A stretch of DNA of 43,239 nucleotides from Deltaproteobacteria bacterium HGW-Deltaproteobacteria-18 (GTDB lineage: Bacteria > Desulfobacterota > Desulfovibrionia > Desulfovibrionales > Desulfomicrobiaceae). Of this stretch, positions 1 through 43,239 are shown piece by piece (within the stretch, counting starts at the first letter, position 1; the number at the start of each line of letters is the position of its first letter). Made by a program: the position numbers and the translations under genes. The notes beneath the pieces are model-generated. The model was not told where the DNA came from. It saw only the letters and a list, made by a program, of their open reading frames with translations, and searched no databases. The stretch is taken from the NCBI GenBank assembly GCA_002841885.1, contig PHBE01000025.1, positions 1 to 43,239 of the forward strand. The letters are read 5' to 3'.

Positions 1-159
1 GCTGTCGCCGGTTCATCCCCACAGGCGTGGGGAACGGTAGAATGGAGCAGCGAGAAGATATTTCAGACGCGGTTCATCCCCACAGGCGTGGGGAACGGTC
101 CGAACAGACTGATGCGGCAAAGGCCATGGGCGGTTCATCCCCACAGGCGTGGGGAACGG
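1..159 (-). CRISPR. Type I-E CRISPR array, leader-proximal end (partial)
   Basis: Three identical 29-nt repeats lie at 9-37, 70-98 and 131-159, separated by two 32-nt spacers (38-69 and 99-130). A further spacer is cut by the window edge (1-8). The repeat has the type I-E form with a CCCCAC/GTGGGG stem, and its usual crRNA sense (starting GTTCCCCACGCC, ending GATGAACCG) is on the minus strand, the same strand as the cas genes. The repeat at 131-159 is therefore leader-proximal, and older spacers lie off the left edge. Neither complete spacer has an evident match elsewhere in this window. Total array length is unknown. Confidence 0.97.
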
Positions 160-208
160 ACTAAATAAAACCCTTTGAAACTATTCATTTTTCAAAGAGC
201 CCTCAAGA
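160..208 (-). promoter_or_regulatory. Putative CRISPR leader
   Basis: This AT-rich stretch of about 49 nt separates the end of cas2 from the first repeat. The leader of a type I-E array, where Cas1-Cas2 integrates new spacers, normally sits here. It is short, so the functional leader may extend into the 3' end of cas2. No clear promoter box is identified in it. Confidence 0.55.
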
Positions 209-1433
<1,225 letters not shown>

Positions 1434-1453
1434 CTCATTATAATGTTATTTTA

Positions 1454-2131
1454 TTAAACGTTTTCAGTTCGTTGGATTAGCCAAACTCTTCTGGGGGCAA
1501 ACCGCCGGGCACTGGATTCAAAACTCAAGGCCTTGTCCGGCAGACTGTCCCGACCATCCGCAAAGTCTGAGACATCCTGCTGCCGCGTAAAGGACGACAG
1601 CGTCCTTTTGCCGACCAGAGCCTGTACGGCCTTGTCCTGCGTATTGAACAGTCCGACCAGCACCGGGGCAGACGGAATGCACGTCTTGCGCCCCAACCAG
1701 ATACCCCACACCGGATCGGCCAGAGCCTGCGTCAGTGGTTTCAGAAACGCATTGTCGCCTTCGAGCAATACGCCGAAAGAGGCGTCGAGGAGATAAACGC
1801 GTTGGGTAATGTGACAATCCTTATTCTTGCCGTCAGCGGTGCGGGTGTTCTGCACCGTATGATAGTCCGTCAAACGCCGAACCGGAATTTCCTGAGTGTG
1901 ACGTTCACGGGGGATGGCAAATGCGGTCATGGCCAGTATATTGAATGACTCCAGAAAGACTTGTTCCGCAACACTTCCACGGACATGCCCCATGGCCGCG
2001 CAGCACATTCCGGCGATACCACTTTTGGTCGGGATAAGCCCTGTGTCCCGACGATTGTATTGGCTGTGGCAACCCCACGACTGCAACGGCCCTTCCAAGC
2101 GCAAAGCCAATACACCGATGTCAACGGACAT
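1454..2131 (-). CDS. cas5e: Cas5e, Cascade subunit capping the crRNA 5' handle
   Basis: This 225-residue Cas5e/CasD protein has the family's N-terminal signature (LALRLEGPLQSWG) and the conserved PTKSGIAGM segment, followed by the IPRERHTQEIPVRRLTDYHTVQNTR region. In type I-E Cascade, Cas5 binds the 5' handle of the crRNA and contacts Cas8e and the first Cas7. Its start lies inside the last codons of cas7e (11-nt overlap), so the two are probably translationally coupled. The length is normal and no lesion is seen. Confidence 0.93.
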   Translation of the reverse strand: MSVDIGVLALRLEGPLQSWGCHSQYNRRDTGLIPTKSGIAGMCCAAMGHVRGSVAEQVFLESFNILAMTAFAIPRERHTQEIPVRRLTDYHTVQNTRTADGKNKDCHITQRVYLLDASFGVLLEGDNAFLKPLTQALADPVWGIWLGRKTCIPSAPVLVGLFNTQDKAVQALVGKRTLSSFTRQQDVSDFADGRDSLPDKALSFESSARRFAPRRVWLIQRTENV

Positions 2132-3350
2132 GTGACACCATCCTGTTCAGGAAATCCGGCATGGTTGTCGCAGGGATTACAATGTGCTCAACCGACTCGA
2201 TGCCCCAGATGCTCTGTAACTTGTCGTACTCGGTCTGCAGCGCTTGTACGGATTTTTCGACGTACCCCTGCCCCGGCCGAATCGGCATTTCAAAGGCGTT
2301 GACCAATTGAACGGGATGCCCTTTTTCGCGGACAACTCCCATAACGTAGGCGGGCAGAGTGTTTGCGTTCATGGTATTTTTTCGGGCAGACGGCACGGCC
2401 TTGATGGTCGCTTCAAGAAATGTCCGGACAACGGATTGGCGTTCTTCCACAGACATGCAACCCAGATGACCCGAGTCCTCCAGCATGTCGAGGTTCAAAG
2501 CCGCAAAGCGGTAGTACGTCGCGGAGTTGAATTCGAGGGTGCTGGTCATGCCTGCTCCAGCGTCTTCCTTGGGTTGCAGATCGTCCACAGCGGCAAAGAA
2601 ATCGATCTCGTTATCGGCCTTGTGCGTGGACAGTGCGTGCGAGAACATGCCCGCCGCTTCCACGGTCAGGGAATGGTCACTGGCGACCATGCGGCCAAAG
2701 ATGGCAATATCGGCGGCATCTTTCACTAATCCCTCAGCATTTTTACGCTCAGCCTTAAAAGCCTTTTGAATTTGTGATTTTAGCACTTTTCCAATGCGCT
2801 TGGAGAACTCCTTTGGCGTTATCTTTTTTTCTCCACTTTTCTTCTTAGGCTTTTCATCCGGTTCATTGTCGTCATCGCTATCGTCATCGTCATCACTGCC
2901 AAGTTTTGAAATATCAACAGCTGCAAAAGCATCCCGAAGCACCTTTTTGTCTTTTTCTTCAAGTGATTCTAAAATTGTTGCGAAGATTTTATATTCAGAT
3001 GGAGAAAGAAATATAAGTGTTTTAACTTTTCCTTCCTGTTTAGGATCTAATTTTGCGAGATAATGACCAGCGCATGAGGCAAATATTTTTGCATCCTCGG
3101 GATTCACGTCGAGTTCAAGTAGAGATTGAATAATTTTGCTGACAAACAGACGACTTCTAATTCCTTTGAAGGCCTGATTATCATCAAGTTCCTTTGCGGC
3201 CATTTCCCGAATAGCGCGTTTCCAGGACTGGCTGGAAACACGGGCACGCTGCACGCCTCCGAAAATGGCGGTTTTGGGAGAATTGAGATCGTCACGGTTG
3301 AGGCAAGCTACGGGAACGGACTGAATGATGTGCAATTCCAGATGTCTCAT
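2121..3350 (-). CDS. cas7e: Cas7e, Cascade backbone subunit with a charged insert
   Basis: This 409-residue Cas7e/CasC protein begins with the family motif LELHIIQSVPVACLNRDD and contains KTAIFGGVQRARVSSQSWKR, typical of the crRNA-binding palm. Six copies form the Cascade backbone in known type I-E complexes. It is longer than E. coli Cas7 (363 aa), largely because of an insert at about residues 150-178 with a run of nine Asp/Ser residues followed by a Lys-rich stretch. The insert is encoded by a low-complexity GTCATC-type tract near 2868-2905. The ATG at 3350 has a good AGGAGA ribosome site, and cas6e ends 22 nt upstream. Confidence 0.93.
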   Translation of the reverse strand: MRHLELHIIQSVPVACLNRDDLNSPKTAIFGGVQRARVSSQSWKRAIREMAAKELDDNQAFKGIRSRLFVSKIIQSLLELDVNPEDAKIFASCAGHYLAKLDPKQEGKVKTLIFLSPSEYKIFATILESLEEKDKKVLRDAFAAVDISKLGSDDDDDSDDDNEPDEKPKKKSGEKKITPKEFSKRIGKVLKSQIQKAFKAERKNAEGLVKDAADIAIFGRMVASDHSLTVEAAGMFSHALSTHKADNEIDFFAAVDDLQPKEDAGAGMTSTLEFNSATYYRFAALNLDMLEDSGHLGCMSVEERQSVVRTFLEATIKAVPSARKNTMNANTLPAYVMGVVREKGHPVQLVNAFEMPIRPGQGYVEKSVQALQTEYDKLQSIWGIESVEHIVIPATTMPDFLNRMVSHVR

Positions 3351-3372
3351 AAATATCTCCTAAATTTATTGT

Positions 3373-4035
3373 TTAATTGGCCAGAGGCGCGAGCAGGAAG
3401 AGCCCAAAGCCAAAGCTTTTGGCGCTACCCAGGCCGTGCTGATAGGTTGCGATGAAATCCTGTGTGTCTATCACTTCGAGCGTACCGCGAAATCGCACAC
3501 CTCCGTGCATTCCAGCATGCCCCGGTTTGCGGAAAAACTGCTCTACCATCGGACTTATTTCGAGTGGACGATCCGTAATCAGCCGAAATCCACCGCTGAC
3601 AGATACTCCCTGGGCATCAAGGCAGCGTTCCGCCCCCTTACGTTCGAGCCAGGCACGCAGTTCGTCTTCCTTGACCAAAGCGACCCGTTTGCCCTGACGC
3701 AGGCAGCGTCCATCTTCGCCTTTGACAGACAGTTTCTTGGTGGGGTTGGCCACAAGATCGAACGCATAGCGTTTGTGCTCAAAAAATGAGGAAGCGATAC
3801 GCTTGAACGCAAAGCCTTCGGGCGGGCACCATGACGGACAGATAGGCTTGCGGAGCGAGGCCATCCAAAGCACCATGAGCGTTTCCTGCTGATCGACACG
3901 AGTCAGAAAATCTCGCAGTGCATCGGAATTATCTGGAAAGCACTCCCACAAGCGTTGATGCCAGTCGTAATTGTCCCAGATTTTATGTGTTCGCCTCAGA
4001 TCAGCGTGGATCTCCATACGGGTTAGCCAGTTCAT
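3373..4035 (-). CDS. cas6e: Cas6e, crRNA-processing endoribonuclease
   Basis: This 220-residue Cas6e/CasE cleaves the pre-crRNA in each repeat and stays bound to the 3' hairpin. The N-terminal segment YDWHQRLWECFPD aligns with the E. coli catalytic region, placing the general-base His at residue 26 and a Tyr at 23. The C-terminal glycine-rich loop GLGSAKSFGFGLFLLAPL is diagnostic. The ATG at 4035 was chosen over a longer in-frame start at 4113 because it forms a 4-nt ATGA overlap with the stop of cse2 and begins at the family N-terminus. The gene sits between cse2 and cas7e, unlike the E. coli order in which it follows cas5e. Confidence 0.92.
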   Translation of the reverse strand: MNWLTRMEIHADLRRTHKIWDNYDWHQRLWECFPDNSDALRDFLTRVDQQETLMVLWMASLRKPICPSWCPPEGFAFKRIASSFFEHKRYAFDLVANPTKKLSVKGEDGRCLRQGKRVALVKEDELRAWLERKGAERCLDAQGVSVSGGFRLITDRPLEISPMVEQFFRKPGHAGMHGGVRFRGTLEVIDTQDFIATYQHGLGSAKSFGFGLFLLAPLAN

Positions 4036-4520
4036 GCGTCCCCCCCCTCGGTTTTCTCCGCGTCGGGATTCCAGAAGGAGCTTGCCCACGCGGTTTTGAC
4101 CCGTTCGTTCCAAAACCGCAGATCTGTCTGCAACTGTCCGTAATTGACGGATAATCCTTCGGCCTTGGCCATCAGGACCAGACGCAATACGCGATCCAGG
4201 ACTTCGTCCCCACTGGCCGCCAGAACATGCTGAAAACGGCGTTCCGTGGGTGTAAGCTTGGCATCTTTGCTTTTGGGGGGATCACGCCGCAATTCGATCC
4301 GCCGACACAGATTGCCAAAGTTTCCCACGTCCGTGACCTCCGGATGCGCTGCGAAAAGCCCGGCCACAAAAACATCGACTTCGTTATCGATCTTCACCCC
4401 AAGACGATTCAGGGCGGGCCAAGCTCGATGCCGTTTTCCGGCAATGAGGGCACAGCGCAGGTTGGCCATGAGGCCGCGATCATCCTTGCTGCCAAGGAGT
4501 CGTTCAATTAACGTCTTCAT
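4032..4520 (-). CDS. cse2: Cse2 (Cas11e), Cascade small subunit
   Basis: This 162-residue mostly helical protein lies between cas8e and cas6e. It fits Cse2/CasB by length, position and the motifs LRCALIAGKRHRAWPALNRLG and ELRRDPPKSK. Two Cse2 copies normally form the belly of Cascade and contact the non-target strand. The start overlaps the stop of cas8e by 4 nt (ATGA), and its own stop overlaps the cas6e start in the same way, so the three genes are tightly coupled. Confidence 0.87.
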   Translation of the reverse strand: MKTLIERLLGSKDDRGLMANLRCALIAGKRHRAWPALNRLGVKIDNEVDVFVAGLFAAHPEVTDVGNFGNLCRRIELRRDPPKSKDAKLTPTERRFQHVLAASGDEVLDRVLRLVLMAKAEGLSVNYGQLQTDLRFWNERVKTAWASSFWNPDAEKTEGGDA

Positions 4521-6097
4521 TCTTGCTCCTCCTGATTGGAATTACCTGCTTCCACTTCTCCAACCCCATCTTGCCGGATGGTCAGTTTCTTCCAGCCTTT
4601 GGCAAAGGCACGCATTTTCCGAGACGTATCCTGGGAACAGGCAAGTCCATACGCTTCACGGGCCGAGGCATAGAGCATGGATCGCCATGCTTTCTGTAAA
4701 TTCGCGAACGCATCGCTTCCCAGCGCCCCAACGGCATTCATGAGCAGATCGAGATGTTGTTCAACTGCGGTCCAATAATGAGTTGTCGCAATGCTGTGGA
4801 GTCGGGCTTTGAGTTGACCTTTGGATGGCCCAACCATTTTCAAACGACCTTCCCAGCCACCGTCTATTTCCAAACGATAGGTTTCAACAGCCCAGCCCAG
4901 TTTTCCGGAGATAATTTCTGCTAGATGAACACTATTTTCGTATGTGTTGAGACCAGCCTCTGAATTCATGTTTTCAGGGATGTGGTACACCGATTCGATG
5001 GTATTCAGAATTGTCGCCTGATCACGGCCCAGAGCGCAAACACACAAGTCTGAGGCGACCTCTCGCCCAAGTCGCTCAAGCATCAACGGGCCCCTCGCAC
5101 CTTTTTGTGTCCTCTGTCTGGTCATTACGGCAGCCAAATCACGCCAAATGGCGCGGCCAGGACGATAAGCAAGCAGGGCACGCTCCTCTTTCTTCTGATT
5201 TTTGCGCAGAACAACGGTGGCAGATGGCTCCGGATGAAATCCATCCGTAAATTGCGGATACGGCAATCCATCGCCCATCAACATGTATTGCCCATCTGAC
5301 TTAAGTTTGATGAAGCGAGACATGGGAACCAAGCGCCCGAGATACGTTTGGGTAGCGTTAGAAACAGCGCTGGAATCGTCCATTTTGAAGGGCATTTTCT
5401 CCCATACAGGACAGCCCTTGGCATATCCAGCGCAGTACATTGCGATATCTTCATCTGAAAGAAGGTTTAGATACAGCGTCTCGCTAATATTTTTTCCGCG
5501 CAAAAAGGCGTGTATCATTGAGGACGGAACACAAGGAGAATCTTTAGACGATTTGCTGGTTTTATGCTTGTCCCAATAAACTTGAGAGATGAGACCTCCA
5601 GGGGAAAAACACTGAAAAGAGACCATCCCTACGACAACGTCTGAAAGGTTAATGTTTCGGTCTGTATTCATCCCCTCGTGGTCGAACAGGGTGGTGTTAT
5701 TTCCCGTGGCATTTTCAAAGATGAGTTTCGATACTGGTGTTAGATCCGAAATGTCGGAACTCACTTTGCCATCCTCGGTCTTTGATAGCCCGGCAACCTG
5801 CAGCCACGGCTTTTCCGGATGAAATAATTCAAACGAATCCTTCCAGGTCTTCAAGTAGTTGTCAGCGGCCTCAGGTAAGTGTTCCGGTGCCTGCTCCCAC
5901 TCGTCATAATTTTTGGGGCCATTAAGGGCCGCATGGCTGGCACACAGCATAAGGCGCATCAGGGCCACGCGTTCATGGGGCCGGACAGCCAGATCCGCAT
6001 AATCCTCGCCGTGCGTCAACGCATCGTGCAGGCTGATGCGAGCACTAGCACCATCGAGAGCGATCACCGGCATCCAGGGGTCAAAGGCAATATTCAT
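4517..6097 (-). CDS. cas8e: Cas8e (Cse1/CasA), Cascade large subunit for PAM recognition
   Basis: This 526-residue protein fits Cse1/CasA in length, position and the N-terminal pattern FDPWMPV. Further conserved stretches include NATGNNTTLFDHEG and FSPGGLISQ. The large subunit recognises the PAM, stabilises the R-loop and recruits Cas3. The C-terminal part (about residues 400-520) is predicted helical, like the four-helix bundle of the family. The ATG at 6097 has a strong GGAGG site 5-6 nt upstream and lies 12 nt after the cas3 stop. No lesion is seen. Confidence 0.92.
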   Translation of the reverse strand: MNIAFDPWMPVIALDGASARISLHDALTHGEDYADLAVRPHERVALMRLMLCASHAALNGPKNYDEWEQAPEHLPEAADNYLKTWKDSFELFHPEKPWLQVAGLSKTEDGKVSSDISDLTPVSKLIFENATGNNTTLFDHEGMNTDRNINLSDVVVGMVSFQCFSPGGLISQVYWDKHKTSKSSKDSPCVPSSMIHAFLRGKNISETLYLNLLSDEDIAMYCAGYAKGCPVWEKMPFKMDDSSAVSNATQTYLGRLVPMSRFIKLKSDGQYMLMGDGLPYPQFTDGFHPEPSATVVLRKNQKKEERALLAYRPGRAIWRDLAAVMTRQRTQKGARGPLMLERLGREVASDLCVCALGRDQATILNTIESVYHIPENMNSEAGLNTYENSVHLAEIISGKLGWAVETYRLEIDGGWEGRLKMVGPSKGQLKARLHSIATTHYWTAVEQHLDLLMNAVGALGSDAFANLQKAWRSMLYASAREAYGLACSQDTSRKMRAFAKGWKKLTIRQDGVGEVEAGNSNQEEQE

Positions 6098-6109
6098 AAA
6101 TCCTCCGTT

Positions 6110-8587
6110 TCAGGATGAACGATCAATGACGAGACCAAGGGAATCCATATAAAATAGCCGGTTTCCGGACTGCAGACCTTTGATTGAAACACTTCCCGCC
6201 GCATCAACCACGCCAACGATAAAGCGTCCTCGTACATACATGTTGAACAGGGTTTCGCCCGGTTCCTGGCCGTACGAGATCAGGTATTCCGGAACCTTGA
6301 CTAGGTTGCGGTGAATAGCGCGGGCTGCGGCCAGAGAAAAATCCTGACCCCGTGCCAAGATGACTTCGCCACTCAACAGGACGCTCTGTGACGAACTGTG
6401 TTCGGAGCACAAAATAAGGGAGATAGTCGGCATTTCGTTGAGTCGCGTCTGGACGCCCTCTTCATCCGGCAGTGCCACCGTCCAGTAATTGGCGTTCTGT
6501 TGAGCGATCATTTTCTTTGCAGAATCCGAGGCAAACCATTCTCCATACAGCGCAGACCACGACTCCGGCTCATTTTCACTCTCTGCATACGTCGCTTCCA
6601 GCAGCGCTCTGATCTGGCGAGGGATTTCCACCTGCTCATGCGTTTTCCACACTTCAAGACTACGAAGCAGTACATACGGAGCATAAACTTTGGCTTTTGC
6701 ACCCAGTTCCTTGATGATGGCGGCAGGCTTCATGGTTCGAAATGCCTCCAGGGAGGACGCTTCCTCCACGATCATTACAACAGGTTCGTAGGCTGGCCTA
6801 CCCGAACGCTGATGCCTCCAGAGCCGCCCGATGCGTTGCAGCAGCATGTCTGTCGGTGCAAGTTCGGTCACGAGCAGATCCGCATCGAGATCCACACTTT
6901 GCTCCACCACCTGAGTGGCCACGAGAATGGAGCCACAGCGTGATCCGTTTTTTCCAAAGCGTTCCATCCATTCCTGCTCCAATGCTTCGCGTCGGGGAAA
7001 GGTAAAGCGGGAATGTAGCAGGCCGATGGGAAAGGCTTCGCCGCATCGCTCTGACAATTCGCGGAAAATGTGTTGTGCGCTATCCACGGTATTGCAGATC
7101 CAGAGCACTGCGCCACCGCGTTGCGCCATATCTTTCGCACGGCTCATGGCATCGTCAGCCGTGGAGAAGCAGGTTCGGATCTGCCGCCCTTGCGGCGGGG
7201 TGATGAAAACAGTCACCAGCAACTGGTCCCGACGTTTAGCGGTCAATGTGGCGGAAAGAATGATGACCGTGCAGCCCAATCCTTCCAGTGTCTTAATCAG
7301 CTTGTCGATGAGTGTGCCGGTGTAAAGATCGTAGGAATGGATTTCGTCCAGAATGACCACTTTTCCTGCCAGCGCAAAGTGACGGACAAAGAAATGCTTG
7401 GCCGCGACCACACCCAACAGACACTGATCCACCGTGCCGACACCAAACGGAGCCAGCAGGGCGCGTTTAGTCGATGCGAACCAGTCTTGGCTGGCGCGAG
7501 CGTCATCCTCTGCGGCCCCGTGAACAGTCGTGGCTGGAGTTTTGGGAACGTCACTCCCCTCCAACAGCCAGGAATTGCCATGCACGAGTCTTGATGCTGA
7601 AGCATTATCCGTGATTCGATCCAGGAATTCATTCATGCGCAGATGAATACGATTACTCGTGGCCTGCGTGGGCAGAGCGAAATACACGCCGGACGCATAC
7701 CCGGAGCACAGCAGATGATATGCGGCCCACAAGGCGGCCTCAGTCTTGCCCATGCCCATAGGCGCTTCAATGATATAGACGCCTGGCGTAGTAATGATTG
7801 CTGCGGCACGTTCCTGCAATTCATTGGGTGAAAAAGGAAAAATGCACTCAAAAGACAAATCGGCCGTTATCCTGGGGTGGTGAAAACCGATGTGTTCCAG
7901 GGCGGCTTGAGCGCTCATGCCCTTGAATTCGGACATTTCTTTGTCTGGAGGGAAGAAGCGTTCATCCGATCCGATCCAGTCCGCCACGGAAGTCAGGCCA
8001 CCGAGCCACCACAATCCGGATTCCGAAACCGTCAGCGCGGAAAAATCCATCATCGCTCCAAAATGAGACCAAACCTTACGGACAGTGTGGAATCGCAGTT
8101 CGTTCCATGCAATGCCGCTGGCGGATTCCGACATGACGCAGGAAATGCCGCGATCACTCGGAAGAGCTTTGATTCGTCCATGATGCGCGCCGAGAATAGC
8201 CGAGATATACTTGGCCGTTTTCCGACTGACGCCCAGTTCCATGAGCGCCTGCTGAATAGACGCATGCGAGACGCGACCGTGATCAGTCTCCACAGAGGTC
8301 TGCCAAGAGTTGTGTTCTGCAATGGCTGACATTGCAAACCGCTCAAGCCAAGCCGGACATTTCTGTTGAAACCCCGGAGAAATTTTTCCCAGATCATGCA
8401 GGGCTGCCAAAGCAGCGACGATTTCAGGTGACAGGTTCAGTCGTTGACATAACTGCGGTGACAAGTCGGCGAGCAACCGAGCCACATGGCCGACATTCAG
8501 CATATGCTCCGTAACGGAAATCCCCAGTTGCCCTTCGGCAGTGGTTTTGGCCCAAAAGTAGATGTCGTTACTGACAGCCGGTGTCAT
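6110..8587 (-). CDS. cas3: Cas3, HD nuclease-helicase of type I-E
   Basis: This 825-residue protein combines an N-terminal HD nuclease with a superfamily 2 helicase. In order: His28, the HD pair His64-Asp65 in ALHDLGK, GAHHGRIK near 135, SVADWIGSDE near 203, Walker A APMGMGKT ending at about 282, DEIH box near 414-417, LSATL, and the motif VI region QRIGRLWRH. Cas3 is recruited by R-loop-bound Cascade and degrades the target DNA. The ATG at 8587 was chosen because it overlaps the stop of the upstream WYL gene as ATGA; the longer in-frame extension is low-complexity. All catalytic motifs are present, so it should be active. Confidence 0.95.
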   Translation of the reverse strand: MTPAVSNDIYFWAKTTAEGQLGISVTEHMLNVGHVARLLADLSPQLCQRLNLSPEIVAALAALHDLGKISPGFQQKCPAWLERFAMSAIAEHNSWQTSVETDHGRVSHASIQQALMELGVSRKTAKYISAILGAHHGRIKALPSDRGISCVMSESASGIAWNELRFHTVRKVWSHFGAMMDFSALTVSESGLWWLGGLTSVADWIGSDERFFPPDKEMSEFKGMSAQAALEHIGFHHPRITADLSFECIFPFSPNELQERAAAIITTPGVYIIEAPMGMGKTEAALWAAYHLLCSGYASGVYFALPTQATSNRIHLRMNEFLDRITDNASASRLVHGNSWLLEGSDVPKTPATTVHGAAEDDARASQDWFASTKRALLAPFGVGTVDQCLLGVVAAKHFFVRHFALAGKVVILDEIHSYDLYTGTLIDKLIKTLEGLGCTVIILSATLTAKRRDQLLVTVFITPPQGRQIRTCFSTADDAMSRAKDMAQRGGAVLWICNTVDSAQHIFRELSERCGEAFPIGLLHSRFTFPRREALEQEWMERFGKNGSRCGSILVATQVVEQSVDLDADLLVTELAPTDMLLQRIGRLWRHQRSGRPAYEPVVMIVEEASSLEAFRTMKPAAIIKELGAKAKVYAPYVLLRSLEVWKTHEQVEIPRQIRALLEATYAESENEPESWSALYGEWFASDSAKKMIAQQNANYWTVALPDEEGVQTRLNEMPTISLILCSEHSSSQSVLLSGEVILARGQDFSLAAARAIHRNLVKVPEYLISYGQEPGETLFNMYVRGRFIVGVVDAAGSVSIKGLQSGNRLFYMDSLGLVIDRSS

Positions 8588-9567
8588 CCTTCCACCCTCA
8601 TCCCATACATCCTCGCCATAACTTTCACCTTCACGATCGCCTCCTCCCTCAGCCACTGCGGCTCCAGCACTTCAAAATCCCCGCCCCAGCGCATGGCCCA
8701 CCACAGCACCTCTCTGGGTTCGGTCACCTCAACCTCGAAGGCCAGGGAACCGTCGGGGTGTTCCGTGAGCCTTTGGCTCGGGCTGTGGTATCCTTCCCGG
8801 ATGTAGGGCGCGGCGAATGGTGAAAACCAGACGCGCACCGCTTCAGGCTCCTTGTCTGTGGCGAACACGCAGAATGAGTTATGACGCCGTTCCTCATAGA
8901 TGTAGCCGCGCTCGTTCGTAAAAACTATCTCCGTAGGCCAGACATACTGAATCCGGCAGACCTTAAAACAGCGCACCGCTTTTCGTCCCCAGTGATACCC
9001 GTCCATGTAGAGAGACCCCTCAAGGACATAAAGCTGGTACGGGTCGATCTCGAATGTCTCTGGTTCGGCATGGGGCTTGTGATAGGTGATCCGGACCCTG
9101 CGCCGCTCCGTGATGGCATTGAAGAGGCCGTCGACGACTGACTCTTTTCCTCCGACATGCGCGGGCATTTCAGGTCCCTGGAGCAGGGCTGCGCAGGCCA
9201 CGGCAAGAGGGGCCTGATTCACTGCCAGGAGTTTGGCCGCTGCCTTGCGGGCCCGCGAGGCCAAGAAGGATTCCTGTAGTCCGCCGAGCCTGCCAACAGC
9301 CAGTACGATGGCCAGGCGCTCATCCAGCGCGAGATCCGGGGCGGTCAGGAAGGCGTCTTTTTCGATGACATGCCGACGAGCCTTCCTGTCGAAACGGAAT
9401 TCTACGCCCAAGCTTTTGAGCAGACTGCAGTACCGACCATAGGCCGACTTCTCGACTCCGAGTTCCTGCCGGATTTCCTTGGGCGATTTGTCCGGGGACG
9501 CCTTGATGGCCATGTAGAGATGGAGAATGCGCTCCAACTTTGTTGAATCATAACTCCTTGTTCCCAT
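8584..9567 (-). CDS. WYL-domain transcriptional regulator of the cas operon
   Basis: This protein of 327 residues has an N-terminal helix-turn-helix (SYDSTKLERILHLYMAI ... SPKEIRQELGVEKSAYGRYCSLLKSLG) and a C-terminal WYL-type domain. The WYL domain shows ITYHKPHAEPETFEIDPYQLYVLEGSLYMDGYH and the trailing RREVLWW-like segment (REVLWWAMRWG). WYL proteins are ligand-responsive regulators, often found beside CRISPR and phage-defence genes. The ATG at 9567 has GGAGGG about 8 nt upstream and was preferred to a longer frame beginning at 9702. Its stop overlaps the cas3 start by 4 nt, so it is cotranscribed with the whole cas operon and probably autoregulates it. A perfect palindrome lies 44 nt upstream of the start. 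Confidence 0.88.
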   Translation of the reverse strand: MGTRSYDSTKLERILHLYMAIKASPDKSPKEIRQELGVEKSAYGRYCSLLKSLGVEFRFDRKARRHVIEKDAFLTAPDLALDERLAIVLAVGRLGGLQESFLASRARKAAAKLLAVNQAPLAVACAALLQGPEMPAHVGGKESVVDGLFNAITERRRVRITYHKPHAEPETFEIDPYQLYVLEGSLYMDGYHWGRKAVRCFKVCRIQYVWPTEIVFTNERGYIYEERRHNSFCVFATDKEPEAVRVWFSPFAAPYIREGYHSPSQRLTEHPDGSLAFEVEVTEPREVLWWAMRWGGDFEVLEPQWLREEAIVKVKVMARMYGMRVEG

Positions 9568-9610
9568 CTTATGGCCCTCCAGCAGGTTTCGCAGCAAGCA
9601 CAAAACAACA

Positions 9611-9636
9611 GATCTTCCCCGGCAGTGGGGAAGATC
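9611..9636 (-). promoter_or_regulatory. Perfect palindrome upstream of the WYL-cas operon
   Basis: Two perfect 10-bp arms, gatcttcccc and ggggaagatc, flank a 6-nt centre. The element lies 44 bp upstream of the WYL start codon, between it and the preceding terminator at 9825-9859. It could be the operator of the dimeric WYL regulator or a hairpin in the 5' untranslated region. Its TTCCCCAC...GGGGA core also resembles the stem of the CRISPR repeat. Confidence 0.6.
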
Positions 9637-9713
9637 CCATAGCGTAGACGGGAGAAATCTTTTTTTATGAATGTGATTGCCGAAAATTGGAATGAAAGAC
9701 AAGGAGGATCAGA

Positions 9714-9794
9714 ATGTATGACGGAATACGTGCAATATTCCTGAAATTTAGTATTTCCTCAGTGAATGCGTATGATGCGACTTACTTTGTATGA
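9714..9794 (+). CDS. Possible 26-residue small protein, function unknown
   Basis: A 26-codon frame (MYDGIRAIFLKF... ending ATYFV) follows AAGGAGGA with 5-6 nt spacing, the only strong Shine-Dalgarno in this intergenic region. It is divergent from the WYL-cas operon. The peptide is mildly hydrophobic and has no recognisable motif. It may be a chance frame; conservation would decide. Confidence 0.25.
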   Translation: MYDGIRAIFLKFSISSVNAYDATYFV

Positions 9795-9824
9795 CATAAT
9801 TGAATTTTTAGTCCGAAATCGCAT

Positions 9825-9859
9825 AAAAAACTCCCTCACGTGTAGAGTGGCGCGAGGGA
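9825..9859 (-). terminator. Rho-independent terminator of the metallopeptidase gene
   Basis: Read on the minus strand, TCCCTCGCG pairs with CGTGAGGGA (8 of 9) around a 10-nt loop and is followed by G and six T. It lies about 90 nt beyond the stop of the ImmA/IrrE-like gene and insulates it from the cas operon. Confidence 0.8.
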
Positions 9860-9946
9860 TCTGGATCTGTGAACATCCAGCAACATGGTCACAGTGGTCA
9901 GGGATCATGTGCCGGCCCTTAGGGAGTCGTATCAAAGAATTTAATT

Positions 9947-10831
9947 TTAAGTCGTCGCAGTTTTTTTCGAAGGTGGATCTTCAACGAATGCCTTCAAAGG
10001 CTTCTGCACCCCCCGAAGCATGTTCTCGACTATCCCGGCGGCCTTGAGAACCGCTTCAAGGCTGATGGACGGAACCGTTCCGTCCTTGTCGAGGTAGTCG
10101 GCCAGATACTTTTCCGATGGATTGGCGATGCCGATCCTCTCACTGACCAGCCAGGCCACGCTCTCGGCCTCGAATTCCGCGACATTTTGGTCAACATGTG
10201 GCCGAGACGGAAAACCATTGTCACCCTTGACCCAGCCGAGGTGACCGCACAGAAGATGCCCCAACTCGTGGGCGATGGTCACAATTTGCGCCTCGTCCTG
10301 AAGATTGCGGTTTATCACCATATCGAAATCCATGCTAAGGAATTTCCCCTTGTGCGGAACGCGGTACCGCTGTCCCGCCCTTTGGATGCTCCCGGCCCGA
10401 TCGGTGCCATGATTTGCCCAGTTGAGCCGGACGCCGACGATGGGCAAATTTCGCAGCAGCCTGTCGGCCATCTCGAAGCACACTTGTCCCGCAACCTTGA
10501 ACGGCTCCATCAACTCTTCAGGAAAGGGCCTGCCTTCTGTGTCGTTCAATTCAAAAACGAAACGGACCGGGCCGAAAGGCCAGAGGATCACAAGCGGGTT
10601 GGCCCCTGGCTTTATTGTCCTCTCATAAAGATTGAGCCACTCATCAGCACTGGCGACAAACCAACTTCCCGGTCTCTGGACGTGTAGCAAAAACGCATTG
10701 AATGGCGCGATGCGCGGAAATTGTTTGATGAATTGGAAAAGATCGCGCAATTCTGGGCCACGGCGATATGTTCCAACGCGATGAAACAGCTCATCCAATG
10801 GGCCGAGTTCATTTTTTGATTCACTATTCAT
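9947..10831 (-). CDS. ImmA/IrrE-like zinc metallopeptidase
   Basis: This 294-residue protein has the zinc signature AHELGHLLCGH near residue 188 and a downstream acidic segment (AEFEAESVAW) that probably supplies the third zinc ligand, as in the DUF955/ImmA/IrrE fold. In that family such proteases cleave repressors of mobile elements or stress regulators. The N-terminal 150 residues form a separate domain (FNAFLLHVQRPGSWFVASADEW) that recalls ArdC-type N-terminal regions; that resemblance is tentative. The ATG at 10831 is preferred to a TTG at 10843. The gene is the last of the element operon and is followed by a terminator. The substrate is unknown; no partner repressor is adjacent. Confidence 0.75.
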   Translation of the reverse strand: MNSESKNELGPLDELFHRVGTYRRGPELRDLFQFIKQFPRIAPFNAFLLHVQRPGSWFVASADEWLNLYERTIKPGANPLVILWPFGPVRFVFELNDTEGRPFPEELMEPFKVAGQVCFEMADRLLRNLPIVGVRLNWANHGTDRAGSIQRAGQRYRVPHKGKFLSMDFDMVINRNLQDEAQIVTIAHELGHLLCGHLGWVKGDNGFPSRPHVDQNVAEFEAESVAWLVSERIGIANPSEKYLADYLDKDGTVPSISLEAVLKAAGIVENMLRGVQKPLKAFVEDPPSKKTATT

Positions 10832-11071
10832 GGTTGTTACCAAACGTCAGAGGTAATTTTTTGTATTCTAGACCTCACTCGTACTCTAGCGCTTCACTTG
10901 ACAGGAGAAGGCCATCTTTTTTCTTCTCGCCATTCATTCCCATGCGATAACTTTATACCAAATCACGCCCGCCAGATAGCACGCTCTATCCAGTCAGTCA
11001 GCACGGAATATGGTTAACGCTGCAGAGGGCGGAAACGGCGGAACCAGGGTTGCCCCCAATCCCGCCACGAC

Positions 11072-11263
11072 CTACGCATCGATTTTTCGGCGTGCGTGCT
11101 TGTGGATGACCAAACTAAAGGCGCACGGCCGGATGATGACCGGCTTGCCTTTGTAGAACATCCGCCCGTCCGGAAGATCCAGGTCCACAAAGGCCAGCTG
11201 AAAGTCATCTTCCACAACCTTTTCAGACTCCAGACGCCCGACCCTACGTTGCAAATTTCTCAC
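11072..11263 (-). CDS. Small element protein of 63 residues, function unknown
   Basis: This 63-residue frame overlaps the preceding gene by 4 nt (ATGA at 11260-11263), as in the rest of this operon. It starts MRNLQRRVGRLES, resembling the start of its upstream neighbour (MKLETRIEQLES), so both may carry a short N-terminal coiled coil. The remainder is a small globular segment with RMFYKGKPVIIRP. No family is recognised. The coupling and the shared N-terminal pattern support a real gene. Confidence 0.6.
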   Translation of the reverse strand: MRNLQRRVGRLESEKVVEDDFQLAFVDLDLPDGRMFYKGKPVIIRPCAFSLVIHKHARRKIDA

Positions 11264-11625
11264 GATTCAACCTCCCTGGCCAGGCCCGGCCATTCCCCGG
11301 TGACGTCTTTGTAAAGTTCGTCCATCGCCCTGCGTATGTCCGGTGTCGATACGAACGGCCTGAAGCGCACCGCTCGCGCCACGCCGTCCACGATCTCTGC
11401 CGTCTCGGTCCTGTTCAGGCGAAGGAACTTTGTACCCCTGGGATGCTTACTCCAGAGAGCCGCTTCATCCGGCCAGGCGCTCAGGTCCGAGATGCTCATA
11501 ACAGCACCGTCCGGGTCGACCACGTAGAGCATATGCCTCCGGTAATTGGCGCGGTCCTCGTACAGCTCCCCAGCCTGGCCAGCCTTGGATGATTCGAGCT
11601 GTTCAATCCGTGTTTCCAATTTCAT
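11260..11625 (-). CDS. Element protein of 121 residues, function unknown
   Basis: The protein begins with a short coiled-coil-like stretch (METRIEQLES-type), followed by an alpha/beta region (RRHMLYVVDPDGAVMSISDL and KFLRLNRTETAEIVDGVARAVRFRPF). The start at 11625 was chosen because it overlaps the stop of the DUF5681-like gene by 4 nt; the longer frame upstream to 11862 is out-of-phase sequence of that gene. It is not assigned to a family. Its place in the tightly overlapping operon suggests a role in element biology. Confidence 0.65.
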   Translation of the reverse strand: MKLETRIEQLESSKAGQAGELYEDRANYRRHMLYVVDPDGAVMSISDLSAWPDEAALWSKHPRGTKFLRLNRTETAEIVDGVARAVRFRPFVSTPDIRRAMDELYKDVTGEWPGLAREVES

Positions 11626-12074
11626 CCTTGCGTCTCCTTGCGCCCTTCGAGGGCCGCGACACGTTTTTCCAGTTCCGCAAGCTCCAGGGCCTTGCCGAGG
11701 GCGTTCAGCATGCCCGTGAGCGTTTGGCCTTCGCCCGGTAGAAGGTCGCCCGAGGCCACGGCTTTGACGATTATCTCCAGGGCCTGGGGCAGCTTCTCCG
11801 CCGTGAGTTTGTTTGGTAGGGGCAGGGCGGGGGAGATTGGTTTTTCCCGGGTCGGTGGACACAGGCGCTCTAGGCAGAGACGTAGAGCTGTCGTGTCACC
11901 AGCCAGGGCCAGGTCCACGGCCTTGCGGGTAAGGGCCTCGACCTCACCATCAAGCAGTTCTTGGACAGCCTGTGTTGCCCGGTTCCGCGTCCCTGGACGT
12001 TTCCCCGCAGGATTCCCGCTTTGACCTTTCTTGAAGGGCTTTCCCCGCTGTTTTCTCGCTGCATTTTCAGCCAT
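11622..12074 (-). CDS. DUF5681-like phage/element protein
   Basis: This 150-residue protein has a basic N-terminus with FKKGQSGNPAGKRPGTRNRATQ, the signature of DUF5681-type proteins common in prophages and integrative elements. A helical C-terminus (EKLPQALEIIVKAVASGDLLPGEGQTLTGMLNALGKALELAELEKRVAALEG) looks able to form a coiled coil. The basic head suggests nucleic-acid contact, but the function is not established. It overlaps the next gene by 4 nt and the preceding 52-codon gene by 8 nt. Confidence 0.75.
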   Translation of the reverse strand: MAENAARKQRGKPFKKGQSGNPAGKRPGTRNRATQAVQELLDGEVEALTRKAVDLALAGDTTALRLCLERLCPPTREKPISPALPLPNKLTAEKLPQALEIIVKAVASGDLLPGEGQTLTGMLNALGKALELAELEKRVAALEGRKETQG

Positions 12075-12225
12075 TTGCTATCTCCTTACACCACTCCTTG
12101 ATCTCAACTCGGAGCTGTTCGATTTCCAGCCACAAACGCCGGGTCCTGGCATCGATCATGCTTTCGAGCCCGGCTACTTCGTCTTCGAGGACCTTTAGGC
12201 GTTCTGGGATGGGCTGCTCGGTCAT
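12067..12225 (-). CDS. Small coiled-coil protein of 52 residues
   Basis: A 52-codon frame starting MTEQPIPERLKVLEDE and ending WCKEIANG exactly bridges its neighbours. Its ATG at 12225 overlaps the stop of the TubC-like gene as ATGA, and its stop overlaps the DUF5681-like start by 8 nt. Heptad-like spacing of Leu, Val and Ile (LKVLEDEVAGLESMI and LEIEQLRVEIKE) predicts a coiled coil. It has no known family. The fit to the operon's 4-nt overlap pattern makes it likely real. Confidence 0.65.
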   Translation of the reverse strand: MTEQPIPERLKVLEDEVAGLESMIDARTRRLWLEIEQLRVEIKEWCKEIANG

Positions 12226-12836
12226 AGTGGCCTCCCGTCGTTCTCAAATTGCAGAGCCTGCGCGTAGATCGTGTAAAGCATCGACCATACCGCAGTCGGC
12301 CAAGATTTCGGGAGAGCCAGTCCGTTCCATCCGAGGAGCCGGAAGCCCTCACTTCCGTGACACCCCTCGATTCTTTCCAACAGGCTTTTAGCTTGGGCCG
12401 GGACCAATTCAGGAAAAAACTCGGTCTTTGAACAGAGCACCGGCCAACAAGCCCGCAACCCATCAATGGCAACGTGGAGACGTTGTATCTTCGACGGCGT
12501 GAACCACGGTTCCGACAGAACGACGAGCGTTTTACCGATACGACCCAAGGGCCACCCTTCGAAGGCCAGCAGTTCTTTGAGGTGTTCGATGGTCTCCCAC
12601 CACTCGATGTTGTCCTTGTCGGCGGGATCTGTCGGCACGACATGCCAGGCCCACGGGTCAGATTGCAGATGTTCGATGATCTCGGCCTTGCGCTCCAGGA
12701 TGCTGGGTTTGATTTTCTCGACGGATTCATCCGGGCCGACCAGTTTCAATTTAGTGGGAGACGCCAACGTGATTTGTATGCCTTGCCTTTCTGCCTCGGC
12801 AAAAATAGTGGCGGTTACGTCAAGATAGGTTTTCAC
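12222..12836 (-). CDS. TubC N-terminal docking-like element protein
   Basis: This 204-residue protein has an N-terminal segment of about 60 residues (GIQITLASPTKLKLVGPDESVEKIKPSILERKAEIIEHLQ) that fits the TubC N-terminal docking-like domain often seen in mobile-element proteins next to primases. The rest (WETIEHLKELLAFEGWPLGRIGKTLVVL...) is unassigned. Its ATG overlaps the stop of the primase-helicase by 4 nt. The gene order suggests an accessory replication or regulatory protein; that is an inference from context. Confidence 0.65.
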   Translation of the reverse strand: MKTYLDVTATIFAEAERQGIQITLASPTKLKLVGPDESVEKIKPSILERKAEIIEHLQSDPWAWHVVPTDPADKDNIEWWETIEHLKELLAFEGWPLGRIGKTLVVLSEPWFTPSKIQRLHVAIDGLRACWPVLCSKTEFFPELVPAQAKSLLERIEGCHGSEGFRLLGWNGLALPKSWPTAVWSMLYTIYAQALQFENDGRPL

Positions 12837-14782
12837 AACTCCACCTCCACGAGCTTCTTAGAAGCTACACTCGAAGTAGTAGAAGTGGTGGAAGTTACCT
12901 CTTCATCTCTTGTTTCACTTAGGTTTGAACTTCCCCCCCCCATAATATCACCAGCAGAAATTCCATTTCCACCGCATCCACCATCCCTATCACTTCCACT
13001 ACTCCCACCGCCTTGACCACCAGGTAATGAATAGAGGCCGTAGCCCACGCAAAACAACAAACCATCCTCAGAGAGAGAATTTATAAGCTTGCTGATGGTC
13101 TTAGGTGATTTGCGTAATGTGTGAGCCACCATATTGGGGGAGAGGGGGCCGTGATGACTTGCGAATGTTTTGAGTATCGCTTGACGTTCAGGGCTGATCT
13201 TTGGGGCGGTTGCGCCGTGGTCGAGACCAGTGCAGATCCATCCGGGATGAGTCCAGCGCAGGGCGTAGGCCTCGCCGTCAATGTCGCGACCAGTGGTGAG
13301 AAGTTTGGCAGTTTCTGCTTCCCTTGAGCGCGTCAAGAGCATGGCCGTGTCGGCGGTGCCGAACTGTCCGGAGCTTCCTGTGATGGCCTCGAACGGGTCA
13401 CGGTTAGATGACCGACCCTTGCTCATATGAGTCACGACCAAGATGCAGATGGAGTACTTGTCGGCGATTGCCTTGATCTGGCCCATGGCCAACGAGTCGG
13501 CTTCGTATGCGTTTAACCCCTTGGGTTTCGACTTCGGCCCGATCTTGGCCAGCGTGTCCAAGACGACCAGCTTCAGACCCTTGGGCACGTTCTCGCGAAT
13601 GTACGACTCCAGTTTTTCAAGGCCTCCTTCATCCACTCGGGGCCAGGAGGTTTGGAAATCCACGTTTTCAAGTCCATCCGTCAGTTCGGGCTCAAGTTGG
13701 CATAGCGTTCGGATACGGTCCTGCAAACGCCGCTTGGAATCCTCCAGCGCCAAGTAGAGAACTTTGCCTCGTTCAGCGGTAAAATGGCCAAGAACCAGAC
13801 CACCCCGGCCGACACCAAGGCAGATGAGCGTTACAAGCCAAGATTTACCTAACTTCGGCCCTCCGGCAAGTATAGCCAAACCCATTGCGAGTAGTCCTTG
13901 GACTGCCCAGACGAGTTCTGGGAGCACCATAGCCAGCAGCGCAGCGGCGGTGAAGATCCCGCGCAGGTAAGGGTCTAACTGTTTCGATGTCTCAGACTGT
14001 TCCGGAGCCTCCAGCCAGGCCGTGAAGGTCTCTTTGCTCCATCCTTCGGCCACGGCATCAGCGGCGTCCCAACCCTTGGGTTTCCCGGCAGGAGGGGTGA
14101 GAATGCGTACGGACGTTGCCCCAGCTTCTCGGCACATGGCTTCAACATCACGCGCGGCCTTCAGTCCCGGTTCGTCATTGTCGGGCCAGACTACAACGTT
14201 GCGGCCTCGCATTTGTGCCCAATCCGCCTTCTTGACGGCGTTGCTCCCGCCTGGCCACGTGATGGCCACGGCGTCAGCGAGGAGTCTCTGGGCCGCGTCG
14301 GCCGCCTTTTCTCCCTCAACAATTACGATGCCGCCAGTGAAGCCGGGCAATTCGTCAAGGCCGTACAAAGGTCTGGGAGTCTGAGCGGCTCCGGATATCC
14401 AGCGCTGCCCGTCGCGTTTGAAGAAGGGGATAATGTCCTTGCCGTCAGGGCCATCGTAGCGGGCCACGTACCCGAGGACCGCGTTGTCTTCGGCTCGGTA
14501 AGTCCACCTTCCCGCGAGGGGCTTACCTCGCCATGTCGCCGGAATGCCGTCGGGGGCGTCCTGCTTCGGCGTAGATTCCGGCCAGAGCCCCCGGGCCTTT
14601 AGACTAGCAATAACGGTGGCCTGGTCGCACCCGGCGAAACACTTCGCTAGGAGCTTTCCGCCCCTGCTGGTGATCGAGAGGGAAGGGTTCGGGTCGTCAT
14701 GGGCGCAGCAATGTACCATGATCCCATTGTTGGCCGTGCGGTGGCCTCCGAGGGCCTGGAGAATGGCGTCGAGGTGTTTCAT
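12833..14782 (-). CDS. Primase-helicase of the integrated element
   Basis: This 649-residue protein has three parts. An N-terminal zinc finger of the CHC2 type uses Cys26, His28, Cys48 and Cys52 (CCAHDDPNPSLSI ... CFAGC). A TOPRIM domain holds Glu157 in IVIVEGEKAADA and the acidic pair in WPDNDEPG (201-203). A RepA/DnaB-type ATPase has Walker A GGPKLGKSW (307-315) and a Walker B-like LKLVVLDTLAKI near 405. This is the replication protein layout of phage P4-like satellites and integrative elements. The last 60 residues are Gly/Ser/Thr-rich and probably disordered. Its start and stop overlap neighbouring genes by 4 nt. Confidence 0.88.
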   Translation of the reverse strand: MKHLDAILQALGGHRTANNGIMVHCCAHDDPNPSLSITSRGGKLLAKCFAGCDQATVIASLKARGLWPESTPKQDAPDGIPATWRGKPLAGRWTYRAEDNAVLGYVARYDGPDGKDIIPFFKRDGQRWISGAAQTPRPLYGLDELPGFTGGIVIVEGEKAADAAQRLLADAVAITWPGGSNAVKKADWAQMRGRNVVVWPDNDEPGLKAARDVEAMCREAGATSVRILTPPAGKPKGWDAADAVAEGWSKETFTAWLEAPEQSETSKQLDPYLRGIFTAAALLAMVLPELVWAVQGLLAMGLAILAGGPKLGKSWLVTLICLGVGRGGLVLGHFTAERGKVLYLALEDSKRRLQDRIRTLCQLEPELTDGLENVDFQTSWPRVDEGGLEKLESYIRENVPKGLKLVVLDTLAKIGPKSKPKGLNAYEADSLAMGQIKAIADKYSICILVVTHMSKGRSSNRDPFEAITGSSGQFGTADTAMLLTRSREAETAKLLTTGRDIDGEAYALRWTHPGWICTGLDHGATAPKISPERQAILKTFASHHGPLSPNMVAHTLRKSPKTISKLINSLSEDGLLFCVGYGLYSLPGGQGGGSSGSDRDGGCGGNGISAGDIMGGGSSNLSETRDEEVTSTTSTTSSVASKKLVEVEL

Positions 14783-14937
14783 GGCCGACCTCCACAGCGG
14801 TCACGACGGGCGGCTCCGGCATTGACATACGGAGAGTTCCGGGGCATTTTATTTTTGTCGTGCTCGGTGCCGATTTCCCTTTGAGCCCGGACCGCAGGCT
14901 GCCACCTGCTCCGGGCTCCGTTGCGTCTAGTCCTCAT
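14779..14937 (-). CDS. Small basic protein of 52 residues
   Basis: A 52-codon frame starting MRTRRNGARSRWQPAV fills the gap between the AlpA-like gene and the primase. Its ATG at 14937 lies within the last codons of the AlpA-like gene with a purine-rich GGGGGGGAC ribosome site just upstream, and its TGA overlaps the primase ATG (ATGA, 14779-14782). The peptide is strongly basic, with many Arg and Lys residues. It may be a small DNA-binding or regulatory protein, or a translational coupling leader for the primase. No family is recognised. Confidence 0.5.
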   Translation of the reverse strand: MRTRRNGARSRWQPAVRAQREIGTEHDKNKMPRNSPYVNAGAARRDRCGGRP

Positions 14938-15223
14938 GTCCCCCCCTTGCCTCAGTCGTCAGGCGCGCGATGAGTTCGTCAACGTCCTGCTCCAGCCAGG
15001 CCGTGGTTCTTGGTCCTAATTTGATCGGCTTTGGGTAACGCCCCTCGGAAACTCCTAGCCACCAAGCACTCCTTGAGATGGGAATGCGTTCCAGAACCTG
15101 ACGGACTCGGAGCAGTCGGCCAGGATGCGGAGTGCCCAGTACCTCGGGAAACTGAACTTGATAAGGTTGTTGATCTGTTTTGGGCCGAGTAATTTGTGAG
15201 TCCTGATGTCCTTTTTTCATCAT
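14927..15223 (-). CDS. AlpA-family DNA-binding regulator / excisionase-like
   Basis: This 98-residue protein contains the AlpA/MerR-like helix-turn-helix: RLLRVRQVLERIPISRSAWWLGVSEGRYPKPIKLGPRTTAWLEQDVDELI. That arrangement, in which the second helix is followed by a wing and GPRTTAW, is typical of phage-type AlpA regulators. Some of these activate integrase genes or act as recombination directionality factors. The ATG at 15223 was chosen for its GAGG ribosome site; a longer frame starts at 15250. It heads the compact operon that runs to 11072. Next to a P4-type integrase, regulation of excision is a reasonable inference. Confidence 0.85.
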   Translation of the reverse strand: MMKKGHQDSQITRPKTDQQPYQVQFPEVLGTPHPGRLLRVRQVLERIPISRSAWWLGVSEGRYPKPIKLGPRTTAWLEQDVDELIARLTTEARGGHED

Positions 15224-15307
15224 ATCAACCTCGTAAGAAAAAAAATCCATCTAGGGCGGAATTGCACTAGATGGACAACCATTTGGCACCGGCTTGCTTG
15301 AATGAAA

Positions 15308-15348
15308 AAGGGAACCAATCGGAATTTTTTTTTCCGATTGATTCCCTT
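15308..15348 (-). terminator. Strong hairpin terminator
   Basis: Two 17-nt arms (15308-15324 and 15332-15348) pair with one G-U or mismatch around a 7-nt A/T loop. On the minus strand the stem is followed by TTTCATT, giving a run of five T including the end of the arm. It separates the 253-residue gene upstream from the AlpA-headed operon. Confidence 0.75.
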
Positions 15349-15376
15349 CAGGCGGGTGGGTGGAGAAGCGGGAGAC

Positions 15377-16138
15377 TTACTTCTGGCAAGCCTCCTGCTC
15401 TATTTCTTTCTGCCGTTTTTCTTCCTCCCGCTTTTCTTCCTGCTCCTTCTGGACGGCAAGCCATATCGGATTCGCGCTGTCCTGCCATGGTAGGCCGAGT
15501 GCCTGAGAACGCCATTCACAGGCCAAATGGAAAAATGCCCCTTGGTATCCGCCCAGCGCCTCGCTCTTGTAGCAGAGAATTCCGTCGCCACCTCCGGCCT
15601 CCCGGAAGATGACCCGGAGCACCTTGATGTAGTGGACAAGATTCCAGTCCTCCGGGTGGCCGGCTTTACCCTCGGGTATCCGCTTTGCAAACGCCTTGGC
15701 TCCCAGGGCATACATTTCGAGACACGCTGCCAGGGGTTGGGGCCTGTAGCGCTTCGTTTCTGGATACGGCAAAGCGTACCTGGACAATCCATATCGCGGA
15801 TCGATATTGGGCTTTTCAAGCCCGAGGGCGTCCCATAGCTGGTCAACAGCGAGAAATTCGCGGGGGTGCGTGCCGAAATTGACGTTGAGCAGGGCGGCCA
15901 GTTTTTTAGCCATCTTTGTAATTTTCTTGAAATGTAGCTTCAGTTCTTTGTCAGTACACAACAGACCGCCTTTGTTTCGTGAACGCGTGGCGTTGTTCCA
16001 TGCCCGATAAGCTTCTGCCGCCGAAGTCAGGCGTGCGCGTTGATCCTCGTTGAAGTTGAGTTTGCAAGCGGACTCCAAAGTCTCAAAGTCAAGGGTAACC
16101 GGCTCGTGGCCCACAATCATGATCGAAGGAATTTCCAT
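15377..16138 (-). CDS. Hypothetical element protein of 253 residues
   Basis: This 253-residue protein was not assigned to a family. Visible features are an N-terminal acidic and aliphatic segment, a Lys-rich stretch (ELKLHFKKITKMAKKLAALL), a central region with ACLEMYALGAKAFAKRIPEGKAGHPEDWNLV, and a C-terminal charged coiled coil of Glu, Lys and Arg repeats from about residue 230. The start has a perfect AAGGAGGT ribosome site 7 nt upstream. It lies between the integrase and the AlpA-like gene and ends just before a strong terminator. It is probably an element-specific accessory protein. Confidence 0.65.
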   Translation of the reverse strand: MEIPSIMIVGHEPVTLDFETLESACKLNFNEDQRARLTSAAEAYRAWNNATRSRNKGGLLCTDKELKLHFKKITKMAKKLAALLNVNFGTHPREFLAVDQLWDALGLEKPNIDPRYGLSRYALPYPETKRYRPQPLAACLEMYALGAKAFAKRIPEGKAGHPEDWNLVHYIKVLRVIFREAGGGDGILCYKSEALGGYQGAFFHLACEWRSQALGLPWQDSANPIWLAVQKEQEEKREEEKRQKEIEQEACQK

Positions 16139-16262
16139 GCGCGATACCTCCTTGCCCCTGCGGAAGAATCAGTGGCTAGGCGCACATGGGGCAGGGGTGC
16201 GTCCTTCGCTCGCTGTGATCAGCCCTAGATCAGACTTTGGTCACAATGGCCAAATCCAAAGT

Positions 16263-17528
16263 TTATTTTACGCTTGCTGTGTGATGCAAGGGAATAACCT
16301 TTGCGCCTTCCCGGACCTGATCCAGAAAATCCGCCCAAGCCTGCATCATCCGTCGGCGCTCGGGCAGGAAGTCGGCGTGGTTGTATGCCCGACGCACTTC
16401 GTCCCGTTCGGCATGGGCAAGCTGGCGCTCGATGGCGTCGCGATTCCAGCCCATTTCGTTCAGGTTCGTGCTGGCCATGGAGCGGAAGCCGTGGGCGGTC
16501 ATCTGGCCTTTTTCGTAGCCCATGTAACGCAGGGCCGCGTTCAGCGTATTTTCGCTCATGGGTCGGGAGGATGCCCGACCGGGGAAGAGGTATTTGCCTG
16601 AGCCCGTGAGGGGCTGCAAATCGTTTTGCAGAATGACGAGCGCCTGTTGGGAGAGCGGGACAATGTGGAGTGCGCGGGCTTTCATTTTCTCGGGCGGAAT
16701 GCGCCACTCAGCGGCTTCGAAGTTGAATTCCTTCCATTCGGCATGTCTGAGTTCTCCCGGGCGGACAAAGAGAAGGGGAGCAAGGCGCAGGGCGCAACGC
16801 ACAACGTGGCTACCCTGGTATGCTTCAATATCTCGCAAAAGTTCACCTATCGCCTTAGGTTCGAGGATGGCGGCATGGTGAGTGTGCTTAACGGGTGTGA
16901 TGGCCCCACGAAGGTCGGCGGACACGTCCCGGTCACAATATCCGCTGGCCACTCCGTAGCGGAAAATTTGGCCACAGGTTGAAAGTTCTCGGTGTGCTGT
17001 CTCGATGGTGCCGCGTGCTTCGATGCGGCGGATGGTGCGGAGTAGAGTGGGGGCGTCGATCAGGCGAATTGGCTTTGAGCCGATCCAGGGGAGAATATTG
17101 ACTTCAAGGCCGCGCATGATGCGTCCTGCGTGCCCGGCGCTCCAGACGGTGGATTTCTTGGTGTGCCATTCCCTGGCGGTCTTCTCGAAGGTCTGAGCAT
17201 CTTCGAGTTCCTGTTGACCCTTTGCCTGTTCAGCATGCTTGCGCTCGGCTTTGGCTTTCTTGCGGATAGCAGATGGGTCCTGGGGATTGTCGGGGTCGGC
17301 TATCTTGCCACGGAGCTTGTCCCGTTTGGCTCTGGCGTCCTTGAGGGAAACGGTAGGGTACGTGCCCAAGCTGATGAGCTTTTCCTTGCTGTCGATCCAG
17401 TAACGTAGCCGCCAGCGCTTGTTGCCCGTGGTGGGCACTTCGAGGAAAAGACCGTTTTCGTCGCGGAGCGTGTAACGCTTCTCGCCGGGTGCCGCGTTGC
17501 GGATCTGGACCTCTGTCAATTTTGCCAT
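16263..17528 (-). CDS. int: P4-type tyrosine recombinase (integrase)
   Basis: This 421-residue integrase has the DUF4102-type N-terminal domain of P4-like integrases (LTEVQIRNAAPGEKRYTLRDENGLFLEV), an SAM-like core-binding domain, and a C-terminal catalytic domain. Catalytic residues visible are Arg256 in RPGEL, His346-x-x-Arg349 in TAHGFRS, His372 and the nucleophile Tyr382 in RRAYNHAD. P4-type integrases commonly target tRNA or tmRNA genes. Here the gene lies next to ssrA and points away from it, as expected for an element inserted at the ssrA 3' end. The protein looks intact. Confidence 0.94.
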   Translation of the reverse strand: MAKLTEVQIRNAAPGEKRYTLRDENGLFLEVPTTGNKRWRLRYWIDSKEKLISLGTYPTVSLKDARAKRDKLRGKIADPDNPQDPSAIRKKAKAERKHAEQAKGQQELEDAQTFEKTAREWHTKKSTVWSAGHAGRIMRGLEVNILPWIGSKPIRLIDAPTLLRTIRRIEARGTIETAHRELSTCGQIFRYGVASGYCDRDVSADLRGAITPVKHTHHAAILEPKAIGELLRDIEAYQGSHVVRCALRLAPLLFVRPGELRHAEWKEFNFEAAEWRIPPEKMKARALHIVPLSQQALVILQNDLQPLTGSGKYLFPGRASSRPMSENTLNAALRYMGYEKGQMTAHGFRSMASTNLNEMGWNRDAIERQLAHAERDEVRRAYNHADFLPERRRMMQAWADFLDQVREGAKVIPLHHTASVK

Positions 17529-17845
17529 GATGCCCCCCGATGTTCAGCCCTGTGTTTTCAGGATGTTATCCGGTGGAGCTATCCGGTTTTATTTTTTTCT
17601 TATCTCGGGAACCCTTGCCAGTCGTGGCCTAGAAGGGTGTACCCGGATAACTTTTTGAGAAAAAACCGGATAACTTTTCAAAAATCGAAAGTTATCCGGA
17701 ATTCTATCCGGGTGATTAGGCGGATGTCAATGGACGGAATCGGACGAAAAAGGACAAGGCGGGGTGATGAGTCCCGCCTTATGGTTGATTTTGTTGAGAT
17801 TTTTTTAGACGTTTTAGACAGTAAAAAACCGAATGGATTGTCAAC
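17529..17845. promoter_or_regulatory. Integrase-side attachment region with clustered TATCCGG sites
   Basis: This gene-free stretch holds six TATCCGG/CCGGATA motifs: 17565-17573, 17579-17586, 17643-17651, 17666-17674, 17691-17699 and 17704-17711. The pair 17666-17677 / 17688-17699 forms a perfect 12-bp inverted repeat with a 10-nt centre. It lies between the integrase start and the ssrA 3' end. Arm-type integrase sites, excisionase sites or an operator for int would be expected here. The promoter of int must also lie in this region. Confidence 0.65.
17756..17780 (-). terminator. Putative terminator downstream of ssrA
   Basis: AAGGCGGG (17756-17763) pairs with CCCGCCTT (17773-17780). On the minus strand it is followed by GTCCTTTTT, a modest T-tract. 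It lies about 65 nt beyond the tmRNA 3' end and would end ssrA transcription before the integrase. It sits on the element side of the presumed att core, so the element may supply it. Confidence 0.5.
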
Positions 17846-18236
17846 TGGTGGAGCCGGGGAGAATCGAACTCCCGTCCGAGAATGCTCCGCGCAAAGCTTC
17901 TACAGGTTTAGTTCATGTTCTGTATCTCGTTTTCAGGTGAGCCCATGAACAGGCGTCCCGAAAACCAGCCCGGATGTAGTCTCGCGATTGGCTGTCCAGA
18001 CAGCGGCCTTTCGCCAGCCTGATGGGGTTTGCCACCCGGATACGGCTTATCAGACGTCCACCGCACGGATGTGACGACCTTGGTCGTCATGCAACAGTTA
18101 CCTATTTACTAGGCAGCCATTGCGTAGTCATAATTGTCATTGGCAATTATGTTTCTGCTGGGTTTTGACGAGGACCTCCCAGCACCTCGACCTGCAACTT
18201 TGGCCTCATCATCCCCGTCGAAACCAGGGCGGCCCC
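17846..18236 (-). ncRNA. ssrA: tmRNA (transfer-messenger RNA)
   Basis: The minus strand starts GGGGCCGCCCTGGTTTCGAC and ends with the T-arm and acceptor CCCGGCTCCACCA, so the 5' GGGGCCG and 3' CGGCTCC pair as the acceptor stem. The T-loop GTTCGATTC is present. The message-like part reads out the tag ANDNYDYAMAA before TAG, a typical tag with the proteolysis signal ending in Ala-Ala. The length of about 391 nt is normal. tmRNA rescues stalled ribosomes with SmpB. The 3' end is intact despite the adjoining integrase, as expected when an element restores the gene end on insertion. Confidence 0.96.
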
Positions 18237-18255
18237 TTTCAAATAACGCTTGTCC

Positions 18256-18283
18256 ATTCTAAATCCGTTTTTGCAAAAGACAA
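18256..18283 (-). promoter_or_regulatory. Putative sigma-70 promoter of ssrA
   Basis: On the minus strand, TTGTCT (18278-18283) and TAGAAT (18256-18261) are separated by 16 nt. Initiation about 7 nt downstream would give a precursor with a short 5' leader removed by RNase P. The box lies between the end of the histidine kinase gene and the tmRNA 5' end. Confidence 0.6.
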
Positions 18284-18336
18284 GGCGGACAAAGCGAAAT
18301 CATGCCGGTTCATGTTGAACCCGGGTCCTGCAAACA

Positions 18337-20916
18337 TCACGAATGTCCGGACCTGTCAAGTGAATCCGTCCGCGCTGGCGGTCCGGGCTCTTGACGGGCA
18401 TCGTGCGCATCACTCTGGGCTTTCAAATTTATGGTCCGGTTCATTGTGCGCTGCAAGTCATCAAGGTTTATCGGTTTGCTGATGTAGCCATCCATGCCTG
18501 CCGCCATGAATTTTTCCCTGTCACCACTCATGGCGAAGGCTGTCAGCGCAATGATGGGGATGTTCCTTTTCGGTCCGAGGCTGATGGAGGCCCGTATCGA
18601 TCTGGTTGCTTCCACGCCGTCCATGACCGGCATCTGCACATCCATCAGGATGACGTCAAAATCATCGCGGCCGAGCATATCAAGCGCCATTTCACCATTG
18701 GTGGCCACGCTGACCTCGTATCCGAGTTTCTGCAGCATTCTTTGAACAGCAAAGACCGTAATTTCATCGTCTTCGGCCAAGAGCACTCGCCTTGCTTTGG
18801 GCGAGATCGGGTCCGCAGTGGAAGAATCCGAAATTTTTACGGCGGTGACGCTCTTATGCAGCGTCACGCAAAAATGAAAACTGGTCCCAACCCCCTCATC
18901 GCTCTCGACAGCTATGTTGCCGCCCATCAGGTGCACCAATTGCTTGCAGATGGTCAGGCCCAACCCGGCTCCCTGGTGGGTTCTGGCATATCCTTGGCTG
19001 ACCTGGGTAAACGGCTGGAAGAGATTGGCGAGGTCTTCGTCATTGATTCCACAGCCCGTGTCTGAAACGGAAACGAATATTCTTTTTTCGGCATCCTTGC
19101 GTGCGGACAGGGGGTAAACTTCCACTCTGACATGGCCATGCCGGGTAAATTTAAAGGCGTTGCCGATCAGGTTTGTCAGTATCTGTTGCAAACGCAGCGA
19201 GTCTCCGATGACCTCTTGCGGGAGGCCTGGGTCAAAATGATGTTTCAGTTTGACGCCGGTTTTCGCTGCCAAAGGGCTGAAAAGGTCGATGGGTTGGAGC
19301 AGGGCGTCCCGGAGATTGAAGGGTTCGCTGCGGATTCTCATCTTGCCCGCCTCCACTCTCGACAAATCGAGAATGTCAGAGAGCAGCTGTGTCAGGCGGT
19401 TTGTGGATTGTACCGCCAGGGCCGTGAATTCCTGCTGTTCCTTGTCGAGCGGTGTTGTCTGCAGCAATTGCAGCATGCCGAGGATGCCGTTCATGGGGGT
19501 TCTGATTTCGTGACTCATGTTGGCCAGAAATGACGACTTGGCCTGGTTGGCCGCCTCGGCGTCTTCCTTGGCGGCAATGAGCATTTTCTCGGATTGCTTG
19601 CGCTCGGAGATATCCACATGGGTGCCGACAACCCTGACCGGATTGCCTTCATGGTCGCGGACGGCACTTGCTCGGGCCAGGATCTCGACCCAGTGGCCGT
19701 CCTTGTGGAGCATGCGGATTTCCATCTCGAAACGATCGCGCTTGCCTGCCAGATGTTCACGCATGAGACTCCATGCCTTGAATCTGTCTTCGGGCGCGGT
19801 GAGTCTTTCCCATTCCGAAAATTCGTTCTCCACCTCGTGCTCTTCATATCCGAGCATGCTTTTCCAGGCTGGAGAGTAGAATACGGCATTGCTCTGGAGA
19901 TCCCAATCAAACAAGCCATCTTTTGAGGCAGTCATGGCATAGTGAAATCGCTCTTTGCTTTGGTGTAAAGCTTCCTCTGTAATTTTTCTTGTTTCTATTT
20001 CATTTTGTAGATCAATATTTTTTAATAATAATTCAGAAGTTTTTTTGTTTACCTGGAATTTAAAATATAACGTTGCAAGAAAAAATAATAAAAGTCCAAA
20101 AGCTATTAAAAAAGATGTAAATTTTATCCATGATGGGATGTATTTTGTATCTCTTTTTTCTAGCCATTTGTATAACGATTCATAATAAATTGAGTTTTTA
20201 TTATCCAGAAGTTTTGATATGTTTGAATCAAGTGTTGCCAAGAGGTGAAAGGGATCAGGCTTGGATAATGCGAACCTCATCTGGATTGGGTTGAAAATTA
20301 TTGGTGTTTCCTTGATTTTATATTTGAATTTCTGGCTTGAACCAAAGAAACGATTCACGACTCCGCAATCGACAGTTCTGTTTACGATGGCATCAACGAC
20401 TTCATTGTAGGTATCAAATTCAATTGAAGTGAACTCAAAACCGAATCCGGACATGAATTTATGAAAAGCGACATTGTGCGTATCGTGCTTCAGAACTGCA
20501 ATCTTCTTGCCTTGCAAGTCCGAGATGCTTTGCAGGGAATCTGTTTCGTTTACATATAACTGCCCCCAGTTCGTGAGCAGGGTGGCGTTTGAATATTCTA
20601 TCAGCCTGCTCCGGCTTTCACTGAAGGCCACAGCGGGCAGCAGATCGATCTTTCCCGTCTGAAGACCTGTAAACACCTCGTCCCAGCTGCCGGAAACGAA
20701 TTCAAGTTCCCATTTTTCCTGGCGGGCCATTTCCAAAAGGGTGTCGGCAAAAATTCCGGAAGGGACGCCTTCTTTGGAGAGGAAATACACGGGTTCATTT
20801 TGATATATGCCGACCCGGATTTTTTGGGCCAGCGAAATGCCTGCGAGCATACCGATGCAGGATATGACAAGGAGGAGCTGAACAAAGAGGATTGTGCATT
20901 TTTTGCTATGAATCAT
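18337..20916 (-). CDS. Hybrid sensor histidine kinase with periplasmic SBP domain
   Basis: This protein of about 859 residues starts with a signal peptide or TM segment. A periplasmic solute-binding-type domain (bacterial family 3, about 30-255) follows, then a TM helix near 265-290 (FTSFLIAFGLLLFFLATLY), a PAS domain with PAC tail near 320-440, and HisKA with the phospho-acceptor His469 in SFLANMSHEIRTPMNG. The HATPase has DTGCGIND and GAGLGLTICK, and a C-terminal receiver has Asp759 in VILMDVQMPVMDG. It should sense an amino-acid-like ligand and phosphorylate its own receiver. There is no Hpt domain, but the gene upstream encodes one. The ATG at 20916 is preferred to a TTG at 20952. GC content drops in the sensor half. 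Confidence 0.9.
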   Translation of the reverse strand: MIHSKKCTILFVQLLLVISCIGMLAGISLAQKIRVGIYQNEPVYFLSKEGVPSGIFADTLLEMARQEKWELEFVSGSWDEVFTGLQTGKIDLLPAVAFSESRSRLIEYSNATLLTNWGQLYVNETDSLQSISDLQGKKIAVLKHDTHNVAFHKFMSGFGFEFTSIEFDTYNEVVDAIVNRTVDCGVVNRFFGSSQKFKYKIKETPIIFNPIQMRFALSKPDPFHLLATLDSNISKLLDNKNSIYYESLYKWLEKRDTKYIPSWIKFTSFLIAFGLLLFFLATLYFKFQVNKKTSELLLKNIDLQNEIETRKITEEALHQSKERFHYAMTASKDGLFDWDLQSNAVFYSPAWKSMLGYEEHEVENEFSEWERLTAPEDRFKAWSLMREHLAGKRDRFEMEIRMLHKDGHWVEILARASAVRDHEGNPVRVVGTHVDISERKQSEKMLIAAKEDAEAANQAKSSFLANMSHEIRTPMNGILGMLQLLQTTPLDKEQQEFTALAVQSTNRLTQLLSDILDLSRVEAGKMRIRSEPFNLRDALLQPIDLFSPLAAKTGVKLKHHFDPGLPQEVIGDSLRLQQILTNLIGNAFKFTRHGHVRVEVYPLSARKDAEKRIFVSVSDTGCGINDEDLANLFQPFTQVSQGYARTHQGAGLGLTICKQLVHLMGGNIAVESDEGVGTSFHFCVTLHKSVTAVKISDSSTADPISPKARRVLLAEDDEITVFAVQRMLQKLGYEVSVATNGEMALDMLGRDDFDVILMDVQMPVMDGVEATRSIRASISLGPKRNIPIIALTAFAMSGDREKFMAAGMDGYISKPINLDDLQRTMNRTINLKAQSDAHDARQEPGPPARTDSLDRSGHS

Positions 20917-20948
20917 ATGAGCGCCAATCCCCTTGTTTATCTGTTTGT

Positions 20949-21440
20949 TCAAAGGCTGTTTGCATGCCTGTCATTTTGAACTTCATGCAGGGCTATTTCA
21001 TTCAGCAGGGAATCGATGGAATTTTCGAGCAATTCAAGGCATGCCTTGAAATTCGCGGCGTCGTTTTCGATGCAGCATCTTTCCATGTCCCTGGCGGCAT
21101 CCTGCAGGATTCCGGCTCCCAAGTTTGCGGCAGCGCCTCGCATGCTGTGCGCGTGGAGCGCGGCCGTGGCCAGATCGTTGTCTTCCAGCCCGCGCTTCAG
21201 AGCTGCGATGCGCAGAGGAATATCCTCCGCAAAACCTGCGAGAATTTCGTCAGCCAACTGCTCATCGTTCAGCAATCGGTCGAGCATTGTCTCCTTGTCC
21301 CAGACTAGCGGGCTTTTGTCCTCTTTTTTTGACGGCTCATGGAGCGGTGTTTGTGCTTCGCCATCCTGGAGCGGCAGCCACTTGTCGAGGACCAGCGAGA
21401 GGGTCCGCGGGGAAAGGGGCTTTGAGCTGTAATCGTTCAT
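20949..21440 (-). CDS. Hpt phosphotransfer protein with a receiver-domain stub
   Basis: This 163-residue protein has a C-terminal Hpt domain, with the phosphorylatable His in ALHAHSMRGAAANLGA. Its first 24 residues (MNDYSSKPLSPRTLSLVLDKWLP) match the last strand and helix of a receiver domain, including the conserved Lys-Pro. A stop codon lies four codons upstream in the same frame. The gene therefore looks like the tail of a former receiver-Hpt protein whose front was lost, or a receiver-Hpt linker kept as a head. It ends where the histidine kinase gene begins, so it probably relays phosphate from that kinase's receiver to an output regulator elsewhere. Confidence 0.8.
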   Translation of the reverse strand: MNDYSSKPLSPRTLSLVLDKWLPLQDGEAQTPLHEPSKKEDKSPLVWDKETMLDRLLNDEQLADEILAGFAEDIPLRIAALKRGLEDNDLATAALHAHSMRGAAANLGAGILQDAARDMERCCIENDAANFKACLELLENSIDSLLNEIALHEVQNDRHANSL

Positions 21441-22011
21441 GCCTGTACCTTATGATGTTGTGATACTAAGGACTTGGGGTGTGCTATGCCGTTTGATGAA
21501 TCGGAAATAACTCAAAGGCGACATCCGCAAGCAGGCGACACCGGATTTCACTTTCCTGTAAAGTCTGCTCAGGCACGTTGTGTTCTTTGACGTCATGGCT
21601 GGCCGATAAATGGTAACTTTGTCGTTCTGTTTTGTAATGATTTTTCATTTTCAACTATATTGGTTTTTGTTCATTTTTGTCTGCATGCCGAAAGTAGATG
21701 GGAGGAGGCAGTGTAGAAAGCGTCTTTGTCGACAGTATGGTAGCCATGTGCCAAGGAGCAAGCTGTTTGTATGACAACGCGGCGATTGTCGGAGGAAAAA
21801 GCGGGGAATTGCGGTATCGAAAGAAGGATTTTGGCGCAGGTGGCAGAAAGTGCTGTAAGCTAGGTGCGCCGCCTTGCGTTTCACAGGCGAGGCGTCCGAC
21901 CGTGATTTTCATGGAATGGGTGAGAGAGGCGACGGAGATATTCGGGATTGTGCAGGAGGGCGTTGCGCTGGCGACCTGATGGGATGCCCGCACACGGTGA
22001 CGCGGAAGCGC
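21441..22011. other. Gene-free AT-rich stretch, nothing recognised
   Basis: No coding region, RNA or repeat could be supported here. Three short frames (for example 21698-21979 on the plus strand) have no ribosome site, family match or neighbour coupling. The part nearest the Hpt gene must hold that operon's promoter, which was not identified. Confidence 0.5.
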
Positions 22012-22048
22012 AAAAAAAAAGGGATCGCTGAATTATCAGCAATCCCTT
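22012..22048 (-). terminator. Terminator of tRNA-Arg
   Basis: Arms at 22019-22031 and 22036-22048 pair over 13 positions with one G-U, with a 4-nt loop. The minus strand then runs into nine T. It begins 8 nt beyond the tRNA 3' end. Confidence 0.9.
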
Positions 22049-22055
22049 GATTTTC

Positions 22056-22132
22056 TGGTGCGCCCGGCATGATTCGAACATGCGACCTACTGATTCGTAG
22101 TCAGGCACTCTATCCAACTGAGCTACGGGCGC
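22056..22132 (-). tRNA. tRNA-Arg (anticodon ACG)
   Basis: The 77-nt minus-strand sequence begins GCGCCCGTAGCTCAGTTGG and ends CGGGCGCACCA, with an encoded CCA. The acceptor pairs GCGCCCG/CGGGCGC, the D-arm is AGCTCAGTTGGATAGAGT, and the T-loop is GTTCGAATC. The anticodon loop CTACGAA gives ACG, whose A34 is normally converted to inosine to read CGU, CGC and CGA. The cloverleaf is complete. Confidence 0.96.
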
Positions 22133-22145
22133 GTCGAGAAGTCGG

Positions 22146-22174
22146 TTACTATGGACAAGCGGCTTCATCGTCAA
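22146..22174 (-). promoter_or_regulatory. Sigma-70 promoter of tRNA-Arg
   Basis: TTGACG (22169-22174) and TAGTAA (22146-22151) lie on the minus strand with an ideal 17-nt spacer. The -10 box is 13 nt from the mature tRNA 5' end. Confidence 0.75.
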
Positions 22175-22330
22175 GCAGTTTTTTGCCGAATTTGATTTTT
22201 TTTCTTGTGTCCGGTTGCAGCTTTTCGGAAGCCATTTTCCCGTCCGCGCCTTGACAAGGACGGGGGAGTGTCCAACTTGTTTGCTTTATTCACGCGCCTT
22301 TAGAAGAGCGCACCCAATAAGGAAGAAATC

Positions 22331-22879
22331 ATGCAGGAAATGCGCGGAACAACAATTCTGGCGGTCAAGGACGACAAGGGTGTCTCCGTGGCCGGCGACG
22401 GTCAGGTCACCCTGGGTCAGGCCATCGCCATCAAGCACGGGGCTCGCAAGGTCCGGCGTCTTTACCGTGATCGCATCGTATGCGGCTTTGCCGGATCCAC
22501 GGCGGACGCCTTCACGCTGTTTGAAAAATTTGAAGCAAAGCTTGAAGAATTTGGCGGAAATCTGGTCCGCGCCAGTGTGGAACTGGCCAAGGACTGGCGT
22601 ACCGACAAATATCTGCGCCGTCTGGAGGCCATGCTGCTGGTGGCCGACGCCGAGAATATCCTCATGCTCAGCGGCACCGGTGACGTCATCGAGCCCGATG
22701 ACGGTGTGGCCGCCATCGGCTCCGGCGGGGCCTACGCCATGTCCGCTGCCCGCGCCCTGCGCCGCCACACGGATCTGCCCGCCGAGGACATCGTGCGCAA
22801 GTCCATGGCCATCGCCGCCGAGATCTGCGTTTATACCAACGACCACATCATCTTTGAAACCGTGACCAGGAACTCCTGA
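22331..22879 (+). CDS. hslV: HslV, ATP-dependent protease peptidase subunit
   Basis: This 182-residue protein is a proteasome-like peptidase. The N-terminal sequence [17 protein letters not shown] places the catalytic Thr at residue 7, so a short propeptide must be removed; an alternative start at Met4 would leave three residues. Conserved features are [39 protein letters not shown] and the C-terminal [14 protein letters not shown] region. Dodecameric HslV degrades unfolded proteins delivered by the HslU ATPase. An AAGGAA ribosome site precedes the ATG by 6 nt. It overlaps hslU by 1 nt. Confidence 0.96.
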
Positions 22880-24219
22880 TGAATACCCTGACTCCCCGTG
22901 AGATCGTGTCCGAACTGGACAAATACATTGTCGGCCAGACCCAGGCCAAACGCATGGTCGCCATCGCCCTCAGGAATCGCTGGCGCCGCCGTCAGCTCGA
23001 CCCGGAACTGGCCGAAGAGATCGCGCCCAAAAATATCCTCATGATCGGCCCCACGGGCGTGGGCAAGACCGAGATCGCCCGTCGTCTGGCCAGGCTGGCC
23101 GGCTCCCCCTTCATCAAGGTCGAAGCCACCAAGTTCACCGAGGTTGGGTACGTGGGCCGCGATGTGGAGTCCATCATTCGCGACCTGATGGAAATCGGCG
23201 TCAACCTGGTCCGCCAGGAAGAGGAGGCGGCGGTTCGCATCAAGGCCGAGGTTTCGGCCGAAGAGCGCCTGCTGGACCTGCTGCTTCCCACCAAACCGCT
23301 GGAATCGGCCGGGATCGACTATATCGGTCCCGAATCCCAGGCCGCTGATTCTACCCGCGAAAAGCTTCGGCAGCTGTGGCGGGCGGGCAAGCTCGATGAC
23401 CGTCTGGTGGAAGTCGAAGTCTCCGCAGGGGGCGGCGTGCAGGTCATGGGCGTGCCGGGCATGGAAGGCATGGAAATGCAGATGCAGGACATGTTCTCCA
23501 AAGTCTTCCCCAAGAAAAAGAAGACCAAGAAGGTGGCCGTCCGTAACGCTTATGACATCCTCATTCAGTCCGAGTGCGAGCGCCTCATCGACATGGACAA
23601 GGTGCACGAGACCGCCCGCGAACGGGTCCAGGAATCGGGCATCGTCTTTCTGGACGAGATCGACAAGATCTGCGGCGCAAACAGTTCGGGCAAGGCCGAT
23701 GTTTCACGCGAGGGCGTGCAGCGCGACCTTTTGCCCATAGTCGAGGGCAGCACCGTGAACACAAAGTACGGAATGGTACGCAGTGATCATATTCTCTTCA
23801 TTGCCGCAGGGGCCTTTCACATGTCCAAACCCTCGGACCTGGTGCCGGAACTGCAGGGACGCTTCCCCTTGCGCGTGGAGCTTGCGGCCCTGACCAAGGA
23901 GGATTTCTACCGCATCCTGACCGAACCCCAGAACGCGCTGACAGTGCAGTACAAGGCGTTGCTGGGCACGGAAAAGATCGAGGTCGTCTACACCGACGAG
24001 GCGCTTCTTGAAATTGCACGCTTTGCCCAGAAGATAAACGAGGAAACCGAGAATATCGGCGCACGCAGACTGTACACCATCATGGAGAAGATCGTCTCCG
24101 ACCTGTCCTTCGATGCCCCGGATATGGACGAGGCCATTGTGACCATAGACAAGGACTATGTAGCGGCGGCCCTGCATGATGTGCAGGAGGATAGGGATCT
24201 GACGCGGTATATTCTGTAG
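22879..24219 (+). CDS. hslU: HslU, ATPase subunit of the HslUV protease
   Basis: This 446-residue AAA+ unfoldase has the family start [17 protein letters not shown]. It carries Walker A GPTGVGKT (57-64), the pore motif GYVGRDV, an I-domain of about residues 110-230 with the Met-rich [15 protein letters not shown], Walker [11 protein letters not shown], and a sensor II region in [16 protein letters not shown]. It unfolds substrates and gates HslV. The ATG overlaps the hslV stop (TGATG), so the two are translationally coupled. Length is normal. Confidence 0.97.
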
Positions 24220-24259
24220 TGTCTACTTTTTTGCAGTAATATTTCATTATATACGCTGT

Positions 24260-24446
24260 AATGAATGTTGGAAGTCATGGATTGCCGCGTCGAAGACTCC
24301 TCGCAATGACGAGCTGCACAAACCGTCATTGCGAGCGAAGCGCGGCAATCCATCTTTTTTTCTGGATACGCAATGAATGTTGGAAGTCATGGATTGCCGC
24401 GTCGAGGACTCCTCGCAATGACGATTTATCCGACCAGTCATTGCAA
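24260..24446. repeat. REP-type palindromic repeats, two copies
   Basis: Copy one at 24277-24353 is a long imperfect palindrome starting GGATTGCCGCGTCG and ending CGCGGCAATCC with inner arms CTCGCAATGACG / CGTCATTGCGAG. Copy two starts at 24391 and has a degenerate right half. The segment from AATGAATGTTGGAAGTCATG onward is directly repeated at 24260 and 24372. The same family recurs at 39298-39488. Such repeats are common in intergenic regions of these bacteria. Confidence 0.85.
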
Positions 24447-24528
24447 GGCCGAACATCGTGATAATCAAGATTTAGCCTGAATTGAAATCAGTTCCAGATT
24501 CAAAAAAGTTGGCTCCTGCAACGTCTCA

Positions 24529-24701
24529 GCGCCCCGGGTTGGTCCGGGCCAGGGGCACCGACTGTCTGACTGAGCCAGGCATCGTTTGCTGAATCGGTGC
24601 CTGGCGTGCTGTCCTGATTTCCCGTCCTGCATGCTCCGATTCAGCTCTACGAGGTCCGCGATGGAGTTTCGGCGGCCCTGGCCCGGGCCAAACCGGGGCG
24701 C
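24529..24701. repeat. Large nested inverted-repeat element
   Basis: The outer arms at 24529-24554 and 24676-24701 pair over 26 bp with two mismatches (GCGCCCCGG ... and its complement), 121 nt apart. Inside lie further complementary pairs: 24555-24561 with 24594-24600, gccaggca/tgcctggc at 24574-24581 and 24598-24605, and gctgaatcgg/ccgattcagc at 24588-24597 and 24636-24645. Some inner pairs exclude each other. This could be a small transposable element remnant with terminal inverted repeats, a structured RNA, or a repeat unit. No coding function is supported. Confidence 0.6.
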
Positions 24702-24915
24702 GTCCGCCCAGAGAGCCTGTTTTTGCAGGTTCTCCATCCTTGCGGATCATCTATCTGGTCCGCACAGAGACTTCCTCCTCCTTTTCGAACCACAGTACCA
24801 GGTCGCAAAACCTCTTCCATCATTGTGCTTGAATTTTTCCCCCCTCCTTGCCAAGGTATTCCCGCATGCCGTCAAACCGGCCCCATTCCCCACCTTTCAA
24901 GTCCACGAGGGAGCC

Positions 24916-25797
24916 ATGTCACAAGAAGCTTTGAGAGCCGCCTTTCTGCTGGAGGCGCTGCCTTATATCCGCGAGTTTTACGGCCAGACCATCGTCATAA
25001 AATACGGCGGTCACGCCATGAAGGACGAGGCGCTGCGCAAGGGTTTTGCCCTCAACATCCAGTTGCTGCGCTATATCGGCGTCAATCCGGTCATCGTGCA
25101 CGGCGGCGGGCCGCAGATCGGCAACATGCTCAAGCAGCTCGGCATCACCTCCGAGTTCCGCCAGGGTCTGCGCGTCACCGATGACGCGACCATGGACGTG
25201 GTCGAGATGGTGCTGGTGGGCAAGGTCAACAAGGAAATCGTCAACCTCATCAACACCCAGGGCGGCCGGGCCGTTGGGCTGTCCGGCAAGGACGGGCGGA
25301 TGATCTGGGCCCAGAAGCTGGAGATGGCCGTGGAACGCGCCGACGCACCGCCCGAGATCATTGACCTTGGCAACGTCGGCGAGGTCGTGGCCGTGGACAC
25401 TTCGGTCATCAGCTCGCTGCAGGCCGCAAACTTCATTCCGGTCATCGCCCCGGTGGGCGTGGACGAGGAAGGCAACACCTACAACATCAATGCAGACTCC
25501 GTGGCCAGTGCCGTGGCCGTGGCCGTGGGCGCCAAGAAGCTCATCCTGCTGACCGATGTGCCGGGCGTGCTGGACAAGAAGGGCGAGCTCATCTCCTCCA
25601 TGACCCTGCATCAGGCCGTGCACGCCCTGGAGCAGGGCGTGGTTACCGGCGGCATGATCCCCAAGATCAAGTGCTGCATGGAGGCCGTGGACGGAGGCGT
25701 GTCCAAGGCCCACATTCTGGACGGCAGGGTGGAGAACGTCATCCTGCTTGAAATGTTCACCCAGGGCGGAATCGGTTCTGAAATAACGAGCAAATAG
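24916..25797 (+). CDS. argB: Acetylglutamate kinase
   Basis: This 293-residue protein phosphorylates N-acetylglutamate in arginine biosynthesis. It shows the family's phosphate loop KYGGHAM near residue 29, [40 protein letters not shown] and the C-terminal [22 protein letters not shown]. The ATG at 24916 follows GAGGGAG by 3-8 nt and gives the typical length; a longer in-frame start at 24586 crosses the inverted-repeat element and is unlikely. It is followed by a good terminator, so it is probably a single-gene unit. Confidence 0.96.
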
Positions 25798-25817
25798 TCA
25801 CGTCTCCCCTGTTGATA

Positions 25818-25857
25818 AAGCCCGGCCTCTGCCTTGATGGTAGCCGGGCTTTTTTTC
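25818..25857 (+). terminator. Terminator of argB
   Basis: AAGCCCGGC (25818-25826) pairs with GCCGGGCTT (25843-25851) and is followed by six further T. It lies 20 nt beyond the argB stop. Confidence 0.9.
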
Positions 25858-26043
25858 GCCCACCTGCTTAGGACTGCATCCATCTTAGTCCGCGTACTTC
25901 CATGTGTGCCGGGTTTAAAGCACTCCGGTTTTTTTCTTGCCAACATCCTCCGCACTCGGCAAAGCCTATGAAATCGTGGCAATGCAGGATCGTGATGCGT
26001 CCCTGGCGCATCGGACGAGAGCGGCCGCAACGTGGAGGTGTTT

Positions 26044-28752
26044 GTGCGTATTGTCCTTGGCATCCTGATCCTGTTTTCATTTCTCGGCGCGGTCGATGAC
26101 TGGTGGCGCAGCCCGACGCTCCTGGCTCTTCCCGTCCTCGGCGTGGTCTGCTGGGTTCTTGCGTCCCGCATTGCGGCGCAGGAGAAAAAGATACGGGAAC
26201 TTCAACACCTGCTCCGCGCAAAATCATCCGAGCGCACGTCTGCAACGCATGAAACCATGGCGGCAGCCGCGCCTGCTGCGACTGATTCCGTCCAGGACGG
26301 TGCCGATTCGGGTGCGGGCGCATCCCGTGCCTTCGCGCCCGAGTCCGGTTGGAGCACGGGTGGGGACACCGGCGAGGATTTCGTCTTCTCCGCCCAGGAG
26401 GAGCTCGCTCCCAAGCTGGCTGCATCGCGGCCCGTCACCAAAACGGAGCACATGGCTCCGGACTGGCTCGCCGCCGCCTGGTCGCAGACCCTGGCCTGGG
26501 TCACCGGCGGGAATCCCGTGGTCAAGGTCGGGCTGGTGGTGCTCTTTTTCGGAGTCTCCTTTTTACTGAAGTACGCTTCCGATCACAGCCTGCTGCCGGT
26601 GGAACTGCGCATGGCCGGGGCCGGAATGCTGGGTGTTGTCCTGCTGGCTCTGGGCTGGCGGCTGCGGCACGGCAATCCCGTCTACGCCCTGCTGGTGCAG
26701 GGCGGGGGCGTCGGCGTGCTGTATCTGACCATTTTTGCGGCGGCCCGTTTTCTGGACATGATCCCGCCGCTGTGGGCCCTGATCCTCATGTGCGCGGTGG
26801 TCGTCTTTTCAGGAATCCTGGCCGTGGTGCAGAACGCTTCGGCCCTGGCCGTATTCGGCGCGGCGGGGGGCTTTCTGGCCCCTATCCTGCTGTCCACGGG
26901 GCAGGGCAGCCACGTGCAGCTCTTCGGCTATTACGCCCTGCTGAACCTCGGCGTCCTCGGCATCGCCTGGTACAGAACGTGGCGGGTGCTCAACCTGCTC
27001 GGGTTCGCCTGCACCTTCGGCATCGGGGCGCTGTGGGGAGCCAGGTTCTATTCTCCGGAGTATTTCTCGACCACCGAGCCCTTTCTGATCCTCTTTTTCC
27101 TCATGTACGGGACCGTCTCCATCCTCTTCGCCCGTGCCCATAGCGGCTCCGGGCGAACCAGGCTCGACAGCGCGCTGGTCTTCGGACTGCCGCTAGCGGC
27201 CTTCGGGCTGCAAATGGGGCTGGTGCACGACATTGAAATGGGCGCGGCTTTCAGCTGTCTGGGCCTTGCGCTGTGGTACATCCTGCCCCTAAGGCTGCTC
27301 TGGAAGAAAAGCGGCGGTCTTGGGCTCCTGGCCGAGGCCCATCTCGCCCTGGGCGTGATCTTTCTTTCCCTGGCCGTGCCCATGGCCCTTGATGCTTCAT
27401 GGACCGCGTCAACCTGGGCCCTTGAAGGCGCGGGGATGATCTGGCTGGGGCTTCGGCAGGAGCGGCTCGTCACCCGGATCTTCGGCCTGCTGCTGCAGAT
27501 CGGCGCGGCCCTGGCCTTTGCCGCCTCGCTCTCCCTGTGGTCTGTGCATCTGGACAGCGGGCATCTTCTGGCCGGGCTCTTTCTGGGGCTGGGAGGCTTT
27601 TTTTCGAGCTGGACCTACTGGACTTTGCCTGAGGCGCGACTTTCCCATGAGGAACCGCTGCCGCTGGTCATGGGGCTGTGGGGCGCTGCGTGGTGGTACG
27701 GGACCTGGTTTTTCTGGGCCGGGGAGCAGGTTCACCCGGATCCGATTTTCCTGGCGGCGATTTTGGCAGCCCTCGGCGTCTGGTCCGTGCTGCACAGGAG
27801 GGCCACATGGCCCATGCCCCGGTATCTTGCGCAGTTTACGGTCGTGCTGCTGCTTTGCAGCGCCATCCTGTGGAGCGGACATCCCGGAGCGGATTGGGGA
27901 TGGCTTGGCTGGCCGCTGGCCCTGCTGGCTCAATTCGGGATGCTTTTCGCCCTGGAAGAGAGCTGGGACGCACGGGTGCGCGGCTGGGTGCATACGCTCG
28001 GTGCGCTCCTGGTCGCGGTGCTGGCCCTGCGTGAAGCGCACAGGCAGACGATCATCCATCTCGCTCAAAACGGAAGCTGGGCCGATGCCGCAGCGGCCGT
28101 GACCGGAATCCTGCTGCTCATTGTCATCGTCTACCCGCGCCTGGACTGGCCTCTGCGCAGGCATTTCGCTGCATATCTTCGCGCCGGCGGAGCCCTTGCG
28201 GCGTTTCTGGCCCTGTGGTGGATCGGGGCCTGCTTCGTCAGTGGCAATCCCCGCCCCCTGCCGTATGTCCCGGTCCTGAACCCCCTCGATCTGACCCAGG
28301 CGCTGGTGCTGGTCACCCTGGCGGTCTGGGCGCGCAAGGCGGTGGGGCATGACGTGATCAGAGATCCCCGGGTCGAGCGTTTTCTGCCCGCCGTCCTGGC
28401 TGGGTGGGCCTTTGTCTGGATGAACGTGGTCGTGGCCAGGACGGTTCATTTTCTGGGCGATGTGCCCTATGCCTTGGAATCCATGTTTCGCTCCGACGTG
28501 TTGCAGGCAGCCTGTTCGGTGCTCTGGTCCCTGGCTGCGCTTGGGGCCATGCTCCTGGGGCGCAGGCGCGTCCTGCGGGAGGCCTGGATGGCCGGGGCCG
28601 GGCTGCTGGCGGTCGTGGTCGGCAAGCTTTTTCTGGTCGATCTGGATGGGCGCGGCACCGTGGCGCGCATTGTCTCGTTTCTGGGTGTGGGGCTGCTCAT
28701 GCTTGTGGTGGGTTATTTCTGTCCGATGCCGCCCAAGGGGAAAAAATCATGA
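26044..28752 (+). CDS. DUF2339-type polytopic membrane protein
   Basis: This protein of about 902 residues has an N-terminal TM segment, a linker with a coiled-coil-like start and Ala/Ser/Asp-rich stretch (about 45-150), then roughly 20 or more hydrophobic helices. The pattern VVKVGLVVLFFGVSFLLKYASD and GGGVGVLYLTIFAA match the DUF2339 family, whose function is unknown. The GTG at 26044 was chosen since GGAGG lies 5 nt before it; a GTG at 26032 is also in frame. It overlaps the next gene by 4 nt. DUF2339 and DUF3999 genes commonly pair, suggesting a joint envelope role. Confidence 0.85.
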   Translation: MRIVLGILILFSFLGAVDDWWRSPTLLALPVLGVVCWVLASRIAAQEKKIRELQHLLRAKSSERTSATHETMAAAAPAATDSVQDGADSGAGASRAFAPESGWSTGGDTGEDFVFSAQEELAPKLAASRPVTKTEHMAPDWLAAAWSQTLAWVTGGNPVVKVGLVVLFFGVSFLLKYASDHSLLPVELRMAGAGMLGVVLLALGWRLRHGNPVYALLVQGGGVGVLYLTIFAAARFLDMIPPLWALILMCAVVVFSGILAVVQNASALAVFGAAGGFLAPILLSTGQGSHVQLFGYYALLNLGVLGIAWYRTWRVLNLLGFACTFGIGALWGARFYSPEYFSTTEPFLILFFLMYGTVSILFARAHSGSGRTRLDSALVFGLPLAAFGLQMGLVHDIEMGAAFSCLGLALWYILPLRLLWKKSGGLGLLAEAHLALGVIFLSLAVPMALDASWTASTWALEGAGMIWLGLRQERLVTRIFGLLLQIGAALAFAASLSLWSVHLDSGHLLAGLFLGLGGFFSSWTYWTLPEARLSHEEPLPLVMGLWGAAWWYGTWFFWAGEQVHPDPIFLAAILAALGVWSVLHRRATWPMPRYLAQFTVVLLLCSAILWSGHPGADWGWLGWPLALLAQFGMLFALEESWDARVRGWVHTLGALLVAVLALREAHRQTIIHLAQNGSWADAAAAVTGILLLIVIVYPRLDWPLRRHFAAYLRAGGALAAFLALWWIGACFVSGNPRPLPYVPVLNPLDLTQALVLVTLAVWARKAVGHDVIRDPRVERFLPAVLAGWAFVWMNVVVARTVHFLGDVPYALESMFRSDVLQAACSVLWSLAALGAMLLGRRRVLREAWMAGAGLLAVVVGKLFLVDLDGRGTVARIVSFLGVGLLMLVVGYFCPMPPKGKKS

Positions 28753-30029
28753 TCTTCGTCCTGCTGCTTCTGCTTGCGCCTTTCTCAGCCCAGGCCGCCT
28801 CGCCCATGGACTTTGCCCGCGGCTACCTTCTGGAAACAGAAGCGGATTTTGCCCTGCAACGCCTGGAACTGCCTTTTGAAGTTTACAATGCCAGCGTGCG
28901 AGACGACCTTGGCGATCTGCGCGTGTTCAACGCCGAGGGTGCCGAGGTGCCCATGCACCTGCGCCGCGTCGCAGTACAGGCTGTCGCCGCGCAGGAAACG
29001 CCTCTGCCCCTTTTTCGAATTTCGGACGGGCCTGAAGGCGCCTTGGATTATGACTTTCGCATGAACGTGCGCACCTCGGACCAGGGTGCCGTACTGGAGA
29101 CCCGGATGACCGCGCTTCCCGCGGGGACGCATCAGTCTCTGCTGCTTGACGCTTCCGCCATCACCGAAGACATCGCCGCGCTGCGTTTCGAGGCCGGGGC
29201 CTCATCGTCGGCCTTCATCCGTGTCGAAGTGCAAGGCAGTGACGACCTGTATTCCTGGCGTGCGGCCGGAAGCGCGGTGCTGGCCTTCATGGAGCACCAG
29301 AATGGACGCATCCTGCAGGACAGGGTCATGCTCCACGGCAAGCGCTGGAAATATTATCTGCTGACGGGACAGGCCGACCTTTCGGTTCTGGCCAGAGCCC
29401 ATGCGCGGATGGTCGGCGGCGACGCGGACGTGACCCGTCGTTTTCTGCCCCTGCACGGACATCTGGTAGCTGAAGATACCTACGAGTATGCGTTGCCGCC
29501 CGCCTTGCCGGTGGATGTGCTGGATCTGGGAGACGTGGAAAATGCTGTGCTGGGCGTGAAAGTGCTCAGGCCTTTGAACGAAGACTGGCGTGCCGTGGCG
29601 GCAGGAGCGCTTTTTCGTCTGACCGTTGACGGGCAGTTGCTGGACGGTCCGGGCCTTGCGCTGCATGGCCCTTGTGAGCGCTTGCGGATCGTGATGCAGG
29701 GCGCGCCGGTGCCGCTGCGTGTCGGGTGGGTGCCTCATGAGCTTGTCTTCATGCCGCAAGGCCCCGGGCCGTTCACTCTGGCCATGGGCAAGCATTCCGC
29801 AAAACGCGCACCCGATATGCTTTCCGCCATGCTCGGCGACAAAAAGATCGGGACGCTGGGGCTGGGTACAGCCAAGCTTGCGGCCCCGGTTGTCCTGGGC
29901 GGTGACGATCGGCTGTTGCCGGAACCGGATCATGCCGGACTTGTGCTTTGGGCGGTGCTAGGCTTTGGGGTGATCCTGCTCGGATTCATGGCCTGGCAGT
30001 TGCTGCGGACCCTGGATCAAAAAAAATGA
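28749..30029 (+). CDS. DUF3999-type exported protein with C-terminal anchor
   Basis: This 426-residue protein has a signal peptide (MIFVLLLLLAPFSAQAASP), a large beta-rich periplasmic region with FARGYLLETEADFALQRLELPFEVY near the N-terminus, and a C-terminal TM helix (AGLVLWAVLGFGVILLGFMAWQLL) followed by a short basic tail. This layout fits DUF3999 proteins of unknown function. The ATG overlaps the stop of the DUF2339 gene (ATGA at 28749-28752). A shared operon with the membrane partner is clear. Confidence 0.85.
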   Translation: MIFVLLLLLAPFSAQAASPMDFARGYLLETEADFALQRLELPFEVYNASVRDDLGDLRVFNAEGAEVPMHLRRVAVQAVAAQETPLPLFRISDGPEGALDYDFRMNVRTSDQGAVLETRMTALPAGTHQSLLLDASAITEDIAALRFEAGASSSAFIRVEVQGSDDLYSWRAAGSAVLAFMEHQNGRILQDRVMLHGKRWKYYLLTGQADLSVLARAHARMVGGDADVTRRFLPLHGHLVAEDTYEYALPPALPVDVLDLGDVENAVLGVKVLRPLNEDWRAVAAGALFRLTVDGQLLDGPGLALHGPCERLRIVMQGAPVPLRVGWVPHELVFMPQGPGPFTLAMGKHSAKRAPDMLSAMLGDKKIGTLGLGTAKLAAPVVLGGDDRLLPEPDHAGLVLWAVLGFGVILLGFMAWQLLRTLDQKK

Positions 30030-30058
30030 CTGCCGGACGTCAAGGCGGCCGGCAGTCA
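30020..30058 (-). terminator. Terminator of the HDOD gene
   Basis: GACTGCCGG (30029-30037) and CCGGCAGTC (30050-30058) form a 9-bp stem between two convergent genes. On the minus strand it runs into eight T (complement of the A-run at 30020-30027), so it ends transcription of the HDOD gene. Confidence 0.85.
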
Positions 30059-30076
30059 AAAAAAAGCAGTTGAAGC

Positions 30077-31192
30077 CTAGTTCAGCGTCGCCTGCACCAG
30101 ACGCACGTTGTTCATCACGTCATCGATAAGCCCGGGACTCAGCAGGATCTCCCGGGCTTCCTGTTTCGAGAAGATCTCGCGGAAGCTGGGGTCGAGCTGG
30201 TCGAGTTTGCGGACGTCGTCGAGCAGGGTGCCGTGCGGCGAGATGAGTTTGGCCACTTGGTCGGCCAAAAAAAGCACGGTCAGGCTCTTGGCCTGCTGCC
30301 CGTCACATTCAAGCTGTGAAACCGGCAGCAGCGCAGGAAGGTGGTGGCTCAGGACCAGGGTGCGCAGCTGATCCGGGATGCTCCCCCCTTGGGCCATGAT
30401 CTGGGCAGCCTGGATATGGGTGGCCATGAGACGCTCGTATTCGCGGTCCAGGGTTTGAGGATACACTTCGCCCTCTTCGGGATCTTTGACCAGCAGGATG
30501 AGCACGAGCTTGCCGATGTCGTGCATCAGTCCGGCTGTGTACAGGGCGCCGCTGTCCAGATCCTGCCTTGCCCTTGCCATGTACGAGGCGGCGATGGCGG
30601 TGGAGTTCATGTGCTGCCAGACGGTCTTGAACATGCGCTGATGTTCGGGATGCTTGTACAGCGAATAGGGCATGACTCCAAATGCGATGAGGTTTTTCAG
30701 ATTGGTCAGGCCCAGGATGTTCACGGCGGTGTGGATGGATTTGACATCCGTGGCCACGCGAAAAAACGGGGAGTTGATGGTTTTCAGCACGCGGGAAGAG
30801 AGCAGGGGGTCGCGGGTGACCAGATCGCCGAGCTCTTTCATGCTGACGCCGGGATTGTCGATGGCGGCCAGGGAGGAGTGCAGGGTGCCTACCTTGTCGA
30901 AGGCCTTGACCAGATTCGAGATTGCGGTTTGAGCCAGGGCCGAGGGCGGTTCGTAGACGTGGGTCAGTTGGTTGCCGGTTGATGACGGCGTACCGGAGTA
31001 GATATGATCCAGGGCGCGGATCAATACTGATTCCCACTCATTGAATGCAGTTTGTTTGGTGACAACCGGAATTATCTTTACTGGATTATGATCTTCACCA
31101 AAGATGGGTTCCAGCTCCGGCTTGCGCGAAACATAAAAATACATGAGCGCTACAAGGCCAAGCAGTGTAGGTACGACAAAAATGTAGGACAT
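30077..31192 (-). CDS. HDOD-domain signalling protein, membrane-anchored
   Basis: This protein of 371 residues has an N-terminal TM helix (SYIFVVPTLLGLVALMYFYV) and an HDOD domain from about residue 90. The HDOD core is seen in LGDLVTRDPLLSSRVLKTINSPFFR and AVNILGLTNLKNLIAFGV, followed by an HD-like LYTAGLMHDIGKLVL. HDOD proteins act in signal transduction and cell-cycle or motility control without a defined reaction. The ATG at 31192 was chosen for its GGGGTGA site and hydrophobic start; the longer frame to 31378 is not supported. No partner gene is adjacent. Confidence 0.85.
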   Translation of the reverse strand: MSYIFVVPTLLGLVALMYFYVSRKPELEPIFGEDHNPVKIIPVVTKQTAFNEWESVLIRALDHIYSGTPSSTGNQLTHVYEPPSALAQTAISNLVKAFDKVGTLHSSLAAIDNPGVSMKELGDLVTRDPLLSSRVLKTINSPFFRVATDVKSIHTAVNILGLTNLKNLIAFGVMPYSLYKHPEHQRMFKTVWQHMNSTAIAASYMARARQDLDSGALYTAGLMHDIGKLVLILLVKDPEEGEVYPQTLDREYERLMATHIQAAQIMAQGGSIPDQLRTLVLSHHLPALLPVSQLECDGQQAKSLTVLFLADQVAKLISPHGTLLDDVRKLDQLDPSFREIFSKQEAREILLSPGLIDDVMNNVRLVQATLN

Positions 31193-31322
31193 GATCACCC
31201 CATGAATAAAGAATATGTGAAACTTCCTTAAGCACGAGGGTGTGTGATTGCAACGAATTTTATCATGTATCGCAAGCATCGTGAAAGTTGCTGCAAAACA
31301 GGGTGAATCGATATGCAGCCAT

Positions 31323-31354
31323 AAAAAAAGCCTCCATTGCTGGAGGCTTTTTTT
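31323..31354 (-). terminator. Terminator of the gcv operon
   Basis: AAAAAAAGCCTCCA (31323-31336) pairs with TGGAGGCTTTTTTT (31341-31354), a symmetrical hairpin with T-runs on both strands. It lies 21 nt beyond the gcvPB stop and may also act in the other direction. Confidence 0.92.
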
Positions 31355-31374
31355 ATGGCTCAGATGAAGTGGAA

Positions 31375-32826
31375 TCAAAGTCCGGCGTCGTCCACAAGTT
31401 CCATGCTTCTGGCTGCGCGGACCTCGTCGAGACGCTCCACTGGAGTGGTCACGGGAGCGTTTTGAATTGATTGCGCATCGGTATCGACACGTCCGAGTAT
31501 TTCGATCAGGTCATCGATGAATCCGTCCAGGGTTTCCTTGCTTTCCGTCTCCGTGGGCTCGAACATCAGGCATTCCTTGACGATGAGCGGAAAGTAGATG
31601 GTCGGGGCATAGTGCCCCTTGTCGAGCAGGGCCTTGGCCAGATCCAGGGCTCGAACACCCTTTTCGGCCTGTTTCGCGGCCGAGGCCACGAACTCGTGCA
31701 TGCAGATGCGGTCGTGGGGGATTTCGAGATGATCCTCCAGACGTTTGCGCAGGTAGTTGGCGGCCAGGACCGCGTTCTCCGAAGCGCGCACAATGCCTTC
31801 ACGGCCCAGGCGCAGGATGTAGGCGTAGGCTTTGAGGATGACCCCGAAATTGCCGTAGAAGGGCGCGATATAGCCGATGGATTTGGGGTAGTCGTAGTTC
31901 AGGTAGTATTGTCCGTCCTCGAGTTTCACCACTCGCGAAACGGGCAGGTAGTCCACCAGACGCCGGCTTACGCCAACGGGCCCCGAGCCGGGTCCGCCGC
32001 CGCCGTGAGGGGTGGCGAAGGTCTTGTGCAGGTTCAGGTGCACGATGTCGAAGCCGACGTCGCCGACGCGCATCTTGCCCATGATGGCGTTCAGGTTAGC
32101 GCCGTCGTAGTAAAGCAGCCCGTCCACGCCGTGGATCAGCTTGACGATGCGTTCCAGCCCGCACTCGAAAAGCCCCAGGGTGTTGGGGCAGGTCATCATC
32201 AGACCCGCGACCTCGTCGTCAAGGACCTTTTCGAGTTCGTCGGGGTCGATCATCCCGTTTTTGGATTCGATGGAGACGACATCGTAACCCGCGATGGCCG
32301 CCGAGGCAGGGTTGGTGCCGTGGGCCGAGTCGGGGACGATGATCTTGGTCTTCTTGTTGCCCTTGTCGTTGTGATAGGCGGCCATGAGCATGACCCCGGT
32401 CAGCTCGCCGTGGGCTCCGGCCATGGGTTGCAGGGTGAAGGCGTCCATGCCGGTGATCTCGGCCAGGAGCTGCTCGGTCTCGTAGAGCACTTCCAGCGCG
32501 CCCTGGGTCATGTGTCCGGCCCCCTTGAGCTGCGGGATAAGCGGGTGCACGGAGGTGAACCCGGGCTGGGCGGCCACGGCCTCGGTGAATTTCGGGTTGT
32601 ACTTCATGGTGCACGACCCGAGGGGATAGAAATTGCTGTCCACGCTGTAATTGAGGCGGGAGAGCTTGGTGAAATGACGGATGACGTCTATCTCGGACAG
32701 TTCGGGGAGTTTCGGGGGGCAGCCGCGCAGCAGCTCGTCCGGGATGGTGGACGACGGATTTCCCTTGGGGGCGTCGGGCCACACGCCGGTTCTGCCCTTG
32801 GCGGAATCGGAGAACATGGTTTTCAC
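31375..32826 (-). CDS. gcvPB: Glycine decarboxylase subunit 2 (P-protein, C-terminal half)
   Basis: This 483-residue PLP enzyme subunit carries the Lys that binds pyridoxal phosphate in HLNLHKTFATPHGGGGPG. With GcvPA it forms the split P-protein that decarboxylates glycine and moves the aminomethyl group to lipoylated GcvH. Other family motifs include FYPLGSCTMKYNPK, MAGAHGELTG, DSAHGTNPASA and CPNTLGLFE. The GTG at 32826 was chosen because GGAGG lies 6 nt before it and it overlaps the gcvPA stop as GTGA. An ATG at 32817 is possible. Confidence 0.96.
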   Translation of the reverse strand: MKTMFSDSAKGRTGVWPDAPKGNPSSTIPDELLRGCPPKLPELSEIDVIRHFTKLSRLNYSVDSNFYPLGSCTMKYNPKFTEAVAAQPGFTSVHPLIPQLKGAGHMTQGALEVLYETEQLLAEITGMDAFTLQPMAGAHGELTGVMLMAAYHNDKGNKKTKIIVPDSAHGTNPASAAIAGYDVVSIESKNGMIDPDELEKVLDDEVAGLMMTCPNTLGLFECGLERIVKLIHGVDGLLYYDGANLNAIMGKMRVGDVGFDIVHLNLHKTFATPHGGGGPGSGPVGVSRRLVDYLPVSRVVKLEDGQYYLNYDYPKSIGYIAPFYGNFGVILKAYAYILRLGREGIVRASENAVLAANYLRKRLEDHLEIPHDRICMHEFVASAAKQAEKGVRALDLAKALLDKGHYAPTIYFPLIVKECLMFEPTETESKETLDGFIDDLIEILGRVDTDAQSIQNAPVTTPVERLDEVRAARSMELVDDAGL

Positions 32827-34151
32827 AGGGCACCTCCAATCAATTCGGCCAGGATGCCGACGCTCTGCTGTGTGGTTTTTTCGGTGCAGGCCACCAGGAG
32901 GTGGTTGTCCATGCCCTGGTAGTAGCGGCCAAGGGGGAAGCCGGGCACGTATTTGGTGACAAGGAGCTTGTCGATGACCTCGTAGGCGCGCACGGGCAGC
33001 TCGACGGTGAATTCGTTGCCGAAAGGCTGGTTGACCACGCGTACTCCGGGCAGCTGTTCCAGGCGCTTGGCTGCATAGCTGGCGCGTTCCATGCCGATCT
33101 GGGCCGTGCGCTTGAGCCCTTCGGGCCCGAGCAGGCTCATGTACATGAGTGCGCGCAGGGCGCACAGGGCCTGGTTGGAGCAGATGTTGGATGTGGCCTT
33201 CTCGCGGCGGATATGCTGCTCCCGGGCCTGCAGGGTCAACACGAAGCCGGTCTTGCCGCTCTTGTCCACGGTGCGTCCGACGATGCGGCCGGGCATCTGG
33301 CGGATGAGCTGCTTGTTGCAGGCCATGATGCCCAGGTACGGACCGCCGAAACTGAGCGGCAGCCCGAGACTCTGACCCTCGGCCACGGCGATATCGGCGC
33401 CCATTTCGCCCGGAGTCTTGAGCAGGGACTGCATGATCGGATAGGTCGAGATGATGGAGACGATCTTGTGTTCGCGGGCCTTGGTGAAAAGGGCCGTGAA
33501 ATCCTGGATCGTGCCGAAGAAGTTGGGATTCTGGACGATGACGGCCGCCGTGTCGTCATTCAGGGCAGCAAGCAGCGCATCCACGTCCGTTTTGCAATTC
33601 TGGTGAGGGATGGTCACCAGATCGAGTTTGAGGTTCGTGGTGTAGCTGTCGAGCATGACCCTGTAGATGGGGTTCACGCTCTCGGAGATGACGATGCGCG
33701 TGCGTTTGTTCTGGCGCACGGCCATCATGATCGCTTCGTAGAGCGCTGTTCCGCCGTCATAGAGGGAAGCATTGGCGTATTGCAGGTCAAGAAGGCGTGC
33801 CACGGCAGTCTGATATTCAAAGATCGCCTGCAGCATGCCCTGGGAGGCTTCGGCCTGATAGGGGGTGTATGCGGTATAGAATTCACCCCGACTGCAGAGC
33901 GCGTCCACTGCGCTTGGAATATAGTGATCGTAGAATCCTGCGCCCAGGAACGAGGTCAGATCCGTGTGGTTTTTGGCCGCCGTCTTTTCGAGCTTCTGGC
34001 GGACGTCCATTTCGCTCAGGCCCCGAGGCAGGTTCAGTTCGGCGGCCCGGAATTTTTTCGGAATATCTTCGAACAGGGCTTCCACGCTGTCCACGCCGAC
34101 GGTGGCCAGCATTTCGCTCTGTTCGGCAGGGGTATGCGGTATGAAGGGCAT
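32823..34151 (-). CDS. gcvPA: Glycine decarboxylase subunit 1 (P-protein, N-terminal half)
   Basis: This 442-residue partner of GcvPB has the family start FIPHTPAEQSEMLATVGVDSVEALFEDIP and the conserved FLGAGFYDHYIPSAVD, TAYTPYQAEASQG and SFGGPYLGIMACN motifs. It completes the heterotetrameric split P-protein found in many bacteria. It lies 104 nt downstream of gcvH and overlaps gcvPB by 4 nt. No anomaly is seen. Confidence 0.96.
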   Translation of the reverse strand: MPFIPHTPAEQSEMLATVGVDSVEALFEDIPKKFRAAELNLPRGLSEMDVRQKLEKTAAKNHTDLTSFLGAGFYDHYIPSAVDALCSRGEFYTAYTPYQAEASQGMLQAIFEYQTAVARLLDLQYANASLYDGGTALYEAIMMAVRQNKRTRIVISESVNPIYRVMLDSYTTNLKLDLVTIPHQNCKTDVDALLAALNDDTAAVIVQNPNFFGTIQDFTALFTKAREHKIVSIISTYPIMQSLLKTPGEMGADIAVAEGQSLGLPLSFGGPYLGIMACNKQLIRQMPGRIVGRTVDKSGKTGFVLTLQAREQHIRREKATSNICSNQALCALRALMYMSLLGPEGLKRTAQIGMERASYAAKRLEQLPGVRVVNQPFGNEFTVELPVRAYEVIDKLLVTKYVPGFPLGRYYQGMDNHLLVACTEKTTQQSVGILAELIGGAL

Positions 34152-34255
34152 GTCGCCTCCGGATGATGGGCTGCGTCCATCCGGCCGGAGGCGACGAGTT
34201 CAGGCAAAAAAGAATGAACGTTCGCGCAGCGGAAGGGGCAGCCTGATGATTGGGT

Positions 34256-34636
34256 TTAGTGCGCTTCGGCGGCGCACAGGGCTGCGTAGGCGTCGGCGTC
34301 CAGAAGTCCTTCGGGTGCGGCGGAAAGGCGGACCTTGAACAGCCAGCCTGCGCCGAATGCATCCTTGTTGACCAGTTCCGGCGCGTTTTCCAACTCCGTG
34401 TTGACTGCGGTGATCTCTCCGCTGACCGGGGAGTATATTTCGCTGGCGGCCTTGACCGATTCCACCGTTCCGATCTCGGCTCCGGCCTCGGCCTGGTCGC
34501 CGGGCTGGGGGAGTTCGACGAAAGTCAGATCGCCGAGCTGCTCCTGAGCGAAGTGGCTGATGCCGATCACGGCCTCGTCGCCTTCGATTTTGACCCATTC
34601 ATGGGATTTTGCGTATAGAAGTTCCTTGGGATTCAT
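34256..34636 (-). CDS. gcvH: Glycine cleavage system H protein
   Basis: This 126-residue carrier has the lipoylation site Lys62 in [16 protein letters not shown] and the family start [20 protein letters not shown]. It shuttles the aminomethyl group between the P-protein, T-protein and dihydrolipoamide dehydrogenase. A GGAGG site precedes the ATG by about 6 nt. It heads the gcvH-gcvPA-gcvPB operon; gcvT is not in this operon. The 5' region is only about 100 nt to the divergent gene and shows no glycine riboswitch. Confidence 0.95.
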
Positions 34637-34793
34637 GACAGCCTCCAGTGTTGTTTTTTGGAGATTCGGGTTGGATCGTTTCCAGCCCCTTGAGTTCGCG
34701 CTGACATAAATATATTGCCACGAAAGCGCAATAAAGAGATGAGGAGCGCGGAAAATAGATTATGCATTGCCAAATATTCTTCGAGGAGGAAGT

Positions 34794-35333
34794 ATGAAAT
34801 TGGTGCGTGTGGCGGGGCTTTTCATAATGATGTTGTTGATTTCTTCCAACGCCTGGTGTTCGGGCCTGACTGCAAACGACGTGAAGGGCTTTATTGCCTC
34901 CATGCAGGAACTCAAGCCGTATTTTGATCAGTACGCCGAAGAGAGCGGTGATGACGGTGACGCAACCAGTACCGCCCAGGTCGTGACTGATTGGGCCCAG
35001 GGCCTCAAGGAGAAGCGCGATGTGGAAGCCATTCTCGGAAAGCACGGATTTGACTTTACCACCTGGTCGACGGTTTCCCAGCAGGTGACCCAGGCATACA
35101 TGGCCATCAGGCTGGGCAAGGACGGGCAGGATGTCATGGGCCAGATGCAGCAGTCCATCGCCGAGATCGAAGGCAACAAGGACATCCCGGCCGAATACAA
35201 GTCCCAGATGATCACACAGATGCAGACGAGCATGGCGGAAATGGAGAAGGTGCTTACAGCGTCGCCGGAAGATCAGGATACGGTGAAGCCTTTTGTTTCC
35301 GAACTGGATGGAATTTTTGAAATGCAGGAATAG
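34794..35333 (+). CDS. Small exported protein, function unknown
   Basis: This 179-residue protein has a signal peptide (MKLVRVAGLFIMMLLISSNAWCSG) whose Cys may allow lipidation only poorly, since no lipobox is clear. The mature part is helical and Gln/Glu-rich (MGQMQQSIAEIEGN, MAEMEKVL) and probably periplasmic. The ATG at 34794 was chosen for the strong GAGGAGG site. No family is recognised. A small hairpin (35358-35377) with a T-rich tail follows the gene. Confidence 0.75.
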   Translation: MKLVRVAGLFIMMLLISSNAWCSGLTANDVKGFIASMQELKPYFDQYAEESGDDGDATSTAQVVTDWAQGLKEKRDVEAILGKHGFDFTTWSTVSQQVTQAYMAIRLGKDGQDVMGQMQQSIAEIEGNKDIPAEYKSQMITQMQTSMAEMEKVLTASPEDQDTVKPFVSELDGIFEMQE

Positions 35334-35357
35334 AGGCGCGCTTTCTCTGGTGACCAT

Positions 35358-35385
35358 ATGCCGCCTCCGGGCGGCATTGTGTTTT
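35358..35385 (+). terminator. Weak terminator after the exported-protein gene
   Basis: ATGCCGCC (35358-35365) pairs with GGCGGCAT (35370-35377) and is followed by TGTGTTTTG. The T-tract is interrupted, so termination may be partial. Confidence 0.45.
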
Positions 35386-35485
35386 GCGGCTGCCGGAAGG
35401 GAGTTGATTTTTGGACAGGAGAATCTTCCCAAGGTCGGATATAGTCTGTTATGGAAAAGAAAATTTGACGCAGGGGGAGGTTCTT

Positions 35486-35839
35486 ATGGGCCGGAAGAAG
35501 GTTCTGGTGATCGACGATGAAGCACATGTGCGCATGCTCTATGCCGAGGAACTCCGCGCCCTGGGCTATGAAGTGGTCCTTTCCGACGGGAGCGACGATC
35601 CTCTGGAGCTGGTGAAAGATCACAAGCCCGACCTGATCATTCTGGATATCAAGCTGGAGAGCAAGTCGGGGCTCGACATGCTACAGAGCCTGCGGTGCAG
35701 CCATGGCAAGCTGCCCATCGTCCTGTGCACGGCCTACGACAGCTTTCGCTTCGACCTCAAGTCCATTGCGGCCGATGCCTATGTGGTCAAATCCTACGAC
35801 AGCACGGAGTTGATGCGGACGGTCGAAAAGCTCATCTGA
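35486..35839 (+). CDS. Receiver-only response regulator
   Basis: This 117-residue protein is a single receiver domain with acidic Asp10 and Asp11 (VIDDE), phospho-acceptor Asp54 in LIILDIKL, Thr82 and Lys102 (VVKSYDS). It has no output domain. Such proteins relay phosphate or bind partner proteins. The ATG at 35486 has a strong GGGGGAGG site; the longer frame starting at 35411 is not supported. No histidine kinase is adjacent, though the Hpt protein at 20949-21440 is a candidate donor by type only. Confidence 0.9.
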   Translation: MGRKKVLVIDDEAHVRMLYAEELRALGYEVVLSDGSDDPLELVKDHKPDLIILDIKLESKSGLDMLQSLRCSHGKLPIVLCTAYDSFRFDLKSIAADAYVVKSYDSTELMRTVEKLI

Positions 35840-35928
35840 AAAAGTCGCTTCCGGGAAAAAGCTGCTGGAGCCGACCGCCTCTTCTATAGTCCATTTGCTG
35901 AAATGCGTCACTTACGTTCGCGAAGTAT

Positions 35929-35975
35929 AAGGCCAAAGCCCTCTGACAACCAATCTGTCAGGGGGCTTTGGCCTT
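35929..35975 (-). terminator. Long terminator between convergent genes
   Basis: A 20-bp stem with one mismatch (35929-35948 and 35956-35975) and a 7-nt loop lies between the response regulator and the flavoprotein gene. The plus strand continues TCTTTAAGG and the minus strand has little T, so it may act mainly as a bidirectional hairpin stop. Confidence 0.7.
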
Positions 35976-35996
35976 CTTTAAGGAGGGGAGGGGAAA

Positions 35997-37688
35997 CTAT
36001 TGTTCGCTGGTGTAGGGCCATGCCATGAGTCCGCCTTCCATGACCCGTACGTTGGTATACCCGGCGCTTTCGAGAATGCGCTGGGCTTCGTAGCCGCGCA
36101 TGGACACTTTGCAGAAAGAGAGGATGGTCGCGTTCTTGTCCTGGGGCAGTTCGTTCACGCGCCCCCGCAACTGGCCTAGAGGAATGAGTGTTTCGCCACG
36201 GCCGAGCTGCTTCTCCGCGAATTCATCGTGGCCGCGCACGTCAAGGACGTAGAGAGGACCACCCGCGTCGAAGAGGGCCTTGGCCTCGACGCTGGAGATG
36301 CCGGTCATGAGCCCGCGCATCTTGTTCTGGAGAATATGCGCGGTGGCGATGGCATGGTCGATGGCCTGGGAGTAGGGCGGTGCGTAGGGCAGGTCGGCCA
36401 TGGCCATTTCGTCCACGGTCCAGCCAGCGGCCACCGCCACGGCCATTTCGGAAGCCTGGCGGTTCACGTCACCGAGGCCTACGCAGGCAAATCCCAGGAT
36501 GCGGCCCGTGGCGCGATCCGCGATCATCTTGGAGACCAGGGGTTTTGCGCCCATGAAGCCGGGTTTGTCGGGGCTGGCATTTATGGCTGTGACCACATCA
36601 AAGCCTGCTTCCCTGGCGCGGCGTTCCGAGAGACCTGTTGACGCGGCGGTGAAGTCGAAGACCTTGCAGATGCCGCTGCCGATGGTTCCGGGGAAGCGCA
36701 CCGAATCGCCGAGCACCGCGTTCTCACCGGCCACGCGGCCTTCCAGATTGGCCAGGTCGCCGTACGGAGCCAGTATTTTCTTTCCGGTCAGACGATTGGT
36801 AATCTCGACGCAGTCTCCGGCGGCGTAGATGTTCGGATCCGAAGTTGCCATGAACTCGTTGACGACGATGCCGCCGGAGGCACCGATCTCAAGGCCCGCG
36901 GCCTTGGCCAGGGCAGTGTTCGGAGCCACGCCGACGGCCATGACCACCAGATCGCAGGGCAGCACCCGCCCATCTGCCAGGCGTGCGGCGCTGATCTGTC
37001 CGTCTTCGCCTTCAAGAGCCGACAGGCCGACGCCGGTTATGATCTTTGCACCCTTGGCGCGGGCGTGGTTTTCCACCAGCAGCGCCAACTCGGTGTCCAG
37101 AAAACCGAGAATTTGCGGCAGGGCCTCGACCACGGTGACATCGATTCCCGCATGGCTCAATGCTTCGCAGGCCTCGATGCCGATGAGCCCGCCGCCGATG
37201 ACCACAGCCTTCTTGCCTCTGGAATGCTCGGCCCAGGTACGCATGGCGTCGGCGTCGGCCATGGAGTGCAGGGTCGTCACGCCCTTTAGGTCCCGTCCCG
37301 GGATCGGGGGCATCTTGGGTACGGATCCGGTGCAGAGGATGAGCTTGTCATAGGCCAAAAGGCCGTTGTTTCCCTCGGAATTGATCCAGCTCACGACCTT
37401 GCTTTCACGATCGATGCTCACGGCTTCGGTATTGACCATGGCGGTGATGCCCTTGGCACCGGCGAAGAAGGCCGGGTCGCGCACCACGCCGGACGGTGTG
37501 CACAGAAGCTTTTCACGCTCCTTGAACATGCCTGATACGTAGTAGGGGTATCCGCAGGACGCCATGGACAGCTCCGGGGCCTTCTGCAGGAGGATGACCT
37601 CCGCGTTCTGATCCAGGCGGCTGGCCCTGGCCGCTGCCTTTGGCCCGGCGGCGGTTCCTCCGATCACGACAATTCGTTTGGCAATCAT
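35997..37688 (-). CDS. Rhodanese-fused CoA-disulfide-reductase-like flavoprotein
   Basis: This 563-residue protein has an FAD-binding start (VVIGGTAAGPKAAARA), an active-site Cys near residue 45 in MASCGYPYYVSG, an NAD(P)H-binding GGGLIGIEACEAL near 165, and an FAD-binding TSDPNIYAAGDCVEI. A C-terminal rhodanese domain carries the catalytic Cys in SFCKVSMRGYEA near residue 535. In the family such enzymes reduce CoA-disulfide, persulfide or polysulfide using NAD(P)H. It lies at the end of a minus-strand sulfur/redox cluster in a probable sulfate reducer, so a role in sulfur redox is a reasonable inference. No lesion is seen. Confidence 0.9.
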   Translation of the reverse strand: MIAKRIVVIGGTAAGPKAAARASRLDQNAEVILLQKAPELSMASCGYPYYVSGMFKEREKLLCTPSGVVRDPAFFAGAKGITAMVNTEAVSIDRESKVVSWINSEGNNGLLAYDKLILCTGSVPKMPPIPGRDLKGVTTLHSMADADAMRTWAEHSRGKKAVVIGGGLIGIEACEALSHAGIDVTVVEALPQILGFLDTELALLVENHARAKGAKIITGVGLSALEGEDGQISAARLADGRVLPCDLVVMAVGVAPNTALAKAAGLEIGASGGIVVNEFMATSDPNIYAAGDCVEITNRLTGKKILAPYGDLANLEGRVAGENAVLGDSVRFPGTIGSGICKVFDFTAASTGLSERRAREAGFDVVTAINASPDKPGFMGAKPLVSKMIADRATGRILGFACVGLGDVNRQASEMAVAVAAGWTVDEMAMADLPYAPPYSQAIDHAIATAHILQNKMRGLMTGISSVEAKALFDAGGPLYVLDVRGHDEFAEKQLGRGETLIPLGQLRGRVNELPQDKNATILSFCKVSMRGYEAQRILESAGYTNVRVMEGGLMAWPYTSEQ

Positions 37689-37827
37689 ATTTGTCTCCTT
37701 TCGATCAAATTGGTTGAATTTTGAAACAAGAGCCCCTGGCGCGCACCCAGTGGCCTGGGGCGCAGCAGTATGGAGGGAATGATTCCGCCGAGATAAACTT
37801 AAAGTGATTTATCAGGTTTAGAGGGCG

Positions 37828-38253
37828 TCAGCTTTTCGGGGCTCCGGGCCGGGCTCTGGGTCGAATCAGGCTCGCCGCTCCGAGGAGCATGACAAATCCG
37901 AGATGGCTCCAGTCCACCCACATGACCAGCGTGGGGGAGAAATAGCTCTGCGGCTGATTCTTCATGACCCGGATGATGCCGGTTAGCACGATGCCGGCCC
38001 AGCACAGGCCGACGATGACGTCCATTGTCTTCCAGGACTTGCGCCTGAGGATGCGGGGCAGTCGCCAGCCAAGAATGGCCAGCAGGACGATGGCCAGGAT
38101 GTAGTGCAGCACGTGGTTGAAATAGTAGTCCGCCGTCCAGGCAAAACCCGGCACGTCGGCCAGATAATACCGGGCGAAGATGGGCATCTGGGCGAAGCCA
38201 GTGAACAGCAGGGCGATCACGGTCAGGCGGAAAACAAGGGTGAGTTTATTCAT
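37828..38253 (-). CDS. Small cytochrome b-like membrane protein
   Basis: This 141-residue protein has four predicted TM helices (LVFRLTVIALLFTGFAQMP, NHVLHYILAIVLLAILGW, VIVGLCWAGIVLTGIIRVM and HLGFVMLLGAASLI). Histidines near helix ends (NHVLHY and SHLG) could bind heme, as in the membrane subunits of formate dehydrogenases or hydrogenases. The ATG at 38253 overlaps the ferredoxin gene by 8 nt; the longer frame is shadow. With the adjacent Tat-exported ferredoxin it probably passes electrons to the quinone pool. No catalytic subunit is adjacent. Confidence 0.75.
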   Translation of the reverse strand: MNKLTLVFRLTVIALLFTGFAQMPIFARYYLADVPGFAWTADYYFNHVLHYILAIVLLAILGWRLPRILRRKSWKTMDVIVGLCWAGIVLTGIIRVMKNQPQSYFSPTLVMWVDWSHLGFVMLLGAASLIRPRARPGAPKS

Positions 38254-39220
38254 TGCTGTCCTCCGAAGTGGCCCCGCGTACCAGATGCAGCACGCCGGCC
38301 ACGAGCCCGACGAAGGGAGCTGCATAGACGGCACGCGCCAGCTGCTCTTCCTTAACGAACGGGTTTCCGACCGATGCCAGGTGCGGTTTGCCCGCCCCCT
38401 GTTCAACGGCCTGGTCAAGGACGTCGAAGGGCACGGGGGAAACGTAAAACGTGTTGGTCCCGCCGTTCTCGGTGTCGCCGTAGATGAAGCCCCCGGTTTC
38501 CTCGGCCAGCTTGAGGGCCATGGCCCTGATCTCGTCGCGCGGGCCGATGGTCTGCACTCCTTCGGGGCAGGGCTCGATGCAGGCCGGAGTCTTTCCCTGG
38601 GCGACCAGGTCCCGGCAGCGGTCGCATTTGTACATGACGCCGTTTCCCGCGAAGCTCGGTGCGAGCTTCAGGTACAGCCCGACGCCTGTCTGGCGTTCGG
38701 GGATGTGCCACGGGCAGACGCTCTTGCATTTGGAGCCGCCCAGGCAGATCTCGTCGTTGATGCTGACGATGCCCCGGCCGTCCTTTGATGCTGCGCCCCA
38801 AGGGCAGAGATTGGCACAGGGCGGGTTCTGGCAATGCAGACAGCGGCGCGGGATGTTCAATTCGAAGGGCTCGCCGTTGTATTCGCCCGTGGCCGTCTGG
38901 ATGTAGAGCCAGTTGTAGGGAGTCAGGCGGTCGTCCACGTCCTGCTTGTCCGACCAGTCAGCGGCCTTGACCTTGGCCGGATACATCTTGGGGAAGGGTT
39001 TTGTCGGTTTGGGGAATTTGTGCCCGTTGGTCTCGCGACATGCTTCCACGCATGCGCCGCAGGCGATGCACTTGGAAATGTCGAGCAGGGTTGCCAGGAC
39101 GACAGCGTCGTTCGTGCCGGAACTGCCGCCTTCCCCGGCAAGGGCCTGCGCAGGCCTGGCCACGGCACCGGCCGCTGCGGCCAGGCCCGAGGCAAGGAAG
39201 AGTCTGCGGTTTATTTTCAT
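38246..39220 (-). CDS. Tat-exported 4x[4Fe-4S] ferredoxin-type electron-transfer subunit
   Basis: This 324-residue protein has a twin-arginine signal (INRRLFLASGLAAAAG) and four [4Fe-4S] motif groups: CIACGACVEAC, CLHCQNPPCANLC, CLGGSKCKSVC and CDRCRDLVAQGKTPACIEPCP. The C-terminus has a TM helix (AVYAAPFVGLVAGVLHLV). This layout matches iron-sulfur subunits of periplasmic oxidoreductases (HybA/DmsB type). The ATG at 39220 follows GGAG by 7 nt. It is coupled to the cytochrome b-like gene by overlap and lies upstream of the rhodanese-fused flavoprotein. Confidence 0.88.
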   Translation of the reverse strand: MKINRRLFLASGLAAAAGAVARPAQALAGEGGSSGTNDAVVLATLLDISKCIACGACVEACRETNGHKFPKPTKPFPKMYPAKVKAADWSDKQDVDDRLTPYNWLYIQTATGEYNGEPFELNIPRRCLHCQNPPCANLCPWGAASKDGRGIVSINDEICLGGSKCKSVCPWHIPERQTGVGLYLKLAPSFAGNGVMYKCDRCRDLVAQGKTPACIEPCPEGVQTIGPRDEIRAMALKLAEETGGFIYGDTENGGTNTFYVSPVPFDVLDQAVEQGAGKPHLASVGNPFVKEEQLARAVYAAPFVGLVAGVLHLVRGATSEDSNE

Positions 39221-39297
39221 GTATTTCTCCAAGGAGAGTTTATTGTCACGGTTTCTCTATATTCGGAAAGATGGATTTCACGCAGAGCCTGACCTGC

Positions 39298-39488
39298 TGC
39301 GTCGAAGACTCCTCGCAATGACGGTTGAGTCATGACGTCATTGCGAGGCTGAAAGCCGTGGCAATCCATGTCTTTCCTGTCTTTTCTTTGCATTTGAAGA
39401 GGCGAAGATGGATTGCCGCGTCGAAGACTCCTCGCAATGACGGTTGAGCCATGGCGTCATTGCGAGGCTGAAAGCCGTGGCAATCCAT
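39298..39488. repeat. REP-type palindromic repeats, two copies
   Basis: The copies at 39298-39368 and 39408-39488 match the family at 24260-24446, with shared CTCCTCGCAATGACGG and GTCATTGCGAGG arms. The two copies are direct repeats of about 80 bp with few differences, running from GCGTCGAAGACTCC to CAATCCATGTCTTTCCTG. The left arm of the first is degenerate. They sit between the broken universal-stress-protein gene and the ferredoxin gene. Confidence 0.85.
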
Positions 39489-39519
39489 GTCTTTCCTGAT
39501 ACAATCGGCCAGCTCACCT

Positions 39520-39989
39520 TCACGCCTTTTCCTCGGGCAACCGCACCGTCAGCACCGGAACGGGGCTCAGGCGCACGATCTTGCTGGCCACGGAACCGAG
39601 CAGCATGTTGGCGAACACGCCCCGCCCGTGGGCGCCCATGACGACAAGGTCGTGCCCGGCGATCTCTTCAAGGATGCGTTCGGCCGGATCGCCTGTGCGG
39701 ATCATCAGTTCCGCTCCGGATACCGGGCAGCGGGCGTCCTCGGTGGCGCATCGGCGGCTATCTGGCGCACTCGATCCCGGTCCTTTTCCTTGGCCCTGGC
39801 CGTGGCCGAGGCGTTGAATTCGTTCCAGTTCGAAGCCTCGAAGTGTGTTTCGATGTCAAAGCCTGCATCTTCGCTCAGGAGGTCCACAAGATCCGGTACC
39901 ACATGCAGGATGGTCATGGAAGCGCCGTAGTTTACGGCCAGGGACACGGCGTGACGCAGGGCCAGGCGGGTGCGGCCATGATGATATCT
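39520..39989 (-). pseudogene. Broken universal stress protein gene
   Basis: Two frames carry the halves of one UspA-family protein. The first frame (about 39705-39989) reads GRTRLALRHAVSLAVNYGASMTILHVVPDLV. The second (39520-39705) reads ELMIRTGDPAERILEEIAGHDLVVMGAHGRG and holds the nucleotide-binding GAHGRG-type motif and VPVLTVR end. A +1 frame change near 39740-39755 would join them smoothly (ATEDARCPVSGAELMIRTGD). The first strand of the fold is also missing; a TAA stands just upstream, where the TusA-like gene runs in. The gene therefore has two lesions and is probably inactive. Confidence 0.75.
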
Positions 39990-40206
39990 TTATGACTTGA
40001 AACAGGTAATCGTCGCCGTCCTGCAAGTCATGAGGCGGGATCATCTGAAAGCTGCAGTCAGGGTGCACTCTGCGCAAATCTGGCAGAAAGGCCCTGTCGT
40101 TGGCCAGAATCAGCATGGATTCACCAGCTTCAAGCCTTTTGATCAGTGCGCAGGCCGTGAGCATCCCGAAAAAATCCATTGTGTTCCGCATGTCTAACGT
40201 GGTCAT
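39856..40206 (-). CDS. TusA-like protein, C-terminus altered
   Basis: The first 73 residues (MTTLDMRNTMDFFGMLTACALIKRLEAGES ... DYLFQVIK) have the TusA/SirA-like layout with LDMR at the start and a terminal hydrophobic strand. The sulfur-relay Cys-Pro of TusA is absent, so sulfur-carrier activity is doubtful. The frame continues out of phase through the universal stress gene to 39856, and that tail is not expected to be meaningful. The ATG at 40206 has GAGGATGA upstream; Met at 40215 and 40221 are alternatives. A sigma-54-type promoter lies about 45 nt upstream. Confidence 0.55.
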   Translation of the reverse strand: MTTLDMRNTMDFFGMLTACALIKRLEAGESMLILANDRAFLPDLRRVHPDCSFQMIPPHDLQDGDDYLFQVIKISSWPHPPGPASRRVPGRKLRRFHDHPACGTGSCGPPERRCRL

Positions 40207-40250
40207 GGCAGTCATCCTCATACGCCGGGATTCGCCGACATATCCCCAAT

Positions 40251-40267
40251 AGCCAGTGGCGTGCCAG
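40251..40267 (-). promoter_or_regulatory. Sigma-54 promoter candidate
   Basis: The minus strand reads CTGGCACGCCACTGGCT. It matches the consensus YTGGCACG-N4-TTGCW except for the TTGC step, which reads TGGC, and a purine position. The essential GG and GC are spaced correctly. It precedes the TusA-like gene by about 45 nt. The activator gene is divergent. Confidence 0.6.
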
Positions 40268-40383
40268 ATTCGTGCTTTACGGATCTTGAAATTTCATTAT
40301 TTTTATCTATCTGAAATAATAATTTAAATTTGACTGCGAACGATTATTTTCGATCGTTTTCCGTTCCGTTGTTGCGTTTTGCA

Positions 40384-40408
40384 TGTTCATTAACTAAACA
40401 GATGAACA
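40384..40408. promoter_or_regulatory. Inverted repeat, possible activator site
   Basis: TGTTCAT (40384-40390) and ATGAACA (40402-40408) form a 7-bp inverted repeat with 11-nt spacing in the AT-rich intergenic region between the divergent sigma-54 promoter and activator gene. Activators of this type bind such sites upstream of their target promoter; here it is about 117-157 bp from the promoter. The assignment is by position only. Confidence 0.35.
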
Positions 40409-40452
40409 GGTACTTTGTTCACAAACAAAACATGTGGCATGGAGCGAAGAGG

Positions 40453-41823
<1,371 letters not shown>

Positions 41824-41833
41824 TAATGCGCGG

Positions 41834-41861
41834 CCGCCAGGCTCTTTGCCGAGCCTGGCGG
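41834..41861. terminator. Hairpin between convergent genes
   Basis: CCGCCAGGCTC (41834-41844) and GAGCCTGGCGG (41851-41861) form an 11-bp stem with a 6-nt loop between the activator gene and the cystathionine lyase gene. There is no T-run, so termination is uncertain. Confidence 0.5.
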
Positions 41862-41878
41862 ATGCAGGAACGAGGTGA

Positions 41879-43069
41879 TCAGCGTGCTTGTCGCGCATCC
41901 TCAAGAGGCGTCTGTCTTTCGAGCAGCGACAGCCCGCGTCCCAAATCCTCCATCAGGTCCTGCGGATCTTCAAGGCCGATATTGAGGCGGATGATCGTCT
42001 GTCCTTGATAGCGCCCGGCCAGGTTTCTTCCAGGCACTCCGGCCGTGATCAGGCTCTTGTATCCTCCCCAGCTGAATCCCATGCCGAACAGACTCAGGGA
42101 ATCCAGAAACACGCCCAGAGTCTGCGGTGCGTATTCATGTCGCAAGGTCATGGCAAAGAGGCCTGAAGCGCCGCTGAAGTCGCGCTTCCAGAGATGGTGT
42201 TCAGGGTGCGAGGGCAGAGCCGGATAAAGCACCTCGCGGACCAGCGGCTGCTCCTGCAGCCATTGCGCCACCTGCATCGCCGAAGCATAATGCTCTTTCA
42301 TGCGCACATGCAGGGTCTTGAGGCCGCGCAGGGTCAGCAGGCAGTCGTCCGGCGAGGCATAGATTTCTCGGCAGGCGTAGGTTTTCGCCAGGGTTTCGGC
42401 GTGCTCGGCAGTGGTCGAGACCGAGCCCATCAGGACATCCGAGTGGCCGGAAAGATATTTGGTCACGGAATGGATGCAGATATCCACCCCAAGGGCGAAC
42501 GGGTTGAGGTACAGCGGCGTGGCCCAAGTGTTGTCGAGAACCGTGACGATGCCGCGCTCGCGGGCGATGCGGGTGATGGCCGGGATGTCCTGGATCTCGA
42601 ACGTGTTCGAGCCGGGTGATTCCAGGAAAATAAGCCGGGTTTCAGGACGGATGAAATCGATTATTTCCGCTCCGGCATTGGCGGGCACGGCATCGGTCTG
42701 CACACCGAATTTGCCCAGGATCTCGCGGCAGAAGCGCAGGGTCGGTCCATAGACATTGTCGCATACGAGCAGATGATCACCCGCACTCGCAAAAGCCAGC
42801 AGGGTTTCGCTGATGGCGCTGATCCCCGAGGGAAAGACACGGGTCAGGGCCGCGCCTTCAAGTTCGCCGATGGCCTTTTCAAGAATGCGTTGCTGTGGCA
42901 GCCTGTCGGTACCATAGGTGACCCCTCGATATTCGCCGCAACCGGCACTGAGCAGGTCCGCATACGAATCGAAATATACGGTCGAGCCGCGATGAAGTTC
43001 CGGATTGACGGTCCTGGTCGGCGGAAGCTCAAGCTTCGGTGACTGCATGAGACGGGTGCTTGCTTTCAT
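41879..43069 (-). CDS. metC: Cystathionine beta-lyase-type PLP enzyme
   Basis: This 396-residue Cys/Met-metabolism PLP enzyme has Lys204 for pyridoxal phosphate in HSVTKYLSGHSD and Asp179 in VLDNTWATP. Its YGTDRLPQQRILEKAIGELEG segment and the C-terminal NLAGRYQGQTIIRLNIGLEDPQDLMEDL end match bacterial cystathionine beta-lyases of the MetC type. These cleave cystathionine to homocysteine, pyruvate and ammonia. Related gamma-lyases cannot be excluded from sequence alone. It is a single gene on the minus strand, facing the activator. Confidence 0.85.
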   Translation of the reverse strand: MKASTRLMQSPKLELPPTRTVNPELHRGSTVYFDSYADLLSAGCGEYRGVTYGTDRLPQQRILEKAIGELEGAALTRVFPSGISAISETLLAFASAGDHLLVCDNVYGPTLRFCREILGKFGVQTDAVPANAGAEIIDFIRPETRLIFLESPGSNTFEIQDIPAITRIARERGIVTVLDNTWATPLYLNPFALGVDICIHSVTKYLSGHSDVLMGSVSTTAEHAETLAKTYACREIYASPDDCLLTLRGLKTLHVRMKEHYASAMQVAQWLQEQPLVREVLYPALPSHPEHHLWKRDFSGASGLFAMTLRHEYAPQTLGVFLDSLSLFGMGFSWGGYKSLITAGVPGRNLAGRYQGQTIIRLNIGLEDPQDLMEDLGRGLSLLERQTPLEDARQAR

Positions 43070-43208
43070 GGGCGCCCTCCTTTTTCAGAGTGCTGATGCC
43101 TTGGCGAGAGTCATTGGTCAATGTTTTCAAGGGGACGGGAATGCGTCGGCTGAAGGATTCATCTTCGCTGCGCGTGTGTCCAGGCTGTTCTGTCCGTACC
43201 CGGCCATG

Positions 43209-43236
43209 AAAAAAGGGGGAAAGTCGCCTTTCCCCC
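43209..43236 (-). terminator. Terminator of a gene beyond the right edge
   Basis: GGGGGAAAG (43215-43223) pairs with CTTTCCCCC (43228-43236) around a 4-nt loop. On the minus strand the stem is followed by six T (complement of A at 43209-43214), so it ends a minus-strand gene lying off the window to the right. Confidence 0.85.
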
Positions 43237-43239
43237 TCA

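Follow-up and report, generated by a model that had tools for sequence, protein, structure and literature searches.

A predicted WYL-regulator operator precedes CRISPR-Cas operons of several type I subtypes in Desulfomicrobium

To our knowledge, little is understood of what turns on most CRISPR-Cas operons. The available text of two papers already describes WYL regulators next to CRISPR loci, fusions of WYL with Cas3 (in PMC4012209) and inverted repeats in front of BrxR homologues (PMC4012209, PMC9122601). According to the accessible part of PMC9122601, BrxR of pEFER is a repressor with an 11-bp imperfect inverted repeat of 5-bp spacer, located between the predicted −10 element and brxR; inverted repeats lie upstream of 193 of 347 homologues, and CRISPR-Cas accounts for 21 of 210 BrxR-associated defence systems. 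Sll7009, an HTH-WYL negative regulator of the Synechocystis I-D locus, is reported as a repressor in the portions available of PMC4012209 and PMC9122601. The site of DriD, as given in the accessible portion of PMC12340889, is ATACGAC-N7-GTCGTAT and overlaps the −35 element, and SiwR of Mycobacterium smegmatis is described in excerpts of PMC10693628 as a WYL homodimer whose HTH binds a 19-bp imperfect palindrome.

The window analysed here, a 43,239-nucleotide contig stretch from a Desulfomicrobium genome, contains a type I-E CRISPR-Cas locus headed by a WYL regulator gene. Its features are as follows.

9825 to 9858, minus strand: hairpin and T run (CCCTCGCG...CGTGAGGG...TTTTTT), identified by eye, likely the terminator of the upstream M78-peptidase gene
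9611 to 9636, minus strand: palindromic predicted operator, GATCTTCCCC-ACTGCC-GGGGAAGATC in the minus-strand reading, with the core TCCCC-N6-GGGGA
8584 to 9567, minus strand: wyl, encoding a 327-aa wHTH-WYL-WCX transcriptional regulator (Pfam WYL 7.9e-17, WCX 3.5e-20)
6110 to 8587, minus strand: cas3 (HD and helicase), the first gene behind wyl
4517 to 6097, minus strand: cse1/casA (cas8e), type I-E
4032 to 4520, minus strand: cse2/casB (cas11)
3373 to 4113, minus strand: cas6e/casE
2121 to 3350, minus strand: cas7 (CT1975-like)
1454 to 2131, minus strand: cas5
510 to 1433, minus strand: cas1
209 to 535, minus strand: cas2 (CT1978 type)
9 to 160, minus strand: start of the I-E array, three repeats (GTTCCCCACGCCTGTGGGGATGAACCG on the minus strand), the array being cut by the contig end

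The minus-strand order is thus wyl, cas3, cse1, cse2, cas6e, cas7, cas5, cas1, cas2 and then the I-E array. The wyl stop and the cas3 start overlap by 4 bp (ATGA at 8587-8584), implying that the two genes are probably translated together. WYL-Cas3 fusions differ from this arrangement, as wyl of the window is a separate gene. The hairpin at 9825-9858 was missed by the terminator scan, since its loop exceeds the limit of the scan. Upstream of the leader lies a TGTCATACAA element (9787-9796, minus strand). The genome has 18 TGTCATACAW sites of this kind, as compared to two for the reversed-pattern control, and the element looks like the site of another regulator; TGTCATACA is present in 5 of 22 WYL upstream regions.

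On the plus strand, the palindrome reads GATCTTCCCC at 9611-9620, GGCAGT at 9621-9626 and GGGGAAGATC at 9627-9636, and all ten of its pairs match. The wyl start codon occupies 9567-9565, which places the palindrome edge at 9611, 44 bp upstream. The original prediction of a perfect 10-bp inverted repeat at this distance from wyl is therefore borne out in sequence and position. Perfect inverted repeats with arms of at least 10 and loops of 3-10 occur at five distinct places in the window, and the arm pattern, allowing up to three mismatches, has the palindrome as its sole match in the 3.99-Mb genome. The palindrome is more than a chance feature.

The wyl product contains both the Pfam WYL and WCX domains above the cut-off, and with the wHTH it has the domain composition of a WYL regulator; the wHTH itself is seen in the structure model and its PDB matches alone, the model having a moderate mean pLDDT of 69. 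The best PDB fold match of the model is DriD (E 1.8e-15), and a PDB sequence search at E 0.01 returned nine matches, only PafBC, DriD and similar chains, with PafBC the best. BrxR and CapW chains were not among these nine matches. Membership of the BrxR/CapW subfamily was considered and rejected, as DriD and PafBC outrank BrxR and CapW by fold. The protein also matches two PADLOC models of CRISPR-associated WYL proteins, and positions 7-318 of a 1009-position Cas3c profile that looks like a WYL-Cas3 fusion.

Several described systems resemble this locus in part. BrxR and CapW, the WYL repressors of BREX and CBASS, are likewise wHTH-WYL regulators with an inverted repeat just upstream of their own gene, so far as the available sources describe them, but the window site has a 6-bp spacer and another half-site, and its cassette precedes several CRISPR subtypes. 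The DNA-damage WYL activators DriD and PafBC are the nearest PDB matches, PafBC by sequence and DriD by fold, yet their identity to the window protein is 17-20%, and the DriD site, in the text available, has a spacer of 7 and a different half-site. SiwR differs in that it activates DinB-like genes from a palindrome between −35 and −10 (excerpts of PMC10693628). Sll7009 is alike, by its available description, as an HTH-WYL regulator of a CRISPR locus, but belongs to another subtype and phylum.

In our proposal, the WYL regulator, whose gene starts 44 bp downstream, very probably binds the palindrome as a dimer and has it as its operator. Each TCCCC half-site would receive one recognition helix of a WYL homodimer; the two centres lie 11 bp apart, about one helical turn. 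Binding of the dimer would control transcription of wyl and, via the overlapping operon, of cas3, cse1, cse2, cas6e, cas7, cas5, cas1 and cas2. The most likely mode would be autorepression, the protein acting as a roadblock between the promoter and wyl, with release when the WYL domain binds a nucleic-acid ligand, presumably arising from infection or DNA damage. The original prediction had offered a WYL operator as one of two alternatives. This one is well supported by comparison of sequences, in that the predicted site accompanies close WYL homologues whatever the cas subtype, keeps its 6-bp spacer in distant homologues, and changes its half-sites with the recognition helix.

An order-level scan of 348 genomes at E 1e-25 revealed WYL homologues in 20. 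We used 20 longer stretches and 22 upstream regions, the latter from the 23 WYL matches minus L023, which was left out because it forms the latter half of the L024 gene. Five WYL-cas loci from Desulfomicrobium, the genus of the window, were compared. In G004, GATCTTCCCCACTGTCGGGGAAGATC precedes WYL and a I-C operon (Csd1, 1.7e-174, and Csd2 behind wyl). In G005:C48, a palindrome identical to that of the window precedes WYL and a I-F operon (Cas3f, Csy1, Csy4). GATCATCCCCACTGCCTGGGAAGAT precedes WYL and I-G genes in G002 (Csx17, Csb2, Cas3g), as well as WYL and I-C genes in G014, which is assigned to I-C since its stretch breaks off within a cas3 into which the alignment with G004 extends at 87%. 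The palindrome is perfect in three of the five loci, while two of the ten pairs are mismatched in G002 and three in G014. Outside the genus, Cas3g stands behind the WYL gene of G018, another genus of the same family, and the WYL genes of G704 and G381, from other families, precede Cas8b-like genes. Within Desulfomicrobium, a NERD-UvrD helicase gene follows wyl in G003 and G013, the helicase having been scanned in G013 only. Absence of the palindrome from other WYL-cas loci would have spoken against the original prediction, but this check favoured it, a site being present in six of the eight recognised, the window included; the G704 locus has a weak one (5/8 pairs), and no site was found upstream of the G381 gene. 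The WYL gene heading the I-F operon (G005:C48:7464-8439; L024, L034) is split in two frames near residue 143, as a broken gene or an assembly error.

The similarity between these loci has sharp limits. In six of the ten pairwise DNA comparisons, the similar block begins within 2 bases of the 5′ edge of the palindrome, and in nine it stops within about 30 bp of the wyl stop; in the tenth, G004 with G014, it continues into the common cas3. The blocks that begin further upstream are those of G000 with G005 (about −340) and of G004 with G014, G004 with G002 and G014 with G002 (about −1.5 kb). Part of the block-edge effect may be explained by the palindrome's own strength in local alignment. Over four aligned rows, with G005 omitted for its closeness to the window, the palindrome has an identity of 91%, as compared to 50-59% for its flanks and 76% for the initial 45 bases of wyl. 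The palindrome and wyl form one homologous DNA block, behind which operons of different subtypes have no DNA similarity. By eye, the I-C locus G014:C216 and the I-G locus G002:C13 both lie behind an acetate-kinase-like gene. The two resemble each other in DNA between about −1.5 kb and the end of wyl but not beyond, suggesting an exchange of cas operons at one site.

A scan of genome contigs gave 26 pattern matches, which led to one locus, on the Desulfomicrobium MAG contig JANJWV010000198.1, the G014:C216 stretch. A phylum scan at 1e-40 found WYL in 23 of 395 genomes, longer stretches being examined for 6 of the 21 new loci; more distant homologues also precede I-B-like cas8b. The 15 more distant WYL loci L066-L080 have no common site upstream. 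Spread on plasmids was considered and rejected, as none of 72,556 plasmid records matched the WYL protein in a tblastn search at 1e-20.

A TCCnn-N6-nnGGA element with pairing arms is present in 14 of the 22 upstream regions, whereas 14 other spacer lengths gave one locus in all. When counted by protein clusters at 70% identity, the spacer-6 TCC/GGA site is found in 8 of 11, as compared to 25 of 1493 background 200-nt blocks, which themselves include true sites. The upstream regions of L011 and L012 lack it. With any 8-bp arms, spacer 6 is not favoured (mean best pairs 6.95 at spacer 6 and 6.91 at 8); nested repeats blur that scan, and only the TCC/GGA form singles out spacer 6. Among the outgroups, L082 (G505) has a spacer-6 repeat with the different half-site GTCTAC, L081 has a weak site, and L083, L084 and L085 have none upstream by the rule. 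The half-sites vary together with the recognition helix: SAYGRYC or STYGRYC pairs with C(T/A)TCCCC, RSQFYKDK/R with GTCCA(C/T), and KSTYNRDR/K with TCCCG or GCCCA, the sites of L007, L008, L015 and L020 having been chosen by eye for this table and for the pairing table. On the other hand, the loop is 92% conserved among the cas-linked relatives, which counts against a simple symmetric operator, as such a site needs no conserved loop.

Alternatively, the palindrome could act in the transcript, as an intrinsic terminator or attenuator in the leader. The terminator scan flags its 11-pair stem with the tail GTTGTTTTGT on the minus strand (1 found, as compared to 0.4 in shuffles), and the predicted RNA hairpin is strong (−19.7 kcal/mol, z −4.2). 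However, the tail is a poor T run that, by eye, G004 and G014 lack; relative to shuffles, the stretch of G014 shows no gain in folding (z 0.02), and that of G002 only a moderate one (z −2.1). A GC-rich stem with a T run kept in relatives, as expected of an intrinsic terminator, was thus not found, and neither a fixed spacer nor half-sites that track the HTH are features of terminators. The first eight pairs of 18 distinct sites give 122 paired cells, 3 with G-T and 19 with other departures, a distribution that speaks against selection for an RNA hairpin. Overall, a terminator or attenuator is very improbable.

The same pairing departures, without a G-U preference, speak against the second alternative of the original prediction, a repeat-like element, here taken as a degenerate CRISPR repeat: Cas6e would bind or cleave its transcript, or the transcript would direct Cascade to the cas promoter, with autorepression as the result. 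CreR/CreA-type degenerate-repeat RNAs guide Cascade, and the present case is similar to them in having a repeat-like element near cas genes. The stretches said to be common to the minus strand of the palindrome and the array repeat are present, TTCCCCAC being 8 nt long, and both elements fold as hairpins. This 8-mer has a p of 0.019 among 20,000 same-letter shuffled palindromes, and the best ungapped likeness to the I-E repeat, over 16 positions, has a p of 0.020 (4,000 shuffles), as compared to 0.16 for the I-F and 0.82 for the I-C repeat. However, the I-F repeat of G005 contains an equally long 8-mer of the palindrome, CACTGCCG (p 0.016), while the I-C repeat of G004, a locus where the palindrome also occurs, has no more than 4 nt in common with it. 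Scanned without gaps, the 27-nt repeat matches the palindrome at 17/27 at best, on the plus strand; this score is reached at 10 of 86,426 positions, namely the palindrome, the three true repeats and six unrelated places. The likeness is therefore modest, with a slight excess for I-E, and together with these six places it makes a role related to Cas6e or Cascade unlikely.

Neither the geometry nor the distribution is that of a repeat or a degenerate repeat. The repeat is TCCCC-N8-GGGGA, with a 7-bp stem and a 4-nt loop, while the palindrome has N6, an 11-bp stem and a 6-nt loop. In contrast to CreR/CreA-type systems, with which this geometry also disagrees, no guide-target match of at least 9 nt was found when the 44 nt downstream of the palindrome were compared with the 224 nt on its upstream side, in either orientation. 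Given that the same switch and site precede I-C and I-F operons with differing repeats, the likeness looks accidental. The repeat-like element for Cas6e or Cascade thus finds no support here, and we regard it as extremely improbable. The available part of one review (PMC10013973) yielded nothing on degenerate-repeat autorepression.

If the palindrome is the WYL operator, the sign of its regulation is a separate question, for which we consider repression probable, though by no means assured, and activation the minor possibility. No clear sigma-70-like promoter was detected in the terminator and promoter scan of the window leader; the top candidate of a matrix scan is weak (score 4.7) and would place the operator centre at +11. 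In G018, a near-consensus TTGTCA-17-TATAAT lies upstream of the operator, whose centre is at about +45, a repressor-like place, and the top candidate in G003 and G013 puts it at +36. Candidates at L003-L006, L009, L022 and L024 are scattered and ambiguous. For the window, the short distance from operator to ATG and the examples of BrxR and Sll7009 make us favour repression.

Alternatively, the operator might serve mainly in activation, as with DriD, the liganded WYL protein recruiting RNA polymerase to the wyl-cas promoter. The best fold match, DriD, is an activator in the accessible text of PMC12340889, as is SiwR, another WYL regulator with a palindrome, in that of PMC10693628. Furthermore, in a different family of the order, f6, the operator centre lies at −61, −64, −74, −62, −66 and −66 from the top promoter in six of the nine loci with a site, an activator-like place; such a promoter is a lower-ranked match in L013 and L020, and absent in L019. 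However, the gap of only 43 bp between the window operator and the ATG holds a conserved ribosome-binding-like sequence, seen by eye, and no convincing promoter, and the strong G018 promoter sits upstream of the operator. For the window, we therefore consider activation rather unlikely. The repressor-like place in G018 and the activator-like places in f6 suggest that the same operator family may serve in both.

Returning to the WYL operator as the preferred reading, we tentatively suggest, while giving it somewhat less than an even chance, that the operator and wyl form a cassette of about 1.05 kb that works as a reusable control unit before interchangeable I-E, I-C, I-F and I-G cas operons, the cas systems being exchanged behind a fixed switch, and that, in relatives, the predicted operator changed place, being downstream of the promoter where it represses and near −61 where it activates. 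The occurrence of one switch in front of four CRISPR subtypes suggests that regulation can be passed on independently of the immune machinery. WYL control of defence is itself of a known kind, and the interest lies in the reuse of one operator-regulator cassette across subtypes. A literature search, mostly of papers open without subscription, brought up no description of a single operator-wyl cassette in front of several subtypes, and nothing joining Desulfomicrobium, CRISPR and WYL. With a defined core, half-site rules and a cognate regulator, the predicted operator offers a direct test of CRISPR-Cas switching.

Two further observations concern other parts of these genomes. An operator-like site, GATCTTCCCA-N6-CGGGACGATC, occurs four times, each copy 2-11 kb away from WYL genes of a second group: G003:C1:1438280 (L047), G005:C28:32742 (L095), G005:C39:21825 (L096) and G013:C1:1797963 (L055). 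In G003 and G013, it lies upstream of a gene for a 731/732-aa AAA+ ATPase, partly IetA-like, the G003 copy being beside abiE; these sites may mark a wider WYL regulon. In the window itself, dispersed repeats of about 76 nt with GTCATTGCGAG are located at 24260-24447 and 39272-39466.
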